A stretch of 64,000 nt of DNA from Salipiger abyssi (GTDB lineage: Bacteria; Pseudomonadota; Alphaproteobacteria; Rhodobacterales; Rhodobacteraceae), in NCBI RefSeq assembly GCF_001975705.1, contig NZ_CP015093.1, positions 1,054,001 to 1,118,000 on the forward strand, given 5' to 3'. The translations under genes were made by a program, and so were the position numbers. Positions 1-64,000 of the stretch are shown here, one piece after another. Numbering within the stretch: position 1 is the first letter of the stretch; each line of letters begins with the position of its first letter. The notes under the pieces were generated by a model. That model was given only the letters and a program-made list of their open reading frames with translations. It did not search any database and had not been told where the DNA came from.

Positions 1-1
1 C

Positions 2-397
2 AAGGACGACGAGACCGGCGAGCCGTTCCACATCCAGCAGGCCGACCAGATCCGTGCCTATCGCGCCGCCTGGAAAGAGGCGGGCCATGCGCATGAGCCG
101 CGCGTCTCGGTCAGCCGCTCGATCTTTGCGCTGACCAGTGACATGGACCGGCGCTATTTCGGGCGTGGCGGCAAGGAGAGCGATCAGGTCGGTTTCATCG
201 ACCAGCAACGCGCGATCTTCGGGCGCGGCTATGCCGACGAGCCCGACCGGCTGATCGAGCAGCTCCGCCGCGACGAGGCCATTGCCGAGGCCGATACGCT
301 GTTGCTCACCGTGCCGAACATGCTGGGTGTCGAGTATAACGCCCATGTGCTGGAGACGATCCTGACAGAGGTCGCACCCGCGCTCGGGTGGCGCTAA
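2..397 (+). CDS. LLM-class flavin-dependent oxidoreductase, C-terminal part (5' end outside window)
   Basis: The reading frame is open from base 2 and ends at TAA 395-397, giving the last 131 residues of a protein whose start lies before the window. The tail has the character of a luciferase-like monooxygenase: a helix of the type IQQADQIRAYRAAW, then VSRSIFAL and a final segment with LLLTVPNMLGVEYNAHVLETI, which resembles the last strand and helix of the FMN-dependent TIM barrel. Such enzymes oxidise varied substrates with reduced flavin, and the substrate cannot be told from the tail. A GC-rich hairpin follows at 410-435. The family call is from memory of conserved C-terminal sequence and is moderately secure. 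Confidence 0.7.
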   Translation, partial: KDDETGEPFHIQQADQIRAYRAAWKEAGHAHEPRVSVSRSIFALTSDMDRRYFGRGGKESDQVGFIDQQRAIFGRGYADEPDRLIEQLRRDEAIAEADTLLLTVPNMLGVEYNAHVLETILTEVAPALGWR

Positions 398-409
398 GCC
401 CCCTCCTTC

Positions 410-435
410 CCTCCCCCGGACAAGCCCGGGGGAGG
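410..435. terminator. GC-rich hairpin after the monooxygenase gene
   Basis: Perfect 10-bp inverted repeat CCTCCCCCGG / CCGGGGGAGG with a 6-nt loop, 12 nt after the stop codon. No T-run follows, so it may slow polymerase or protect the 3' end rather than act as a classical intrinsic terminator. Confidence 0.4.
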
Positions 436-570
436 CACCGCTTTGCACTGCCGGATTGCGAAAAGACCCCGGCCGACCGCCGAATTGGTCAAATTTTCGC
501 CTTAGTCATCCCTTAATGATGCCCGCAGCCAAAAGGTGGGGGCCATTTGTGCTGTTCTAAGGAGCGAACC

Positions 571-945
571 ATGCTGCGCAAGACCGGTCTGCTTGCCCTC
601 ACCTTGGGCGTTCTCGCCGCCCCGCTGCACGCCAGCGAGCATTATGTGCTACTGATGGGCGACGGCTATTTCCCCGATTACGTCTACCCGGTCGTCGGCG
701 ACACGATCCGCTTCGTGAACCAGTCCGATGTGACCATGTCCGCCACCGCCAGCGACGAAAGCTGGGACACCGGCCCGATGGCCCCGGGCGACGTGGTGAT
801 CCTGGAGGTGGTCGACGGCATGGTGCAGACCTTTGGCGACAGCGTGAACGGCGACAATCTCGCCGCCGGCGTCATTGATTATGTGAACGCGGCGCCGCTC
901 GAACTGGAGCGCAATTACGAGCGCAACCACGTCGAAGGCAACTGA
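571..945 (+). CDS. secreted cupredoxin-like small protein, function unknown
   Basis: 124-residue protein. ATG 571 was chosen over an earlier in-frame ATG at 547 because an AAGGAG-type ribosome site (559-564) sits at the right distance and a clean signal peptide starts there (positive residues 2-4, hydrophobic stretch, cleavage after about Ala-21, PLHA|SEHY). The mature part begins with EHYVLLMGDGYFP and GDTIRFVN, which recalls the first beta strands of plastocyanin-like folds. It has no cysteine and no C-terminal His/Met cluster, so a type 1 copper site is not apparent. It stands alone between the monooxygenase and the convergent SRAP gene. I do not know its function; periplasmic location is the safest inference. 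Confidence 0.6.
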   Translation: MLRKTGLLALTLGVLAAPLHASEHYVLLMGDGYFPDYVYPVVGDTIRFVNQSDVTMSATASDESWDTGPMAPGDVVILEVVDGMVQTFGDSVNGDNLAAGVIDYVNAAPLELERNYERNHVEGN

Positions 946-952
946 CCCGCCG

Positions 953-1612
953 TCAGAGCGGCGCGACAAGCTGCGCGCCGCTGGCCCGGCTGGCATTGAC
1001 CTCCGGCCCGACCCGGTGACAGCGCAGAGCGCCCTCCGGCGCGGCCCGCATCAGCACGGCGGCGCCATGGCCGCGCTCGCCGAGCCAGAGCGGCCAGTCC
1101 TGCGCCCCCAATAGCACCGGAACCCGGTGATGGATCTCGCGCATCCTGCCCTCGGCAGCGGCGGTGACGATGGCGCAGCTGCGGATCGTCTCGCCCTCGC
1201 GCTGCCAGTCCTGCCAGACCCCGGCAAAGGCCAGAGCGCCGTCGCCTGCGGGCCGGATATACCAGGGCTGCCGCGTGCCGTCGGCGTCCGTCGTCCATTC
1301 GTAAAAGCCGCTCATCGGGATGAGACAACGCCGCTTGCGGCAGGCCTCGCGAAAGGCGGGCTTCTCCGCCAGGCTCTCGGCGCGGGCGTTGAAGAGCAGC
1401 GGGCCGTCACCCGGGCTCTTGTACCAGTGCGGCAGGAACCCCCAGCGCATCGGAGACAACCTGCGCACCCCGCCTTCGCTGCGCACCGTGTGCACCGGCA
1501 TGGTCGGGCAGATATTGTAATTCGGCGTCTCCGGCAGGTCGTTGTCGGGCAGCGCCTCGAACAGCGCCGCTATGGTATCCTGCGGGATCGAGACCGCGTA
1601 GCGTCCGCACAT
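953..1612 (-). CDS. SOS response-associated peptidase family protein (SRAP, YedK/HMCES-like)
   Basis: 219 residues beginning MCGRYA, the hallmark of the SRAP family. After removal of Met-1, Cys-2 becomes the N-terminal nucleophile that forms a thiazolidine crosslink with abasic sites in single-stranded DNA, shielding them during replication. The other active-site residues known from E. coli YedK are in register: Asn-75 in FNARAE, Glu-105 in SGFYEW and the histidines of IHHRVPV at 161-162. Length matches the family. It lies convergent to the cupredoxin-like gene with only 7 nt between them, and upstream of the enoyl-CoA hydratase on the same strand direction. A cytosolic DNA-repair role is known for the family; regulation is not visible here. 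Confidence 0.93.
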   Translation of the reverse strand: MCGRYAVSIPQDTIAALFEALPDNDLPETPNYNICPTMPVHTVRSEGGVRRLSPMRWGFLPHWYKSPGDGPLLFNARAESLAEKPAFREACRKRRCLIPMSGFYEWTTDADGTRQPWYIRPAGDGALAFAGVWQDWQREGETIRSCAIVTAAAEGRMREIHHRVPVLLGAQDWPLWLGERGHGAAVLMRAAPEGALRCHRVGPEVNASRASGAQLVAPL

Positions 1613-1625
1613 CGGCGCTCGGGGC

Positions 1626-2234
1626 TCAGCGGATCAGCGTCTTGATCGCCCGGGCATGCGCGGGATCGGCGGCCAGCGTGTGCTCGGAGAGCGCCCGCAC
1701 GGCGGGCAAAAGCTGAGCGGGCTCGACGATGCGATCGACCAGCCCCCAGGTCAGCGCCTCCTCGACCGGGATCTTCTGCCCCGCCATCAGGATCATCTTG
1801 GCCCGCGACGGCCCGACCAGCGCGGTGAGCCGCTCCGGGTCCGAAGGCTGCGGCAGAAAGCCCAGCTTCATCACCGGATAGAAGATCTTGGCATCGGGCA
1901 CCGAGATGCGCAGGTCGCAGGCCAGCGTCATACCCATGGCACCGCCCGCCACCGTGCCGTTCATCGCGCAGACCGTCAGCCCCGGCAGCCGTGCGATGGC
2001 GCCCGAGAGCCGTTCCCAGAGCGGCGAATGGGCGAGCCCGGCGCGCGCGGCCTCAAGGTCTGCGCCGGCCGAGAACACCTTGCCCACCCCGGTCAGCACC
2101 AGCACCTGCGCGTGATGCGCCGCCTCGGCGATCTCGCAGAGCTTTTCCAGCATCTCCGAGGTCAGCGAATTGGCTTTGTCCGGTCGGTCGATCACCGCCA
2201 GCCAGTAGCTGCCGTCCTTCTCCAGCGAAATCAT
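1626..2234 (-). CDS. enoyl-CoA hydratase/isomerase family protein
   Basis: 202 residues of crotonase fold. Visible are the oxyanion-hole segments FSAGADLEAA (about 55-64) and CAMNGTVAGGAMGMTLACDLRI (about 88-109), and the following FYPVMKLGFLPQP region. It is about 55 residues shorter than classical enoyl-CoA hydratases, because the protein stops soon after ALTWGLVDRIVEP and lacks the C-terminal trimerisation helices. Its ATG overlaps the stop of the upstream SDR gene by 4 nt (2231-2234), so the two are co-translated. Together they could form a small acyl-CoA or keto-acid modification pair. The exact reaction (hydratase, isomerase or hydrolase) cannot be assigned. Confidence 0.85.
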   Translation of the reverse strand: MISLEKDGSYWLAVIDRPDKANSLTSEMLEKLCEIAEAAHHAQVLVLTGVGKVFSAGADLEAARAGLAHSPLWERLSGAIARLPGLTVCAMNGTVAGGAMGMTLACDLRISVPDAKIFYPVMKLGFLPQPSDPERLTALVGPSRAKMILMAGQKIPVEEALTWGLVDRIVEPAQLLPAVRALSEHTLAADPAHARAIKTLIR

Positions 2235-2980
2235 GCCACGCCCACCTTTCTGCGGATCTCTTCGTCGCGCAGCGACACTTCGCCGCCGAGGAACCCGTCA
2301 GCCTCGGCGCCACACATCCAGAGCAGCGCCTGCGCCACCCATTCCGGCGGGATGTGATCCTCCCAGTCGAGCTGGCTCACCGCGTTGATGCCGCTGGCCT
2401 TGATGGTGCGCTGCATCTGCGTCGCCACCGTGCCGGGCGAGAGCGAGATCGCACGGATGCCTTTGTCGCGATATTCCTCGTCCGCCGCGCGGGTCAGCAT
2501 CAGCGCCCCGGCCTTGGAGGTGCAATAGGCCGACCAGCCTTCGAGCGGGCGCTGCGCCGCGCCCGAGCCGATGGTCAGGATGGTGCCGCCGCCGGCCCGC
2601 GTCATCACCGGAAGCGCCGCGCGCATGCCGTGGTAGACGCCCTTGATATTGACGTCGATCAGCGCGCCCCAGTCCTCGGGATCGCCGATAGCCAGCGGCG
2701 CGATGGGGTCGATCACGCCGGCGTTGTTCACCAGAATGTCGAGCGTATCGAAGGCGGTCAGGCAGTTCTGCACCGCCTGCTCGACCTCCCAGTAGCGCGA
2801 AATCTCGCAGGGGATTGCGACGGCAGCCGGTCCGATCTCGCCGGCCAGCTCGGCGATGGCGTCACCGCTGCGGGCGAGCAGCGCGACCTTTGCGCCAGCG
2901 TCGGCGAAAGCCCGCGCAGCGGCGGCGCCGATGCCCCGGCTCGCTCCGGTGATCAGCGCGGTTTTCCCTGTCAGATCCAT
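2231..2980 (-). CDS. SDR family NAD(P)-dependent oxidoreductase
   Basis: 249 residues from ATG 2980, where MDLTGKTALITGAS starts directly at the first Rossmann strand; a longer in-frame start would add 38 low-quality residues. The TGASRGIG cofactor loop (about 11-18), the NNAG strand end (LVNNAGVI) and the catalytic Ser plus YxxxK (SGAAQRPLEGWSAYCTSK) are all present, so this is a classical short-chain dehydrogenase. After the catalytic lysine comes the usual ISPGTV-type loop, here LSPGTVATQM. It overlaps the enoyl-CoA hydratase gene by 4 nt and is probably the first gene of that two-gene unit. The substrate is unknown. Confidence 0.9.
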   Translation of the reverse strand: MDLTGKTALITGASRGIGAAAARAFADAGAKVALLARSGDAIAELAGEIGPAAVAIPCEISRYWEVEQAVQNCLTAFDTLDILVNNAGVIDPIAPLAIGDPEDWGALIDVNIKGVYHGMRAALPVMTRAGGGTILTIGSGAAQRPLEGWSAYCTSKAGALMLTRAADEEYRDKGIRAISLSPGTVATQMQRTIKASGINAVSQLDWEDHIPPEWVAQALLWMCGAEADGFLGGEVSLRDEEIRRKVGVA

Positions 2981-3120
2981 GGGATGCCTCGTTTTTGCGA
3001 TTCCTCTCTTTGGTAAAGGCTGGAATACCACCGGTCCAGCCTCTTGACCCGGGAAGCCATGGGGCAGACATTCCCGGGCATCAAATTTTCGCACACCGAA
3101 GAAAAAGAAAAGGGGTGATC

Positions 3121-4647
3121 ATGCGGGTTTCGAACTATGCCATCGCGGCGGGGGCCTCGGCTTTCCTGACGGCCTCGCCGGCGCTGGCCGACGTAACGCC
3201 CGAGCAGGTCTGGGAAAGCTTCAGCGGCTATCTGCAAAGCTTCGGCTACACGGTCGATGCGACCGAAACGCGCTCGGGCGACAGCCTTGAGCTGGCCGAC
3301 CTGGTCTTTACCATGGAGCTGCCCGACGACGAGGGCCGCGTCGCCGTCGGTTTCGGCGAGATGACGCTGGAGGATCAGGGCGACGGCACGGTGCGTGTGA
3401 TCCTGCCCGCCGACACGCAGATCTCGGTCGATGCCGCCGCCGAGGACGAGGGTGAGCTCGGGATGGTGATCGACTACGGCACCGAGGCGCTCGACATGGT
3501 GGTTTCGGGCGATCCCGACGCGATGCTCTACGCCTTCAGCGCCCAAGCCATGACCGCCGTGCTGTCGGAGCTGGTGGTCGATGGCGAGACGGTGCCGCGC
3601 GACGAGCTGCGCGCCGAACTGACCGCATCGGAGCTCGAAGGCGAGACGCAGGTCGTGCTCGCAGACGGCATGCGCCGGATCGACCAGACCGTCTCGATCG
3701 GCAGCGTCTCCTATGATGGCGGCGGGCAGGACCCGGAGGGCGACGGCGCCGGATCGTTTACCGGGTCGCTGTCGTCGCTGGTCTCCGAATCGCAGGCGGA
3801 GATTCCGCTCGACATGCGGTTCACCGACATGGCCGCCCTGCTCGAGGCCGGCATGTCCATGACCGGCCGCATCACCTATGGCGCCGGGCAGTCGCAGTTC
3901 TCCTTTACCGAGGACGGCTCCGTCACCAACGGCAGCTCCGCCAGCGAGTCCGGCAGCTTCGATCTCGCCATGTCGGAGGACATGCTCCGCTACGGCATCG
4001 CCGCAGAGGGCATCGCCTACAATGTCGAGGGCGGCGAGATCCCCTTCCCCCTCAGCGCCGAGATGGATGAGCTTGCCCTGACCATCGAGGCCCCGATCAG
4101 CGCGTCTGAAGAGCCGCAGGACATGGCGCTGGCCATGACGCTGGGCGGGCTCACCCTGTCGGACATGATCTGGAATATCTTCGACAGCGGCAACGTGCTG
4201 CCGCGCGATCCGGCGACGGTCGCTTTCGACATCACCGGCCAGGTCACGCCCTTTGTCGATTTCCTCGACCCCGCGCAGATGGAGGCGCTGGAGGATGGCG
4301 AGCGCAAGCCCGGAGAGCTGAACGCGCTGACGCTGAACAACCTCACCGTCGAGGCGGCGGGCGCGCAGCTCACCGGCAGCGGCGACTTCACCTTCGACAA
4401 TTCCGATCTGGAGAGCTTTGACGGCATGCCGAAACCGACCGGCGCGGTCGATCTGCGGCTCGCCGGCGCGAACGGGCTCATCGACAACCTCATCGCGATG
4501 GGGCTGATCTCCGATCAGGACGCGATGGGCGCCCGGATGATGATGAACATGTTCGGTGTACCCGCCTCGGATCCCGACACGCTGACCTCCAAGATCGAGA
4601 TCAACGAACAGGGCCAGATCCTCGCCAACGGGCAGCGGATCAAGTAA
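3121..4647 (+). CDS. DUF2125 domain-containing secreted protein
   Basis: 508 residues. ATG 3121 is preferred to earlier in-frame starts because it opens a signal peptide (MRVSNYAIAAGASAFLTA, cleavage near SPALA|DV) and follows an AAAAGGGG-type ribosome site. The mature protein is rich in Asp, Glu, Ser and Thr and built of repeated beta-strand-like segments (for example LNALTLNNLTVEAAGAQLTGSG), as in the DUF2125 family of alphaproteobacterial periplasmic or outer-membrane-associated proteins. The C-terminal ILANGQRIK motif is typical of bacterial AsmA/DUF945-like beta-rich proteins. Biochemical role unknown. It is divergent from the SDR gene and convergent with the aldo/keto reductase, with a strong hairpin after the stop. 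Confidence 0.75.
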   Translation: MRVSNYAIAAGASAFLTASPALADVTPEQVWESFSGYLQSFGYTVDATETRSGDSLELADLVFTMELPDDEGRVAVGFGEMTLEDQGDGTVRVILPADTQISVDAAAEDEGELGMVIDYGTEALDMVVSGDPDAMLYAFSAQAMTAVLSELVVDGETVPRDELRAELTASELEGETQVVLADGMRRIDQTVSIGSVSYDGGGQDPEGDGAGSFTGSLSSLVSESQAEIPLDMRFTDMAALLEAGMSMTGRITYGAGQSQFSFTEDGSVTNGSSASESGSFDLAMSEDMLRYGIAAEGIAYNVEGGEIPFPLSAEMDELALTIEAPISASEEPQDMALAMTLGGLTLSDMIWNIFDSGNVLPRDPATVAFDITGQVTPFVDFLDPAQMEALEDGERKPGELNALTLNNLTVEAAGAQLTGSGDFTFDNSDLESFDGMPKPTGAVDLRLAGANGLIDNLIAMGLISDQDAMGARMMMNMFGVPASDPDTLTSKIEINEQGQILANGQRIK

Positions 4648-4657
4648 GCGCCGCTCT

Positions 4658-4685
4658 GGCCGCGCCGGGCATCCCCGGCGCGGCC
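4658..4685. terminator. 12-bp GC hairpin between convergent genes
   Basis: Perfect inverted repeat GGCCGCGCCGGG / CCCGGCGCGGCC with a 4-nt loop, followed on the plus strand by AAAA. It lies between the converging DUF2125 and aldo/keto reductase genes and probably ends transcription from both sides, although a T-run is present only as a leading tract on the minus strand. Confidence 0.55.
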
Positions 4686-4704
4686 AAAACACCCAGGCCC
4701 GGTA

Positions 4705-5748
4705 TCAGTAGGGCATCGGATGCTGGCGATGCACAGCCTCCAGCGCCGCCAGCAGGTCATCGGAGAGCGCAACATCCGCCGCGCCGAGCGCGCGTTCGAG
4801 TTGCTCCATGGTCGTCGCCCCGAAGATCGCCGAGGCCACGAAGGGCCGCCGCGCCGCCCAGGCCAGCGACATGTGCACCGGGTCGATCCCGAACTCTCGC
4901 GCCACCTCCAGATAGGCATCCACCGCCGCGAAGGCGCGCGGAACCTTGCGCCCGCCGAGATCGCCATTGAGCGCCATGCGCGACCCCTCGGGCACCGCCC
5001 CGCCCTGATACTTTCCGGTCAGCATCCCTGCGGCCAGCGGCGAAAAGGGCAGCAGGCCCACCTCCTCGTTCACCATGAGCTCGGCCAGGTCGGTATCCGC
5101 GAGCCGGCACATCAGCGAATATTCGTTCTGGATCGAGGCGACGCGCGGCCCGCCCTGCTCCTCGGCGATGCGCAGCCACATGGCAGTGCCCCAGGTGCTC
5201 TCGTTCGACAGGCCGAAAGCGCGGATCGTGCCGCGCTCGACCTCGCGGCTGAGCGCGCCGAGGGCGTCCTGCATGTGCTGCACCGTCTCGGCGCGGTTCT
5301 GTTTTTCCCAGGGCGCGAAGGACCAGCATTGCCGGAAGTGATAGCTGCCCCGGTTCGGCCAGTGGAACTGATAGAGGTCGATCACGTCGGTCTTGAGCCG
5401 CTTCAGCGAGCTTTCGATCGTGCCCGGGATGGTCGCCGAGGAAATCGGCGCGCCGTCGCGCACATAGCGGGAATCGCCGGAATGCTTGGTCGCAAGGATC
5501 AGCTCCTCGCGGCGCCCGGTCTTTTCGAACCACTCGCCGATGATCTCCTCGGTCCGGCCGATGGTCTCGGCCCGCACCGGGTTCACCGGGTACATCTCGG
5601 CGGTGTCGATGAAGTTGATCCCCGCCGACAGCGCCCGGTCGATCTGGGCATGGGCCTCCTCGACCCCGGTCTGGTTGCCAAAGGTCATCGTGCCCAGGCA
5701 GAGTTCGGAAACCATCATGCCCGTGCGGCCCAGCGGTTTCATTTGCAT
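4705..5748 (-). CDS. aldo/keto reductase, Tas-like
   Basis: 347 residues, the same length as E. coli Tas, which it resembles along its whole length ([56 protein letters not shown], ending [11 protein letters not shown]). The catalytic tetrad of the AKR barrel is visible: Asp and Tyr in FIDTAEMYP, Lys in LATKHSGD and His in QFHWPN. NADPH-dependent reduction of aldehydes or ketones is the family activity; the physiological substrate is unknown. ATG 5748 was chosen because homologues start two residues before KPLGRTG, and the longer frame reads through unlikely sequence. Divergent from metG. Confidence 0.9.
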
Positions 5749-5886
5749 GGCGTCATTCTCCTGCGTCGCGTTCGGGGACAAACTACGCCGCGACGCGGCG
5801 AAGCCAAGCCCGCAAATGCCGGACCTTTCCACGCCCGGCCACATCCGCTAAAGCGGCAGCGAACCGGAGCACAAGGCAGGCATCAG

Positions 5887-7599
5887 ATGGCGCGTCATCT
5901 CATCACCTCGGCAATCCCCTATATCAACGGGATCAAGCATCTGGGCAATCTCGTGGGCAGCCAGCTGCCCGCCGATCTGTTTGCCCGTTATCAGCGCGCC
6001 CGGGGCAACGAGGTGCTGTTCCTTTGCGCGACCGACGAACACGGCACCCCCGCCGAGCTCGCCGCCGCCAAGGCCGGCAAGCCGGTGGCGGAGTACTGCA
6101 CAGAGATGCACGAGGTTCAGGCGCAGATCGCCGAAGGCTTCCGCCTCAGCTTCGACCATTTCGGCCGCTCGTCGAGCCCGCAGAACCACAAGCTCACCCA
6201 GCATTTCGCCGGGGTGCTCGCGGATCGCGGGCTGATCCGCGAAGTCGTCGAGACGCAGATGTATTCGCCCACCGACGGGCGCTTCCTGCCCGACCGCTAT
6301 ATCGAGGGCACCTGCCCCAATTGCGGTTTCGAGGATGCGCGCGGCGACCAGTGCGACAACTGCACCAAGCAGCTCGACCCGGTCGACCTGATCAATCCGC
6401 GCTCGGTGATCTCGGGCGCCACCGATCTGGAGATGCGCGAGACCAAGCATCTCTACCTGCGCCAGTCGACCATGAAGGACGAGCTGGAAAAATGGATCGA
6501 CACCCGCGAGGGCTGGCCGGTGCTGACCACCTCCATCGCCAAGAAATGGCTGAACGACGGCGACGGCTTGCAGGATCGCGGCATCACCCGCGATCTCGAC
6601 TGGGGCATCCCCGTGAAGAGGGGCGAGGAAGACTGGCCCGGCATGGAGGGCAAGGTCTTCTATGTCTGGTTCGACGCGCCCATCGAATATATCGCCTGCG
6701 CGCAGGAATGGGTCGATGCCGGCAAGGGCAGCGACTGGCAGCGCTGGTGGCGCACCGACAAGGGCGCAGAGGACGTCACCTATACCCAGTTCATGGGCAA
6801 GGATAACGTGCCCTTCCACACGCTCAGCTTCCCGGCCACCATTCTGGGCTCGGGCGAGCCGTGGAAGCTCGTCGATTACATCAAGTCGTTCAACTACCTG
6901 AACTACGACGGCGGGCAGTTTAGCACCTCGCGCGGACGCGGCGTGTTCATGGATCAGGCGCTGGAGATCCTGCCGGCGGATTACTGGCGCTGGTGGCTGC
7001 TGAGCCACGCGCCGGAAAGCTCGGACGCGGAATTCACCTGGGAGAATTTCCAGAGCTCGGTGAACAAGGATCTGGCCGATGTGCTGGGCAATTTCGCCAG
7101 CCGCGTCACCAAGTTCTGCCGCTCGAAATTCGGAGAGGTCGTGCCCGAGGGCGGCAGCTATGGCCCGCGCGAAGAGCAGCTCATCGCCGATCTGACCGCA
7201 AAGATCCGCGAATACGAAGGCTTCATGGCCCATGCGGAGGTGCGCAAATCCGCCACCGCGCTGCGCGCCGCCTGGGTGCTGGGCAATGAATACCTGCAGG
7301 AGGCGGCGCCCTGGTCGACCTTCAAGACCGATCCCGAGACGGCGGCGGCGCAGATCCGCCTCGCGCTGAACGTGATCCGGCTCTACGCGGTGATTTCCGC
7401 CCCCTTCGTCCCCGACGCCTCGGCGCAGCTTCTGACCGCGCTCAATACGCAGGACGACAGCTGGCCCGACGATGTGCCGGCGGCGCTGGAGAGCCTGCCG
7501 GCAGGGCATGGCTTTGCCGTGCCGAAGGTGACCTTCCGCAAGATCACCGATGCCGAGCGCGAGGAGTGGCAGGCACGGTTCGCGGGCAAGCGCGACTGA
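5887..7599 (+). CDS. metG: methionine--tRNA ligase
   Basis: 570 residues. Class I synthetase with a Rossmann domain starting at [16 protein letters not shown], whose HLGN (18-21) is the HIGH signature. A zinc knuckle with Cys-143, 146, 156 and 159 follows, and QFSTSRGRG at about 344-352 stands where KMSKS is expected. The loss of canonical KMSKS is usual in the alphaproteobacterial type of MetG, to which TDEHGTPAE and the WRWWLLS motif also belong. An anticodon-binding helical domain fills the last 180 residues; no C-terminal Arc1p-like tRNA-binding domain is present. ATG 5887 matches homologue starts (MARHLITSA). Monocistronic, divergent from the aldo/keto reductase. Confidence 0.98.
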
Positions 7600-7605
7600 G
7601 TTTTG

Positions 7606-7627
7606 CGCGCCCGAAAAATCGGGCGCG
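7606..7627. terminator. hairpin just after metG
   Basis: Eight-base-pair stem CGCGCCCG / CGGGCGCG with an A-rich 6-nt loop, starting 7 nt after the metG stop. No T-run follows on the plus strand, so terminator function is only likely, not shown. Confidence 0.4.
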
Positions 7628-7754
7628 GATCCGTAGCCAGAACCGGCGACGGCGCCATTTGCGTTGGCTTTCCAGCCGGCGGCGAAAGATTTCCTGTTCG
7701 CATATGTAAAGCGTGGGTCGCGGCGGCCAGCCGCGCGAATCCAGGTCGCACATA

Positions 7755-7817
7755 TTTCACCTGTGAAAGTATGAATGGGATGAGCAAAACTCTCCCACGT
7801 TATTTTCATTGAAAATA
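7755..7817. promoter_or_regulatory. paired palindromes upstream of the LysR gene, candidate autoregulatory sites
   Basis: Two perfect inverted repeats lie in AT-richer DNA before the LysR-type gene at 7844: TTTCAC-CT-GTGAAA at 7755-7768 and TATTTTC-N3-GAAAATA at 7801-7817, 27 bp upstream of the start codon. Dyads with T-N11-A character at this distance are what LysR-type regulators usually bind. Assignment to this regulator is inference from position. Confidence 0.45.
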
Positions 7818-7843
7818 CTGACGCCTTTCGCAAACTGACTTGC

Positions 7844-8674
7844 ATGAATGAAAGTCGGATCAGCCTCGACGACCTGTCGCTCTTTCTCGAAATCGCCGCG
7901 ACCGGCTCTCTGACGGGCGCGGCCGAGCGCTGCGGCGTGCCGCTTCCCACCCTGTCGCGGCGCATGGCGCGGTTCGAGCGCAGCACCGGGCGCACGCTGT
8001 TCCTGCGCGGCAAGGCAGGCTATGCGCTCACCGCCGAGGGTCGCGCGTTGGCGTCCGAGGCATCCGAGCTTCACGAGATTCGCGCGCGGCTGTCGCGCTG
8101 GGTGGATGCCGGACTCGGCCCGGCGCCGGTGCGCATCACCGCCGGATTCTGGACCTCGCGCTTTTTGGCCATGGCGCTCAGTCCGGCGCCCCACCCACTC
8201 TGGCTGCCCGCCTTCGTGCCGTCGAATGCGGTGCTCGATCTGGCACGGCGCGAGGCGGATATCGGCATCCGCAACCGCCCGCCGGACTCACCCCGCCTCG
8301 CGCGCCGCAGGCTGCGGCGGGTCGAACACGCGATCTACGGCACGGGACCTCAGGTCACAGGTTATGTCACGCTGCCCAAAGGGCCGGGCCTCGCCGCCTC
8401 GCAACGCTGGCTGCACGAAACGCATGGCGACGAGATCGCCACCACAGCCAGCGATCCGCGGCTCTGTCTCGATCTGGCGCTCGCGGGCTTCGGGCGGGTG
8501 GTGCTGCCCTGTTTCATCGGCGAAGCAGAGCCGCACCTTGCCCGGCTGTCGGAGCCGATCGCGGCGCTGGCGCATGACGAATGGCTGGTCAGCCACCACG
8601 AAGCGCGTCACGATCCGCCGATCCGTGCCGCGCTCGACGCCATCGCCGCCGCCCTTGCTGCGCCCGGCGATTGA
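7844..8674 (+). CDS. LysR family transcriptional regulator
   Basis: 276 residues. The first 65 form a winged helix-turn-helix of LysR type: [23 protein letters not shown] with [22 protein letters not shown]. The effector domain is shorter than usual (about 190 residues) and basic, and resembles the compact LysR group that acts on small operons. No divergent target is adjacent, since metG converges from the left and truB follows 53 nt later on the same strand. Two palindromes upstream suggest self-regulation. The regulated pathway is not evident from neighbours. Confidence 0.88.
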
Positions 8675-8727
8675 CAAGCCATGCCCCGCCTCGCTATCAG
8701 GCGCGCCTTACCAGACAGAGGGCAGAC

Positions 8728-9642
8728 ATGGCACGCAAGAAGGGTCGCGATATTTCCGGCTGGCTGATCGTCGACAAACCGGCGGGGATGACCTCGACCT
8801 CGGTGGTCAACAAGGTCCGCTGGGCGCTGGCGGCAAAGAAGGCCGGCCATGCGGGCACTCTGGACCCGGAAGCGACCGGCGTACTGGCCGTGGCGCTGGG
8901 AGAGGCGACCAAAACCGTGCCCTATATCACCGACGCGCTGAAAGCCTACCGCTTCACCGTGCGGCTGGGCCAGCGCACCAATACCGACGATGCCGAAGGC
9001 GAGATCACCGCAGAAAGCGCCGCGCGCCCCTCGGATGACGAGATCAAGGAAGCGCTGCACGGCTTTGTGGGCGAGATCATGCAGGTGCCGCCGCAATTCT
9101 CGGCGGTGAAGATCGACGGCGAACGCGCCTATAAGCGCGCCCGCGACGGCGAGACCATGGAGATCGAGGCGCGCCCGCTCTGGGTCGAGGAGCTGGTGAT
9201 GACCGGGCGCCCCGATGCCGATCACGTCGAGCTGGAAATGACCTGCGGCAAGGGCGGTTACGTCCGCGCCATCGCCCGCGATCTGGGCGAGAAACTGGGC
9301 TGTCACGGCCATGTGCTGCGGCTGCGGCGGATCTGGTCGGGCCCGTTCGAGGCCGAGGACGGCATCGGTATCGAAGAGATCGACGCGCTGGCCAAGACGC
9401 CGGAGCTGGACGAAAAGCTGCTGCCGCTGGAGGTCGGGCTGGCGGAATTGCCCGAGCTGAAATGCACCGCCGAGGGCGCGGCACGGCTGCGCAATGGCAA
9501 TCCCGGCATGGTGATCCCCGGGGATGTCGATTATGGCGACGAGGCTTGGGCGTCCTTCGACGGTCAGGCGGTTGCCGTGGGTGTGTTCAAGGGCGGAGAA
9601 CTGCACCCGACGCGGGTCTTCGTGCGGGGCGAGCGCGACTAG
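8728..9642 (+). CDS. truB: tRNA pseudouridine(55) synthase TruB
   Basis: 304 residues. Makes pseudouridine at position 55 in the T-loop of tRNAs. The catalytic aspartate is Asp-46 in [26 protein letters not shown] and the [21 protein letters not shown] and [12 protein letters not shown] motifs are all canonical. ATG 8728 gives the family N terminus (a basic MARKKGR lead followed by SGWLIVDKP). It follows the LysR gene by 53 nt but stands apart from the rpsO/rbfA genes with which truB is often linked. A palindromic element sits just after the stop. Confidence 0.98.
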
Positions 9643-9658
9643 GACCGGCGCGGGCCCA

Positions 9659-9680
9659 AGATTTTTCGTACGAAAAATCT
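9659..9680. repeat. 22-bp perfect palindrome with core TTTTCGTACGAAAA, copy 1
   Basis: Perfect dyad with 11-nt arms, AGATTTTTCGT and its complement, located 16 nt after the truB stop and between convergent genes. As RNA it folds to a stable hairpin with A/U-rich flanks on either strand, so it could end both transcripts. A second, longer element with the same core is at 56417-56446. I remember this core as frequent in intergenic DNA of Rhodobacteraceae. Confidence 0.8.
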
Positions 9681-9705
9681 CGGGCGGGTCGCGGAGATGC
9701 CGCGC

Positions 9706-10527
9706 CTAGCCCAGCATTTTCAGCCAGCGGCGCAGCGCATCGAGCGATTCCGGTTCATCGAGAAACGGGATATGGCCGCGCCCTGGCACCAGCGCCGCGA
9801 TCATGTCGGGGCGGCGCTTTTGCATCTCGGCAAAGGTGGCCGCGGTCAGCAGATCCGAATTCGCCCCCCGGATGCAGCAGAGCGGCAGGCCCTTCAGCGC
9901 ATCGAAAAGCGGCCAGAGATCCGGGGCCGGCTGCGCGCCATCGCTCAGCACCACGTCACGCAGCTTGGGGTCGTAGGTGATCACCAGCCCGCCGGACGTT
10001 TCGCGGTAATGCCGTTCGACCTCCTCGCGCCAGCGACTCTCGGGCACATTCTCGAAAGCGGGCATTGCGGCAGCAAGCTTTGCCACCGCCTCGTCATAGC
10101 TCTTCCAGGGCGGGTTGCGACCGAGATAGTCCTTGATCACGTCGAGCCCCGCCGCGCCGATCTCGGGGCCGATATCGTTGAGCGCCACGCCGCTCAGCCG
10201 GTCCTTTGCCGTCGCCGCCAGCACCATGGCAATCAGCCCGCCACGCGAAGTGCCCAAAATCGCCGCCTTTTCCAGCCCCAGATGGTCGAGCAGCTCCAGC
10301 GCGTCGCGCCCCTCGACCGGGATCGCATAGGTGGCCGGGTCGCCCCACTCCGACTGGCCGCGTCCGCGATAATCGAGCCGGATCAACCGCACGCCGTCGA
10401 GATGCGGCGCGACATAGTCGAAATCGCGCCCATCACGGGTGAGCCCGGCGAGGCACAGCAGCGGCAGCCCCGCGCCCTCGTCGGTATAGGAGAGCGACAG
10501 CCCGTCGGAGGTGGTGAAATGCGGCAT
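9706..10527 (-). CDS. alpha/beta hydrolase
   Basis: 273 residues with the alpha/beta-hydrolase fold: the oxyanion segment LLCLAGLTRDGRDF (23-36), LDYRGRGQSEW (51-61), nucleophile Ser-94 in LGTSRGG and the terminal histidine in GRGHIPFLDEP. The elbow has Thr-Ser-Arg rather than the common HSMG pattern. The substrate is unknown; close relatives are annotated as generic hydrolases. Its ATG shares one base with the stop of the upstream dehalogenase gene (TGATG at 10525-10529), so the two are translationally coupled. Confidence 0.88.
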   Translation of the reverse strand: MPHFTTSDGLSLSYTDEGAGLPLLCLAGLTRDGRDFDYVAPHLDGVRLIRLDYRGRGQSEWGDPATYAIPVEGRDALELLDHLGLEKAAILGTSRGGLIAMVLAATAKDRLSGVALNDIGPEIGAAGLDVIKDYLGRNPPWKSYDEAVAKLAAAMPAFENVPESRWREEVERHYRETSGGLVITYDPKLRDVVLSDGAQPAPDLWPLFDALKGLPLCCIRGANSDLLTAATFAEMQKRRPDMIAALVPGRGHIPFLDEPESLDALRRWLKMLG

Positions 10528-11204
10528 CAGAGAAGCTCCGGTATCGGTGAGAGCTCACTCAGAACATGCTGCGGGCGCGCCGGCAAGCGGTCCAGCGGCA
10601 GGCCGGCGCGGTTCACCCAGACGGTGCGGAATCCATAGGCGGCGGCCCCCGCCGCGTCCCAGCCGTTCGACGAGACGAAGAGCACCTCGAAGGGCGCGGT
10701 GCCAAAGCGCTCGCCGACCATATCGTAGACCGCGCGCGCCGGCTTGAAGACACCCACCTCCTCGACTGACAGCACCGCGTCGAGATAGGCGCCGATGCCG
10801 GCACTCTCCACCGCGCCCGAGAGCATGTCGGGCGATCCGTTCGACAGGATCGCGCAGCGCTTGCCCGCCTCGGTCAGCCGCGCCAGCAGCGCCGGCACCT
10901 CGGGATAGGCGGCAAGCTCCCAGTAAAGCGCCAGCAGCGCCTCGCGAAGCGCCGGGTCGTCCAGCCCGTGACGCTCCATCGCCCAGTCGAGCCCGTCCTG
11001 CGTGACCTGCCAGAACGAGACATGCTCGCCGGTGATGGCGCGCAGCCAGGAATATTCCAGCTGCTTGCGCCGCCAATCCTCGGCCAGCGCCTGCCAGACC
11101 GCCGCCAGCGTCTCGCGGCCCGGGGTCTCGGCAGCCCCGCGCGCGGCGGCGGCGACATCGAACAATGTTCCGTAAGCGTCGAAGACGCAGGTTGTGATCG
11201 CCAT
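10527..11204 (-). CDS. haloacid dehalogenase type II (HAD superfamily)
   Basis: 225 residues from ATG 11204, which follows a GGGAGG ribosome site; a longer frame would add an implausible leader. The HAD motifs are in order: nucleophile Asp-9 in VFDAYGTLFD, Ser in ILSNGSPDML, Lys in VGVFKPARAVYDM and the acidic loop in FVSSNGWDAAGAAAYGF. SSNGWD is the type II 2-haloacid dehalogenase signature. These enzymes hydrolyse 2-haloalkanoates to 2-hydroxyacids. Coupled by a 1-nt overlap to the downstream alpha/beta hydrolase, suggesting a small detoxification or catabolic pair. Confidence 0.9.
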   Translation of the reverse strand: MAITTCVFDAYGTLFDVAAAARGAAETPGRETLAAVWQALAEDWRRKQLEYSWLRAITGEHVSFWQVTQDGLDWAMERHGLDDPALREALLALYWELAAYPEVPALLARLTEAGKRCAILSNGSPDMLSGAVESAGIGAYLDAVLSVEEVGVFKPARAVYDMVGERFGTAPFEVLFVSSNGWDAAGAAAYGFRTVWVNRAGLPLDRLPARPQHVLSELSPIPELL

Positions 11205-11380
11205 GCCGCGTTCCTCCCGCGCGCGAGCCTTGCACGGCAGCGGCGGCAGAGCAAAGGCCAAAACGGGCGGTATTTGCAATCCAGAGCATGGATGCTTAGA
11301 ATAAAGGGGAGCGAAACGAGCACCCGTGACAGGCGGCCTCGTCCATTCACGCAGACTTTCCCCAACGAACGGAGTTCTTC

Positions 11381-11809
11381 ATGACGCAGGTCAAGACCGG
11401 CGACACCGTACGCATTCATTACACCGGCACGCTTGCCGACGGCACCACCTTCGATTCCAGCGCCGGCCGCGACCCGCTGGAATTCACCGTGGGCTCGGGC
11501 CAGATCATTCCCGGTCTCGACAAGGCCATCCCGGGCATGACCATCGGCGACAAGAAAACCGTCGAGATCCCCTCGGAAGAGGCCTATGGCCCGGCCCATG
11601 CCGAAGCCCGCCAGGCGGTGCCGCGGCAGGAAATTCCCGATCATATTCCGCTGGATCTGGGCACGCAGCTGCAAGTGCAGACCCCCGACGGCCAGACCAT
11701 GCAGGTGGTCGTCGCCGAGGTCACCGAGACCGAGGTCACGCTCGATGCCAACCACCCGCTGGCCGGCAAGGATCTGACCTTCGCCATCGAGCTGGTCGAG
11801 ATCGCCTGA
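11381..11809 (+). CDS. FKBP-type peptidyl-prolyl cis-trans isomerase, SlyD-like
   Basis: 142 residues. FKBP fold at both ends (VRIHYTGTLADGTTFDSS, GSGQIIPGLDKAIPGMTIGDKK, and the closing HPLAGKDLTFAIELVEI) interrupted by an insert-in-flap chaperone domain of about 55 residues (AYGPAHAEARQAVPRQEIP...). This is the SlyD/FkpB architecture, without the metal-binding histidine tail of E. coli SlyD. Cytosolic folding helper. A ribosome site GGAG lies 9 nt before ATG 11381. Divergent from the dehalogenase and followed by a repeat and hairpin that probably end the transcript. Confidence 0.93.
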   Translation: MTQVKTGDTVRIHYTGTLADGTTFDSSAGRDPLEFTVGSGQIIPGLDKAIPGMTIGDKKTVEIPSEEAYGPAHAEARQAVPRQEIPDHIPLDLGTQLQVQTPDGQTMQVVVAEVTETEVTLDANHPLAGKDLTFAIELVEIA

Positions 11810-11837
11810 GCACGGCGCCCGGCACCGGGGGCGGGAC

Positions 11838-11870
11838 GCCTCCGGCGGGAGTATTTGAAGAAAGATGAAG
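11838..11870. repeat. AGTATTTG-AGAAAGATGAA repeat, copy 1
   Basis: Short dispersed element with CCTCCGGCGGGAGTATTTG followed by A/G-rich AGAAAGATGAAG. Related copies in this window: 27775-27799 (minus), 30665-30698 (minus), 32611-32634 (minus) and 34876-34909 (plus). Always intergenic and next to a gene end or start. Confidence 0.75.
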
Positions 11871-11902
11871 ACCCCGGGGCGGCGCTGGCCGGTCCGGGGT
11901 CT
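11869..11902 (+). terminator. intrinsic terminator after the FKBP gene
   Basis: Nine-bp stem AGACCCCGG / CCGGGGTCT closing a 16-nt loop and followed by CTTTCG. It overlaps the end of the dispersed repeat at 11838-11870. Confidence 0.6.
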
Positions 11903-11958
11903 CTTTCGTCCGGCGGCGGGCGACGCTAGGCTGGCGCCGGACAAGAGGGAGCGCGCGC

Positions 11959-12750
11959 ATGCAGATGGCCGATCTGGGCGATATCCGCCTGCATTACCGA
12001 ATCGATGGCCCGGAGGACGGCGCGCCGCTGGTCTTTGCCAATTCTCTGGGCACGGATCTGCGGGTCTGGGACAAGGTGGTGGCGCGGCTGCCCGCCGGTC
12101 TGCGCATCCTGCGCTACGACAAGCGCGGTCACGGGCTCTCGGATGCGCCGGAGGGGCCCTATTCCATGGGCACTCTGGTGCGCGACGCCGAGCGGTTGAT
12201 GGAGCTTACGGGCTTTCGCGAGGCAATGTTCGTCGGGCTCTCCATCGGCGGCATGATCGCGCAGGGGCTGGCGGCGAAGCGGCTCGATCTGGTGCGGGCG
12301 CTGGTGCTGTCGAACACCGCCTGCAAGATCGGCACGCGCGAGATCTGGGCCGACCGGGTGGCGCAGGTGAAAGAGGGCGGCGTGGCGGCGCTGGCCGAGG
12401 GCACGATGCAGCGCTGGTTCGCGCCGGGCTTTCGCGGCACGGCGGAGGCCGCGGGGTGGCGGCATATGCTCGAACGCACGCCGAAAGCCGGCTATATCGG
12501 CTGCTGCGAGGCCATTGCCGGGACGGATTTCATGACGCCCACCTCAGGCCTGCGGCTGCCGGCGCTGGGGATCGCGGGCTCCGAGGACGGCTCGACGCCG
12601 CCGGACATGGTGCGCGAGACGCTGGAGCTGATCCCGGGCTCGGATTTCAAGCTGATCCGCAATGCCGGGCACATTCCCTGCGTCGAGAAGCCCGACGAAT
12701 ATGCGGCGGCGCTGAGCGCCTTTCTCGCAGCGCAGGGGCATGGGCTCTGA
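11959..12750 (+). CDS. pcaD: 3-oxoadipate enol-lactonase (PcaD-like)
   Basis: 263 residues of alpha/beta-hydrolase fold with PcaD signatures: FANSLGTDLRVWDKV (26-40), LRYDKRGHGLSD (51-62), nucleophile Ser-95 in VGLSIGGMIAQG, ALVLSNTACKIG and the terminal His in NAGHIPCVEKP. PcaD opens 3-oxoadipate enol-lactone in the protocatechuate branch of the beta-ketoadipate pathway. No other pca gene is in the window, so the role in aromatic catabolism rests on sequence only. It overlaps the following hydrolase by one base (TGATG at 12748-12752). Confidence 0.82.
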   Translation: MQMADLGDIRLHYRIDGPEDGAPLVFANSLGTDLRVWDKVVARLPAGLRILRYDKRGHGLSDAPEGPYSMGTLVRDAERLMELTGFREAMFVGLSIGGMIAQGLAAKRLDLVRALVLSNTACKIGTREIWADRVAQVKEGGVAALAEGTMQRWFAPGFRGTAEAAGWRHMLERTPKAGYIGCCEAIAGTDFMTPTSGLRLPALGIAGSEDGSTPPDMVRETLELIPGSDFKLIRNAGHIPCVEKPDEYAAALSAFLAAQGHGL

Positions 12751-13463
12751 TGGCGCGGTTTCTTCTGGTGCATGGCTCCTCGCACGGCGCCTGGTGCTGG
12801 CGCGATGTGCTGCCGGCGCTGGCGGCGCGGGGCCATGAGGCAACGGCCATCGACCTGCCCGGGCATGGCGCCGACGACACGCCGCCCGAGGGGATCACGC
12901 TCGGCTCCTATGTGCAGGCGATTCTGGAGGCGCTGCCGGAGCCTGCCATTCTCGTCGGGCATTCCATGGCGGGGGTGCCGATCACCCAGACCGCCGAGGA
13001 GGCGCCCGAGCGCGTGCGCCGGCTGGTCTATCTCTGCGCCTACCGCCCCGGCGGCACCGGCGACAGCGTCGCGACGCTGCGGCGGCGGCAGAGCGAGCAG
13101 CCGCTGCTTCCGGCGATCCGCCGCGATCCGGGCCGCGCGAGCTTTCACTTTGCGCCCGACATGTCGCGCGATCTCTTCTATCACGACTGCTCCGACGCCG
13201 CTGTCGAGTTTGCCATGGCAAATCTCTGCTCGCAGGCGATCCCGCCGCAGGCCGAGGGGGTGCGCCTCGCGGGCCGGGCGGAAACCGTGCCGCAGAGCTA
13301 TATCGTCTGCGGCGAGGACCACGCGATCCCGCCCGCCTATCAGCGCGAGATGGCGGCGGCACTGCCGCCCGAAGACGTGTACGAGCGACCCTGGTCGCAC
13401 TCCCCCTTCCTGTCGGACCCGGAGGGGCTGGCGGCGCTGCTCGACCGCATCGCGCAGGGTTGA
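12750..13463 (+). CDS. alpha/beta hydrolase, plant-esterase/EstC-like
   Basis: 237 residues. FLLVHGSSHGAWCW at the N terminus and LVGHSMAGVPITQ with Ser-72 are typical of the methylesterase/hydroxynitrile-lyase-like group of alpha/beta hydrolases. YIVCGEDHAIPPAYQ and the catalytic His in PWSHSPFLSDP close the domain. Coupled to the upstream lactonase by a 1-nt overlap, so the two are made together. The substrate may be an ester related to the upstream pathway; this is inference from coupling only. Confidence 0.87.
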   Translation: MARFLLVHGSSHGAWCWRDVLPALAARGHEATAIDLPGHGADDTPPEGITLGSYVQAILEALPEPAILVGHSMAGVPITQTAEEAPERVRRLVYLCAYRPGGTGDSVATLRRRQSEQPLLPAIRRDPGRASFHFAPDMSRDLFYHDCSDAAVEFAMANLCSQAIPPQAEGVRLAGRAETVPQSYIVCGEDHAIPPAYQREMAAALPPEDVYERPWSHSPFLSDPEGLAALLDRIAQG

Positions 13464-13582
13464 GCGCATGCCCGGGTCGCCGTAAAGAGCGGCCACCGGG
13501 TCGATTCGTGTAAGTAACGCCGTAATTGCGGACAATTTGATCTGTTTGACACGGGGCGGAACGCGCCGCCGTTAGCCTCTGG

Positions 13583-13611
13583 CTCGCATTTCGGCGCGAA
13601 CATGCTATATC
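13583..13611 (+). promoter_or_regulatory. candidate promoter of the SqrR-type gene with internal dyad
   Basis: A TATATC -10-like hexamer (13606-13611) lies 17 nt from CTCGCA (13583-13588), a weak -35. Between them is the dyad TTCG-GCG-CGAA (13590-13600). A repressor bound there would block the polymerase, consistent with autoregulation, but the dyad does not match ATTC-N8-GAAT, so this is weak. Confidence 0.3.
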
Positions 13612-13639
13612 AGCGCCAGAGAATAAGAGGTCCTGAGAC

Positions 13640-13966
13640 GTGAACGATCAGACGATACCCGCCCCGCCCGACGAGATGGCCAGCAATGCGCGCAGCGCCG
13701 CTTCCTTCCTGAAAACCCTGGCCCACGAGGGCCGGCTGATGATCCTGTGCCACCTCGGATCGGGCGAGAAATCGGTCGGCGAGCTGGAGGAGCTGCTCGG
13801 CATCCGGCAGGCGGCGGTGAGCCAGATGCTGGCGCGGCTGCGCGAAGAGGGGCTGGTGAGCACGCGGCGCGACGGCAAGACGATCTATTACAGCCTCGCC
13901 ACCGAGGATACCGGGCGCGTCATCGGGCTGCTCTACGAGATCTTCTGCGCCAAGAATCCCTGCTGA
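13640..13966 (+). CDS. sqrR: ArsR-family persulfide-sensing repressor, SqrR/BigR type
   Basis: 108 residues starting at a GTG codon (13640) behind an AGAGG ribosome site. ArsR winged helix: FLKTLAHEGRLMILCHL, SVGELEELLGI, RQAAVSQMLARLREEGLVSTRRDGKTIYYSL. Cys-37 and Cys-103 are 66 residues apart, exactly the spacing of Cys-41 and Cys-107 in Rhodobacter capsulatus SqrR, where they form a tetrasulfide link when sulfane sulfur is present and release DNA. A third cysteine is the last residue (108). No sulfide oxidase gene is adjacent. Probable targets in the window are the persulfide dioxygenase (49536) and the AhpD-like gene (56271, minus). Confidence 0.85.
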   Translation: MNDQTIPAPPDEMASNARSAASFLKTLAHEGRLMILCHLGSGEKSVGELEELLGIRQAAVSQMLARLREEGLVSTRRDGKTIYYSLATEDTGRVIGLLYEIFCAKNPC

Positions 13967-13987
13967 ACCGCCCGCGCGGGCCGTGCC

Positions 13988-15886
13988 TCAGGCCCGGTCC
14001 GGCGCCGTTTCCACCCAGTCCCATGGCCGCGTGAAGGCACCGAGACAGCGCGTCACCGCCGCCTCGTCGGCGCCATTGCGCTCCAGCCGCGCCACCAGCC
14101 CGCGCTTGCGGTCGTCCACCACCGCCACCACCCGCGCCGGCAGCTCCGCCGCGGCGAGCGCGTCGTTATAGACCCGGCGGATCGCGTGCATGCGCAGCTC
14201 GGGCTTGAAGATCTTGCCGACGGCGGTCTTGGGCAGCGCCGGCAGGATGGTCATGTGCTTGGGATAAGCGGCGCGTTCGTGGATATGCACGCGCGCGTGG
14301 CGCATGAGCTCGTCCTCGGTGACCTCCGCCCCCTCCACCAGTTCGACAAAGGCGCAGGGCAGCTCGCCCGCATGGGCGTCGGGCTGGCCGATGGCGCCCG
14401 CAAAGGCCACCGCCGGATGCGCCAGCAGCGCCTCCTCGATATCGGCGGGGTCGATATTGTGACCGCCGCGAATGATCAGATCCTTGGCGCGCCCGGTGAT
14501 CCAGAGGTACCCGTCCGGGTCCATCCGCCCGAGATCGCCGGTGCGCAGATAGAGCCCCTCGTGGAACAGGTCGCGGTTCCTGTCCTCTTCGGTGTAGGTC
14601 GAGCCCACATAGACCCCGGGATTGGCGACGCAGATCTCGCCCACCTCGTCCTCCGGGCATTCGCGCGGGCCGTCGGGGGTCTGCTGCACGATCTTCACAC
14701 GGGTATAGGGGAAGGGAATGCCGATGGAGCCCACCTTCTTGACCCCGTCGGGCGGGTTCACCGAAACCAGACAGGTCGCCTCGGTGAGCCCGTAGCCCTC
14801 GCAGATCATCACGCCGCAAGAGGATTCGAAGCGCTTGAACAGCTCCAGCGGCATCGGTGCCGAGCCGGAAAACGCCACCTTCACCGAAGAGATATCCGCG
14901 TCCACCTTGCGCTGCATCAGCGCCGAGACGGCGGTGGGCACGGTGATGACAAAGGTGATCTTCCAGCGCTCGCAGAGCTTCCAGAAATTGTCGAAGACGC
15001 CATCGCCGCGATAGCCCGCCGGTGTCGGGAACACCACATGCGCCCCCGAGCAGAGCGCCGACATCAGGATCACATCCGTGGCAAAGACGTGAAAGAGCGG
15101 CAGCGGGCAGATGATATTGTCGGTCTCGGTGAAGAGCAGCCGTGATCCCAGCCAGCCGTTATAGAGCATGCCGGAATAGAGATGCTGCGCCACCTTGGGC
15201 ATGCCGGTGGTGCCGCCGGTGTGGAAATTCGCCGCCACGCGGTCGCCGGAGGCGTCGGGAAAGCTCAGCTCGGTGGGCTGCTGGCGCAGCGCCTTGTTGA
15301 AACAGAGCACATCCGCATGCCGGTTGGCGGTGACCTTGGGGCGCAGGAACGGCACCAGCCAGGATTTCGGCGGGCTGAGATAGCGGTTGAGATCGACCTC
15401 GAGCACGGTGTTCACGCGCGGCGCATGCTGGCAGGCCTGCGCCACCTTTTGCGCGATGTCGGATTTCGGGAAAGGCTTGAGCGTGACCACGACCCTGGCG
15501 CCGGTCTCGCGCAGGATGGCGGCGATCTGTTCGGGTTCGAGCAGCGGGTTGATCGGCGCCACAATCCCCGCCACGGCCCCGCCGAGCAGGGCAAACACCG
15601 TCTCCGAGCAGTTCGGCAGCACGCAGGCGACCACATCGGTTTCACCCACACCGAGGCTGCGGAAAAGGTTGGCGGCCTGGGAGGTGCGCTGGCGGAGCTC
15701 TGACCAGCTCAGCGTTTCGGCCTTGTCGGTCGGCCCGGAGAGCAGCTGAAAGCTGATGGCGGGGCGGTCGGGAAAGGCGGCGGCGGTCCTGCTCAGCTGG
15801 GCATAGAGCGTTTTCGGCAGATCGCGCGCCTCCCACGGCATCTCCGCCTCGATCGCGTTCCGGTCGGCCACGGACGCAAAGGTCAT
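13988..15886 (-). CDS. acyl-CoA synthetase (AMP-forming)
   Basis: 632 residues from ATG 15886, which is preceded by a GGGGAGGAGCG ribosome site; a longer open frame upstream is not protein-like. ANL-superfamily motifs: FHTGGTTGMPKVAQH (P-loop), EGYGLTEATCL, TGDLGRMDPDGYLWITGRAKDLIIRGGHNI and the C-terminal catalytic Lys in KTAVGKIFKPELR. It activates a carboxylate to acyl-AMP and then acyl-CoA. The large size and N-terminal MPWEARDLPKTLYAQL are typical of the Rhodobacteraceae acyl-CoA synthetase group; chain-length preference is unknown. Monocistronic, convergent with the SqrR-type gene. Confidence 0.9.
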   Translation of the reverse strand: MTFASVADRNAIEAEMPWEARDLPKTLYAQLSRTAAAFPDRPAISFQLLSGPTDKAETLSWSELRQRTSQAANLFRSLGVGETDVVACVLPNCSETVFALLGGAVAGIVAPINPLLEPEQIAAILRETGARVVVTLKPFPKSDIAQKVAQACQHAPRVNTVLEVDLNRYLSPPKSWLVPFLRPKVTANRHADVLCFNKALRQQPTELSFPDASGDRVAANFHTGGTTGMPKVAQHLYSGMLYNGWLGSRLLFTETDNIICPLPLFHVFATDVILMSALCSGAHVVFPTPAGYRGDGVFDNFWKLCERWKITFVITVPTAVSALMQRKVDADISSVKVAFSGSAPMPLELFKRFESSCGVMICEGYGLTEATCLVSVNPPDGVKKVGSIGIPFPYTRVKIVQQTPDGPRECPEDEVGEICVANPGVYVGSTYTEEDRNRDLFHEGLYLRTGDLGRMDPDGYLWITGRAKDLIIRGGHNIDPADIEEALLAHPAVAFAGAIGQPDAHAGELPCAFVELVEGAEVTEDELMRHARVHIHERAAYPKHMTILPALPKTAVGKIFKPELRMHAIRRVYNDALAAAELPARVVAVVDDRKRGLVARLERNGADEAAVTRCLGAFTRPWDWVETAPDRA

Positions 15887-15998
15887 GGTCGGCGCTCCTC
15901 CCCTATGATCCGGCAGGCTCCGGACCTTGTTTTTCCTTGGACGCCAGTCTGGAAAGGAATGCGTCGCAGTGCAAGGGTCGGAAATGTGGCTGCAAGCC

Positions 15999-17216
15999 TC
16001 AGGCGCGCGGCGCGGCTCCGGTCTGGCGCAGCAGGCCGGAATAGAGCAGCAGCCCCCAGGGCGCGAGCGCCGCATCGACGCGGCCCCAGAGCGTGCCGAA
16101 CCCCAGCGGATCGAGATGCGCGGCGCGGGCAATCTCGTCGAGGCTGCGGCGCCCGTCGATCCCGGCGATCAGCGCGGCGGCCTCCTTCGGCAGGTTCACC
16201 TCCGCCGTCAGTTGGCCGAGTCGCAGCGGCAGCATCTTTCCCTTCGCCACCGCCTTGGCCAGCGCCTGGCGCTGCACGCCGCGCAGATGCGGGACCAGTT
16301 TGCGGTTGCGCCCGGTCGCCACTGGCGGCTCGGCAGCGGCGGCCACCGCATAGGCGGTGTGCATGCGGATGGTGCCGCGCAGCTTCTCCGCCACCGCCAT
16401 CTGCACCGCCTTGTCCATGCCATCGGGCACTTCGGCGATGCGCGCCAGATCGTACATTGCGGGGGTGGTGAACCCGGCGAGATCCCAGCCGGTCTCGCCC
16501 AGCACGTCGAGCAGATCGGGGACGGAGAACGCCCGGTCCTGCCCGTGCAGCAGCAGGTCGTAGAACCCGGCGTCGCTCTTGTGATGATCGCCGAGATTGG
16601 GATTGCAGGCGAAAGGATGCCCCTCGGGCAGCGCCGCCACGATCCGCTTCGCACGCTCCAGCCGCTCCTGCGGCGGCACGCCGTCGAAAAGCGCGGCAAA
16701 GGCCTCTTGCAGCGGATAGACGCCGGAGCGGCCATAGGGCGCATAGACCATGAACCCCATGCCGCCGCCGGGCGCCAGCGCCGCGCGCAGGGCGCGAAAG
16801 CCCTCCGCCGGGTCGGGCAGGTGATGCAGCACGCCGCAGCAGTCGATGTAATCGAACGTGCCGTAGTCCGGCGCATCCAGCAAGCTGGCGGTGTGAAAGG
16901 CGATCGTGTCGAGCCCGCGCGTGGCGGCGCGCGCCTCGGCCACCGCACGCGAGGCTTCGGAGAGGTCTAGATAGGTGATCTCGGCAGGCGCGCCGGCCTT
17001 CTGCATCAGCGTGGCGAGCTGAATGAGCCCGTCACCGGTGCCGCCGCCCGCCACCAGCACACGCAGCGGCTGCGACCAGTCCCGGGCACCGTTCCAGAGG
17101 AAATGATCCATCTCCAGCGGGTGCGAGGGGGAGCCGGTGATCAGCCTTGTCTTTTCGTCTTCGGGGTCGCGCTCGGGATAGGGGAAGGCTTCGTATTGTT
17201 CCTTGACCGTGACCAT
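15999..17216 (-). CDS. class I SAM-dependent methyltransferase with C-terminal extension
   Basis: 405 residues from ATG 17216 (MVTVKEQYEAFPYPERDPEDE). The SAM-binding domain covers about residues 40-200: VLVAGGGTGDGLIQLA is motif I, YLDLSEASRAVAEAR carries the acidic residue for ribose, and DYIDCCGVLHHLPDP is motif IV. A further 200 residues follow, with HHKSDAGFYDLLLHGQDRAFSVPDLLDVL and a last part (EAAALIAGIDGRRSLDEIA) that looks like a PqqD or winged-helix-like module. The family is common in marine alphaproteobacteria and its substrate is unknown. Sixty bp separate it from the downstream DUF1992 gene, with which it does not form an operon (that gene lies upstream on the minus strand). Confidence 0.85.
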   Translation of the reverse strand: MVTVKEQYEAFPYPERDPEDEKTRLITGSPSHPLEMDHFLWNGARDWSQPLRVLVAGGGTGDGLIQLATLMQKAGAPAEITYLDLSEASRAVAEARAATRGLDTIAFHTASLLDAPDYGTFDYIDCCGVLHHLPDPAEGFRALRAALAPGGGMGFMVYAPYGRSGVYPLQEAFAALFDGVPPQERLERAKRIVAALPEGHPFACNPNLGDHHKSDAGFYDLLLHGQDRAFSVPDLLDVLGETGWDLAGFTTPAMYDLARIAEVPDGMDKAVQMAVAEKLRGTIRMHTAYAVAAAAEPPVATGRNRKLVPHLRGVQRQALAKAVAKGKMLPLRLGQLTAEVNLPKEAAALIAGIDGRRSLDEIARAAHLDPLGFGTLWGRVDAALAPWGLLLYSGLLRQTGAAPRA

Positions 17217-17276
17217 GCCTGCGCGCCTCCTGTTCCGCGCGCGACACTGGCACGCGCGGCGCGGGATGTCCAAGCC

Positions 17277-17579
17277 TCAGCGGCTCTTGCGGGCGATCTC
17301 GATCCGGGCTTCGAGCAGCGACATGTCCTGAATGATCCGCTTCCGCGCGCTGCGGTCGCCGGTCTCGCGCAGCTCTTCGCGCAGTTTCGCCAGCTCGCGC
17401 GAGAGCGAGACGACTTCCGGCACCGCGCCGTTGTCCTTCATGATCCGGTTGAGCACGGCGTTTTCCGGATCGTCGCAGTCCGGCAGGGGCTTGCCGCTGC
17501 CGGGCAGGTTGTCGAAAGCGCCCTCCTCCTCGGCCTTGCGGATACGGGCGTTGATGAGGTCGATCAGCGGGTGATCCAT
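17277..17579 (-). CDS. DUF1992 (DnaJ-C28 conserved domain) protein
   Basis: 100 residues. MDHPLIDLINARIRKAEEEGAFDNLPGSGKPL is the DUF1992 signature shared with E. coli YhdN and the eukaryotic DNAJC28 domain; the second half is a charged helix pair (VVSLSRELAKLREELRETGDRSARKR). Function not established. ATG 17579 is 10 nt after the stop of the GFA-family gene on the same strand, so these two may be cotranscribed. Confidence 0.88.
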   Translation of the reverse strand: MDHPLIDLINARIRKAEEEGAFDNLPGSGKPLPDCDDPENAVLNRIMKDNGAVPEVVSLSRELAKLREELRETGDRSARKRIIQDMSLLEARIEIARKSR

Positions 17580-17589
17580 CGCGCGCGCC

Positions 17590-18075
17590 CTATTGCTGCT
17601 GTTGCTGCTGCGCCTGCCGCGCACGCTCGGCCTCGCCCCGCGCCAGCGCCTCCGGGCGCCAGGTTTCCGAGCGGCGGTAGAAGGCGGGAAAAACCTTTGC
17701 GCCCTCGGGAAAGGTGATCCAGGGATGGGCGCTGTCGGTGAAGATATGCACATCCGGCGCGACACTGGCGGCGGCGTCGAGCGTGCCCACCCGGACAAAG
17801 GCAAAGGCCCGCCCCGCCCCGGCATAATGCGACCAGAGCGCCACCTGGCAGCGCGGGCAGCGCGCCACGATCTGCCCCTTGCCGCTGGCCGAGGGCAGCG
17901 CGAGCTCCTCGGGCCTGCCGCCGTCCAGCGCCACATATCGGGTTTCGATCATCGCGTTCAGCGCAAAGGCAGAACCGCTTTCACGCTGGCACCAGGTGCA
18001 GTGGCAGCAATGGGTGATGAGCGGCGTGTCGGTCAGGTGAAAGCGGATCTCTCCGCAGGTGCAGCGGCCCTTCAT
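17590..18075 (-). CDS. GFA family protein (glutathione-dependent formaldehyde-activating enzyme-like)
   Basis: 161 residues. The zinc ligands of the GFA fold are visible: CTCGEIRFH (Cys-5, 7), CCHCTWCQRESG (Cys-23, 24, 26, 29) and CPRCQVALWSH. Family members are small mononuclear or binuclear zinc proteins; glutathione-formaldehyde condensation is proven for few. The C terminus ends in a run of glutamines (QAQQQQQQ) coded by a CAG/CAA repeat at 17590-17615, an odd low-complexity tail that could vary by slippage. Together with the DUF1992 gene it may form a small operon. Confidence 0.85.
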   Translation of the reverse strand: MKGRCTCGEIRFHLTDTPLITHCCHCTWCQRESGSAFALNAMIETRYVALDGGRPEELALPSASGKGQIVARCPRCQVALWSHYAGAGRAFAFVRVGTLDAAASVAPDVHIFTDSAHPWITFPEGAKVFPAFYRRSETWRPEALARGEAERARQAQQQQQQ

Positions 18076-18139
18076 GGCACTCTCCGGTTGGCTGCCCGCA
18101 GAATGGCGCGGATCGCCCGGTTTGGCCAGCCGCCGCGCC

Positions 18140-18571
18140 TCAGTCCTTCAGCGCGGCAATAACCTTGTGCATCGCGGCGACGAATGCGACGCGCTCCTCC
18201 TCGCTCAGATCCTTCACCGCCTGCGCATTGACCGAGGCCGCTGCCGCTTCGGCGGCGGGCTGAAGGTCGCGGGCGCGGTCTGTCAGGTGGATGGTGCGGG
18301 CGCGGGCATCGCCTTCATGGGCGCGGCGGGTAATCAGCCCGTCGCGCTCCATGCGTTTGAGCGTATTGGCCATGGTCGCCTGTTCCACATCCAGCCGCGC
18401 CACGAGGTCGCGCTGGGTGATGCCGTCCTCGCGCCACAGCTCGAGCAGCGTCATGAACTGCGCCGGCGCCAGGCCCAGCGGGCGGATACGCTCGGCCAGA
18501 CCATGCGCAAAGAGCCGTGCCATGTGGTTGGCCAGATAGCCCGCGGAACGGGTCTTTTCGAAATCGCTCAT
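18140..18571 (-). CDS. MarR family transcriptional regulator
   Basis: 143 residues with the MarR winged helix: GLAPAQFMTLLELWREDGITQRDLVARLDVEQATMANTLKRMERDGLITRRAHEGDARARTIHLTD. The DxRxR wing is intact. No conserved redox cysteines are present, so a small-molecule ligand is likely. It is divergent from a small four-helix membrane protein at 18648, and two ATAG-N4-CTAT palindromes lie between them, making mutual or self-repression probable. Confidence 0.92.
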   Translation of the reverse strand: MSDFEKTRSAGYLANHMARLFAHGLAERIRPLGLAPAQFMTLLELWREDGITQRDLVARLDVEQATMANTLKRMERDGLITRRAHEGDARARTIHLTDRARDLQPAAEAAAASVNAQAVKDLSEEERVAFVAAMHKVIAALKD

Positions 18572-18590
18572 GGCGCTTGCCTAGCCTTGT

Positions 18591-18631
18591 ATAGTTCGCT
18601 ATTCAATCCCATATATACATAGCTTGCTATT
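18591..18631. promoter_or_regulatory. double MarR-type operator
   Basis: Two near-identical 13-mers, ATAGTTCGCTATT (18591-18603) and ATAGCTTGCTATT (18619-18631), spaced by 28 bp. Each is itself an inverted repeat (ATAG-N4-CTAT; the second is ATAGC-TT-GCTAT). They sit in the 76-bp divergent spacer between the MarR gene and the membrane-protein gene, 16 bp before the latter's start codon. Confidence 0.7.
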
Positions 18632-18647
18632 AAAAAGGAGATTCCCC

Positions 18648-19106
18648 ATGTCCCGCTCCTCTCTCGTCATGATCCACGGCGCCTCGGGCGCCACCGCGCT
18701 GCTGGTGATCGCGAGCTTCTGGTCGCTGGCCTTTGTCAGCGAGTTTTTCGCCGCGCCCGACACGGTGATCCTGCTGCGCCAGATCATCCTTTATGCGCTG
18801 CCGCTTCTGGTTCTGGCGCTGGCCTCGGCGGGCGCCAGCGGCGCGCGGCTGGCCGGGCGCTCCAAGGCACCGCAAATCGTCGCCAAGATGGCGCGGATGC
18901 GGGTGGCGGCGCTGAACGGCCTGCTCGTGCTGATCCCGTCGGCGGTGTTTCTCGGGCTGCGGGCGCAGGCCGGCGACCTCTCCGGCGCCTTCGGCTATGT
19001 GCAGCTGCTGGAGCTCTGCGCCGGGGCGCTGAACATCGTGCTGCTGGGGCTGAACATGCGCGCCGGCATGGCGATGAAAGCGCGCAAACGGACGCGCACG
19101 GCATAA
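18648..19106 (+). CDS. small integral membrane protein, function unknown
   Basis: 152 residues, start chosen at ATG 18648 behind the AAAAAGGAG ribosome site rather than at 18624. Four hydrophobic helices (about 10-30, 45-68, 88-105, 115-138) separated by short basic loops (AGRSKAPQIVAKMARMR), and a basic tail KARKRTRTA that should lie in the cytoplasm. I do not recognise a named family. Divergent from and probably controlled by the MarR regulator. Confidence 0.75.
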   Translation: MSRSSLVMIHGASGATALLVIASFWSLAFVSEFFAAPDTVILLRQIILYALPLLVLALASAGASGARLAGRSKAPQIVAKMARMRVAALNGLLVLIPSAVFLGLRAQAGDLSGAFGYVQLLELCAGALNIVLLGLNMRAGMAMKARKRTRTA

Positions 19107-19112
19107 GCCCAT

Positions 19113-19136
19113 GGTGGGCAGATTGCCCACCCTACG
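19113..19136. repeat. GGTGGGCA hairpin repeat, copy 1
   Basis: Inverted repeat GGTGGGCA-N3-TGCCCACC followed by CTACG. Five relatives are in the window: 25041-25059, 37562-37585, 37725-37748, 50425-50446 and 59104-59128. All are intergenic and near gene ends. Confidence 0.8.
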
Positions 19137-19155
19137 AAACGGCCTACCGGCAACG

Positions 19156-19182
19156 AAAAACGCGCGGGGAAAGCCCCGCGCG
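19156..19182 (-). terminator. intrinsic terminator of the 5'-nucleotidase gene
   Basis: Nine-bp stem CGCGCGGGG / CCCCGCGCG with a 4-nt loop. Read on the minus strand it is followed by TTTTT (complement of 19156-19160). It lies 28 nt past the stop codon of the nucleotidase at 19210. Confidence 0.8.
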
Positions 19183-19209
19183 CTCTCGTTCACAACGATG
19201 GAAGACCGC

Positions 19210-20769
19210 TTATTCCTTCACGGTGATCCGGCCATCGGTATAGGGCGTGTAGGGCGCATTGGCGGCGATGTATTCCGCCGTCACATCCGCCAGATCGGGG
19301 CCGAAATCATAGGCGTTCTGGGCATCGACGAACATCTTGTAGCCGTCGCCGCCATTACGCACGTAGTTGTTCGACACCAGACCGTAGAGCTTTTCCGGGT
19401 CGATGGGCGTGCCGCCCACCATCACGTCGGAAATACGGCTTCCCGGCTCGGCGGAGGGATCGACGGTGAAGGACATGCCAGCCACCTGCGGGAAGCGACC
19501 GCCGCCGTCTTCCATCTGGCTCACGCCGTTTTCCAGCGCCTCGATCACGGTGGCACCGGTCACCTGGAAGGTGGAGAGCGTGTTCTGGAACGGCAGCACC
19601 GTCAGGACCTCGCCCATGGTCACTTCGCCAGCGTCGATGGAGGCGCGCAGCCCGCCGCCATTGGCAATGGCGATCTCGATGCCCTGATCCTTCACCCGGT
19701 CGAGCATCGCGTCAGCCACGAGGTTGCCCATCGGGCATTCCATGGCGCGGCAGACATCGCGCGAGCCGACGATCTCTTCGGAGGTCTCGGCCACCACCTC
19801 GTTGCGGATCTCGTCGAGCGGTTCGGCGGCCTCGGCAATGCGGGCCTTGGTGCCCTCGTCCTCGCTCACGGCGGCGTCCATGATGATCGGCGCACCGGAG
19901 GCCTCGACGATATTGCCGTCGTCGTCGAAGGTGACGTTCAGCTCGCCCAGGAACTTGCCATAGGCATAGGCCGAGACGATGGCGGTATCGTTCACCATGG
20001 TCGGGTACGGGCCTTCGGCGCCGTCCATCTCGCCCAGTAGCGTGTTGGTATGGCCGCCGACGATCACGTCGACCCCGGTTGTGTTATTGGCGACGTCGAT
20101 ATCGACCTTGTAGCCCGAGTGGCTGAGCACGATGATCTTGTTGACGCCCTCTTCGGACAGCCTGTCGACCTCACCCTGCACCGCGTCGACCGGATCGGTG
20201 AAGATCACGTTCGGCCCCGGCGAGGCCAGCTCGTCGGTATCGTGCGGGGTCAGGCCGATCAGACCCAGCTTTTCGCCGCCACGCTCGATCACCGTGGATT
20301 TCAGGATCGAATCGGCCAGCAGCGCCTCGCCCGAGATGTCGGCGTTCGACATCAGCACAGGGAATTCCACCGAATCGACAAAGCCGCGCAGCACCTCGGG
20401 GCCGTCGTCGAATTCGTGGTTGCCCACGGTCATCGCGTCATAGCCCATCTGGTTCATCATCTCGGCGGCGAGCTTGCCCTTGTAATAGGTGTAGAACAGC
20501 GTGCCCTGGAACTGGTCGCCGCCATCCACCAGGATGTAGTTGTTGCTGCGCGCCTTGGCCTCGCCGATGGCGGTCATCAGACGCGCCGAGCCGCCAAAGC
20601 ATTCGCCGGCATCGTTGTCCTCGGCGGCGCAAGTCGAGTCGTATTTGCTGATCGGCTCGAAGCGCGAATGGAAATCGTTGGTGTGCAGGATGGTCAGCGC
20701 ATAATCGGCGCTGGCCGCACCCGCGCTCAGAGCGAGGGCCGCGACACTCGTCATCAGGCGGAAAGACAT
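19210..20769 (-). CDS. bifunctional metallophosphatase/5'-nucleotidase, periplasmic
   Basis: 519 residues. ATG 20769 opens a signal peptide (MSFRLMTSVAALALSAGAASA|DY). The calcineurin-like metal site is in order: LTILHTNDFHSRFE, DGGDQFQGT, VGNHEFDDG, LSHSGYKVD and GGHTNTLLG. The C-terminal 5'-nucleotidase domain starts near residue 330 (CPMGNLVADAML, IANGGGLRASI, FQVTGATV) and ends NGGDGYKMF. UshA-type enzymes hydrolyse extracellular nucleotides to feed phosphate and nucleoside uptake. About 100 bp separate it from the upstream TetR gene on the same strand; its own terminator lies at 19156-19182. Confidence 0.95.
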   Translation of the reverse strand: MSFRLMTSVAALALSAGAASADYALTILHTNDFHSRFEPISKYDSTCAAEDNDAGECFGGSARLMTAIGEAKARSNNYILVDGGDQFQGTLFYTYYKGKLAAEMMNQMGYDAMTVGNHEFDDGPEVLRGFVDSVEFPVLMSNADISGEALLADSILKSTVIERGGEKLGLIGLTPHDTDELASPGPNVIFTDPVDAVQGEVDRLSEEGVNKIIVLSHSGYKVDIDVANNTTGVDVIVGGHTNTLLGEMDGAEGPYPTMVNDTAIVSAYAYGKFLGELNVTFDDDGNIVEASGAPIIMDAAVSEDEGTKARIAEAAEPLDEIRNEVVAETSEEIVGSRDVCRAMECPMGNLVADAMLDRVKDQGIEIAIANGGGLRASIDAGEVTMGEVLTVLPFQNTLSTFQVTGATVIEALENGVSQMEDGGGRFPQVAGMSFTVDPSAEPGSRISDVMVGGTPIDPEKLYGLVSNNYVRNGGDGYKMFVDAQNAYDFGPDLADVTAEYIAANAPYTPYTDGRITVKE

Positions 20770-20864
20770 TGGGGAAACCTCTCTGTGGGCGTCTATGAGA
20801 GAAATGTTGCAACGCTTCGGGTTGAGTGTCAAAGCACTGCTTCGCTTGACGTAGCGCCCGCAGA

Positions 20865-21521
20865 TCACAATCCCAAGGCACTGCCCGGATCGCGCTCGCC
20901 GGCCCGGCGCTCCAGCAGATCGCGGAAGAGCCCGATATGCTGCTCAGGCAGCCGCGTCTTTTCCTCTTCGGACAGGCTGCTCCAGTGATCCAGGATCCAG
21001 CGGTCGAGCGTTTCCAGCAACCCCATGGTCGCCTCGACCAGCAGCGATTGCGGCAGATCCCGCCGCACGACGCCCAATGCCTGCCCGCGCGCAATCGCCG
21101 CCTCGACCCAGCACCGCGCCGCCTCGAACAGCCGCCCCGTGGCGGCGCCGGTGCCGGGAACCGCGCGGAGCTGATAGAAAATACCCCCCAGACGCACCAG
21201 CGCGGGATTGCTCTCGACCGCCGCAAGCCCCTCGCGATAGCGCGTCTCGAATGTCGGCCAATAGGTTTCCGCCGTCAGCGTTTCCGGGTCCAGCCCGCCG
21301 ATCTCGTCGAACAGCGCGGCCAGGGAGCGCTCGATCATCGTGGCAAAGAGATCGGCCTTGTCGTCGAAATAGTAATAGAGCGAGCTTTTGCCCATGCCCG
21401 ACTGCGCCAGGATCCGGTTCAGCGAGGCACCGTCGAAGCCGTTCGCGGCGAATTCCTGCGCGGCCACGTCGAACAGGCGGCGCTGGCGGTCGGGGTCGAG
21501 GTTTTCAAGACGTCGGCTCAT
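20865..21521 (-). CDS. TetR/AcrR family transcriptional regulator
   Basis: 218 residues. N-terminal helix-turn-helix DPDRQRRLFDVAAQEFAANGFDGASLNRILAQSGMGKSSLYYYFDDKADLFATMI is textbook TetR. The ligand domain is helical, Trp/Leu-rich and ends DLLERRAGERDPGSALGL. The start codon is the boundary of a 99-bp divergent spacer holding a 19-bp perfect palindrome, so it most likely represses itself and the DUF4336 gene at 21621. Confidence 0.92.
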   Translation of the reverse strand: MSRRLENLDPDRQRRLFDVAAQEFAANGFDGASLNRILAQSGMGKSSLYYYFDDKADLFATMIERSLAALFDEIGGLDPETLTAETYWPTFETRYREGLAAVESNPALVRLGGIFYQLRAVPGTGAATGRLFEAARCWVEAAIARGQALGVVRRDLPQSLLVEATMGLLETLDRWILDHWSSLSEEEKTRLPEQHIGLFRDLLERRAGERDPGSALGL

Positions 21522-21525
21522 GGCG

Positions 21526-21579
21526 TTGACAGTTAGCAGGTCGCGGCGCTACACACCACTTATGTACCACTGGTACATA
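21526..21579 (+). promoter_or_regulatory. promoter of the DUF4336 gene with TetR operator
   Basis: TTGACA (21526-21531), 18-nt spacer and a TACACA -10-like hexamer (21550-21555) face the DUF4336 gene. The 19-bp perfect palindrome TATGTACCACTGGTACATA (21561-21579, 9-1-9) covers the expected start point. A partial third half-site CCACCAGTAC follows. This is standard geometry for repression by the divergent TetR protein. Confidence 0.75.
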
Positions 21580-21620
21580 CCACCAGTACAACCCTGAATA
21601 CCGCAACGCCCGAGGCCCCC

Positions 21621-22340
21621 ATGACACAGCTTCAGCCCATCGGAGACCGGATCTGGCTCGCCGACGGCCCGATTGTCGATTTCTACAGCTTCCCCTACCC
21701 GACCCGCATGGTGATCGCCCGGCTTGCAGGCGATGAACTGTGGGTCTGGTCGCCCATCGCCCTGACCGATGCGCTGCGCGCCGAGGTCGAGGCGCTTGGC
21801 CGCGTCACGCATCTGGTCAGCCCGAACAAGATCCACCACCTGTTCCTGAGCGACTGGCACGCCGCCTTTCCCGAGGCGCGCCTCTGGGGACCGGCCAGCA
21901 CCATCGCCAAGCGCGACGAGCTGCCGTTTCAGGCCGCGCTCGAAGACACCCCGCCGCCCGAATGGGGGCCGGATCTCGATCAGGCGTGGGTCCGCGGCTC
22001 CTTTGCGATGGACGAGGTGGTGTTCTTTCACCGCCCCTCGCGCACCGCGATCTTTGCCGATCTCATCGAGGCGTTCAGCGAGGATTTCCTGCACAAGCAC
22101 TGGAGCTGGTGGCAACGCCCGCTGGCGCATATCGACGGGGTGACGGCGAAATCGCCGCATGCGCCGGGGGAATGGCGGCTGTCCTTTCTCGACCGCGCGC
22201 CGGCGCGGGCGGCCCGCGACAAGATCCTGGGCTGGCGGCCCGAACAGGTCACGGTGGCACATGGCGAATGGTGTCGGTCCGGCGGGCTGGCCTTTGTCGA
22301 GCGCGCGCTGCAATGGGTCGGGGAGACCGCCGAAGATTGA
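21621..22340 (+). CDS. DUF4336 domain-containing protein (metallo-beta-lactamase-fold relative)
   Basis: 239 residues. Opens IGDRIWLADGPIVDFYSFPYPTRM and contains THLVSPNKIHHLFLSDWHAAFPEARLWGP, both typical of DUF4336, a relative of MBL-fold hydrolases in which the metal motif is degenerate (NKIHHLFLSDW stands where HxHxDH is expected). VTVAHGEW supplies a further histidine. Enzymatic activity is not known. Divergent from the TetR gene at 20865 and very probably its target. The following TetR gene ends 12 bp after it, on the other strand. Confidence 0.82.
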   Translation: MTQLQPIGDRIWLADGPIVDFYSFPYPTRMVIARLAGDELWVWSPIALTDALRAEVEALGRVTHLVSPNKIHHLFLSDWHAAFPEARLWGPASTIAKRDELPFQAALEDTPPPEWGPDLDQAWVRGSFAMDEVVFFHRPSRTAIFADLIEAFSEDFLHKHWSWWQRPLAHIDGVTAKSPHAPGEWRLSFLDRAPARAARDKILGWRPEQVTVAHGEWCRSGGLAFVERALQWVGETAED

Positions 22341-22352
22341 CGCCGCGCCGCG

Positions 22353-22928
22353 TTACGAAGGCCGCACCCAGCCCCGCACGAGGGTGCGGGCGATGCCCGC
22401 GGCGTCGGCATCCAGCCGTCCCACCAGCAGGTGCAGCCAAGCCATCCCCATCACCGCGCGAGCCATTTCCTGCGCGGGCACATCATCGGACAGCGTGCCG
22501 CGCTGCGCGGCGCGCTCAAAGATCTCGCCCAGATGCGCCAGACGCTCGAGCCGGTAATCCTCCAGCGCCTCGCGCAGATCGTCATCGCTCTGCGACGCGG
22601 CGATGATGTGCCGGAACACCCGGCCTTCCGGACGGCTCCAGTGATCGAAGAGCGACTCGAGCACCGCTTTCACATCGCCCTCCAGCGTGCCGGTATCGGG
22701 GTGGCAGATCTCCTGCTTGCGGCGCCGGTAAACGGCCATCAGCAGTGCGCCGCGCGTCGGCCACCAGCGATAAAGCGTGGCCTTGCCCGCCCGGGCACGC
22801 TTTGCCACCGCCTCCATGGTAACGCCCGAGATGCCCTTCTCCGCAAGAATCTCCGTTGCGGCGTCGAGCACGGCGGCCTCGGTCTCGGGGTTGCGGCGGG
22901 CGCCGATGGATGCGCGTTTTTCGGTCAT
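22353..22928 (-). CDS. TetR/AcrR family transcriptional regulator
   Basis: 191 residues. HTH: NPETEAAVLDAATEILAEKGISGVTMEAVAKRARAGKATLYRWWPTRGALLMAVY, with the RWWP variant of the recognition helix typical of the TetR_C_11/16-type regulators of small efflux or membrane-protein genes. Divergent from a 72-residue membrane protein at 23028; a near-perfect dyad at 22993-23010 lies between them and overlaps the region upstream of that gene. Confidence 0.9.
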   Translation of the reverse strand: MTEKRASIGARRNPETEAAVLDAATEILAEKGISGVTMEAVAKRARAGKATLYRWWPTRGALLMAVYRRRKQEICHPDTGTLEGDVKAVLESLFDHWSRPEGRVFRHIIAASQSDDDLREALEDYRLERLAHLGEIFERAAQRGTLSDDVPAQEMARAVMGMAWLHLLVGRLDADAAGIARTLVRGWVRPS

Positions 22929-22992
22929 TCGCTGGCTCTTTCAGGATTTTCTTCTTGATACGCCTTTACACGCGCGAATACCAGAACTAATA

Positions 22993-23010
22993 GAACGATA
23001 CGTTTCGTTC
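22993..23010. promoter_or_regulatory. TetR operator between regulator and small membrane protein
   Basis: GAACGATACGTTTCGTTC, an inverted repeat (GAACGA / TCGTTC) around a TACGTT centre, 17 bp before ATG 23028. The RWWP-type TetR regulators are often linked to sites containing ACGATACGTTTCGT; that link is from memory. Confidence 0.7.
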
Positions 23011-23027
23011 CATGCAAGGAGACGCGC

Positions 23028-23246
23028 ATGACCTCCCCCTCCCGTCCGCCCTCGCGCCCGCGTCTGGCGATCTTTGTCTTTATCGCGGTTTATCCGATCG
23101 TCACCCTCGCGCTTTACGCGCTGACCCCCTTCACCGAAGGCTGGACCATCTGGCAGCGCAACCTGCTGATGGTGCCGCTCATCGTCGCCTCGATGATCTG
23201 GGTCGTGATTCCCCGTATCCACCGGCATTTCGGACACCTGTTGTGA
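23028..23246 (+). CDS. small two-helix membrane protein
   Basis: 72 residues with a basic N terminus (PSRPPSRPRL), two hydrophobic helices (about 13-34 and 46-62) and a basic HRHFGHLL tail. AAGGAGA precedes the ATG. Proteins of this type are frequent next to TetR regulators in Rhodobacteraceae, but I know no assigned function. Likely repressed by the divergent TetR gene. Confidence 0.75.
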   Translation: MTSPSRPPSRPRLAIFVFIAVYPIVTLALYALTPFTEGWTIWQRNLLMVPLIVASMIWVVIPRIHRHFGHLL

Positions 23247-23303
23247 CCCCCTATCGCTCCGCCGGGGATTGACCGGCGGAGCGTTCCCCGGCATCTCAAT
23301 GCC

Positions 23304-23642
23304 ATGCTGATCTATAAAATCCTGAGGTCCGGGGAATGGGCCGCGCTGCAAGCCGAGACCGAGACCGCCGGAGCACCGGTGGACGAGGCTGACGGCTTTG
23401 TGCATTTTTCGACCCTGGAACAGGTGCGCGAAACCGTGGCCAAGCATTTCAGCGAGGAAGAGGGGCTCTATATCCTCGCCTTCGAAGCCGATGACCTCGG
23501 CGAGGCGCTGAAATGGGAGCCCTCTCGCGGCGGCGCGCTGTTCCCGCATCTCTACGGCCCGCTGCGGCTGGCCGATGTGCGCTGGTCGCGCCCGCTGCCG
23601 CTGGGGCTTGGCGGGCATGTGTTTCCGGATGACATGACATGA
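23304..23642 (+). CDS. DUF952 domain-containing protein
   Basis: 112 residues. [14 protein letters not shown] at the start, [19 protein letters not shown] (about 23-41) and [19 protein letters not shown] near the end are the DUF952 signature, a small ADP-ribosyltransferase-like fold of unknown activity. Its stop overlaps the pyrD start by 4 nt (ATGA at 23639-23642), so it is the leading gene of a three-gene overlap operon with pyrD and arsC. Confidence 0.9.
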
Positions 23643-24697
23643 GCCTGCTGGAACGCGCGGGGCTTGCGCTGCTGCACCGGATAGATCCCGAAACCGGGCA
23701 CGGGCTGGCGCTGAAAGCGCTGCAATCGGGGCTGGCGCCCTCGCCGGGGCCGATCACCTCCGACCGGCTGCGCTGTGCGGTCGCCGGGCTCGATCTGGCC
23801 AATCCGCTGGGCCTCGCCGCCGGGTTCGACAAGAATGCCGAGGCGCTGTCCGCGCTGGCCCAAAGCGGGTTCGGCTTTGTCGAGGTCGGCGCCGCGACGC
23901 CGCGCCCGCAGCCCGGCAACCCCAGGCCCCGCCTCTTCCGCCTGAGCGAGGACCGCGCCGCGATCAACCGTTTCGGCTTCAATAATGACGGCATGGACGC
24001 CATCGCCGGCCGGCTGATGCACCGCCCCGCCGATATGGTGCTGGGGCTCAATCTCGGCGCCAACAAGGACAGCGAAGACCGCGCGGCGGATTTCGCAAAG
24101 GTGCTGGCGCGCTGCGGCGCCTATCTCGATTTCGCCACCGTCAATGTCAGCTCGCCCAACACCGAAAAGCTGCGCGACCTGCAAGGCAAGGCGGCGCTCT
24201 CGGCGCTGCTCGCCGGCGTGATGGAGGCCCGCGCCGGGCTCGACCGCCCGATCCCGGTCTTCCTCAAGATCGCGCCGGATCTCGATGCGCAGGGGCTGGA
24301 GGACGTGGCCGAGGTCGCGCTGAGCTCGGGTGTGGCGGGGGTGATCGCCACCAACACCACCCTGTCGCGCGACGGGCTGCGCTCGGCCCAGAAAGGCGAG
24401 ACGGGCGGGCTCTCCGGCCAGCCGCTTTTCGAGAAATCCACCCGCGTACTGGCGCGGCTGTCGCAACTGACCGATAGCAGCCTGCCGCTGATCGGGGTCG
24501 GCGGCGTCGGCTCGGCGGAGCAGGCCTATGCCAAGATCCGCGCCGGCGCCTCGGCGGTGCAGCTCTACACCGCGCTGATTTATGGCGGCATGAGCCTGGT
24601 GAACGAGATCCTGACCGGGCTCGACGCGCTGCTGGCGCGCGACGGGTTTGACAATGTCGCCGAGGCCGTCGGCACGGGACGAGAGGAGTGGCTATGA
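23639..24697 (+). CDS. pyrD: quinone-dependent dihydroorotate dehydrogenase
   Basis: 352 residues. Class 2 PyrD: N-terminal membrane-facing helices ([26 protein letters not shown]), then the FMN barrel with [54 protein letters not shown] (catalytic Ser), [15 protein letters not shown] and [32 protein letters not shown] (phosphate loop). Oxidises dihydroorotate to orotate and passes electrons to ubiquinone, at the inner membrane. Overlaps DUF952 upstream and arsC downstream by 4 nt each. Confidence 0.97.
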
Positions 24698-25032
24698 TAC
24701 TCTGGCACAATCCGCGCTGTTCGAAATCGCGCCAGGCGCTGGCACTGTTGCAGGAGAAGGGCGTCGAGCCCGAGATCCGCAAATATCTCGAAGACGCGCC
24801 AGGCTATGACGAGCTGAAAGCGGCGCAGACGGCGCTTGGCCTGCCCGCGCTCGACATGATGCGCACCAAGGAGGCCGCTTTTCGCGAGATGGGCCTGTCG
24901 AAAGACGCCGATGACGAAACGCTGCTGCGCGCCATGGCCCGTGAGCCGAAGCTGATCGAGCGCCCGGTGCTGTTTGTGGGCGACCGCGCGGTGATCGGCC
25001 GGCCGCCGGAAAAGGTGCTGGAGCTGCTCTGA
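24694..25032 (+). CDS. arsC: arsenate reductase, glutaredoxin-coupled ArsC family
   Basis: 112 residues from ATG 24694, which overlaps the pyrD stop (ATGA); an upstream in-frame GTG at 24688 lies inside the ribosome site GAGGAG and is less likely. Catalytic Cys-9 in [12 protein letters not shown], and arginines in [30 protein letters not shown] are in the places of R60, R94 and R107 of plasmid ArsC. It reduces arsenate to arsenite with glutathione/glutaredoxin. No arsB or acr3 lies nearby; some chromosomal members act in other thiol chemistry. Confidence 0.9.
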
Positions 25033-25040
25033 GCGTTGTC

Positions 25041-25059
25041 GGTGGGCTTTCAACCCACC
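25041..25059. repeat. GGTGGG hairpin repeat, copy 2 (divergent)
   Basis: GGTGGG-N7-CCCACC just after the arsC stop. Shorter arms than the other copies, but same position type and core; may act as terminator for the pyrD operon. Confidence 0.55.
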
Positions 25060-25150
25060 GCCCCCTGAGCCGGAGCGTCGGACATCGAACTGTCCTTTCT
25101 GCGTGGGCGCGGAATACGCGCCCACGGGGCCGGGTCAGGCAGCTCCGCGC

Positions 25151-26371
25151 TCAGTCGTATTCCCGGACATCCTCGATGACCACACCGTCGCGCGGCAGTC
25201 CGCCGGGCTTGACCAGCTCGACAATGCCCTTGAGCTTCAGCACCTCGGCCACGCTGCCGGCATAGGCGCCGGGATCCTCCGCCTCGGTCTCGATCCGCAC
25301 CGTCATCACGTCCATCTCGCCCTCTCGGCTGGCCACCACCCGGGCGCGGTCGATCTCGGCATGTTTCGCCACCAGCGCCGCCACCTGCTCGGGGCGCACG
25401 AACATGCCCTTGATCTTGGCAGTCTGATCGGCGCGGCCCATCCAGCCCTTGATGCGCAGATTGGTCCGCCCGCAGGGGCTTTCTCCGGGCAGCACCGCAC
25501 TCAGGTCGCCGGTGGCAAAGCGGATCAGCGGGTAATCGGGATTGAGCGTGGTCACCACCACCTCGCCGACCTCGCCCGGCGCCACCGGATCGCCGGTGCC
25601 CGGCGTGACGATCTCGACGATCACCTGCTCGTCGGCGATCATCCCCTCCATCGCCTCGCTCTCATAGGCCACCATGCCGAGATCAGCGGTGGCATAGCAT
25701 TGCCGGCAGGCGATGCCGCGATCGGCGTAATACTGGCGCAGCGACGGGAACAGCGCCCCGCCCGACACAGCCGCCCGCGCGATGCCGAGACCCAGACCCA
25801 TCTCGTCGGCCTTTTCGAGGATCAGCTTGAGATAATCCGGCGTGCCCGCATAGGCGGTGACGCCCACGTCATGCGCCGCCCGCGCCTGCAATTCGGTCTG
25901 CCCGGTGCCCGCCGGCAGCACCGCCGCGCCCACCGCGCGCGCGCCGTTCTCAAAGATCATCCCCGCAGGCGTCAGGTGATAGCCGAAACAGTTCTGCACA
26001 ACGTCGCCCGGCCCGATGCCGCAGGCATAAAGGAACCGGCCCAGCCGCCACCAGTCATGGTCGCTCCCGCCCGGCTCATAGATCGGGCCGGGCGACTGGA
26101 ACACATGCGCAAAGCCATGCGCCGGTTTCGCCGCATAGCCGCCAAAGGGCGCCGCCGCCCCCTGCGCCGAGACCAGCGCCGCCTTGCGCAGCACCGGCAG
26201 CTTGGCCAGCGCCGCGCGGTCGGTCACCCGCGCCGCATCCACCCCGGCCAGCGATTGCGCATAGCCCGGCAGCCCCTGCGCCCGGGCGATCTGCCCGGGC
26301 AGCGCCTCGGCCAGCGCGGCAGCGCGCGCATCGGCGCTGCGCGTCTCCAGATCGTCGTAATAGCTGCTCAT
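25151..26371 (-). CDS. phenylacetate-CoA ligase family protein (AMP-binding)
   Basis: 406 residues of the PaaK-like group: LPVLRKAALVSAQGAAAPFGGY, FQSPGPIYEPGG (the shortened phosphate-binding loop), GVTAYAGTPDYLKLIL, YATADLGMVAYESEAMEGM, FATGDLSAVLPGESPCGRTNLRIKGWMGRADQTAKIKGMFVRP and C-terminal hinge. It activates an aryl or alkyl carboxylate to a CoA thioester. It is the last gene of the minus-strand ABC-importer cassette (25-35 kb), separated by 25 nt from thpR, so the imported compound may be its substrate; this is inference from context. Confidence 0.88.
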   Translation of the reverse strand: MSSYYDDLETRSADARAAALAEALPGQIARAQGLPGYAQSLAGVDAARVTDRAALAKLPVLRKAALVSAQGAAAPFGGYAAKPAHGFAHVFQSPGPIYEPGGSDHDWWRLGRFLYACGIGPGDVVQNCFGYHLTPAGMIFENGARAVGAAVLPAGTGQTELQARAAHDVGVTAYAGTPDYLKLILEKADEMGLGLGIARAAVSGGALFPSLRQYYADRGIACRQCYATADLGMVAYESEAMEGMIADEQVIVEIVTPGTGDPVAPGEVGEVVVTTLNPDYPLIRFATGDLSAVLPGESPCGRTNLRIKGWMGRADQTAKIKGMFVRPEQVAALVAKHAEIDRARVVASREGEMDVMTVRIETEAEDPGAYAGSVAEVLKLKGIVELVKPGGLPRDGVVIEDVREYD

Positions 26372-26396
26372 CCGAGCCTCCCTTTCCTGTCCCGGA

Positions 26397-26942
26397 TCAC
26401 CCCGCCAGCGGATAGACCGCCAACGTCTCGTACACCGCGCCCTCCGGCGTGAGCTGCGAGCTTACCAGCCGCAGCTCCGCCACAGGCTCCGGCGCCGAGC
26501 GCAGCGCCGCGAACCGTGCCACGCCCTGCTCGAAGCGCGCCCGGTCGGCCTCGCGCAGACCGTTGCCAAAGCGCCTCAGCGTCACATGCGGGCGAAAGCG
26601 CTCGCGCGGCAGCGCGATCCCGGCGGCGCGCAGGGCGCCCTGCACCCGCTCGCGCAGCGCCACCAGCTCCGGCGCGCGTGTCACCCCTGCCGCCAGCAGC
26701 TTGACCCGCCGCCCGCCGAAACTCTCCAGCCCCTCCAGCGCCAGCGTGCAGCCCGGCAGCGGCGCGGCCATCAGCGCCGCATCCAGCTCGGCCAGCGCGA
26801 AATCCGGCTGTTCGCCCAGAAAGGCCAGCGTCAGGTGCAGGTTCTCCTCGGGCACCGCGCGGCCCACGGCCACCGCCTCCTGCGCATCCAGCAGGGCGGG
26901 TAGCAACGGCTCGGGAACGGGAAGGGCCAGAAAACATCGCAT
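26397..26942 (-). CDS. thpR: RNA 2',3'-cyclic phosphodiesterase
   Basis: 181 residues. The two HxTx motifs that make the active site of the 2H phosphoesterases are HLTL (His-36) and HVTL (His-119), spaced as in ThpR/LigT. MRCFLALPVPE is the usual N terminus. It opens 2',3'-cyclic phosphates on RNA ends. Here it lies inside the transporter cassette, 9 nt after livF, so it is cotranscribed with transport genes with no known link to its function. Confidence 0.92.
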   Translation of the reverse strand: MRCFLALPVPEPLLPALLDAQEAVAVGRAVPEENLHLTLAFLGEQPDFALAELDAALMAAPLPGCTLALEGLESFGGRRVKLLAAGVTRAPELVALRERVQGALRAAGIALPRERFRPHVTLRRFGNGLREADRARFEQGVARFAALRSAPEPVAELRLVSSQLTPEGAVYETLAVYPLAG

Positions 26943-26951
26943 CCATGCGCG

Positions 26952-27773
26952 TCATGCCAGCCAGCGCTTGCGACGGCGATAGGACCGCACGTCGCGGAAG
27001 CTCTTGCGGCCCTCGTCTGACACGCCGAGATAGAATTCCTTCACATCCGGGTTCTCGCGCAGATCCGCCGCCGGCCCGTCCATCACGACGCGACCGTTCT
27101 CCAGAATATAGCCGTAATGCGCATAGCGCAGCGCCACATTGGTGTTCTGCTCGGCCAGCAGGAAGGACACGCCCTCGCCCTCATTCACCGCCTTCACGAT
27201 CTGAAAGATCTGCTCCACGAGCTGCGGCGCCAGCCCCATGCTGGGCTCGTCCAGCAGGATCGTCTCGGGGCGGCTCATCAGCGCCCGCCCGATGGCGCAC
27301 ATCTGCTGCTCGCCACCCGAGGTATAGCCGGCCTGGCTCTTCCGCCGCTCCTTCAGCCGCGGGAAATACTCATAGACCATCTCCAGATCGGCGGCGACCG
27401 CGCCCTTGCCGTCGCGCCGGGTGAAGGCGCCGGTCATCAGGTTTTCCTCGATGGTCAGGTGCTCGAAGCAATGCCGCCCCTCCATCACCTGGATGACGCC
27501 CTTCTTCACCAGCGCCGCCGGGTCCAGATCCTGCACCCGCTCGCCGCGATAGACGATGGAGCCCTTGGTCACCTCGCCGCGCTCGGAATGCAGCAGGTTC
27601 GAGATCGCCTTAAGCGTCGTGGTCTTGCCCGCGCCATTGCCGCCCAGAAGCGCGGTGATCCCGCCCTGGGGCACCGACAGCGACACGCCTTTCAGCACGA
27701 GGATGACGTGGTTGTAGATCACCTCGATATTGTTGACCTCGAGAAGGGTCTCGGTGCGCCCTGCGTCCAGCAT
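26952..27773 (-). CDS. livF: branched-chain amino acid-type ABC transporter ATP-binding protein (LivF-like)
   Basis: 273 residues. Walker A LGGNGAGKTT (about 43-52), signature TSGGEQQM with Thr in place of Leu, Walker B TILLDEPSMGLAP and the switch His/Gln region LLAEQNTNVAL identify a HAAT-family LivF. The C terminus extends about 30 residues beyond typical LivF (EFYLGVSDEGRKSFRDVRSYRRRKRWLA), a basic tail common in the longer type of these importers. ATG 27773 sits at the edge of the dispersed repeat, with GGAG about 11 nt before it. Pairs with LivG (31787) to drive the two permeases. Confidence 0.9.
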   Translation of the reverse strand: MLDAGRTETLLEVNNIEVIYNHVILVLKGVSLSVPQGGITALLGGNGAGKTTTLKAISNLLHSERGEVTKGSIVYRGERVQDLDPAALVKKGVIQVMEGRHCFEHLTIEENLMTGAFTRRDGKGAVAADLEMVYEYFPRLKERRKSQAGYTSGGEQQMCAIGRALMSRPETILLDEPSMGLAPQLVEQIFQIVKAVNEGEGVSFLLAEQNTNVALRYAHYGYILENGRVVMDGPAADLRENPDVKEFYLGVSDEGRKSFRDVRSYRRRKRWLA

Positions 27774-27774
27774 C

Positions 27775-27799
27775 TTTCATCTTTCTCCAAATACTCACC
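27775..27799 (-). repeat. AGTATTTG-AGAAAGATGAA repeat, copy 2
   Basis: On the minus strand it reads GTGAGTATTTGGAGAAAGATGAA and runs directly into the livF start; the GGAG inside it is the only visible ribosome site of livF. Confidence 0.65.
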
Positions 27800-27840
27800 G
27801 ATCCGGCGGCGACACCCGCGCCGCCGCCGGAGGGGTCAGA

Positions 27841-29133
27841 TCACATCTCGCAATCTTCGTTCACCGGCCAGGGCGCGTTGGCCTCGGCGTATTCCATCGC
27901 CCGCGACACCTCGAGCTCGGAAATCGCCTCGCTGTCCGGCATGATCAGATCCGACGCCTTGACGAATTTCGCCCCGTCCCATTCCAGGATCCAGCCGCCG
28001 GAATGGCCGGCATGGTTGGAACAGGAGGTCGAGAAGGGCGGCACCATGCCGGTCAGACCCAGCTCTTCCAGCCGGGCCTCGCTCATGTCGAGGTTTTCCA
28101 GCCCCCAGCGCAGATCGGACGGGGAGATCTCCGCCTTGTCGAAATGCTCCTGCGCCACATGGATGCCCTCGGCGAGGATCGCCGAGATCACCAGACCGCG
28201 GGAGTAGAACACCCCGTCCAGCTCCTCGGCACTGGCCTGGCTCTTGCCGGCGTCGATCACATGCTGCTTCACATCCGCCATCACCGGTGCATCCGGGTTG
28301 GGGAAAGACCAGCTCACCGACTTATAGCCTTTGCCTTCCTCGCCGACGATGTCGAGATCGGCGTCATGACCCGACCACCAGACGCCCAGCATGTTCTCCA
28401 TCGGGAACTTGGTCTTCACCGCTTCGGTGATGGCCCCGGCGTTCATCGCGCCCCAGCCCCACATGATCACGTAGTCCGGCCGTTCGCGGCGGATCTGCAA
28501 CCATTGCGCCGACTGGTTCTGCATTTCCTTCAGCCCCACCGGGATCGGCAGCAGCTCGAAGCCGAGCGCCTCGGCCTTGGTCTCCAGATACGGCAGCGGC
28601 TCCTTGCCGAACGGATGGTCGAGATGCAGGAAGGCCACTTTCTTGCCGCTCAGGTCGCCCTGATCCTGAAGGAATTTCAGGATGATCGACGCACCGTCCC
28701 AGTAGCTGAGCGGTGCGTTGAAGGCCCATTGGAACACTTTGCCGTCGGCCATGGGCGAAAAGCCGTAGCCCGGCGCCAGAATCGGGATCTCATCGACATT
28801 GGTCTTGGGCAGAACCTGAAGCGTGATGCCGGTGGACCAGGGCTGTGTGACGATCGCCTTGCCCTTGGTCTTCTCATAGCATTCCACGCCTTTTTCCGTG
28901 GAATACCCGGTCTCGCATTCCTCGAAATCGACCGGAACGCCGCCGATGCCGCCATCGCGGGCATTCAGCATGGCCATGTAATCGGCCTGCCCGTTCATCA
29001 GCGGGATGCCGGTGGCCGCAAAGGGCCCGGTACGGTAGGCGAGGTTCGGGGTATACAGCCCCTCGGCCAGCGCGGTGCTGCCCATCAGCGCGCCCAGAGC
29101 GGCGGCCGCGGCCAGTTTGGCGACATGTTTCAT
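27841..29133 (-). CDS. ABC transporter substrate-binding protein (HAAT family)
   Basis: 430 residues with a signal peptide (MKHVAKLAAAAALGALMG, cleavage near STALA|EG) from ATG 29133. Periplasmic type I binding fold of the leucine/amide/urea group: YRTGPFAATGIPLMNG, ARDGGIGGVPVDFEECETGYSTEKGVECYE, HLDHPFGKEPLPYLETKAEALGFELLPIPV, DYVIMWGWGAMNAGAITEA. A late pair of cysteines (FSTSCSNHAGHSG and the final NEDCEM) may form a disulfide. The ligand is unknown; the two flanking acyl-CoA ligases suggest a carboxylic acid rather than an amino acid. Confidence 0.9.
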   Translation of the reverse strand: MKHVAKLAAAAALGALMGSTALAEGLYTPNLAYRTGPFAATGIPLMNGQADYMAMLNARDGGIGGVPVDFEECETGYSTEKGVECYEKTKGKAIVTQPWSTGITLQVLPKTNVDEIPILAPGYGFSPMADGKVFQWAFNAPLSYWDGASIILKFLQDQGDLSGKKVAFLHLDHPFGKEPLPYLETKAEALGFELLPIPVGLKEMQNQSAQWLQIRRERPDYVIMWGWGAMNAGAITEAVKTKFPMENMLGVWWSGHDADLDIVGEEGKGYKSVSWSFPNPDAPVMADVKQHVIDAGKSQASAEELDGVFYSRGLVISAILAEGIHVAQEHFDKAEISPSDLRWGLENLDMSEARLEELGLTGMVPPFSTSCSNHAGHSGGWILEWDGAKFVKASDLIMPDSEAISELEVSRAMEYAEANAPWPVNEDCEM

Positions 29134-29183
29134 CGGTAAAGTCTCCTCCCTTTTACGATGACGTGTCTTCGGTCCCGTCCCGG

Positions 29184-30260
29184 TCAGTGCGGGAAGGGCC
29201 AGATGATGAGTTTCTCCCGGATCAGCGCCCAGAGCCGCGCGAGCCCGTGCGGCTCGATGATCAGGAAGAAGACGATGAGGCTGCCCACGATCATGATATT
29301 GAGATGCTCGACCGTGGCCGAGCTGATCGGCAGGCCCAGCGCCTCGGGCAGCGTGTTGAGCAGCACCGGCAGGCCGACGATCAGGATCGCGCCCAGATAG
29401 TTGCCGAGGATCGAGCCCAGCCCGCCGATGATCGCGATAAAGAGGATGCGGAACGACAGCGGGATGTCGAAAAGGTTGGGCTCCGCCGCCCCGCGCCACA
29501 TGAAGACAAAAAGCGCGCCCGCCACGCCGACCATGTAGGACGAGATGGCAAAGGCGGTGAGCTTGGAGCGCATCAGGTTGATGCCGATGAGCTCGGCGGC
29601 GATATCCATGTCCCGCGTCGCCTTCCAGCTGCGCCCGAGATTGCCCCGCGTGAGGTTGATGCAGACCAGGGTGAGCAGCGTCACCACTGCCAGCACCACG
29701 AAATACTGGACGACGGAGGCGGCCTGCGGCCCGGCCACATAGACCCCGAACATTTCGAGATTGGGCACCTGGATCGCGCCCGAGGCGTTGTAATTGTAAA
29801 GCCAGCCCCATTTCTCGAAGAGCCAGACGAGAAAGAACTGCGCCGCCAGCGTCGCGATGGCGAGGTAGAACCCCTTGATCCGGAGCGACGGGATGCCGAA
29901 GGCCACGCCGACCCCGGCGCTGAACGCGCCCGAGAACAGGATCGCCACCACCGGGTTCAGCCAGGGCATCAGCGTCACCAGCTTGTAGCAGGCATAGGCG
30001 CCCACCCCCATGAAGGCTGCGGTGCCGAGGCTGAGCTGGCCGGCATATCCCGTCAGCAGGTTCAGCCCGAGGGCTGCGAGCGAATAGATCAGGATCGGGA
30101 TGAGCAGCGTCTGAAAGGCGAACTCGCTCGCCGTCAGCGGAAAGATCACCCAGGCGAAAAGCAGCACCACCCCCAGCAGCACCGCGTCCTGCCGGACGGG
30201 AAACAGCGCCTGATCCGCCTGATAGCTGGTCTTGAATTGTCCGGCCGTGCGATAGAGCAT
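29184..30260 (-). CDS. livM: branched-chain-type ABC transporter permease (LivM-like)
   Basis: 358 residues, about ten transmembrane helices. LiVM signatures: LIYSLAALGLNLLTGYAGQLSLGTAAFMGVGAYA, GIPSLRIKGFYLAIATLAAQFFL, the coupling-helix segment NLTRGNLGRSWKATRDMDIAAELIGINLMRSKLTAFAISS and GGLGSILGNYLGAILI. An extended first 40 residues precede the first core helix. Forms the membrane channel with the LivH homologue at 30706. Confidence 0.93.
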   Translation of the reverse strand: MLYRTAGQFKTSYQADQALFPVRQDAVLLGVVLLFAWVIFPLTASEFAFQTLLIPILIYSLAALGLNLLTGYAGQLSLGTAAFMGVGAYACYKLVTLMPWLNPVVAILFSGAFSAGVGVAFGIPSLRIKGFYLAIATLAAQFFLVWLFEKWGWLYNYNASGAIQVPNLEMFGVYVAGPQAASVVQYFVVLAVVTLLTLVCINLTRGNLGRSWKATRDMDIAAELIGINLMRSKLTAFAISSYMVGVAGALFVFMWRGAAEPNLFDIPLSFRILFIAIIGGLGSILGNYLGAILIVGLPVLLNTLPEALGLPISSATVEHLNIMIVGSLIVFFLIIEPHGLARLWALIREKLIIWPFPH

Positions 30261-30358
30261 GCCGCCTCCTCTCCCTTGTTCATCGGCGCGCAGGGCACCC
30301 GTGCGGTCGGGATATCCCGCCGCGAAATCCGTCGTTCAGAGCCGCCGCGAAAGCGGTG

Positions 30359-30610
30359 TCAGATATGGCCTTCGCGCTCCCGGAACTCGTCCGGGAAGGC
30401 GCGCTTGGGCGCATCCGCATAGCCCGTGCGCTCGCTGTGGCTCACCAGCCAGAACCAGGCCCAGAGCCCCAGCGCACCGCCCAGCGCCGCCAGGATGAGC
30501 GCCGTCACCACCTGCCCGCCCGCCGCACTGTTGGCGGTCAGCGCGAGATAGCCGAAGGCCCAGAAGCCGGCCCAGGCCACCACGTTCAGGATCGCAATCA
30601 GCTTTGCCAT
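30359..30610 (-). CDS. small membrane protein between the permease genes
   Basis: 83 residues from ATG 30610 (MAKLIAIL). Two transmembrane helices (about 3-22 and 33-56) and a polar, charged C terminus (SERTGYADAPKRAFPDEFREREGHI). It lies between livH and livM with about 95 nt on each side and in the same direction, so it belongs to the cassette. I do not recognise a characterised family. A stabilising or accessory subunit of the importer is a reasonable guess. Confidence 0.7.
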   Translation of the reverse strand: MAKLIAILNVVAWAGFWAFGYLALTANSAAGGQVVTALILAALGGALGLWAWFWLVSHSERTGYADAPKRAFPDEFREREGHI

Positions 30611-30664
30611 ATTGCTCGTCTCCCTTCTCTCAAAGCCCGGCCGGCTCCTCTTTCCGCCCGCGCC

Positions 30665-30698
30665 TTTCATCTTTCCGGAAAATACTCCCGCCGGAGGC
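30665..30698 (-). repeat. AGTATTTG-AGAAAGATGAA repeat, copy 3
   Basis: On the minus strand: GCCTCCGGCGGGAGTATTTTCCGG then AAAGATGAAA. It lies just after the livH stop codon and before the small membrane protein. Confidence 0.75.
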
Positions 30699-30705
30699 TC
30701 CCGGT

Positions 30706-31659
30706 CTACACACGCTCGATGATGCGCTCTCCAAAGAGCCCCTGCGGGCGGAACAGCAGCACGATCAGGGCGAGGACAAAGGCGAACCAGGTCTCGGTAT
30801 TGCCGCCCAGCAGCGGCTGCCCCCAGTAGATCTCAAAGAGTTTCTCCAGCATGCCGATCATCAGCCCGCCCACGATGGCGCCGGTGATCGATTCGAGTCC
30901 ACCCAGCATCAGCACCGGCAGCGCCTTGTAGGCGATCACCTCCAGCGCAAAGCTCACCCCGGCGCGTGCCCCCCAGGCGATACCGGTGACCAGCGCGATG
31001 ATCCCCGCGATGAACCACACCAGCACCCAGATCGTCTGGAGCGAGATCCCCACCGACAACGCCGCCTGATGGTCGTCGCCCAGCGCCCGGATCGCCCGGC
31101 CCATGCGGGTCTTGTTGAGAAAGACCAGCAGCGCCACCACCAGCAGCGCCGCCACCGCAACCGCCGTGATATCCTTCTGCTCGAGGATCAGCAGCCCGCC
31201 CCAGGGCTCCAGCAGCACCGAGTCGGTGGGGATGCCCAGCTCCTCGGTGATCATCACCTTGTTCTCGCCGCCAAAGATGATCTCGCCAAATCCGATCAGG
31301 AACAGCGTGATGCCGATGGTCGCCATAAAGAGGATGATGTCGGGCTGCCCGACCAGCGGCCGCAGCACCACCCGCTCGATGGTCACCGCCAGCACGAACA
31401 TCACGCCCAGCGTCAGCACCACGCAGATCCAGGCGGGCACGCCCATCGCATGCAGCCCCACCAGCGTCAGCGCCGCAAACACCACCATGATGCCCTGGGC
31501 AAAGTTGAAGATCCGGCTCGAGCGGTAGATCAGCACGAAGCCCAGCGCGATCAGCGCATAGAGGATCCCCGAAACCAGCCCCTCCCAGAGCACCTGCAAC
31601 AGGAAATCCGGCGCCTCCACCATATCCACGAAGGGTTTGATGAAAATCTCGTTCAGCAT
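30706..31659 (-). CDS. livH: branched-chain-type ABC transporter permease (LivH-like)
   Basis: 317 residues, eight or so transmembrane helices. LWEGLVSGILYALIALGFVLIYRSSRIFNFAQGIMVVF is the LivH opening; the cytoplasmic coupling helix is KTRMGRAIRALGDDHQAALSVGIS, and WGARAGVSFALEVIAYKALPVLMLGGLESITGAIVGGL follows. Inner-membrane channel subunit with LivM. The start lies in an AAGAC-rich leader 127 nt after livG. Confidence 0.93.
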   Translation of the reverse strand: MLNEIFIKPFVDMVEAPDFLLQVLWEGLVSGILYALIALGFVLIYRSSRIFNFAQGIMVVFAALTLVGLHAMGVPAWICVVLTLGVMFVLAVTIERVVLRPLVGQPDIILFMATIGITLFLIGFGEIIFGGENKVMITEELGIPTDSVLLEPWGGLLILEQKDITAVAVAALLVVALLVFLNKTRMGRAIRALGDDHQAALSVGISLQTIWVLVWFIAGIIALVTGIAWGARAGVSFALEVIAYKALPVLMLGGLESITGAIVGGLMIGMLEKLFEIYWGQPLLGGNTETWFAFVLALIVLLFRPQGLFGERIIERV

Positions 31660-31786
31660 GTCTTCTGCCCCTTCTCACTGCCACCCCGGACCCGGTCCGA
31701 AAGCCCGCCCCGGACTTGATCCGGGGCCTCACCGCCCGAGGTCCCGGGACACGCCCGGGACGGGGGTCTCCGTTCCACCCGGCCCG

Positions 31787-32599
31787 TCAATGCGCCACCC
31801 CCAGATAGGCGTCGATCACGTCCTGATTGCTGCGCACCTCCTCGGGTGGCCCGTCGCCGATCTTCTTGCCGTAATCCATCACCACCACCCGGTCGCTGAG
31901 ATCCATCACCACCCCCATATCGTGCTCGATCAGCACGATGGTGGTGCCGAACTCGTCGTTCACGTCGAGAATGAAGCGGCTCATGTCCTCCTTCTCCTCC
32001 ACGTTCATCCCCGCCATCGGCTCGTCGAGCAGCAGCACCGAAGGGTCCGCCGCCAACGCGCGCGCCAGCTCCACCCGCTTCTTGAGCCCGTAGGGCAGCC
32101 GCCCCACCGGGGTCTTGCGAATAGCCTGGATCTCGAGAAAGTCGATCACCTTCTCCACCACCTCGCGATTGGCGATCTCCTCGTCGCGCGCCTTGCCCCA
32201 CCACAGCGCCTGGCTGGCGATGCCGGCCTTCATATGGGTGAGCCGCCCGGTCATGACATTGTCGAGCACCGACATGCCCTCGAAGAGCGCGATGTTCTGA
32301 AAGGTCCGCGCCACCCCCATGCGGGCGACCTCATAAGGCTTCATCGGCGGGCGTTTCGCGCCCTTGTACCAGAGTTCGCCCTCCGACGGCGTGTAGAACC
32401 CGCTGATGATGTTCAGCATCGAGCTCTTGCCCGCCCCGTTCGGCCCGATGATGGCGCGGATCTCGCCCTCGCGGATGTCAAAGGAGATGTCCTTGATCGC
32501 CACCACGCCGCCAAAGCGCAGGGTGATATTGCGCAGCTCCATCAGAACCCCGCCGATCTGTCGCCCGTCGGCGGTCATGTAGCCTTGCGTGTCCGTCAC
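31787..32599 (-). CDS. livG: branched-chain-type ABC transporter ATP-binding protein (LivG-like)
   Basis: 270 residues if GTG 32599 is used (VTDTQGYMTADGRQIGG), 263 if ATG 32578 is used. I prefer the GTG because homologues I recall carry similar sequence ahead of DGRQIGGVLME and an AGGGGG stretch precedes it. Walker A IGPNGAGKSS, the LivG-type signature LPYGLKKRVELARAL, Walker B VLLLDEPMAGMN and switch histidine IEHDM are clear. LivG energises transport together with LivF. Confidence 0.9.
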   Translation of the reverse strand: MTDTQGYMTADGRQIGGVLMELRNITLRFGGVVAIKDISFDIREGEIRAIIGPNGAGKSSMLNIISGFYTPSEGELWYKGAKRPPMKPYEVARMGVARTFQNIALFEGMSVLDNVMTGRLTHMKAGIASQALWWGKARDEEIANREVVEKVIDFLEIQAIRKTPVGRLPYGLKKRVELARALAADPSVLLLDEPMAGMNVEEKEDMSRFILDVNDEFGTTIVLIEHDMGVVMDLSDRVVVMDYGKKIGDGPPEEVRSNQDVIDAYLGVAH

Positions 32600-32610
32600 G
32601 GCCCCCTGCC

Positions 32611-32634
32611 TTTCATCTTTCCGCCAAATACTCC
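32611..32634 (-). repeat. AGTATTTG-AGAAAGATGAA repeat, copy 4
   Basis: On the minus strand: GGAGTATTTGGCGG then AAAGATGAAAGG, between the AMP-ligase and livG and close to the livG start. Confidence 0.7.
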
Positions 32635-32729
32635 GGTCCGCCCCGTCCATCATGCGTGCCCTCCCCGTTCCGGGCGCCCCGCGGGACGGCGGGCGGGGCG
32701 AATGCGCAGCAGAGCGCCGCTCCGCCGGC

Positions 32730-34703
32730 TCATTCCGCCGCCATCGCGGGCGGCGCCACCGGCACCACCTGCGCGTCCATGATCGTCAGCGTCGCCTTGA
32801 TCCTGCCCTTGCGACCGTCCTCATAGGTGACCTCGGTCTCGGTATAGATGCTCTCGGAGCCGTCATAGAGCGCGGTCACCAGATCGTGGAACTTCTCGGC
32901 GATGATCTTGCGCCGCACCTTGCGGGTCCGCGTCAGCTCGCCATCGTCGGCGTCGAGCTCCTTGTGCAGCACCAGGAAGCGGTGGATCTGGCAGCCCGAC
33001 AGCATCTCGTCCTCCGCCACGCTGGCATTCACCTCCTCCACGTGCTCGCGGATCGTCTCCAGCACCTGCGGATGCCCGGCCAGCTCCTGATAGGAGGCAT
33101 AGGCGATATTGTTGCGCTCGGCCCAGTTGCCCACCGCCGTCAGGTCGATATTGATGAAGGCGGTGCAGCGGTCGCGACCGGCGCCGAACACCACCGCCTC
33201 GAGAATATTCGGATAGAACTTGAGCTTGTTCTCCACATATTTCGGCGCAAACAGCGCGCCGTCGGCCATCTTGCCCACATCCTTGGCACGGTCGATGATC
33301 CGCAGATGTCCGGTGCCCTCCTCGAAGAAACCGGCATCGCCGGTGGCCACCCAGCCCTCCGGATCCTTGGTATCCGCCGTGCTCTCGGGGTTCTGGTAAT
33401 ATTCCACGAAGACCCCGGGCGAGCGGTAGAACACCTCGCCGCTCTCGGTGATCCTGATCTCCACCCCGGGGCTCGGCACCCCCACCGTGTCGGGTCGCAC
33501 CTCGTGATCGGGCTGCTGGGTGATGAAGACGCTGGCCTCGGTCTGGCCGTAGAGCTGCTTCAGGTTGATGCCCAGCGCGCGGTAGAAATCGAAGATCTCC
33601 GGCCCGATCGCCTCGCCCGCGGTATAGCCCACCCGCACCCGGGAAAAGCCCAGCGCGTTCTTCAGCGGACCGTAGACGAAAACCGACCCAAGCGCGTATT
33701 TCAGCCGGTCGAACGCGCCCACCGGCTTGCCGTCGAGGATCTTCGGCCCGACACGGCGCGCATGATCCATGAAATAGTGAAACATCCGCCGCTTCAGCGC
33801 GCCGGCATCCTCCATCCGGATCATGATCTGGGTGAGCTGCGTCTCGAACACACGCGGCGGCGCGAAATAATAGCTGGGCGCGATCTCGCGCAGATCGGTC
33901 AGCATGGTCTCGGGGCTTTCCGGGCAGTTCACGCAGAACCCGGTCCAATAGGCCTGACCGATGGAAAAGATGAAATCGCCGACCCAGGCCATGGGCAGCC
34001 AGGCCAGAACCTCCTCGCCCGGGCCAAGCTTGTCGAACTCCGACGAGTTCTTGGCGGTCTCGATGATATTGCGGTTCGACAGCACCACGCCCTTGGGCTT
34101 GCCGGTGGTGCCCGAGGTGTAGAGCATCACGCAGGTGTCGTCGTAATCCAGCGCCTCGCGCCGCGCGGTCAGCTCGCCGATCAGCTCGTCATGGGCAGCG
34201 CGGCCCTGGTCCTGCACATGGGCGTAATCGTGCAACTGGCGATGGTCGTATTTCCGCATGCCGCGCGGATCGACATAGATCATGTGCTCGAACTGGTGCA
34301 GATCGTCCTGGATCTCGATGACCTTGTCGACCTGCTCCTGATCGGCGGCAATGACGAAACGCGCGCCGCAATGCTGGAGCACATATTCCATCTCTTCGGC
34401 GACCGCGTCCTGATAGAGCGGCACCGGCACCGCGCCGCACATCTGCGCCGCCACCATCGCCCAGTAGAGCGTCGGACGGTTGCGCCCGATCACCGCCACA
34501 TGATCGCCGGGCGCCACGCCGAGATTGAGCAGGCCCAGCGCGAAGGCTTCGATCTCCTTCTCGGTTTCCGACCAGCTCCAGCTCTGCCAGATGCCGTATT
34601 CTTTCTCGCGATAGGCCGGACGGGCGGCGAAACGGCTCGCGTTCCGCTGCAACAGCCCCGGAATCGACCGCGGCGAAGCCGCGCCCTCGGACGTGTCAGC
34701 CAA
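32730..34703 (-). CDS. long-chain-type acyl-CoA synthetase (AMP-binding)
   Basis: 657 residues starting at a TTG codon (34703), supported by an AGGGAGGAAAA ribosome site 7-8 nt before it and by the lack of any nearby ATG. ANL motifs: MLYTSGTTGKPKGVVLSN, YYFAPPRVFE, LKQLYGQTEASVF, WVATGDAGFFEEG, RIIDRAKDV and a C terminus with GELTRTRKVRRKIIAEKF. This is the group annotated as FAA1/FadD15-like, with an insertion for the lid region. First gene of the importer cassette and probably acts on the imported acid. Divergent from the hybrid kinase gene. Confidence 0.9.
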   Translation of the reverse strand: MADTSEGAASPRSIPGLLQRNASRFAARPAYREKEYGIWQSWSWSETEKEIEAFALGLLNLGVAPGDHVAVIGRNRPTLYWAMVAAQMCGAVPVPLYQDAVAEEMEYVLQHCGARFVIAADQEQVDKVIEIQDDLHQFEHMIYVDPRGMRKYDHRQLHDYAHVQDQGRAAHDELIGELTARREALDYDDTCVMLYTSGTTGKPKGVVLSNRNIIETAKNSSEFDKLGPGEEVLAWLPMAWVGDFIFSIGQAYWTGFCVNCPESPETMLTDLREIAPSYYFAPPRVFETQLTQIMIRMEDAGALKRRMFHYFMDHARRVGPKILDGKPVGAFDRLKYALGSVFVYGPLKNALGFSRVRVGYTAGEAIGPEIFDFYRALGINLKQLYGQTEASVFITQQPDHEVRPDTVGVPSPGVEIRITESGEVFYRSPGVFVEYYQNPESTADTKDPEGWVATGDAGFFEEGTGHLRIIDRAKDVGKMADGALFAPKYVENKLKFYPNILEAVVFGAGRDRCTAFINIDLTAVGNWAERNNIAYASYQELAGHPQVLETIREHVEEVNASVAEDEMLSGCQIHRFLVLHKELDADDGELTRTRKVRRKIIAEKFHDLVTALYDGSESIYTETEVTYEDGRKGRIKATLTIMDAQVVPVAPPAMAAE

Positions 34704-34789
34704 TGATTTTCCTCCCTTGCCACCCGGTCGCCCGGGCGTTGGCCCCCTCCTCCAGAGGGCCGCCGCGTCTGCTGCGCGACTCTGACTCT

Positions 34790-34819
34790 ATTAAGCGTCG
34801 GATCCATGCTGTCGGTCAA
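34790..34819 (-). promoter_or_regulatory. candidate promoter of the ABC-importer cassette
   Basis: On the minus strand TTGACC (34819-34814), an 18-nt spacer and CTTAAT (34795-34790) form a sigma-70-like pair about 87 nt before the TTG start. It lies in the most AT-rich part of the 261-bp divergent spacer with the kinase gene. Apart from this and the repeat at 34876, I see nothing else in the spacer. Confidence 0.45.
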
Positions 34820-34875
34820 TGTTTTCGTGAAGTTTTCCCAATCCTTACGAATTGTAACAAGCGCCGCGCGAGCGG

Positions 34876-34909
34876 CGCCGGCGCGGGAGTATTTGCAGAA
34901 AGATGAAAG
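34876..34909 (+). repeat. AGTATTTG-AGAAAGATGAA repeat, copy 5
   Basis: GGCGCGGGAGTATTTGCAG then AAAGATGAAAG, 55 nt before the kinase start codon. Confidence 0.75.
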
Positions 34910-34964
34910 CCCGCGGCGCTTCCCAGAACCCCGGGGCGGTGCTAGCCATAAGGCAGGAGGAGCG

Positions 34965-36848
34965 ATGACCAAGACCGCGATGACCCAGGCCGGGCTGAAC
35001 CTGATCCAGCAGGCGCTGTCGATCTATGACAGCGATCTGCGGCTGGCGGTCTTCAACCGGCGCTTCGGAGAGATGTTCGACCTGCCCGAGCGGCTGATGA
35101 CCGAGGGCGCCGGCTTTGAGGAGACCATCCGCCACCTTGTGGCCTGCGGCGAATACGGCCCGGTGGACGATCCGGAAACCTTCATCCGCGCCCGCGTCGA
35201 TCAGGCCCGCGCCTTCGAACCGCATTACATGGAGCGCACCCGCGCCAATGGCCGCACGATCAGCGTCGAGGGCGCACCGCTGCCGCAGGGCGGCTGGGTG
35301 ACCGTCTATACCGATATCACCGCGGTCAAGCGGCAGGAGGCGCTGCTGCGTACCCGGTCGGAGCTGCTCTCGGAAGAGGTGCTGAAACGCTCCGAGGAGC
35401 TGGCCGCCGCCAACCGCAAGCTCGCTGCCACCAATGCCGCGCTGGAAGAGGCCCAGCGCGAGCTGCGCGAGAGCGAGGCGCGCACGCGGCTCACCACCGA
35501 GATGATGCCGGCCCATATCGCCCGGGTCGATGCCAGCGGGCATTACAGCTTTTCCAACCGACGGCTCTCGTCGGTGATGCCCGGGCGGCCCTCCGAGATT
35601 GTCGGGCTGCATATCTCCGAGGCGCTGGGGGCGGCCTACTGCAAGGTACAGCCCTATCTCGAGCGCGCGCTGCGCGGCGAGGAGAGCATTTTCGAATTTA
35701 CCGACGAAGGCTCGTCGCGCCGCATCCGCGCGATGTTCACCCCCGACCCGGTGGAGCCCGGGGTCTATATCCTCAGCCATGACGTCACCGAGGAGACGCA
35801 GGCGCGGGCAGCCCTGCAACAGACCCGGCGCCGCGAGCTGGCGGTGCAGCTCACCTCGGGCATGGCGCATGATTTCTCCAACCTGCTGACCATCATCCTC
35901 GGCATGCAGTCGAAACTGGCAAGGCTGGTTTCCGATCCGCAGGCCGAGGCGCTGGTCACCGCGACCTTGCAGGCGGCGCGGCGCGGCGGCGATTTGCTGA
36001 ACCGCATCGCCGATATCACCAGCCACCGTGCCTGGCGGCCCGAACCGCTGGAGCTGGCCGGTTTCCTGCGCGATCTGGAAACATTGGCGACACCATCGCT
36101 GCCAAGCGGGCTGACGCTCGAGATCGAAGCCGGCGCGGAGGGCGCCTATCTGCTCGATCCGGGCCTTTTGCAGGACGCGGCGCTGAACCTCGTGCTGAAC
36201 GCCGCCGATGCCTGCGCCGGGCCGGGGACGATCCACATCGCCCTGCGCCGGCTCAAGGACACCTGGCTGGAGCTGGAAGTGCGCGATTCCGGGCCGGGCT
36301 TCAGCGAACAGGCGCTGAAACACGGGCTCGATCCGTTCTTTACGACCAAGGGTGGCGAGGGCACCGGGCTGGGACTGGCGATGGTTTATGACATGGCCAA
36401 GCTCGCGGGCGGCGATGTGAAGCTGGCAAATGACGCGCAGGGCGGCGCCTGCGTGACCCTGCGCCTGCCGCTGCGCCCGGCGGAGGCGCTGGCAAAGGGC
36501 GGGCTGGTGCTGCTGGTCGAGGACAATCCCGAGCTGCGCGCGCAGCTGCGCGAAACGCTCACCGGGCTCGGGCACAGCGTCGCCGAGGCGGCCTCGGTGG
36601 CGGAGGCCTGCGCGCTGGCCGAGGGGCTGGAGGTCGATCTGGTGCTGTCGGATATCTCGCTGGAGGGCGAAGCGCCGGGCTCCGAGCTGCCGCTGCTGCT
36701 GCCGCATCTGCCGGTGCATCTGATGACCTCGCTGCCCCCCGACCATCCGCTGCACGAAGAGGCGCGGCGGCGCGCGCCGGTGCTGGCCAAGCCCTTCACC
36801 GATGCCGAGCTCGCCGCCTTTCTCGGCCATCGCAGGATTGCCGCATGA
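34965..36848 (+). CDS. PAS-domain hybrid histidine kinase with C-terminal receiver
   Basis: 627 residues from ATG 34965 behind an AGGAGGAGC ribosome site. Order: PAS (about 10-120, ALSIYDSDLRLAVFNRRFGEMFDLP), coiled coil (121-175, rich in Glu/Ala/Leu), second PAS (176-278), dimerisation/phosphoacceptor helix with His-302 in MAHDFSNLL, ATP-binding domain (NLVLNAADA, DSGPGF, GTGLGLAMV) and receiver (from about 515) with phosphoacceptor Asp-563 in LVLSDISLE. No transmembrane helix, so a cytosolic sensor. The receiver keeps VEDNPE and a Lys in LAKPF. Its stop overlaps the next regulator by 4 nt, and it is divergent from the importer cassette, the likely target. Confidence 0.92.
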   Translation: MTKTAMTQAGLNLIQQALSIYDSDLRLAVFNRRFGEMFDLPERLMTEGAGFEETIRHLVACGEYGPVDDPETFIRARVDQARAFEPHYMERTRANGRTISVEGAPLPQGGWVTVYTDITAVKRQEALLRTRSELLSEEVLKRSEELAAANRKLAATNAALEEAQRELRESEARTRLTTEMMPAHIARVDASGHYSFSNRRLSSVMPGRPSEIVGLHISEALGAAYCKVQPYLERALRGEESIFEFTDEGSSRRIRAMFTPDPVEPGVYILSHDVTEETQARAALQQTRRRELAVQLTSGMAHDFSNLLTIILGMQSKLARLVSDPQAEALVTATLQAARRGGDLLNRIADITSHRAWRPEPLELAGFLRDLETLATPSLPSGLTLEIEAGAEGAYLLDPGLLQDAALNLVLNAADACAGPGTIHIALRRLKDTWLELEVRDSGPGFSEQALKHGLDPFFTTKGGEGTGLGLAMVYDMAKLAGGDVKLANDAQGGACVTLRLPLRPAEALAKGGLVLLVEDNPELRAQLRETLTGLGHSVAEAASVAEACALAEGLEVDLVLSDISLEGEAPGSELPLLLPHLPVHLMTSLPPDHPLHEEARRRAPVLAKPFTDAELAAFLGHRRIAA

Positions 36849-37546
36849 GCGCGCCGCTGGTCTCCATCCTCGACGACGAGCCGGAAATCCGCGCGATCCT
36901 CTCCGACGCGCTGACCGAGGCCGGGTTCCGCACCATGAGCTTTTCCCGCGCCACGGAATTCGAGGCGGCGCTGAAACGCGCGACGCCGGATGTCTGCCTG
37001 GTGGATCTCGGCCTGCCCGACCGCGACGGGCTGACGCTGGTGCACCGGCTGGCGCTGGAACAGGGCGCGGCGGTGATCATCATCTCGGGCCGCGCGCAGG
37101 TGCAGGACCGGGTGACCGGGCTGGAGCTGGGCGCCGACGATTACATCATCAAACCCTTCGATCCGGCCGAGGTGGTCGCCCGCATCCGCGCCCGGCTGCG
37201 CGGCCCGCGCAGCGCGCCACAACGGGGCGAGACTGCGCGCTTCGCCGGCTGGACCGCGCATTTCGACCGCTACGCGCTTGAGGATACCGAAGGCGCCGAG
37301 ACGCCGTTTTCCCATGCCGAGGGCGAGGTCTTGCGGCTGTTTCTGGAGAGCCCGAAACGGCTGATCACCCGGGCGCAGATGCAGGAATCGCTTGGCGGCG
37401 CGGCGGGGGAAAGCTTTGACCGGGCGATGGATGTACGGATCTCGCGGCTGCGCACCAAGCTGCGGGAGGATCCCAAGAACCCGCGGCTGATCAAGACGAT
37501 CTATGGGGCGGGGTATATCTTTCTGGGGGATGTGGAGTGGGTGTGA
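36845..37546 (+). CDS. OmpR-type response regulator transcription factor
   Basis: 233 residues. Receiver domain with DDEPE (10-14), phosphoacceptor Asp-54 in CLVDLGLPDRDGL and Lys in IIKPFDPAEV, then a winged helix (ALEDTEGAETPFSHAEGEVLRLFLES...DVRISRLRTKLREDPKNPRLIKTIYGAGYIFL). Translationally coupled to the hybrid kinase by ATGA, so the two form a cognate system in which phosphate probably passes kinase His to regulator Asp, with the kinase's own receiver as modulator. Confidence 0.94.
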   Translation: MSAPLVSILDDEPEIRAILSDALTEAGFRTMSFSRATEFEAALKRATPDVCLVDLGLPDRDGLTLVHRLALEQGAAVIIISGRAQVQDRVTGLELGADDYIIKPFDPAEVVARIRARLRGPRSAPQRGETARFAGWTAHFDRYALEDTEGAETPFSHAEGEVLRLFLESPKRLITRAQMQESLGGAAGESFDRAMDVRISRLRTKLREDPKNPRLIKTIYGAGYIFLGDVEWV

Positions 37547-37561
37547 GATGCCGGATGGGGC

Positions 37562-37585
37562 GGTGGGTCGGAACCCCACCCTACG
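37562..37585. repeat. GGTGGG hairpin repeat, copy 3
   Basis: GGTGGG-N7-CCCCACC followed by CTACG, 15 nt after the response regulator stop. Confidence 0.6.
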
Positions 37586-37724
37586 GCGTCTCGCATTGCC
37601 GAGGGGACGGAGCCGGGATGCGGGAATGCATCCTAATCGGAGAACGTCCTCACGTTGAGCCCGGTTAGACCGTCTTCAATGAAACAAACGGCGAGGCCCC
37701 GGATCACGTCCGGGGCGGGCGCAC

Positions 37725-37748
37725 CGTAGGGTGGGCAATCTGCCCACC
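37725..37748. repeat. GGTGGGCA hairpin repeat, copy 4
   Basis: CGTAGGGTGGGCA-N3-TGCCCACC, inverse in orientation to copy 3, in the same 219-bp intergenic region 18 nt past the stop of the minus-strand hydrolase. The two copies bracket the region, which otherwise holds no gene that I can support. Confidence 0.8.
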
Positions 37749-37765
37749 GCTCGCCCCGTCCCACA

Positions 37766-38965
37766 TCACCCCAACGCCGTCACCGTCCGCGCCAGCGTGT
37801 TGAGCCCGGTCACCAGATCGGCCTCGTCGGTGTCTTCCGCGAAATCGTGGCTGATGCCGCCGATGGAGGGCACGAAGAGCATCGACACCGGCATCAGCCG
37901 CGCCACATTGGTCGCGTCGTGCAGCGCCCCCGAGGGCATCACCCGCCAGCGCCCCGGCGCCTCGGCCTCCGCCGCCGCCTCCAGCGCGCTGCGCAGGCCT
38001 GCATCCATCGCCACCGGGTCGAGCCCCAGCATCGGGCCGAAGCCCAGCTCCATGCAATGCGCCGTGGCGATCTCGGCAAGCGTGTCGCGGATGATCGTCT
38101 CCATCCGGTCTAGCCGCTCCGCATCGCCGTCGCGCCACTGCACCGAGAACCGCGCGCGGCCCGGCACGATGGACGGCGCGTTGGGATGCAGCGCCACATG
38201 GCCGATCGTCCAGACCGTCTGCGGCGTCACCACATTGGCGAAACGCTCGGCCAGCGCCGTGTTGAACGCCGAAAGCGCCTGAAACGCATCGCGGCGCAGA
38301 TGCATCGGCGTGGTGCCGGCGTGGTTCTGCTGGCCGGTCAGGGTGACATGCATGTCGCGAATGCCGACGATGGCCTCGACCACCCCCAGTTTCTCACCGG
38401 TGGTGTCCAGAACCGGCCCCTGCTCGATATGCATCTCGACATAGCCCGAGAACCGCGTCGGATCGACAAAGCCCTGACGCCGTGCGCCGAACCGCGCCCG
38501 CGCCTCGGCAAAGCTCAGGCCCTGCGGATCGTGCAGCGCGTCGGCGCCCTCCAGCGTCTGGTTGCCGGCCCAGACCGAGCTGCCGGTGGTGACGCCGAAC
38601 CGGCCCTCCTCGTCCTCGAAGGACACCACCGAGACCGGCGGCCCGCCCGCCTCCTGCGCCGCCCGTGCCACTTCCAGCGCCGCGATCACCCCCAGCGCGC
38701 CGTCGAGCCAGCCGCCCTCGGGCTGGCTGTCGGAATGCGAGCCCATGAGCAGAGAGCGGCCCTCGGCGAGGCCGAACAGCGAGCCGACCGGATCGAAATG
38801 CGGCCTGAGCCCCGCCTCGGAAATGCGCGTCGCCAGCCAGTCGCGCGCGGCGATATCGGCCTCGGAGAAGCCGGGGCGCGACACGCCCTTGCCGACACCC
38901 GCCGCGCCGAACCGGCGCAGCGCGTGCAGATCTTCGAGGAAACGGGCGGGATCGACGGGCAGCAT
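37766..38965 (-). CDS. M20-family Zn-dependent hydrolase (allantoate amidohydrolase / N-carbamoyl-amino-acid hydrolase group)
   Basis: 399 residues. Metal and substrate motifs: [20 protein letters not shown] (first His and bridging Asp), [10 protein letters not shown] (general base and metal Glu), [12 protein letters not shown] (His), and the dimerisation-domain [29 protein letters not shown] near the end gives the last His. The family removes carbamoyl or amide groups in hydantoin, uracil and purine breakdown; the precise substrate cannot be told. Monocistronic; no allantoinase or hydantoinase gene nearby. Confidence 0.88.
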
Positions 38966-39041
38966 GCGGACACTCCTTTGGCGCGGAGCCTGCGCCCCGC
39001 GCGATGGAAAGTCAATTTATCATGATAAACCGCGCCGCCAC

Positions 39042-39473
39042 TCAGGCGAGGATCGTCTCCAGCAGCGCGCGCTCGCGGTCTGGCACCGGCGTGGGCACCG
39101 AGTCCGGATCGACGGCCACCAGCACGAAATGCCCCTCGACACAGGCGGTGTCTTCGCCCTCGCGGAACAGGCCGATCTCGAAACGCAGCGAGCTGTTTCC
39201 GAGCTTTCCGAGCCGCAGCCCGGCGGTCAGCGCATCGGGAAACCGCGCCTCGGCATGGTAGCGGCAGCCGCTTTCCACGGTGAGGTAGCGCACGGCGCTT
39301 TCGCCGCTCATGTCCATGCCCTGCTCGATCTGCCACTGGCAGACGACGGTATCCATGTATTCGAGATAGGTGACGTTGTTGATATGGCCGTACTGATCGT
39401 TGTCCTGCCAGCGGGTCTGCACCGGGTAGAAGCTGCGATAGTCGGAGCGGGACGCGGGTGGTTGTCGGGTCAT
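39042..39473 (-). CDS. acyl-CoA thioesterase, 4-hydroxybenzoyl-CoA thioesterase-like
   Basis: 143 residues from ATG 39473. Hot-dog fold with FYPVQTRWQDNDQYGHINNVTYLEYMDTV, where Asp of WQDNDQYGH is the catalytic acid of the YbgC/4HBT group. Ends in a basic/acid mix of family length. The start overlaps the stop of the TIGR02186 gene by 4 nt, making it the third gene of the TSUP-TIGR02186-thioesterase operon. The association of a thioesterase with a sulfur-anion exporter has no obvious reason. Confidence 0.92.
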   Translation of the reverse strand: MTRQPPASRSDYRSFYPVQTRWQDNDQYGHINNVTYLEYMDTVVCQWQIEQGMDMSGESAVRYLTVESGCRYHAEARFPDALTAGLRLGKLGNSSLRFEIGLFREGEDTACVEGHFVLVAVDPDSVPTPVPDRERALLETILA

Positions 39474-40231
39474 CCTGATTTCATTGCTCTGAAGGCGGCC
39501 GAAGCGCCCCAGCCCGCGGCGATGGCGATCGCCAGCGACAGGAGGCCGTAAAGCGGCGCCTGGTTGCGTGACAGGTTGAAGAGCCAGCGTTCCAGCCCCA
39601 CCTTCCGCACCTCTATCACCGAAGCGTGCTGAGAAACCACCCGCCCGTCCCGGGTGAGGAAGACGCGCGTGCTGTAGAGCCCCTCGACGATATTGGCCGG
39701 CATGGAAATGGCGGTGTCGAACAGGGTGGAGTCGCGCAGCTCGACACTGTTGGCGCGCAGCTGATAAAGCCCCTCGCTTTCCCGGAGGCGGATGAGCGCG
39801 TCGGTGAAGCTCTGGGAATCGAGGATGTTCATCGGCGCGCCGACCGAGCGGATGGCGCGCGGCACCGAGACCTTGTGGCGCAGATCCTCCACATCGGTGA
39901 TCACCTCGTCCCAGGGCGCCGAGGTGGCGACCGCATAGAAGGAGGGGGCCGCGTCGATCTCGACCGCGTCGGTATTCACCCAGATCCCCAGCCGCCGCGC
40001 CTTGCGCCAGACGGTCACCGGCTCGACCGGGCCGGCCACCGTCACGATGACCTGCAAGGGAGGATCCGTGCGGATCGGCGCCTCGCGCTTGACGGCGCCG
40101 AAAATCAGGATCTCGGACCCGTCGAAGTCGGTGGTGATTGAAACGCTGTCCTTGCTCATGCCCATCACCACCTCTTCGGCGCGCGCGGGCAGAGTAAACA
40201 GAGCAAGGAGAAGGAGCGCCAGACGGATCAT
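39470..40231 (-). CDS. TIGR02186 family membrane-anchored periplasmic protein
   Basis: 253 residues with a signal peptide (MIRLALLLLALFTLPARA|EE), a beta-rich periplasmic part (VSITTDFDGSEILIFGAVKRE, VTVWRKARRLGIWVNTDAV, ALIRLRESEGLY) and one C-terminal transmembrane helix (about 228-247). The family is confined to alphaproteobacteria and nearly always encoded beside a TSUP permease, as here (4-nt overlap on both sides). Probably a partner of the exporter; biochemical role undetermined. Confidence 0.9.
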   Translation of the reverse strand: MIRLALLLLALFTLPARAEEVVMGMSKDSVSITTDFDGSEILIFGAVKREAPIRTDPPLQVIVTVAGPVEPVTVWRKARRLGIWVNTDAVEIDAAPSFYAVATSAPWDEVITDVEDLRHKVSVPRAIRSVGAPMNILDSQSFTDALIRLRESEGLYQLRANSVELRDSTLFDTAISMPANIVEGLYSTRVFLTRDGRVVSQHASVIEVRKVGLERWLFNLSRNQAPLYGLLSLAIAIAAGWGASAAFRAMKSG

Positions 40232-41133
40232 TGCGCCCCCAGTTCGAACAGATCATGCGGTGTCAGGAAGAGATCCAGCGCCAGCTTGCCGCAGACCAGC
40301 AGCACCAGCGAGGCCAGCGCGATGCGCAGCTGCTCGGCCTTGAGCCGCGTACCGATGGCGGTGCCGAGCTGCGCGCCGATCACGCCGCCGATCAGCAGCA
40401 CCAGCGCCAGCAGGATATCGACGGTCTGGTTGGTCACCGCGTGCAGCATGGTGGTGAAGGCGGTCACGAAGATGATCTGAAAGAGCGACGTGCCGACCAC
40501 CACCTTGGTGGGCATGCCCAGCAGATAGATCATCGCCGGCACCATGATGAAGCCGCCGCCCACCCCCATGATCGCCGCCAGCACGCCGACCGAGAGCCCG
40601 ACCAGCAGCGGCGGGATCGCCGAGATATAGAGCCCCGAGGTGCGGAACCGCATCTTGAAGGGCAGCCCGTGCACCCAGCCGTGATGCCGCCGCTTCGGCG
40701 GGCCGCCGCGTTTCGAGCGGCGCAGCGCGTTCAGGCTCTCGACGAACATCAGCGCGCCGATGATGCCGAGAAAGACGACGTAACAAAGCCGCACCAGCAG
40801 ATCGACCTGGCCCAGCTCCTTGAGCATGTTGAACACCCAGACACCCAGCGCCGCGCCGAACAGGCCACCCACCAGCAGCACCGTGCCCATGCGCAGATCG
40901 ACCGTCCGGCGTTTGAGATGCGCCAGCACGCCCGAGACCGAACTGGCGACGATCTGGTTGGCACCGGTGGCGACGGCAACCGCCGGCGGAATGCCGAGGA
41001 AAAACAGCAGCGGCGTGATCAGGAACCCGCCGCCGACGCCGAACATGCCCGACAGGATCCCCACCAGCCCGCCCAGCCCGAAGAGCAGGAAGACATTGAC
41101 CGAAACCTCGGCGATGGGGAGGTAGATTTGCAT
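40228..41133 (-). CDS. TSUP/TauE-SafE family sulfite or organosulfonate exporter
   Basis: 301 residues from ATG 41133; the upstream frame would add eight residues without a ribosome site. Two repeats of the TSUP motif are visible: GLGGLVGILSGMFGVGGGFLITPLLFFLGIPPAVAVATGANQI and VGVLAAIMGVGGGFIMVPAMIYLLGMPTKVVVGTSLFQI. Roughly eight transmembrane helices, with a basic loop RRSKRGGPPKRRHH in the middle. Family members move sulfite, thiosulfate or sulfonates. First gene of the operon with TIGR02186 and the thioesterase. Confidence 0.92.
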   Translation of the reverse strand: MQIYLPIAEVSVNVFLLFGLGGLVGILSGMFGVGGGFLITPLLFFLGIPPAVAVATGANQIVASSVSGVLAHLKRRTVDLRMGTVLLVGGLFGAALGVWVFNMLKELGQVDLLVRLCYVVFLGIIGALMFVESLNALRRSKRGGPPKRRHHGWVHGLPFKMRFRTSGLYISAIPPLLVGLSVGVLAAIMGVGGGFIMVPAMIYLLGMPTKVVVGTSLFQIIFVTAFTTMLHAVTNQTVDILLALVLLIGGVIGAQLGTAIGTRLKAEQLRIALASLVLLVCGKLALDLFLTPHDLFELGAQ

Positions 41134-41241
41134 GCGGCGACTTTGCGAGCGCAGCACCGGTTTGGCAAGCGGCGGAACCGGTCAAACGCCGCTCTCACCG
41201 CGCGGTGTGATCCTCTTGCCAAATCTTGGACCAGCGGCGGC

Positions 41242-41922
41242 TTATGCCGCGCGCGGGCCGAGCCCGCGGATCAGCAACCAGAGGCAGAACGCCGTCTCGG
41301 CAATCACCGGCAGCAGATAGGCCGGCGCGAAGGCCTCTGACAGCGCGGGCGCCAGGAATCGCAGCGCGCTGCCGCTGACATAAACCAAACCCGCCAGCCC
41401 GAGGAGCACCCCCAATGCGCGCGGCACATAGCCCGAGCGCAGCAGCAGCCAGCCGGTCAGCAGGCTGTTGATTCCGAAAAACACCAGCCCGAGATCGTAG
41501 CCATGCGCATGCAGCTCTGTCGCCAGCAGCGCAGTCTCTGCCGCCGCATCACCCGCGCGGTCCAGCGCCAGCAGTGCACCATGGAGGAACAGCAGCGACA
41601 GGGCGATCAGCGCCGCCTGCACCAGCCGGAAGACCATCGCCATCAGCGCCACAGCTCCGTTCACCGGGCGCAGCAGCAGGTAGAGCAGCACCGCCAGCGC
41701 CACGTCGGCCAGCGCCATCAGGGTATCGGCGGCGACGCTCAGCCGGAGCAGGCCGGGCGCGGCAAGAATCCGCTCCGCCGTCGCAAGCGCGTCGCCGGGC
41801 ACCAGCAACGGGCCGCGCAGGGCAAGCTCGCCGCTCAGCCCCAGCAGGATGATGAGGAGGTAAAGCAGCCCGGCGAAACGGGCCGTCGCTCGGGGCCTGG
41901 CAATCGTGACGGGCTCGACCAT
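41242..41922 (-). CDS. DUF4386 integral membrane protein
   Basis: 226 residues, about six transmembrane helices. ARFAGLLYLLIILLGLSGELALRGPLLVPGDALATAERILA, LLLRPVNGAVALMAMVFRLVQAAL and HAHGYDLGLVFFGINSLLTGWLLLRSGYVPRALGVLL are the DUF4386 hallmarks. Function unknown. Alone on the minus strand between the TSUP operon and the TetR gene; 81 bp after the TetR stop, so it might be cotranscribed with that regulator. Confidence 0.87.
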   Translation of the reverse strand: MVEPVTIARPRATARFAGLLYLLIILLGLSGELALRGPLLVPGDALATAERILAAPGLLRLSVAADTLMALADVALAVLLYLLLRPVNGAVALMAMVFRLVQAALIALSLLFLHGALLALDRAGDAAAETALLATELHAHGYDLGLVFFGINSLLTGWLLLRSGYVPRALGVLLGLAGLVYVSGSALRFLAPALSEAFAPAYLLPVIAETAFCLWLLIRGLGPRAA

Positions 41923-42003
41923 GTTGCTGATCCGCTGATGACGGTGAAAAACCGGAACCGCCCGGTTCTAGCGCGGTTCGGTCTCCGCGCAAAGCGCCCG
42001 GCC

Positions 42004-42684
42004 TCAGCGCGGCCGCAACCCGTCGAGAAACAGCGATATGGCACGGTCGCGCCGCAGGTTTCGGGCTTTTATCGAGGTGCAGGCATCCTCGGGAATCAAC
42101 AGCCGGTGCAGCGTGTCGCCCAGTACCATATCCACCAGCAGCTCCGCCGCGAGGTCGGCGTCGATCTCTTCCAGCACGATCTCGTCTCGCGCCACCGCAA
42201 GCGACAACTCGTCGCTGACATAGCGGATCAGCGCCCCGCGACCGCCCGAATCGAGCTGCCGGGCGATGCCGGGATAGACCGGCGCCTCTGTCACCACCGC
42301 GCGCAGCAGCTCGAGCGGCATCTTTTCGAAACAGGGTGCGTGATCGAGCGTCAGCAGCGTTTGTAAACGCACGGATAGCGGCCCACGACGCTCCTCGTCG
42401 GTCAGAGGCCGGAACAGGGTGCGGCCGATGCGCGCGAAACTGGCGCCCAGCAGCGCCTCGCGGCTGGAAAAAATCGTGTAAAGCGTGCGCTTTGACATGC
42501 CCGCTTCGCGCGCGATGGCGGACATGCTCACCTCCTCCAGCCGGCAGGAGGCAAGCAGCGCCGCCGCCGCATCGAGCACCATGCACTCGCGCGTTTCCTG
42601 GTCGATCTGGACCGGGCGGCCCCGCCGGCGCGGCAAAACGTCCGAAGCGGTTGATGAAGGCTTTTGCAATTGATGTCCCCGCAT
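42004..42684 (-). CDS. TetR family regulator of the RND efflux operon
   Basis: 226 residues from ATG 42684. Basic leader (PRRRGRPVQIDQET) before the HTH, DAAAALLASCRLEEVSMSAIAREAGMSKRTLYTIFSSREALLGASF, which is TetR with the C-terminal domain of AcrR-like efflux regulators. An earlier in-frame ATG at 42762 would lie inside the RND promoter and is less likely. Divergent from the RND adaptor gene; an inverted repeat fills the -35/-10 spacer of that promoter, so repression of the pump is the expected role. Confidence 0.9.
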   Translation of the reverse strand: MRGHQLQKPSSTASDVLPRRRGRPVQIDQETRECMVLDAAAALLASCRLEEVSMSAIAREAGMSKRTLYTIFSSREALLGASFARIGRTLFRPLTDEERRGPLSVRLQTLLTLDHAPCFEKMPLELLRAVVTEAPVYPGIARQLDSGGRGALIRYVSDELSLAVARDEIVLEEIDADLAAELLVDMVLGDTLHRLLIPEDACTSIKARNLRRDRAISLFLDGLRPR

Positions 42685-42726
42685 GTTGCACTGCGGAAGA
42701 AAATCTCTCCCGCTGGCGTTGTGCGC

Positions 42727-42755
42727 TTTACAAAACCTGCCGGTTTCCTTATCGC
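42727..42755 (+). promoter_or_regulatory. RND-pump promoter with TetR operator in the spacer
   Basis: TTTACA (42727-42732), a 17-nt spacer and TATCGC (42750-42755). The dyad AAACC-TGCC-GGTTT (42733-42746) lies in the spacer, so a bound repressor would cover both hexamers. The RND adaptor ATG is 55 nt downstream. Confidence 0.65.
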
Positions 42756-42810
42756 AATGCAAGCAAGTTCCGCAAAATCAGCGGCCAAACGCCTTTCTCG
42801 GAGTGAAGAT

Positions 42811-43971
42811 ATGCTCATAGGTTTCCCCCGAATCCTGCGCCGTACCCTTGCGGCCGCCGGCCTGGCCGCGGCCTCGGCCGCACTCCCCGCAACCGCGCAG
42901 GAGGGCGGCGGCGAGCAGCCGCCGCAGCCCGTCACCGTTGTAACCCTCGACTCTTCGGACGTGACCCTGACCTCGACCCTGCCGGGCCGTGTCGCCGCGT
43001 CCGGTGTTGCCGAGGTCCGTCCGCAGGTCAGCGGCATCGTCACCGAACGCCTGTTCGAAGAGGGCCGCCCCGTGGAAGAGGGCGACGCGCTCTACCGGAT
43101 CGACGCTGCCTCCTACGAGGCCTCGAAAGCCGCCGCCGAAGCCTCGCTGGCCCAGGCCCGCGCACAGCTGGCCTCCGCCGAGCGCGAAGAAGCCCGGCAG
43201 GCCGAGCTGCGTCAGCGCAATGTCACCAGCCAGCAGAACCTCGACGATGCCATCGCCGCGCGCGATGTCGCCGCAGCTGCGGTGAAAGTCGCCGAAGCCA
43301 ACCTTCTGGCCGCCGAGATTGACCTCGAACGCACCACGATCCGCGCGCCCCTGTCCGGTGTCGCCGGCCTCAGCGACACCACGCAGGGCGCGCTTGTGAC
43401 CGCCGGGCAGGCCAGCGCCCTGACCACGATCCGCATGCTTGATCCGGTGAATGTCGACGTGACCCAGTCGGCGGCGGAAATCCTCCGCTGGCGCCGCTCC
43501 GGCCAGGCCGTGGCCGAAGAGAGCGATCAGGTCGTGACGCTGCGCCTCGCGGATGGGTCGACATACGAGCATACCGGGCGCCTCGCCGCTGCCGAGCCGC
43601 ATGTGAACGAGCAGACCGGCGTCGTGGTGCTGCGGCTGGAATTCCCCAACCCCGAACAGTTCCTCCTGCCCGGCATGTATGTGCAGGTCGAGCTGCCGCA
43701 GGGCGTGGTTCAGGACGCCGTCCTGGTCCCGCAAGAGGGCGTGACCCGCGACCGTCGCGGCCGTCCGATGGCCATGGTGGTGAATGGCGAGAACGTCGTG
43801 GAGACCCGCGAGCTGGAGGTCCAGCGCGATCAGGGTGCCAACTGGGTGGTGACCGAAGGTCTTGCTCCCGGTGACCGCATCATCGTCGCGGGCCTACAGA
43901 AAGTCTCTCCCGGCATGACCGTTTCCCCGCAGGAACGTCCCGCCGAAACCGCGCAGCCCGCCACCGAATAA
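42811..43971 (+). CDS. RND efflux transporter periplasmic adaptor (AcrA/MexA family)
   Basis: 386 residues. Signal sequence (MLIGFPRILRRTLAAAGLAAASAALPATA) without a lipoprotein Cys; then the barrel-sandwich domain (VRPQVSGIVTERLFEEGRPVEEGDALYRID), a long coiled-coil hairpin (SYEASKAAAEASLAQARAQLASAEREEARQ...), ERTTIRAPLSGVAG, and the beta-barrel and membrane-proximal parts with FLLPGMYVQVELPQGV. Links the inner-membrane pump to an outer-membrane channel; no TolC/OprM gene follows, so an unlinked channel must be used. 28 nt before the pump gene. Confidence 0.95.
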   Translation: MLIGFPRILRRTLAAAGLAAASAALPATAQEGGGEQPPQPVTVVTLDSSDVTLTSTLPGRVAASGVAEVRPQVSGIVTERLFEEGRPVEEGDALYRIDAASYEASKAAAEASLAQARAQLASAEREEARQAELRQRNVTSQQNLDDAIAARDVAAAAVKVAEANLLAAEIDLERTTIRAPLSGVAGLSDTTQGALVTAGQASALTTIRMLDPVNVDVTQSAAEILRWRRSGQAVAEESDQVVTLRLADGSTYEHTGRLAAAEPHVNEQTGVVVLRLEFPNPEQFLLPGMYVQVELPQGVVQDAVLVPQEGVTRDRRGRPMAMVVNGENVVETRELEVQRDQGANWVVTEGLAPGDRIIVAGLQKVSPGMTVSPQERPAETAQPATE

Positions 43972-43999
43972 CCCGCGCCACAGGCGCCAGGAGTCCGTC

Positions 44000-46900
44000 A
44001 TGGCCCGTTTTTTCATCGACCGCCCGGTCTTTGCCTGGGTGATCTCAATCCTCATCATGGGGATCGGCGTGCTGTCGATCCTGACCCTGCCGATCGCGCA
44101 GTATCCGCAGATCGCGCCGCCCTCGGTGCGCATCAGCGCGCAATATCCCGGTGCCTCGGCGCAGACGGTGGCGAATACCGTAACCCAGCTCATCGAACAG
44201 CAGATGACCGGGCTCGACGGGATGCGCTACATGTCGTCCTCCTCGACCTCGGCGGGCACGGCCTCGATCACCCTGACGTTTGAATCGGGCACCGACCCGG
44301 ACGTGGCGCAGGTGCAGGTGCAGAACAAGCTCAGCCAGGCCACCGCGCTGCTGCCCGAAACAGTGCAGCGGCAGGGGGTCACGGTCGAGAAATCCTCCTC
44401 CTCCTTCATGATGGTGATCGCCCTGATTTCCGAGGACGGGTCGCTCGACCAGGCGGACCTCTCGGACTACATGAACTCAAATCTGGTGGACGAGTTCAGC
44501 CGGATCGAAGGTGTCGGCGGCGCGCAGGTTTTCGGCGCGCAATACGCCATGCGGATCTGGCTCGACCCCTCCAAGCTCGCCGCATTCGAGATGACGCCGG
44601 ACGACGTGGTCAACGCCGTTTCGGCGCAGAACGCGCAGATCTCGGCGGGCTCCTTCGGCGCGCTGCCCGCGCCAGAGGGCCAGCAGCTCAACGCCACGAT
44701 CACCGCGCAGTCGCTGCTCTCCACGCCCGAGGATTTCCGCAACATCGTGCTGCGCTCGGAAACCGATGGCGGTCTGGTGCTGCTTCAGGACGTGGCCGAG
44801 GTCGAGATCGGGGCCGAGAACTACGCGACCATCGGGCGCTATAATGGCCAGCCCGCCGCGGGCATGGCGCTTCAGCTCGCCTCTGGCGCCAACGCGCTGG
44901 ACACCGCCGAGATGGTCAAGGAACGGCTCGAGGAATACTCGCAGTACTTCCCCGACGGGGTGAGCTATGTGATCCCCTACGACACCACGCCTTTCATCGA
45001 GATCTCGATCCACGAGGTGCAGAAGACGCTGATCGAGGCCATCATCCTGGTGTTCTTCGTGATGCTGCTCTTCCTGCAAAACCTGCGGGCGACGCTGATC
45101 CCGACGCTGGCCGTGCCGGTCGTGATCCTCGGCACTTTCGGCATTCTCGCCGCCGCCGGTTTCACCATCAACACGCTGACCATGCTCGCCATGGTGCTGG
45201 CCATCGGCCTGCTGGTGGACGACGCGATCGTGGTGGTGGAGAACGTCGAGCGGATCATGGAGGAGGAGGGGCTTTCGCCGCGCGATGCGACCCGCAAATC
45301 CATGGGCCAGATCACCGGCGCCCTCGTTGGCATCGCGCTGGTGCTGTCGGCGGTGTTCGTGCCCATGGCCTTCTTCCCGGGCTCGACCGGGGTGATCTAC
45401 CGACAGTTCTCGATCACCATCGTCTCGGCCATGGCGCTATCGGTGCTGGTGGCACTGACCCTGACGCCGGCGCTCTGCGCCACGATCCTGCGCGGCAAGG
45501 ATGCGCATCACACGCATCGCGGCCCGGTCGGCTGGTTCAACACCGGCTTCGACAAATTGACGGGCGGCTATGGCGGCACCGTGGGCTGGCTGATCCGCCG
45601 CCCGCTGCGCATCATCGCGGTTTATGCGGCGCTTGGCTACGGCATGGTGTTCCTGTTCAACAACACGCCCACCGGCTTCCTGCCGGCGGAGGACCAGGGC
45701 ATCCTGATCACGCTGATCCAGGCCCCCACCGGCGCCACGGCAGAGCGCACCAGCGATGTGGTCCAGCAGGTCGAAGACCACTTCACCCAGAACGAAGGCG
45801 ACAACATCGTCTCGACATTCGGGGTGGTTGGCTTCTCGTTCTCCGGTCAGGGCCAGAACATGGGGATCGTCTTTGTCAGGATGAAGGACTGGGAGGAACG
45901 CCAGAGCCCCGGACAAAGCGTGCAGGCCGTCGCCGGACGTGCCTTCCCCGCCTTCATGGGCATCCAGGACGCCATGGTCTTCCCCATCGTGCCGCCGTCG
46001 GTGATCGAACTGGGCAACGTCTCGGGCTTCGACTTCTATCTTCAGGCACAGGGCGGCCAGACGCATGAACAGCTTCTGGAAGCGCGCAACCAGCTGCTCG
46101 GCATGGCGGCGCAAAGCCCGCTGATCGCGTCCGCCCGTCCTTCGGGGCTGGAAGACGCGGCGCAATTCGCGCTGGATATCGACTGGCGCGCCGCCGGGGC
46201 CGTGGGTGTCACGCCCACCGATGTCGGCAACGTGCTGTCGATCGCCTGGGCCGGGTCCTACGTGAACGACTTCAACGACAATGGACGGATCAAGCGCGTC
46301 TATGTGCAGGGCTCGCCCGAAAGCCGCGCCACGCCCTCCGATCTCCAGAAGTGGCGGGTGCGCAATGCGACCGGAGAACTCGTGCCCTTCGCCAACTTCA
46401 CCACCGAACGCTGGACCTACGGCCCGCAGGGCCTGTCCCGCTACAACGGCGTGCCGTCGATGCAGATTCAGGGTGAACCGGTCCCCGGTGTGACAACTGG
46501 TGAGGCCATGGCCGAGATCGAGCGCATGGTCGAACAGCTGCCGCCGGGTTACGCGGTGGCCTGGACCGGCCTGTCGCTGGAGGAACGCGAATCCGGCGGC
46601 CAGGCGCCGCTGCTCTACGCGCTGTCGCTCGCGGCGATCTTCCTCTGCCTCGCGGCGCTCTACGAAAGCTGGACGGTGCCCTTCTCGGTGATGCTGGCCA
46701 TGCCCATCGGCGTGCTCGGCACCATGGGGGCAGCCTACTGGTTCGGCTTCGAGAACGGCGTGTTCTTCCAGGTTGGCCTGCTGACCGTGATCGGTCTGAC
46801 CGGCAAGAACGCCATCCTCATCGTGGAGTTCGCACGCGACCGCTACGACGGGGGCGAGGATCTCTATACCGCCGTGAAGGAGGCCGCGCGCCAGCGTTTC

Positions 46901-47137
46901 CGCCCGATCGTCATGACCTCTCTGGCCTTCTCACTGGGGGTGGTGCCGCTGGTGCTCTCCTCCGGCGCGGGCGCCGGCGGGCGCACGGCGGTCGGCTCGG
47001 CGGTGCTGGGCGGGACGATCACCGGCACGGTGCTGGGCGTGATCTTCGTGCCGCTGTTCTTCGTCATCGTGCAGCGGATCTTCGGCCGCAAACGCGCGAC
47101 CGAGACCCCGGCGGAGAAAGACCCCAAGACCGCCTGA
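44000..47137 (+). CDS. RND multidrug efflux pump, HAE1 family (AcrB/MexB-like)
   Basis: 1045 residues, same length as AcrB. Starts MARFFIDRPVFAWVISILIMGIGVLSI as in MexB. Twelve transmembrane helices in two groups, each preceded by a large periplasmic loop. Proton-relay residues are in register: Asp-407 and Asp-408 in GLLVDDAIVVVENV and Lys-936 in GLTGKNAILIVEF (AcrB K940). Exports amphipathic compounds from the periplasm and outer leaflet. Forms a two-gene operon with the adaptor under the divergent TetR regulator. Confidence 0.97.
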   Translation: MARFFIDRPVFAWVISILIMGIGVLSILTLPIAQYPQIAPPSVRISAQYPGASAQTVANTVTQLIEQQMTGLDGMRYMSSSSTSAGTASITLTFESGTDPDVAQVQVQNKLSQATALLPETVQRQGVTVEKSSSSFMMVIALISEDGSLDQADLSDYMNSNLVDEFSRIEGVGGAQVFGAQYAMRIWLDPSKLAAFEMTPDDVVNAVSAQNAQISAGSFGALPAPEGQQLNATITAQSLLSTPEDFRNIVLRSETDGGLVLLQDVAEVEIGAENYATIGRYNGQPAAGMALQLASGANALDTAEMVKERLEEYSQYFPDGVSYVIPYDTTPFIEISIHEVQKTLIEAIILVFFVMLLFLQNLRATLIPTLAVPVVILGTFGILAAAGFTINTLTMLAMVLAIGLLVDDAIVVVENVERIMEEEGLSPRDATRKSMGQITGALVGIALVLSAVFVPMAFFPGSTGVIYRQFSITIVSAMALSVLVALTLTPALCATILRGKDAHHTHRGPVGWFNTGFDKLTGGYGGTVGWLIRRPLRIIAVYAALGYGMVFLFNNTPTGFLPAEDQGILITLIQAPTGATAERTSDVVQQVEDHFTQNEGDNIVSTFGVVGFSFSGQGQNMGIVFVRMKDWEERQSPGQSVQAVAGRAFPAFMGIQDAMVFPIVPPSVIELGNVSGFDFYLQAQGGQTHEQLLEARNQLLGMAAQSPLIASARPSGLEDAAQFALDIDWRAAGAVGVTPTDVGNVLSIAWAGSYVNDFNDNGRIKRVYVQGSPESRATPSDLQKWRVRNATGELVPFANFTTERWTYGPQGLSRYNGVPSMQIQGEPVPGVTTGEAMAEIERMVEQLPPGYAVAWTGLSLEERESGGQAPLLYALSLAAIFLCLAALYESWTVPFSVMLAMPIGVLGTMGAAYWFGFENGVFFQVGLLTVIGLTGKNAILIVEFARDRYDGGEDLYTAVKEAARQRFRPIVMTSLAFSLGVVPLVLSSGAGAGGRTAVGSAVLGGTITGTVLGVIFVPLFFVIVQRIFGRKRATETPAEKDPKTA

Positions 47138-47163
47138 CCGGTCACCCGGTTATGACCTGCGCC

Positions 47164-47192
47164 GCGCCGTCCGGGAGCCACCCGGGCGGCGC
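47164..47192 (+). terminator. hairpin terminator of the RND operon
   Basis: GCGCCG-T-CCGGG / CCCGG-G-CGGCGC with a 5-nt loop, between the converging RND and OxyR-like genes, followed by GCTGCGTTTC. The T-run is short. Confidence 0.5.
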
Positions 47193-47210
47193 GCTGCGTT
47201 TCTGGGGGCC

Positions 47211-48131
47211 TCACCCCGCCCCGGCCAGCATCGCCTCATGGGTGGCGCGCAGCATGTCGCCCAGCGCCCGGAACACCTCGGCGCGCGGGCTGCCGGGACG
47301 CCAGCCCAGCATGACCCGGCGCGGGCAGGCATCGCTCAGCGGCGACAGCGCGATCTCCTGCCCGGTCAGCACGCCTGCATGAATCGCCAGATCCGGCAGC
47401 AGGGTGATCCCCAGCCCCTCGCTCACCATGGAAATCAGCGTCGCGAGGCTGGTGGCGGAAAAACTCTCGTCCTGCTCGATATCGCGATCCGGAAAGGCCT
47501 TGAGCGCGTGCCGTTGCAGACAATGCCCGCGTTCCAGCAGCATCAGCCGCGCGCCTTCCAGCGCCTGCCCACTCACCGGCCCTCCGCCAAACCGCGACAC
47601 GCCCGGCGGCATCGCGAGGTGATAGCCGTCATCGAAGAGATGCAGCGCCTCGATCCCCTCGATATCGAAGGGCTGCGCAAAGAGGATCAGGTCGAGCCGC
47701 CCGGCCAGCAGCCCCTCGGCCAGCGATTCCGTCATCTCTTCGCGCAGGAACAGCCGCAGCTCGGGAAAGCCCGCGCGGATCCGCGGCAGCGCCCTTGGGA
47801 TGAGAAACGGCCCGATCGTGGGGATCGCGCCCAGCCGCAGATCGCCCCGGTCGGGCCGGCCCTGCGTCGCCGCCAGCACCTCGATATCCTCCGCCGCAAG
47901 CAGCAGCGCCCGCGCCCGCTCGGCGATCTCCGCGCCGAGCGGCGTCATGATGACCGAGCGCTTCGTGCGCTCGGCGAGCTGTATGCCCAGCCGCTCCTCC
48001 AGTTCGCGCAGCCCGGCGCTCAGCGTCGGCTGGGTGACATGGCAGATCTCGGCGGCGCGCGAGAAATTCAGCTCTTCGGAGAGGGCCAGCAGAAAGCGGA
48101 GCTGGCGCAGGGTGATCTGAGGATTCATCAT
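47211..48131 (-). CDS. oxyR: OxyR-like LysR regulator lacking the resolving cysteine
   Basis: 306 residues. LysR winged helix (ITLRQLRFLLALSEELNFSRAAEICHVTQPTLSAGLRELEERLGIQLAERTKRSV) and an OxyR-type sensor domain: TIGPFLIPRALP, EEMTESLAEGLLAGRLDLIL, and LLERGHCLQRHAL with Cys-204 at the site of E. coli Cys-199. Nine residues later, where Cys-208 is expected, there is Phe-213, so the intramolecular disulfide cannot form in the usual way. It is divergent from a peroxiredoxin gene; a tetrad OxyR site overlaps its own start codon, implying autorepression. Confidence 0.9.
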   Translation of the reverse strand: MMNPQITLRQLRFLLALSEELNFSRAAEICHVTQPTLSAGLRELEERLGIQLAERTKRSVIMTPLGAEIAERARALLLAAEDIEVLAATQGRPDRGDLRLGAIPTIGPFLIPRALPRIRAGFPELRLFLREEMTESLAEGLLAGRLDLILFAQPFDIEGIEALHLFDDGYHLAMPPGVSRFGGGPVSGQALEGARLMLLERGHCLQRHALKAFPDRDIEQDESFSATSLATLISMVSEGLGITLLPDLAIHAGVLTGQEIALSPLSDACPRRVMLGWRPGSPRAEVFRALGDMLRATHEAMLAGAG

Positions 48132-48166
48132 AGAGTAAATCTATCATATATGTAGATAAAATCAAT
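48130..48166. promoter_or_regulatory. OxyR binding site (tetrad) between oxyR and the peroxiredoxin gene
   Basis: ATAG-N7-CTAT-N7-GTAG-N7-CAAT over 37 bp, matching the E. coli OxyR pattern ATAG-N7-CTAT-N7-ATAG-N7-CTAT with two mismatches (one in each of the last two half-sites). The first half-site overlaps the oxyR start codon, and the last ends 85 bp before the peroxiredoxin ATG. Fits repression of oxyR and activation of the peroxiredoxin. Confidence 0.82.
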
Positions 48167-48193
48167 TTCATTAATTTATCGGCATCCCCTAAA

Positions 48194-48233
48194 TCAGGGT
48201 CATCGCAAGACGATGCCTCACGAAAGACCCTGA
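48194..48233 (+). other. structured leader of the peroxiredoxin mRNA
   Basis: Nested inverted repeats: outer TCAGGGTC / GACCCTGA (48194-48201 and 48226-48233) and inner CATCG / CGATG (48201-48205 and 48211-48215). The predicted stem-loop ends 18 nt before the ATG and just ahead of the AAAGGA ribosome site. Confidence 0.5.
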
Positions 48234-48251
48234 AAGAAAAGGACCAGATCC

Positions 48252-48896
48252 ATGACCGAAGACACCCAACCGCAGATGCCGCGCCTCAACGAACCGGCCC
48301 CGGCCTTCGACGCGCCCACCACCGACGGCCGCAAGACCAATGCCGACTACAAGGGCAAGTGGCTGATCCTGTTCTCGCACCCGGCGGATTTCACCCCGGT
48401 CTGCACCACCGAATTCATCGCCTTCGCCAAGAAGCAGGATGAATTCGCCGCGATGAACACCGCGCTGCTCGGCCTCTCCATCGACAGCCATTACAGCCAC
48501 ATCGCCTGGATGCTGAACATCAAGGAGAAGTTCGGGGTCGAGATCAACTTCCCGATCATCGCCGACCTGAACATGAAGGTGGCGCAGAGCTACGGCATGA
48601 TCCAGCCCGGCGCCTCGGATACGGCGGCGGTGCGCGCGACCTTCATCATCGACCCCGAGGGCGTGCTGCGCGCCATGGTCTATTACCCGATGAACGCGGG
48701 CCGTTCGGTGGACGAGATCCATCGCCTGCTCGTGGCGCTGCAAACCGCTGACGAGAACAAATGCGCGATGCCCGAGAACTGGAAGCCCGGCGATCCGGTG
48801 ATCGTGCCCACCCCCGCCACGCCCGAGGCCGCCATGGCCCGCGCCGGCGAAGGCTACGACACGGTCGACTGGTATTTCTCCACCCGCCAGCTCTGA
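48252..48896 (+). CDS. peroxiredoxin (AhpC/TSA family, Prx6-like)
   Basis: 214 residues. Thioredoxin-like fold with the peroxidatic Cys-51 in ADFTPVCTTEF and a second Cys-171 in DENKCAMPENW. The long C-terminal arm (VPTPATPEAAMARAGEGYDTVDWYF) is typical of Prx6 and the archaeal peroxiredoxins. Reduces hydrogen peroxide and organic peroxides. AAAGGA (48236-48243) is the ribosome site. Controlled by the divergent OxyR-like regulator, judging by the tetrad site upstream; followed by dps. Confidence 0.94.
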   Translation: MTEDTQPQMPRLNEPAPAFDAPTTDGRKTNADYKGKWLILFSHPADFTPVCTTEFIAFAKKQDEFAAMNTALLGLSIDSHYSHIAWMLNIKEKFGVEINFPIIADLNMKVAQSYGMIQPGASDTAAVRATFIIDPEGVLRAMVYYPMNAGRSVDEIHRLLVALQTADENKCAMPENWKPGDPVIVPTPATPEAAMARAGEGYDTVDWYFSTRQL

Positions 48897-48901
48897 CCGC
48901 T

Positions 48902-48929
48902 CCCCTGGCGCGCCGCCCGCGCGCCGGGG
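48902..48929 (+). terminator. GC hairpin between peroxiredoxin and dps genes
   Basis: CCCC-T-GGCGCG / CGCGCC-GGGG just after the peroxiredoxin stop, no T-run. May reduce read-through or protect the upstream mRNA end, giving unequal expression of the two genes. Confidence 0.4.
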
Positions 48930-48973
48930 CTTCCCGAAACACCGCTTGCCCCCTGCCCGAAAGGACCGATCCG

Positions 48974-49411
48974 ATGACCGCAACCGCCCATACAGACAGC
49001 CTGACCCGCATCCTCGCCCGGACCTTCCGGCTCTATGTCCAGACCCATGGCTATCACTGGAATGTAGAGGGGCCGGAGTTCCGCCAGCTTCACGGCTTTT
49101 TCGAAGAGCAGTATCAGGAGCTCTGGAACAGCCTCGACGAGATCGCCGAACGCCTCCGCAGCCTCGGCGCCTATGCGCCCGCCAGCCTCGCCGAGTTCCT
49201 GACGCTCGGCGGCGAAGAGGCCGCACCGGCGCAATCCGCCGCCGCCATGGTGGACGCGCTGATCGCCGGACACGATGCGCTGGCAGCCGAGCTGCGCGCC
49301 GCCATCGCCACCGCGCAGGAGGCCGGCGACGAGCCCTCCGCCGGGCTGCTCACCGACCGTCTGGCCTGGCACGAGCAGCAGCTCTGGATGATGAAAGCCA
49401 GCCGCAAATGA
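48974..49411 (+). CDS. dps: DNA starvation/stationary-phase protection protein (Dps ferritin)
   Basis: 145 residues from ATG 48974. All inter-subunit ferroxidase ligands are in E. coli Dps register: His-28 (GYHWN), His-40 (RQLHGFFEE), Glu-44, Asp-55 and Glu-59 (SLDEIAERL). Forms a 12-mer shell that oxidises iron with hydrogen peroxide, limiting Fenton damage. The N terminus is short and not lysine-rich, so DNA binding is uncertain. 77 nt after the peroxiredoxin and probably co-induced. Confidence 0.94.
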   Translation: MTATAHTDSLTRILARTFRLYVQTHGYHWNVEGPEFRQLHGFFEEQYQELWNSLDEIAERLRSLGAYAPASLAEFLTLGGEEAAPAQSAAAMVDALIAGHDALAAELRAAIATAQEAGDEPSAGLLTDRLAWHEQQLWMMKASRK

Positions 49412-49414
49412 CCC

Positions 49415-49439
49415 GGGCGGCGCGACATTTGCGCCGCCC
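49415..49439 (+). terminator. hairpin after dps
   Basis: Perfect 9-bp stem GGGCGGCGC / GCGCCGCCC with a 7-nt loop starting 4 nt after the dps stop. No T-run follows. Confidence 0.5.
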
Positions 49440-49458
49440 CCACGCCGATGCGGAACAC

Positions 49459-49474
49459 ATTCGCATTTTCGAAC
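49459..49474. promoter_or_regulatory. candidate SqrR-type operator before the persulfide dioxygenase gene
   Basis: ATTC-N8-GAAC, one mismatch from ATTC-N8-GAAT, which I recall as the SqrR/BigR consensus. It contains the TTCGAA core and lies 61 bp before the dioxygenase start. The gene's function in sulfane-sulfur oxidation makes the assignment plausible. Confidence 0.45.
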
Positions 49475-49478
49475 ATTA

Positions 49479-49514
49479 CTCTTGCAACAGGTACCCGTGC
49501 GGGTGCAGCAAGAG
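49479..49514 (+). other. stem-loop in the leader of the persulfide dioxygenase mRNA
   Basis: CTCTTGC / GCAAGAG arms (49479-49485 and 49508-49514) enclose ACCCG-TG-CGGGT. The structure ends just before the GATGAGGAG ribosome site at about 49524-49532 and may affect mRNA stability or translation. Confidence 0.45.
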
Positions 49515-49535
49515 CCGACAAGAGATGAGGAGACC

Positions 49536-50411
49536 ATGACCCACCATCCGACCGTCAAATCCTTCTGGGACGAAGCCACCGGCAGCTGGCAATACGTCTT
49601 CCACGACCCCGCCACCATGAAAGGCGCCATTGTCGATCCCGTCTGGGATTACGACCCGCAGGCCGGCGCCACCACCACCGCCAATGCGCAGCAGATCCTC
49701 GACTATGTGCGCGAGGCCGGGATCGAGATCGTCTGGATCCTCGACACCCACCCGCATGCGGACCATTTCTCCGCCGCCCCCTGGCTGAAAGAGCAGCTCG
49801 GCGCCCCCACCGCCATCGGCGAGAAGGTGACCGGCGTGCAGAAACTCTGGACCGGCATCTACAACCTGCCCGGCGATTTTCCGCAGGACGGCAGCCAGTG
49901 GGACAGGCTCTTTGCCGATGGCGACGAGTTCATGGTGGGCGAGATCCCGGTCAGGGTGATGTTCTCGCCGGGCCATACGCTGGCCTCGGTCACCTATGTG
50001 GCGGGCGACGCGGCCTTTGTGCACGACACGTTCATGATGCCCGACAGCGGCACCTCGCGCGCGGATTTCCCAGGCGGCTCGTCGAAAGAGCTCTACGAGT
50101 CGATCCAGCGCATCCTGGCGCTGCCCGACGACACGCGGCTCTTTGTCGGTCACGACTACGCGCCCGAGGGCCGCGAGGCGCAATGCGTGGCCACGGTGGC
50201 CGAGCACAAGGCGGCGAATATCCACCTCAAGGACGCGCCTTCCGAGGCAGAGTACCGCTCGGTGCGCGATGCCCGCGACGCCACCCTGCCGCTGCCCAAG
50301 CTGATGCTGGCGGCGCTTCAGATCAACATTCGCGGCGGCCGCAAACCCGCGCCCGAGGACAATGGCCGCAGCTATCTGAAGATCCCGCTCGATTATTTCG
50401 AGCCGCGCTGA
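49536..50411 (+). CDS. MBL-fold persulfide dioxygenase (ETHE1/Blh-like)
   Basis: 291 residues from ATG 49536. MBL metal motif THPHADH (His-72, His-74, Asp-76, His-77), SPGHT and FVGHDY supply the remaining iron ligands, and HDTFMMPDSGTSRADFPGG is the glutathione-persulfide dioxygenase signature. Oxidises glutathione persulfide to sulfite with molecular oxygen. No fused rhodanese domain. The two TSUP exporters in the window could remove the sulfite. Dps lies 124 bp upstream on the same strand, but a hairpin and a candidate SqrR box suggest its own promoter. Confidence 0.9.
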   Translation: MTHHPTVKSFWDEATGSWQYVFHDPATMKGAIVDPVWDYDPQAGATTTANAQQILDYVREAGIEIVWILDTHPHADHFSAAPWLKEQLGAPTAIGEKVTGVQKLWTGIYNLPGDFPQDGSQWDRLFADGDEFMVGEIPVRVMFSPGHTLASVTYVAGDAAFVHDTFMMPDSGTSRADFPGGSSKELYESIQRILALPDDTRLFVGHDYAPEGREAQCVATVAEHKAANIHLKDAPSEAEYRSVRDARDATLPLPKLMLAALQINIRGGRKPAPEDNGRSYLKIPLDYFEPR

Positions 50412-50424
50412 CCCGGCGCCGGAG

Positions 50425-50446
50425 GGTGGGCAGAATTGCCCACCCT
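50425..50446. repeat. GGTGGGCA hairpin repeat, copy 5
   Basis: GGGTGGGCA-N4-TGCCCACCC then TACCC, 13 nt after the persulfide dioxygenase stop. Confidence 0.8.
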
Positions 50447-50501
50447 ACCCCTCTTGTCCGGACGGTGTTTTGTTCCGGAGGCCGCAGGGATGACCATGCC
50501 G

Positions 50502-50525
50502 GACGCCTTCGGCGGGCGTCTTTTT
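50502..50525 (+). terminator. intrinsic terminator after the persulfide dioxygenase
   Basis: GACGCC / GGCGTC stem closed by a TTCGGCG loop and followed by TTTTT. A weaker second hairpin (GACGC-N6-GCGTC then TTCTCTTT) follows at 50549-50572. The rest of this 210-bp region holds no gene that I can support. Confidence 0.75.
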
Positions 50526-50621
50526 CAAGGAGAAGAAGATGCAGGGAGACGCCCTTGTGCGTCTTCTCTTTCCAAATACGCCAAAGCCGCCCGTGCCAGC
50601 GGCGCAGCGCATGGCAGAAGC

Positions 50622-51512
50622 TCAGCCCTGACCAAGCGCCTGCCGCCGCTCCAGCCGCGCGAACCAGCGCGACAGCCCGTAGCAGAGAATGAAATAGAGC
50701 GCCGCGACGACGATATAGGTCTCGAACCGGCGCTGCGAGGAGACGGCGATTTCGGTGCCCGCAAAGGTCAGCTCCTGCACCGAGATCAGCGACACGATGG
50801 AGCTGTCCTTGACCAGCATGATGAACTGGTTGGCCAGCGGCGGCGTCACCTTGCGCAATGCCTGCGGGAACACCACCAGGCGGAACGCCTGCCAGGACGA
50901 CAGACCGAGGCTGCGCGCCGCCTCGACCTGCGTCTCGGGCACCGCCTCGATGCCAGCGCGCACGATCACCGCGATATAGGCCGCCTCGAACATCGCGAGG
51001 CTCAGCACGCCGGCGAGGAAGTTCTCGAGCAGGTTGGGCGGCCCGGCGAAAAGCGCGACCACCCGCTCGGCGCCGGGGCCCAGATTGCGCGCCCAGACAT
51101 CCACGCCCAGCGCCGGAATGACCTGCGACGAGACGAAGAAATAGAACACGAAGACAAAGACCAGCGGCGGCACATTGCGGATCAGACCGACATAGGCGGT
51201 GGTGGTCAGCCGGGGCAGCAGCCGCCTGCGGCTCGCCATGATGCCCAGCGCCAGACCGAGCAGGCTGGCCAGCAGCATCGCCCAAAGCGACAGCCGGATC
51301 GTCGTCAGGAAGCCTTCGAGCAGCAGGTTGGGCTCCCACCAGCCACTCTCGCCCGGCCGGAACAGCGCGCGCGGCAGGTAGGACCAGCTCCATTTATAGG
51401 CCAGAACGTCCGAGACGCGGTGCCAGAGATAGGCCACCGCGCCCAGCACGCCCGCGATCAGGATCAGATCGGTCAGGCCGAAACGGCGTTTTCGGTCGGG
51501 ATCGGGATACAT
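50622..51512 (-). CDS. polar amino acid ABC transporter permease
   Basis: 296 residues. The HisMQ-type signature is clear: TTIRLSLWAMLLASLLGLALGIM, TTTAYVGLIRNVPPLVFVFVFYFF and the cytoplasmic EAA loop VEAARSLGLSSWQAFRLVVFPQALRKVTPPLANQFI. About 70 extra N-terminal residues include a further helix. Third gene of a minus-strand operon after a permease and a binding protein. No ATPase is encoded here. Confidence 0.93.
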   Translation of the reverse strand: MYPDPDRKRRFGLTDLILIAGVLGAVAYLWHRVSDVLAYKWSWSYLPRALFRPGESGWWEPNLLLEGFLTTIRLSLWAMLLASLLGLALGIMASRRRLLPRLTTTAYVGLIRNVPPLVFVFVFYFFVSSQVIPALGVDVWARNLGPGAERVVALFAGPPNLLENFLAGVLSLAMFEAAYIAVIVRAGIEAVPETQVEAARSLGLSSWQAFRLVVFPQALRKVTPPLANQFIMLVKDSSIVSLISVQELTFAGTEIAVSSQRRFETYIVVAALYFILCYGLSRWFARLERRQALGQG

Positions 51513-51549
51513 GCCAAGGTGGGGCGGCGCAGGGGCCGCCCCGACTGCC

Positions 51550-52377
51550 TTATTCCGGCACCTGGTCCGCCCAGGGGCGGCCGCCGAACCAGTAATCGTG
51601 ACGCTCCTTCAGCCAGCCGTCCTGCGTGCGCACGAGGATCCAGTTGTTGAAGAAGTTCAGCGCGTCAGGATCCCCCTTGCGCACGGCAAAACCCTCCGAA
51701 GAGGCCTCGATCAGCTCGTCGGTGGGCGCAAAGACCACCTCGGGGTTGTCGTAGATGATGAAACTCGGCAGCGGCTGCGACGAGACCATGGCGTTGGCGT
51801 TGCCGTTCAGCACCTCCTGGATCACCTGGTTCTGGTCGTCGAACTGGCGCAGGGTCGCCTTGGGGAAGGTCTCCTTCAGGTATTCGCAGGGCGAGCCGCC
51901 GCGCCGGCAGGCAAAGGTCACATCGGTGGAATTGTAGCCCTCGGGCCAGGCGATATCCTCGCTTTCACCGATATGCGCCATGACGCCCAGCGAGCTGCGC
52001 GCGTAAGGCTGGGTGAAATTGACCGTCAGGTTGCGCTGCGGCGTGATCGACATGCCGCCGATGATCACATCGAACTTGCCCGCGATCAGCGCGGGAATGA
52101 TGCCGTCCCAGGCGGTGGGTACGAATTCCACCTCGACGCCCATATCCTCGGCCAGTTTCGTGGCCACGTCGATCTCGAAGCCGATCAGCTCGCCATCGGT
52201 GTTGCGCATCGCCCAGGGCACAAAGGTGGACATGCCGACCTTGAGCACACCGGCGCGCTTGATCTGCTCGATCACGCTGTCCTGCGACAGCGCCGACTGG
52301 GTGTCCTGCGCGACGGCGCCACTTCCCAGCGCAAGCGCGGTGGTGGCGGCCAGGGCGAGGGTTCGGAAAAATCTCAT
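51550..52377 (-). CDS. polar amino acid ABC transporter substrate-binding protein
   Basis: 275 residues with signal peptide (MRFFRTLALAATTALALGSGAVA|QD). SBP_bac_3 fold: VLKVGMSTFVPWAMRNTDGELIGFEIDVATKLAEDMGVEVEFVPTAWDGIIPALIAGKFDVIIGGMSITPQR is textbook, including the Arg for carboxylate binding. The PYARSSLGV and GNANAMVSSQPLP segments complete it. Two cysteines (ACRRGGSPCEY) may form a disulfide. Lies between two permeases; 37 and 25 bp gaps show one operon. Confidence 0.94.
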   Translation of the reverse strand: MRFFRTLALAATTALALGSGAVAQDTQSALSQDSVIEQIKRAGVLKVGMSTFVPWAMRNTDGELIGFEIDVATKLAEDMGVEVEFVPTAWDGIIPALIAGKFDVIIGGMSITPQRNLTVNFTQPYARSSLGVMAHIGESEDIAWPEGYNSTDVTFACRRGGSPCEYLKETFPKATLRQFDDQNQVIQEVLNGNANAMVSSQPLPSFIIYDNPEVVFAPTDELIEASSEGFAVRKGDPDALNFFNNWILVRTQDGWLKERHDYWFGGRPWADQVPE

Positions 52378-52402
52378 CTGGGTTGCTCCCCTTTGAAACG
52401 AG

Positions 52403-53251
52403 TCAATTCTGGTCTGCGAAACGGCGCGCCCGGCGTTCCAGCCAGGCGGCGACGGAAGACAGGCCGATCGTCAGCACGAGATAGATCGCCGCGACGGTCA
52501 GCCAGATCTCGAAGGTCATGAAGGTATCGGCGATGACGGTGCGGCCCTCGTTCGTCAAGTCGAATACAGCGATGGTCGAGACGATGGCCGAGCTTTTCGT
52601 CAGGTTCACCAGCGACGAGGTCAGCGGCGGCAGCATCAGCGGCACCGCCTGCGGCAGCACCACCTTACGATAGGTGGCATAGGGGCGCATCCCCAGCGAG
52701 GCCGCCGCCTCCCACTGGCTGCGCGGCACCGACAGGATGCCGCTGCGCAGGATCTCGGAGATGAACGAGGCCTCGAACACCGCAAGGCAGAGCACCCCGG
52801 TCCAGAAGCGCTCGATCCCGAGGATGGGCGAGAGCACGAAATAGAAGAGATACATCTGCACCAGCAGCGGCGTGTTGCGGATGATCTCGAGATAGGCGGT
52901 GGCCAGCGCGTGCCCGGCGTAAGAGCGCGAGAGCCGCAAAAGCGCCACGGCGAGGCCGATGGCAAAGGCCAGCAGCGCGCCCCAGAGGGTGATCTCCAGC
53001 GTCACGAAGAGGCCGCGCATCAGCGGGCCCCAGATCAGCTCGCCGTCGATCTCGCGCCAGAAATAGCGCGGCACGCGATACCATTGCCAGTTGTAGCGCA
53101 TCGCCTGCGCGCCGGCGACGATGCCCCAGAGGATCAGCCCGGCGCCGGCGAGGAACAGCAGCCAGTCCGACGCGTTGCGCCGCCAGAGCCCCAGCCGGGT
53201 GCGGCGCCGGCTTTGCGCAAGCAGGCTGTCGAGATCCGGATTGGTGGTCAT
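52403..53251 (-). CDS. polar amino acid ABC transporter permease
   Basis: 282 residues, first gene of the operon. LFVTLEITLWGALLAFAIGLAVALLRLS, YLEIIRNTPLLVQMYLFYFVLSPIL and the EAA loop QWEAAASLGMRPYATYRKVVLPQAVPLMLPPLTSSLVNL mark the HisMQ family. Extra N-terminal helix as in the second permease. The two permeases would form a heterodimer served by an ATPase coded elsewhere. Divergent from pheT. Confidence 0.93.
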   Translation of the reverse strand: MTTNPDLDSLLAQSRRRTRLGLWRRNASDWLLFLAGAGLILWGIVAGAQAMRYNWQWYRVPRYFWREIDGELIWGPLMRGLFVTLEITLWGALLAFAIGLAVALLRLSRSYAGHALATAYLEIIRNTPLLVQMYLFYFVLSPILGIERFWTGVLCLAVFEASFISEILRSGILSVPRSQWEAAASLGMRPYATYRKVVLPQAVPLMLPPLTSSLVNLTKSSAIVSTIAVFDLTNEGRTVIADTFMTFEIWLTVAAIYLVLTIGLSSVAAWLERRARRFADQN

Positions 53252-53457
53252 CAGGTCTGAAACCCTCGGCTGCGGTCCGCGCTTGCCCCGGAGGGCCGTC
53301 CTGGGGCGAGAGTAAGGCTATTTTCCGCGATGGCAAACCGCCCAATCCGACGCGGGACGGGGTTTTCGCGCCGCCGCCCGGGCGCGCGCCCCTTTCCCCT
53401 TCCGCCGCGATCCGGTAAGAGCCACGCGACACGGAAACCAACCCGGGCGCCCCTGCG

Positions 53458-55854
53458 ATGAAATTCACGCTTTCCTGGCTGAAAGACCACCTCGACACCA
53501 CCGCCTCGGTCGATGAGATCACCGAGGCGCTGACCGATCTCGGACTGGAAGTGGAAGGGGTCGAGAACCCCGCCGACCGTCTGGCGGCCTTTACCATCGG
53601 CAAGGTGCTGAAAGCCGAAAAGCACCCGGACGCGGACAAGCTCAGGGTCTGCACCGTGATGACCGACGAGGGCGAGAGCCAGATCATCTGCGGCGCCCCC
53701 AATGCGCGCGAGGGCATCACCGTGGTGGTGGCCAAGCCCGGCACCTATGTGCCCGGCATCGACACCACGATCCAGGTCGGCAAGATCCGCGGCATCGAGA
53801 GCTTTGGCATGATGTGCTCGGAGCGCGAGATGGAGCTCTCGGACGAGCATAACGGCATCATCGAGCTGGAGACCGGCGAGGTCGGCGAAAAATTCACCGA
53901 CTGGCTGGCGAAGAACGATCCCGCCAAGGTCGATCCGGTGATCGAGATCGCCATCACCCCCAACCGCCCCGACGCGCTGGGGGTGCATGGCATCGCCCGC
54001 GATCTGGCGGCGCGCGGGCTCGGCACGCTGAAGCCGATCCCCGAGGTGAGCGTGCCCGGCGCCTTCCCCTGCCCGGTTTCGGTGAGCATCGACGAGAGCG
54101 CCAGCGAGGGCTGCCCGGTCTTCTACGGGCGGCTCATCAGGGGCGTGAAGAACGGCCCCTCGCCGCAATGGCTTCAGGACCGGCTGAAGGCCATCGGCCT
54201 GCGCCCGATCTCCTTCCTGGTCGACGTGACCAACTTCTTCACCTTCGACCGCAACCGCCCGCTGCACGTCTTCGACGCCGACAAGATGTCGGGCGGGCTG
54301 CGCGTGCATGCGGCGGCGGGCGGCGAGACGCTGGAGGCGCTCGACGAGCGCACCTATACGATGCAGCCGGGGATGATACTGATCTCCGATGAGACCGGGC
54401 CGGAAAGCCTTGGCGGCGTGATGGGCGGCGAGCCCACCGGCGTCAGCGACGAGACGGTGAACGTGTTCCTCGAGGCCGCCTGGTTCGATCCGATCCGCAC
54501 CGCCTATACCGGTCGCGCGCTCAAGATCAATTCCGACGCGCGCTACCGTTTCGAGCGCGGCATCGACCCGGAATCGGCGGCGCCCGGCATCGAGGCGGCG
54601 ACGCAGATGATCCTCGATATCGCCGGCGGCGAGGCCTCCGAGGTGGTGATTGCCGGCAAGACCCCGGACACGACGCGCGCCTACAGGCTCGACACCGACC
54701 GCGTGGTCTCGCTGGTGGGCATGGAGATCCCGGCCGACGAGCAGCGCGCGACGCTGACCGCGCTCGGTTTCACGCTCGACGGCGACATGGCGCAGGTGCC
54801 CTCGTGGCGCCCCGACGTGATGGGCGAGGCCGATCTGGTGGAAGAGGTCGCCCGCGTCGCCTCGCTCACCAAGCTTCAGGGCAAGCCGATGCCGCGCCCG
54901 CAGAGCGGCGTGCCGGCGCCGATCCTGTCGCCGATGCAAAAGCGCGAGCAGATCGCGCGGCGCACCGTGGCGGAGCTCGGCTATAACGAATGCGTCACCT
55001 ACAGCTTCATCGACAAGGCTTCGGCGGAGCTCTTCGGCGGCGGCAGCGATGCGACGATGCTGGCCAACCCGATCAGCTCGGAGATGAGCCATATGCGCCC
55101 CGCGCTGCTGCCCGGCCTGTTGCAGGCGGCGGCGCGCAACCAGGCGCGCGGCTTTGCCGATGTCGCGCTGTTCGAGGTCGGCGCGGCCTTCCACGGCGGC
55201 GAACCGGGCGAGCAGCACATGCTGGTGACCGGCCTGCTGGTCGGGCGCACCGGACCGAAGGATGTGCATGGCGCCGCCCGCCCCGTCGATCTCTACGACG
55301 CCAAGGCCGATGCCGAGGCGGTGCTTGCGGCGATGGGCGCGCCGGCAAAAATGCAGATCCTGCGCGGCGCCCGCGAATGGTGGCATCCGGGCCGTCACGG
55401 CAAGCTCTGCCTCGGCCCCAAGAAGGTGCTGGGCATCTTCGGCGAGATCCATCCCAAGGTGCTGCACGAGATGGGCGTCAAGGGGCCGGCGGTGGGCTTT
55501 ACCCTCTGGCCGGAAGAGATCCCGCTGCCGCGCAAATCGGGCGCCGGCCGTCCGGCGCTGGTGCTGAACGATCTTCAGGCGGTCGAGCGCGATTTCGCCT
55601 TCGTGGTCGATGCCGATGTGGCGGCTCTGGATCTGGTCAACGCCGCGGCCGGCGCCGACAAGACGCTGATTTCAGAGGTGCGGGTCTTCGACGAATTCGT
55701 CGGCGGCAGCCTCGGCGAGGGCCGCAAATCGCTGGCCATCACCGTGCGCCTGCAACCCAGCGACGCGACGCTCACCGAAAAGGACATCGAGGCGGTGGCC
55801 GGCAAGATCGTCGAGAAGGTGCGGAAAGCCACCGGCGGCACGCTGCGCGGCTGA
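53458..55854 (+). CDS. pheT: phenylalanine--tRNA ligase beta subunit
   Basis: 798 residues. MKFTLSWLKDHLDTTASVDEITEALTDLGLEVE start, tRNA-binding OB domain (about 39-148, with VLKAEKHPDADKLRVCTV), B3/B4 editing domain, B5 domain (RVVSLVGMEIPADEQRATLTALGF), catalytic-like core and C-terminal anticodon-binding FDX-ACB domain (LNDLQAVERDFAFVVD...VTVRLQPSDATLTEKDIEAV). Complete and in frame. pheS, which commonly precedes pheT, is not adjacent: the upstream neighbour is the divergent amino-acid transporter operon. Confidence 0.97.
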   Translation: MKFTLSWLKDHLDTTASVDEITEALTDLGLEVEGVENPADRLAAFTIGKVLKAEKHPDADKLRVCTVMTDEGESQIICGAPNAREGITVVVAKPGTYVPGIDTTIQVGKIRGIESFGMMCSEREMELSDEHNGIIELETGEVGEKFTDWLAKNDPAKVDPVIEIAITPNRPDALGVHGIARDLAARGLGTLKPIPEVSVPGAFPCPVSVSIDESASEGCPVFYGRLIRGVKNGPSPQWLQDRLKAIGLRPISFLVDVTNFFTFDRNRPLHVFDADKMSGGLRVHAAAGGETLEALDERTYTMQPGMILISDETGPESLGGVMGGEPTGVSDETVNVFLEAAWFDPIRTAYTGRALKINSDARYRFERGIDPESAAPGIEAATQMILDIAGGEASEVVIAGKTPDTTRAYRLDTDRVVSLVGMEIPADEQRATLTALGFTLDGDMAQVPSWRPDVMGEADLVEEVARVASLTKLQGKPMPRPQSGVPAPILSPMQKREQIARRTVAELGYNECVTYSFIDKASAELFGGGSDATMLANPISSEMSHMRPALLPGLLQAAARNQARGFADVALFEVGAAFHGGEPGEQHMLVTGLLVGRTGPKDVHGAARPVDLYDAKADAEAVLAAMGAPAKMQILRGAREWWHPGRHGKLCLGPKKVLGIFGEIHPKVLHEMGVKGPAVGFTLWPEEIPLPRKSGAGRPALVLNDLQAVERDFAFVVDADVAALDLVNAAAGADKTLISEVRVFDEFVGGSLGEGRKSLAITVRLQPSDATLTEKDIEAVAGKIVEKVRKATGGTLRG

Positions 55855-55884
55855 CGCCCCCGCACGATACGCAACGCAAGAAAA

Positions 55885-55923
55885 AACGGCGGCGCCTCGC
55901 AGGCACCGCCGTTTTGCTTTTTT
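55885..55923. terminator. bidirectional terminator between pheT and the AhpD-like gene
   Basis: AACGGCGGCGCCT / AGGCACCGCCGTT stem (one mismatch) with a 3-nt loop, A-run on the left (55881-55886) and T-rich tract on the right (55912-55923). Works for both converging genes. Confidence 0.88.
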
Positions 55924-55932
55924 CGCGAACGC

Positions 55933-56271
55933 TCAGGCCGCCGACAGCTCGTCAAACGCGGCGAGTGCCTTGGAGCCGTACATCACGCCCGGTCCGCCGC
56001 CCATTTCGACACTGACCGCCAGCGTCTCGGCGATTTCCTCGCGGGTGGCGCCCAGGCGGATCAGCGCTTCGGTGTGGAACAGGATGCAGGGCTCGCAGCG
56101 GATCGCCACGGCAATGCCCAGCGCGACCAGCTCTTTCTGCTTGTGGCTCAGCGCGCCGTCGCCATGCAGGCTCTTGGCGATCATGCCAAAGCCCTGAGCG
56201 GTGTCGCCGATGGCGCCGTTGAAGCTTTTGACCTGCGGTTTGAGACCGGACAGCGTTTCCTTGTAGCTCAT
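55933..56271 (-). CDS. carboxymuconolactone decarboxylase family protein, AhpD-like with CxxC
   Basis: 112 residues from ATG 56271 behind GGAGGG. CMD-domain helix with KQKELVALGIAVAIRCEPCILFHTEALIRLG; Cys-59 and Cys-62 form a CxxC followed by His-66, the AhpD peroxidase-type redox site. Ends MGGGPGVMYGSKALAAFDE. A thiol-disulfide or peroxidase activity is likely rather than decarboxylation. A perfect ATTC-N8-GAAT dyad lies just upstream, at the expected transcription start, suggesting control by a SqrR-type repressor. Confidence 0.9.
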   Translation of the reverse strand: MSYKETLSGLKPQVKSFNGAIGDTAQGFGMIAKSLHGDGALSHKQKELVALGIAVAIRCEPCILFHTEALIRLGATREEIAETLAVSVEMGGGPGVMYGSKALAAFDELSAA

Positions 56272-56281
56272 GGCTCCCTCC

Positions 56282-56297
56282 ATTCAAAAATTGGAAT
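56282..56297. promoter_or_regulatory. perfect SqrR-type operator upstream of the AhpD-like gene
   Basis: ATTC-AAAAATTG-GAAT, 11 bp before the ATG on the minus strand. A minus-strand TATATC -10-like hexamer is at 56305-56300, so transcription would start near 56293, inside the dyad: repressor geometry. The consensus is recalled for SqrR/BigR. Confidence 0.55.
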
Positions 56298-56416
56298 TCG
56301 ATATACAGAAACCATGTATGCGGCAGCGCGGCAATGATCGAAGTCATACACAAGAGTGAAAGCAGGATTGCCGCTTTCACATATCTGGATGGGCCTGCGC
56401 CGAACCGCCGGGCGAA

Positions 56417-56446
56417 CCCAAGAATTTTCGTACGAAAATTCTTGGG
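56417..56446. repeat. 30-bp perfect palindrome with core TTTTCGTACGAAAA, copy 2
   Basis: Perfect dyad with 15-nt arms; CCCAAGAATTTTCGT is the left arm. Located 32 nt after the mcd stop on the minus strand, between mcd and the AhpD-like gene. Same core as copy 1 at 9659-9680; arms extend further. Confidence 0.85.
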
Positions 56447-56477
56447 CCCCGGCCTCACCGACGGCGATCTGACCTGC

Positions 56478-58166
56478 TCAGCCGAGCAGGCGCCGCGCGA
56501 TCACCTGTGCCTGGATCTCGGCAGCCCCTTCGAAGATATTCAGGATACGGGCATCGCAGAGGATGCGGCTCACCGTGTATTCCAGCGCAAAGCCGTTGCC
56601 GCCATGGATCTGCAAGGCATTGTCCGCATTGGCCCAGGCCACGCGGGCGCCCAGCAGCTTGGCCATGCCCGCCTCGAGGTCGCACCGGATGCCCTCGTCC
56701 TTCTCGCGCGCCGAGAAATAGGTGAGCTGGCGGGCGATCATGATCTCCACCGCCATCATCGCCAGCTTGCCCGAGACGCGCGGGAAGGCGATCAGCGATT
56801 TGCCGAACTGCTTGCGATCCTCCGCATAACGCATCCCCACATCGAGCGCCGCCTGCGCCACGCCGATCGCCCGCGCCGCCGTCTGGATCCGGGCGCTTTC
56901 AAAGGTCGCCATGAGCTGCTTGAAGCCTTTGCCCTCTTCGCCGCCCAGCAGGTTCTCGCCCTTGACCTTGAAGCCGTCGAACCCGAGCTCGTATTCCTTC
57001 ATCCCGCGATAGCCCAGCACCTCGATCTCGCCACCGGTCATGCCCTCGGTCGGGAAGGGGTCGTCATCGGTGCCCGGGGTCTTTTCCGCCAGGAACATCG
57101 ACAGGCCCTTGTAATCCGACGTGCCCGGGTCGGTGCGCGCCAGCAGCGTCATCACATGGGTGCGCGCGGCATGGGTGATCCAGGTCTTGTTGCCGGTCAC
57201 CGTGTAATCGCCATCCTCGCCCTTGACCGCGCGGGTGCGCAGCGACCCGAGATCGGAGCCGGTATTGGGCTCGGTAAAGACCGCCGTGGGCAGCTTTTCC
57301 CCGCTGGCCAGCGCCGGCAGCCATTTTTCCTTCTGTTCCTCGGTGCCACCCGCGAGGATCAACTCGGCGGCGATCTCCGAGCGCGTGCCCAGCGAGCCCA
57401 CGCCGATATAGCCGCGCGACAGCTCTTCGGAGACCACGCACATGGAGGCTTTCGACAGGCCGAACCCGCCATATTCCTCGGGGATGGTCAGGCCGAAGAC
57501 GCCCATCTCGGAGAGATCCTCGATCACCTCCATCGGGATCAGCTCGTCCTTAAGGTGCCACTCATGGGCAAAGGGCTCGACCTTGTCGACCGCATAGCGG
57601 CGGAACTGCTCACGGATCATCTCGAGCTCGTCGTCGAGCCCGGTCTTGCCGACGGTGATCTCGGCGGCGCGCTCCTGCATCAGCTCGACCAGACGGGTGC
57701 GGGCGGCCTGACCGTTGCCGCGTGCCATCAGAATCTCGACCTCGGGTGTGCGGAAGGCGGTCAGCACGTCGGTGCCGAGGCCGAGATCGCCCAGACGCAC
57801 CATCTCGCCCTGGTTCATCTGGATGCCGCCGGCGATCTGGCTGAGATATTCGCCGAATGCGATCTGGTGAATGAGCTGCTCGACCTCGCCGAACGTGCCC
57901 TCTCCGGTCAGCTTGTCGGCCCAGTACTGCATCTGGCGCAGCGACTCGACATAGGTGGCCAGCCAGGCCAGCCCATGCGCGGCGAACTGGTGCGCCTCGA
58001 TCAGCGTGCCGGAGACGCGGCCGTCCTCCTCGACCATGGCGCGCACCGATTGCCGCGCCGCTTCGAACACCGCCTCCGCCGGGGCGATGGCCGATTTGGT
58101 CAGCGCCAGCAGATCGTCGAGCAGGAGGCTTTCGCCAAGGCTTACGTCTTGTCCGTCATGTGCCAT
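56478..58166 (-). CDS. mcd: acyl-CoA dehydrogenase, probable (2S)-methylsuccinyl-CoA dehydrogenase
   Basis: 562 residues. An N-terminal extension of about 165 residues, helical (LTKSAIAPAEAVFEAARQSVRAMVEEDGRV), precedes a standard acyl-CoA dehydrogenase core: IPEEYGGFGLSKASMCVVSEEL, FTEPNTGSDLGSLRT, YTVTGNKTWITHAARTHVMTLLAR, AEDRKQFGKSLIAFPRVSGKLA and QIHGGNGFALEYTVSRILCDARI. The extended architecture and length fit Mcd of the ethylmalonyl-CoA pathway for acetyl-CoA assimilation. Ccr, ecm and meaA-type genes are not in the window. An inverted TTGC/GCAA pair lies upstream at 58210-58227. Confidence 0.78.
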   Translation of the reverse strand: MAHDGQDVSLGESLLLDDLLALTKSAIAPAEAVFEAARQSVRAMVEEDGRVSGTLIEAHQFAAHGLAWLATYVESLRQMQYWADKLTGEGTFGEVEQLIHQIAFGEYLSQIAGGIQMNQGEMVRLGDLGLGTDVLTAFRTPEVEILMARGNGQAARTRLVELMQERAAEITVGKTGLDDELEMIREQFRRYAVDKVEPFAHEWHLKDELIPMEVIEDLSEMGVFGLTIPEEYGGFGLSKASMCVVSEELSRGYIGVGSLGTRSEIAAELILAGGTEEQKEKWLPALASGEKLPTAVFTEPNTGSDLGSLRTRAVKGEDGDYTVTGNKTWITHAARTHVMTLLARTDPGTSDYKGLSMFLAEKTPGTDDDPFPTEGMTGGEIEVLGYRGMKEYELGFDGFKVKGENLLGGEEGKGFKQLMATFESARIQTAARAIGVAQAALDVGMRYAEDRKQFGKSLIAFPRVSGKLAMMAVEIMIARQLTYFSAREKDEGIRCDLEAGMAKLLGARVAWANADNALQIHGGNGFALEYTVSRILCDARILNIFEGAAEIQAQVIARRLLG

Positions 58167-58313
58167 GAATCACTTCCTTCTCCTGGGTCGTGTGGGGGAT
58201 ATCTATTTTGCAGGTGCAGCGCAACAAAAATACACAGAAAGGCATACATAGGTTCTATTGTTACGCGATCAAATGCTGCTGCGCAGGGCAAAAACCCGTG
58301 TTATGCCCGTAAC

Positions 58314-59084
58314 ATGGACGTGATTTTCTCCCTCGTGTCGCCCGGCGGTCTGGTCATCGCTTTCTGCATCGCCACGCTGGCCGGGCTGGTCAAGGGAATG
58401 GTCGGTTTCGCGATGCCGATGATCCTGATTTCGGGGCTGGGCAGCTTCCTGCCGCCCGAGCTCGCGCTGGCCGGGCTGATCCTGCCGACGCTCTTCACCA
58501 ACGCGATCCAGGCGCTGCGCCAGGGGCTGCGCCCGGCGCTGGACTCGATCCGGCGGTTCCGGGTGTTCATGGGCGTGGCGCTGGTCTTTCTACTGCTGTC
58601 TTCGCAGCTCGTGCGGGTGATGCCCGTGCCGGTGCTGCTGGCGATGATCGGCGGGCCGGTGGCGCTGTTCTGCGTGATGCAGCTTGCCGGCTGGCGCCCG
58701 CATCTGCGCGGCGGCGCGAATACGGCGCTGGAGGCGCTCGTGGCCTCCGTCGCCGGGTTCATCGGCGGCATGTCCGGCGTCTGGGGGCCGCCGATGGTGG
58801 CCTATCTCACCGCCATCGACACCGAGAAGCGCGAGCAGATCCGCGTGCAGGGCGTGGCCTACGGGCTCGGCGCCGTGGCGCTGGCCGGGGCACACACGGT
58901 TTCGGGCGTATTGAACGCCGAAACGGTGCGGTTTTCCGCGCTGCTGCTGATCCCGGCGCTGGCGGGCATGTGGCTGGGCATGCGGGCGCATGACCGCATC
59001 GACCAGGAAGCGTTTCGCAAGATCACGCTCTGGGTGCTGCTTGTCGCGGCGCTGAACCTGCTGCGGCGGGCCTTCTTCGGCTAA
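58314..59084 (+). CDS. TSUP/TauE-SafE family membrane transporter
   Basis: 256 residues from ATG 58314, about eight helices. TSUP repeats: AFCIATLAGLVKGMVGFAMPMILISGLGSFLPPELALAGLILPTLFTNAIQ and ALVASVAGFIGGMSGVWGPPMVAYLTAIDTEKREQIRVQG. Shorter than the exporter at 40228 and without the basic middle loop, so the two are different subfamilies. Substrate probably a small sulfur anion or carboxylate. Divergent from mcd; followed by a GGTGGGCA repeat and convergent glpK. Confidence 0.9.
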   Translation: MDVIFSLVSPGGLVIAFCIATLAGLVKGMVGFAMPMILISGLGSFLPPELALAGLILPTLFTNAIQALRQGLRPALDSIRRFRVFMGVALVFLLLSSQLVRVMPVPVLLAMIGGPVALFCVMQLAGWRPHLRGGANTALEALVASVAGFIGGMSGVWGPPMVAYLTAIDTEKREQIRVQGVAYGLGAVALAGAHTVSGVLNAETVRFSALLLIPALAGMWLGMRAHDRIDQEAFRKITLWVLLVAALNLLRRAFFG

Positions 59085-59103
59085 TCCGCCCTGGCGCGCA
59101 TGG

Positions 59104-59128
59104 CGTAGGGTGGGCAATCTTGCCCACC
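59104..59128. repeat. GGTGGGCA hairpin repeat, copy 6
   Basis: CGTAGGGTGGGCA-N4-TGCCCACC, 20 nt after the TSUP stop and 9 nt before the glpK stop (converging genes). Same orientation as copy 4. Confidence 0.82.
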
Positions 59129-59136
59129 GCCCACCG

Positions 59137-60621
59137 TCAGAACGCCTGCGCCGCCGCCACCGCGCGTTTCCAGGCGGCGTATTTCTCCTCGCGCGCCGCA
59201 TCCTCCATCGCCGGATCGAACTGACGTTCCAGCGCCCAGGTCTCGGCAAACCCCGCCATGTCGGGATAGATCCCCGCGCGCTGCCCGGCGAGCCAGGCCG
59301 CGCCCATCGCCGTGGTCTCCAGCACCTGCGGCCGATCCACCGGCGCACCGGTGATATCGGCAAGGAACTGCATCGCCCAGTCGCTGGCGCTCATGCCGCC
59401 ATCGACACGCAGCGCCGCCTCGCCGGCGCCGGACCAGTCCGCATGCATCGCCTCCAGCAGGTCGCGGGTCTGATAGCCGACGCTCTCCAGCGCCGCGCGG
59501 GCGAATTCCTGCGGCCCGCTGTTGCGCGTGAGGCCAAAGACCGCGCCCCGGCATTCGGCGTTCCAGTAGGGCGCGCCGAGCCCGGTGAAGGCCGGCACCA
59601 ACACCAGCCCCTGCGAGGCATCCGCCGCCTCGGCCAGCGCCTGCGTCTCCTTGGCATCGCGGATGATGCGCAGCCCGTCGCGCAGCCATTGCACCACCGC
59701 GCCGGCGATGAAGATCGAGCCTTCGAGCGCATAGGTGCGCTTGCCGTCGAGCTGGTAGGCGATGGTCGAGAGCAGCCGGTTCTGCGAGGTCACCAGCTCC
59801 TCGCCGGTGTTGAGCAGCGCGAAACAGCCCGTGCCGTATGTGGATTTCAGCATGCCGGGGCTGAAACAGGCCTGCCCGATGGTCGCCGCCTGCTGGTCGC
59901 CGGCAACGCCCAGGATCGGGATCTCGGCGCCGAAAAGATCCGCCCGTGCCATGCCGAAATCGGCGGCGCAATCCTTGACCTCGGGCAGCATCGACATCGG
60001 GATACCCAGCATCTCGCACATGGTCGAGGACCAGCGCCCCTTGCGGATATCGTAGAGCATCGTCCGCGCCGCGTTGGTGGCGTCGGTCACATGGGTGTGG
60101 CCTTCGGTGAGGTTCCAGATCAGCCAGCTATCGACGGTACCAAAGGCAAGCTCGCCGGCCTCGGCGCGGGCGCGGGCACCCTCCACATGGTCGAGGATCC
60201 ACGCCACCTTGGTGGCGGAGAAATAGGGATCGAGCAGCAGCCCGGTCTTTTCCGTCACCGTGGGCTCGTGCCCGGCATCCTTCAGCTCGTGGCAGAAGGC
60301 CGAGGTCCGCCGGTCCTGCCAGACGATGGCATTGTGGATCGGTTTGCCGGTCTTGCGGTCCCAGACCAGCGTCGTCTCGCGCTGGTTGGTGATGCCGATC
60401 CCAGCGATATCGGTCGCCCGCACGCCGGCCTTTTCCATCACCCCGCGGCAGGTGGCGGCGGTGGTGGTCCAGAGATCCGAACACTCGTGTTCGACCCAGC
60501 CCGACTCGGGGTAATGCTGCGTGAATTCCTCCTGCGAGACCGCGACGATCTTCAGCGCCTCGTCGAACAGGATCGCCCGGCTGGACGTCGTGCCCTGGTC
60601 GATTGCAAGAATATGGCTCAT
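59137..60621 (-). CDS. glpK: glycerol kinase
   Basis: 494 residues from ATG 60621; the preceding GGACC is a weak ribosome site. FGGY kinase: [17 protein letters not shown] (phosphate-binding), [30 protein letters not shown] (glycerol site Arg), [27 protein letters not shown] and [19 protein letters not shown]. Phosphorylates glycerol to sn-glycerol 3-phosphate. Downstream of glpD on the same strand (94 bp gap), so the two probably form a glycerol-catabolic unit. No glpF or glpR in view. Confidence 0.98.
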
Positions 60622-60715
60622 CGCGGTCCTCCCATTGGTCCTGCGCCCCCGCGATCGCGTCACGGGGGACCGCCCGCTTTGTCACACCGGCGCGCGGACA
60701 GGCGCCTCCCGCGCC

Positions 60716-62320
60716 TCAGACGCTGCTGTCGACGGTTTTTCCGGCACCACGCGCCTGCATGTAGCTTTGCAGCGCGGCGACCTGCGGTTCCGAGAAATGC
60801 AGCCCCAGCTTGGTACGGCGCCAGAGCACATCCTCGGCGCTGCGGGCGTATTCGCGGTCCATCAGCCAGTCGACCTCGGCGGCGGTCAGCGTGGCGCCGA
60901 AATCGCGCCCCAGTGCCTCGGCACTCTCCGCATCGCCCAAGAGCGCGCGCGTCTCGGTGCCGTAGGTGCGTACCAGACGGCGCGCCCAGTGCTCGTTGAG
61001 GAACGGATAGGCCGAGCGCAGGCTGACCACGAGGCGCGGCCCGCCATTCACCGGGAAATCGCCGCCCGGCAGCGGCACACCCGCCGTCCAGGCATCCGGC
61101 ACGTCGCCGAGCTGCTCGGCGATCTTGTCCAGCGCGCTTTCCGCCAGCCGGCGGTAGGTGGTGATCTTGCCGCCGAAGACATTGAGCAACGGCGCGCCGC
61201 CCCCCTCGACCTTCAGCGTATAATCGCGCGTCGCCGCCGTGGCGCTGGAGGCACCGTCGTCATAGAGCGGGCGCACGCCGGAATAGGTCCAGACCACATC
61301 CTCGGCGCTGATATCGCGCTTGAAATAGCGGTTGGCGAAGTCGATCAGATATTGCTGCTCTTCGGGGGTGCAGACCGGGCGCGCATCGGGGTCGTGATGC
61401 TCGGCATCGGTGGTGCCGATGAGGGTGAAGTCCTCCTCATAGGGAATCGCAAAGATGATCCGCCCGTCGGTGCCCTGGAAGAAATAGCACTTGTCGTGAT
61501 CGTAGAGCTTGCGCGTCACGATATGGCTGCCGCGCACCAGCCGCACGCCCTCGCGCACGTTCAGATGCACGGTGGTCTGGATGATCTCGCCCACCCAGGG
61601 CCCACCGGCATTGACCAGCATCCGGGCGAAATGCACCGAGCGCTCGCCGGTCTCGGTGTTCTCCACCTCGACCCGCCAGAGATCGCCCTCGCGCTTGGCC
61701 GACAACGCCTTGGTCCGGGTCATGATCTTTGCGCCGCGCGCCTCGGCGTCGCGGGCGTTCAGCACCACCAGCCTGGAATCCTGCACCCAGCAATCGGAAT
61801 ATTCATAGGCCTTCTCGAACCGGTCATCGAGCGGTTCGCCCTCGGGCGTGCCGCGCAGGCTGAGCGCGCTGGTGCCGGGCAGCAGCTTGCGCCGGCCGAA
61901 ATCCAGATGGTCGTACATGAAGAGCCCCAGCCGGATCAGCCAGGCCGGGCGGCGGCCCTTCATCCAGGGCATGACCAGCGTCAGGATTTTCGAGGTGGGC
62001 GTCTCGCTCTCGAACCGCATCGAGGGGTGATAGGGCAGCACGAAGCGCATCGGCCAGCTGATATGCGGCATGGCGCGCAGCAGCACCTCGCGCTCGGCCA
62101 GCGCCTCATGCACCAGCCGGAATTCGAAATACTCCAGATAGCGCAGCCCGCCATGAAAGAGCTTCGTCGAGGCCGAGGAGGTGGCCGAGGCCAGATCCCC
62201 CATTTCGGCCAGGCTCACCGACAGGCCCCGGCCCGCCGCGTCGCGGGCGATGCCGCAGCCGTTGATGCCGCCGCCGATGATGAAAAGGTCGGTTGGCTTA
62301 CTCTCGTGCTGATCCGTCAC
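60716..62320 (-). CDS. glpD: aerobic glycerol-3-phosphate dehydrogenase
   Basis: 534 residues, start at GTG 62320 supported by AAGGA at about 62333-62329; a TTG at 62356 would add 12 unlikely residues. FAD motif LFIIGGGINGCGIARDAAGRG, then SSASTKLFHGGLRYLEYFEFRLV, LLPGTSALSLRG, MLVNAGGPWVGEI, GTDGRIIFAIPYEEDFTLIGTTDAEH and YTLKVEGGGAPLLNVFGGKITTYRRLAESAL. The C-terminal DAO domain ends WRRTKLGLHFS. Membrane-associated; passes electrons to ubiquinone. First gene of the glp unit. Confidence 0.97.
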   Translation of the reverse strand: MTDQHESKPTDLFIIGGGINGCGIARDAAGRGLSVSLAEMGDLASATSSASTKLFHGGLRYLEYFEFRLVHEALAEREVLLRAMPHISWPMRFVLPYHPSMRFESETPTSKILTLVMPWMKGRRPAWLIRLGLFMYDHLDFGRRKLLPGTSALSLRGTPEGEPLDDRFEKAYEYSDCWVQDSRLVVLNARDAEARGAKIMTRTKALSAKREGDLWRVEVENTETGERSVHFARMLVNAGGPWVGEIIQTTVHLNVREGVRLVRGSHIVTRKLYDHDKCYFFQGTDGRIIFAIPYEEDFTLIGTTDAEHHDPDARPVCTPEEQQYLIDFANRYFKRDISAEDVVWTYSGVRPLYDDGASSATAATRDYTLKVEGGGAPLLNVFGGKITTYRRLAESALDKIAEQLGDVPDAWTAGVPLPGGDFPVNGGPRLVVSLRSAYPFLNEHWARRLVRTYGTETRALLGDAESAEALGRDFGATLTAAEVDWLMDREYARSAEDVLWRRTKLGLHFSEPQVAALQSYMQARGAGKTVDSSV

Positions 62321-62520
62321 GCATCTCGTCCTTTGGTTCCGTTCTGCGTTTCCCAAGGTATGACAAAGCCCGCCGCATATCGCAACGCGCGGGGGCGGTT
62401 ATCGCCAGACAGCGGCCTCACAATGCCGGGACAGGCAGCATCGGTGCCGGGCCGCCGGCTTGACAGTCTCCGACCGCCCGCCCATGAAGCCTGGGGCAAA
62501 GGGAGCGAAAGGCAAGTCTT

Positions 62521-63354
62521 ATGGCGAAAGAGAAAGAGGCGGGCGGGTTTCTGGAAACCGTCAAGACGGTGGTCTATGCGCTGCTGATCGCGGGCGTGTT
62601 CCGGACCCTGTTCTTCCAGCCGTTCTGGATCCCCTCGGGCTCGATGAAGGACACGCTGCTCATCGGCGATTTCCTCTTCGTCAACAAGATGAGCTACGGC
62701 TATTCCTACGCCTCCTGCCCCTCGATCCGCCTGCCCGCCATCGGCATCGACATCGACGCAAAGGATGTCTGCGGCTGGCTCGGCGGTGACAACGAGCGCC
62801 TGTTCGGCTCCGAGCCCGAGCGCGGCGATATCGTCGTGTTCCGCCACCCGGTCACGGGCCGCGATTTCATCAAGCGGCTGATCGGCCTGCCGGGCGACCG
62901 CATTCAGGTGAAGAACGGGCTGCTCTACATCAATGACGAGCCGGTCGAGGTCGAGCGCAACGGCACCTTCACCGAGGTCGCCGAGCCGCAGGGCCCGCAA
63001 CAGCTGCGCCCGCGCTGCGAAAACGGCCCCGTGGGCACTGGCGGCGTCTGCGAAAAGTCGCGCTGGACCGAGACGCTGCCGAACGGCAAGACCCATGACA
63101 TCCTGAACATCGCGATGCAGGGCTCGGACAACACCCGCGTCTATACCGTGCCTGCCGGCAACTATTTCATGATGGGCGACAACCGCGACAACTCGTCCGA
63201 CAGCCGCGTGCCCAATGCCGCCGGCGGCGTCGGCTTCGTGCCCTTCGAAAACCTCATCGGCCGCGCGAACCGCGTGGTCTTCTCCTCCGCCGGACGCTCC
63301 ATGCTGTTCTTCTGGACCTGGCGCGCCGACCGTTTCTTCCACAAGCTGCAATGA
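62521..63354 (+). CDS. lepB: signal peptidase I
   Basis: 277 residues. One N-terminal transmembrane helix (about 12-30), then the catalytic Ser-41 in [11 protein letters not shown] and Lys-118 in [12 protein letters not shown], and [11 protein letters not shown], which closes the family's box E. Removes Sec signal peptides on the periplasmic side. An extra segment ([20 protein letters not shown]) between the first two boxes contains two cysteines. ATG 62521 is 4 nt after AAGG. The stop overlaps the rnc start codon. Confidence 0.97.
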
Positions 63355-64000
63355 AGCGCTCTGCCGAGATAGAAGCGCTCGAGGCGCGTCTCGGCCTGCG
63401 TTTCGAGCGGCCAGACCTGCTGCGCCGGGCGCTGACGCATTCCTCGATGTCCGGGCCCGGGCGCGAGGACAACCAGCGGCTGGAATTCCTCGGCGACCGG
63501 GTGCTCGGGCTGGTGATGGCCGAGGCGCTGCTGGCCGGTGACCGCAAGGCCTCCGAAGGCCAGCTCGCGCCGCGCTACAACGCGCTGGTGCGCAAGGAGG
63601 CCTGCGCCGAAGTGGCGCGCGAGGTCGATCTGGGCGCGGCGCTGAAACTCGGGCGGTCCGAGATGATGTCGGGCGGGCGGCGCAAGATGGCGCTGCTCGG
63701 CGACGCGATGGAGGCGGTGATCGCCGCAGTCTATCTCGATGCCGGGTTCGACGCGGCCAAGGAGATGATCCTGCGGCTCTGGGGCGATCGGGTTGCGCAG
63801 GTCGAGGCCGATGCGCGCGACGCCAAGACCTCGCTTCAGGAATGGGCGCAGGCGCGCGGCATGGCGCCGCCCGCCTATGTCGAAACCGGGCGCTCCGGCC
63901 CGGATCACGCCCCGGTCTTCACCATCGAAGCGCGGCTGGACAACGGCGCAACGGCACAGGCCACCGCCGGCTCCAAGCGCAAGGCCGAGCAGCAGGCCGC
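63351..64000 (+). CDS. rnc: ribonuclease III (3' end outside window)
   Basis: The first 216 residues are seen. RNase III signature [14 protein letters not shown], with Glu-45 and Asp-49, and the second metal pair Asp-118 and Glu-121 in [16 protein letters not shown] are all present. The dsRNA-binding domain begins near residue 157 ([30 protein letters not shown]). It starts 4 nt inside lepB (ATGA), the usual lepB-rnc-era order in alphaproteobacteria. Processes rRNA precursors and other dsRNA. Confidence 0.97.

Follow-up and report, generated by a model that had tools for sequence, protein, structure and literature searches.

The locus described here raises the question of whether, in Salipiger abyssi, a gene coding for an AhpD-like protein of the carboxymuconolactone decarboxylase (CMD) family is controlled by a repressor that senses sulfane sulfur in this marine bacterium. 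In Rhodobacter capsulatus, the deduced binding site of the repressor SqrR is ATTC-N8-GAAT (PMC9774250) and SqrR is released via a polysulfide link between its cysteines (PMC9143464), according to the accessible parts of both papers. An exact copy of this palindrome, the sequence mark of a regulon target, is present in the CMD promoter, 11-26 bases 5' of the ATG (56271) and directly 5' of the ribosome-binding site. The positions of this and of the other features (Table 1) refer to the window, i.e. the whole stretch of 64,000 nucleotides that was analysed.

Table 1. Positions of the regulatory elements and genes discussed, with the evidence for each
Feature	Position	Strand	Evidence
ATTC-N8-GAAT palindrome ATTCAAAAATTGGAAT, predicted SqrR/SoxR-type operator	56282-56297	.	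exact consensus; genus motif context; matrix rank
Ribosome-binding site GGAGGGAG	56274-56281	-	sequence; GGAGGG kept in L017, L018, L019
AhpD-like CMD-family protein, 112 residues, CEPC/His/Glu site	55933-56271	-	Pfam CMD and AhpD core domain
Degenerate FNR/CRP-type box ATGACTTCGATCAT (gene strand)	56334-56347	-	2 mismatches to YTGAY-N4-RTCAR; same place as the intact boxes of relatives
SqrR-type ArsR repressor, Cys37/Cys103; candidate binder	13640-13966	+	PDB relative, cysteine pair; ortholog in 20/20 Salipiger genomes
Second exact ATTC-N8-GAAT in the window	7032-7047	.	inside coding sequence (ORF heuristic); matrix score -6.2

The CMD gene and its product

In the profile search, the CMD domain (70.3 bits, cut-off 23) and the AhpD core TIGR00778 (50.6 bits, cut-off 27.8) were both found in the encoded protein, and residues E47, C59, C62 and H66 are invariant in 111/111 aligned rows. 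With both domains above cut-off and a Glu/CxxC/His site, the protein belongs to the AhpD-like CMD family, as had been described in an earlier reading of the sequence alone (hereafter the sequence-only reading), which reported a 112-residue CMD-family protein with a Cys-Glu-Pro-Cys/His site. It shares the Glu/CxxC/His core and the short single-domain form with the AhpD alkylhydroperoxidase family (TIGR00778; PDB 5dik and 7y4r are sequence relatives). Unlike these enzymes, the Salipiger protein has no known peroxidase partner or substrate here, and the likeness comes from sequence. An alternative 116-aa reading of the open reading frame starts at an ATG at 56283, but the position of GGAGGGAG (56281-56274) fits a start at ATG 56271 and favours the shorter form. 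The neighbours of the gene are pheT and an acyl-CoA dehydrogenase gene, an arrangement retained in many relatives, and the idea that the Salipiger CMD gene adjoins sulfur genes was rejected on this ground. A 30-base palindrome, CCCAAGAATTTTCGTACGAAAATTCTTGGG, is present between the CMD and acyl-CoA dehydrogenase genes (56417-56446).

Candidate repressors

The ArsR protein encoded in the window has 13ct/6o8l as its best PDB relative (E 4.9e-34), which we take to be SqrR of R. capsulatus (the match table says ArsR family only), and its Cys37 and Cys103 align with the cysteines of that protein. An ArsR fold with a cysteine pair equivalent to Cys37/Cys103 is thus encoded, which bears out the earlier claim of a SqrR-type repressor with the correct pair in this window. 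The BigR equivalog NF040642 was the best model listed for it, at 108.4 bits but below the curated cut-off of 155 bits. A second homolog (SoxR, 55 to 61 per cent) is encoded in 18/20 Salipiger genomes, beside the sox genes in the genome studied here, and both proteins of this genome bear the cysteine pair. The window SqrR and SoxR are therefore both candidate regulators of the CMD site, and sequence cannot discriminate between them. SoxR of sox gene clusters has been described in Hyphomicrobium denitrificans (PMC10451225, accessible in part); likewise, an ArsR gene adjoins the sox genes of the present genome, where an exact box separates soxW from soxX. The CMD gene, by contrast, is located outside any sox cluster. 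Autoregulation of the window SqrR via ATTC-N8-GAAT was considered and rejected, since in none of the 20 orthologs is an exact box present in the 200 bases 5' of the matched part.

Frequency of the palindrome

The exact consensus occurs twice in the 64-kb window against 0.57 expected, and at least two copies were obtained in 13/100 shuffles, so that the window count alone carries no significance. The second copy lies, by the ORF heuristic, within coding sequence and is taken as a chance match; the CMD copy is thus the single exact intergenic box of the window, as previously claimed. Genome-wide, 50 exact copies were found in 5,259,072 bases, against about 47 expected when the window rate (0.57 per 64 kb) is scaled to the genome. 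The sequence-only reading had proposed this search, supposing a frequency above random and holding a random one to speak against its proposal; on raw count, the frequency is indeed random. Furthermore, 20 of the 50 copies, separated by eye from the other 30, are members of an unrelated intergenic repeat (palindrome gcaaATTCCTT..AAGGAATttgc and near forms, in many cases next to another palindrome). Raw frequency was therefore rejected as evidence for an operator, and the exact consensus by itself proves nothing.

The repeat is an intergenic double palindrome (gcaaATTCCTTCGAAGGAATttgc beside caaatcttttcgaaaagatttg) that mimics the SqrR consensus. Its 20 exact-consensus copies in the genome under study (G000) are located near position 1500 of each of the loci L004-L008, L010, L013, L137, L146-L154, L158, L159 and L162. 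Many are present in Salipiger genome G012, and none of the same form was found among the 30 exact-consensus places of genome G017.

A sulfur regulon marked by the motif in Salipiger

The list of genes downstream of the genomic copies, also proposed in the sequence-only reading, is partly favourable to it: sulfur genes are present at several of the 30 non-repeat copies, while the other 20 copies fall to the repeat. These 30 copies are placed non-randomly. Exact boxes are present (i) before genes coding for a sulfurtransferase-SQR fusion (L130), a SulP protein (L131) and a rhodanese (L157), (ii) between soxW and soxX (L009/L049), soxW being a thioredoxin-like gene so named from its position, (iii) upstream of a SoxH-related metallohydrolase gene (L164 503-1450, minus strand), for which SoxH-related models matched below cut-off and whose box is identical in G012 and G017, and (iv) before genes coding for a TsoY-family membrane protein (L138) and an octaheme tetrathionate-reductase-family cytochrome (L156). 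Sulfur genes thus stand at 7/30 non-repeat copies, the TsoY family being included from its name alone. SoxA, SoxB, SoxX, SoxY and SoxZ are encoded in this genome with scores above the NCBIfam cut-offs.

Among 20 Salipiger genomes, the exact box is kept at 11/13 SQR, 13/13 SulP and 6/6 rhodanese genes; no exact box was found upstream of the matched part in three SQR paralogs and a rhodanese that are distantly related. From the placement at sulfur genes and this conservation, we infer that ATTC-N8-GAAT is a true regulon motif, which marks a predicted sulfur regulon in this genome and in the genus. The SoxH-related gene is likely a further member. The box of the TsoY-family gene has a counterpart upstream of that gene in G012 (L230, one spacer change) and none among the 30 G017 site loci. 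The octaheme cytochrome gene is doubtful as a sure member: its box scores -0.9, the G012 list contains no matching sequence, and none of the 30 G017 site loci encodes a relative of the protein.

According to the accessible parts of PMC9774250 and PMC9143464, the R. capsulatus SqrR regulon has in common with that of Salipiger the two-cysteine repressor, the palindrome, and SQR and rhodanese targets. Salipiger differs by the addition of the AhpD-like CMD gene, a kind of target that was not found in the literature searched, part of which was available in partial text.

Matrix score and conservation of the CMD copy

The main alternative to a functional operator is a chance palindrome, arising from the AT-rich start region beside the conserved GAATGGAGGG translation signal, with the CMD gene controlled by an FNR-type box alone. 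We consider this possible, though unlikely. The number of exact genomic copies, about as expected, is in its favour. Against it, a matrix trained on 30 SQR, SulP and rhodanese sites only, with the CMD site excluded, gives the CMD box a score of 21.2, the fifth highest among the 50 exact genomic copies and the highest in the window, where the next best score is 17.6; the SQR, SulP and rhodanese sites themselves, each scored with its own gene group left out, range from 8.8 to 37.0. This rank is support, not proof, since the GAAT-RTATA flank of SQR and SulP sites is missing at the CMD copy and the AT-rich repeat copies reach 17.5 on the same matrix.

Conservation across the genus favours the chance palindrome. 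Within 150 bases of the gene, the exact box is found in 3/6 close orthologs and 0/12 more distant congeners, i.e. in 3/18 Salipiger genomes that have the gene, short of the genus-wide conservation of the SQR, SulP and rhodanese sites; a recent gain of the site would explain this low figure. In the wider set of 80 loci, two were dropped and a further one, L105, had no upstream sequence; the exact box is present in 2 of the 78 promoters scored, namely that of S. abyssi (G012 again) and one from Albibacillus (L089). The latter, the one further case outside Salipiger, was rejected as independent support, being compatible with chance as one among 78 promoters.

Conversely, G012 and G017 retain the box at the corresponding position, with its arms identical at 8/8 positions and its spacer at 5/8 in both cases, while the promoter flanks are 55-56 per cent identical (70/124 and 68/124, respectively). 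In G004, 4/8 arm bases are kept. One arm adjoins the conserved GAATGGAGGG, so that part of the arm conservation may be translational. In the more distant congener G017, 8 of the 30 non-repeat copies are kept in place: those at sox, SQR, SulP, rhodanese and SoxH-like genes, at the CMD gene, at an aminotransferase gene and beside a TniB-like ATPase gene, 5/8 being at sulfur genes. A plasmid-type pair with a doubtful counterpart (L002/L261) was left out of this count. The retention of the CMD box in such company argues against chance. The copy beside the TniB-like ATPase gene is probably mobile. The copy at the aminotransferase gene (L160 1512-1527; L247 1556-1571) lies between divergent genes in both genomes, one of them coding for a class I/II aminotransferase (judged by eye to be hemA), and forms a full palindrome in G017.

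That the palindrome is the operator of another type of regulator, fitting the short consensus by accident, is very improbable: the conserved copy at the aminotransferase gene, not an obvious sulfur gene, and the missing flank at the CMD site would agree with it, but most of the copies retained in G017 belong to sulfur genes.

The FNR-type box and the transcription start

A box of the form YTGAY-N4-RTCAR is present about 70 bases before the ATG without mismatch in 23/37 Rhodobacteraceae-type CMD promoters and with at most one mismatch in 33/37, against 0.03 and 0.89, respectively, in simple shuffles (the 37 promoters are the 39 loci picked minus two with short sequence). The box is free of mismatches in 15 of the 18 Salipiger orthologs and has at most one in 17, the sole exception being the window. 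To judge by these promoters, the FNR-type box is a deeply conserved, ancestral element of the CMD promoter, which was missed in the sequence-only reading. It is far more conserved than the SqrR-type box, which again agrees with a chance palindrome; yet the genome studied here is alone among the 18 orthologs in having a decayed FNR-type box, while its SqrR-type box is intact.

As a rule, FNR-type boxes act at -41.5. If this applies here, transcription would start near 56299 and the SqrR-type box would occupy about +3 to +18, a common location for repressors that block transcription. Judged from a TATATC at 56305-56300, the start would fall within the SqrR-type box. It is thus plausible that the box covers the expected transcription start of the CMD gene, as had been proposed.

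CMD relatives linked to ArsR and rhodanese genes

A gene coding for a SqrR/BigR-type ArsR protein is the immediate divergent neighbour of the CMD gene in 9/80 loci from genome contigs (Micavibrio, Rhizobium, Bosea and Afipia records and MAGs), and a rhodanese gene lies beside the CMD gene in four of these nine. In L104, such an ArsR gene is about 1.6 kb from the CMD gene and a rhodanese is also present; in L118, an SQR-like gene (36 per cent) is found about half a kilobase upstream. Both sensor cysteines are retained in 10/10 CMD-linked ArsR proteins. An evenly drawn set of 385 Alphaproteobacteria yielded a CMD match in 44 genomes, and 30 loci were fetched: a SqrR/BigR-type ArsR gene lies within 1.5 kb in 4/30, a clear rhodanese gene in 4/30 and a weak one in two more. 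The control, another CMD family, gave 0/30 for ArsR and 0/30 for rhodanese; the ArsR difference has p = 0.056 with this small control. In the tree, many forks of which are weak, the Salipiger gene belongs to a Rhodobacteraceae clade that does not include the ArsR-linked proteins, so the linkage supports a role of the CMD family and not of the Salipiger ortholog itself.

A compact module, with rhodanese and SqrR/BigR-type ArsR genes on the same strand and the AhpD-like CMD gene divergent, is seen in L085, L107 and L114 (also L266, L268 and L272). In YgaP, a rhodanese is joined to a membrane part, and the L107 rhodanese has a YgaP-like membrane domain. Its pairing with ArsR resembles the ygaVP operon of Escherichia coli, where YgaV is SqrR/BigR-like (PMC9774250, accessible in part); L107, L085 and L114 differ from ygaVP by the divergent CMD gene. 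According to the same part of that paper, YgaV also binds katG, which lacks ATTC-N8-GAAT, so that the motif would be dispensable for binding by such regulators.

Proposed control of the CMD gene

Our reading of binding, direction of control, induction and chemistry builds on the motif, its regulon context, its conservation pattern and the linkage in relatives. The box has the look of a genuine operator, acquired recently, of sulfur-sensing repressors, and the CMD gene is probably a new, lineage-limited addition to the SqrR/SoxR regulon. We hold it reasonably likely that the box functions as an operator for sulfane-sulfur repressors of the SqrR/SoxR type, and that the CMD gene is co-induced with the sulfur genes. 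The gene would ancestrally have been under the FNR-type box, and the SqrR-type box would be a second input gained in a Salipiger subclade. Reduced SqrR or SoxR would occupy the start region and block the promoter; persulfide or polysulfide would link Cys37 to Cys103, the repressor would leave the DNA, and the AhpD-like dithiol protein would be made along with SQR, SulP, rhodanese and Sox proteins. The enzyme would probably pass electrons to sulfane sulfur, or to its carrier proteins, via the CxxC/His/Glu site. Thioredoxin-2 is reported to reduce the polysulfide link of SqrR (PMC10044876, accessible in part), and the AhpD-like reductase might have a similar role on this link.

The control by SqrR suggested in the sequence-only reading is thus retained in modified form. 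The regulon motif, the high matrix rank, the retention in G012 and G017 and the ArsR/rhodanese linkage in relatives speak for it, and the raw count, at chance level, against it; furthermore, the site is absent from 15/18 Salipiger genomes with the gene, the candidate regulators are two and not one, and the FNR-type box is older.

More tentatively, AhpD-like dithiol proteins could form a recurrent, unrecognised arm of the alphaproteobacterial SqrR/BigR persulfide response, with the ArsR-rhodanese-CMD module in several lineages and the Salipiger gene recruited by a new operator on an FNR-type promoter; the substrates reduced by the protein would be persulfides, polysulfides or the repressor's polysulfide link, the last closing a feedback loop. 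This wider proposal is a speculative one that we do not favour at present. If the reading presented here is right, a small thiol-enzyme family would join the bacterial means of handling reactive sulfur, many genes named just 'carboxymuconolactone decarboxylase family' would receive a first testable function, and the present locus would clearly illustrate how a promoter with an older FNR-type site acquired a sulfane-sulfur operator.

The regulator belongs to a known type, and both the motif and regulons of this kind were known before; the CMD gene as a candidate member appears to be new. In the literature searched, which includes few subscription journals and some papers in partial text, no link of an AhpD-like CMD gene to SqrR, BigR, rhodanese, FnrL or persulfide sensing was found, in line with the earlier statement that a role in persulfide handling is undescribed. 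A different CMD-like protein, Pseudomonas aeruginosa PA0269, is included in a table of cysteine peptides (PMC13295329, accessible in part).
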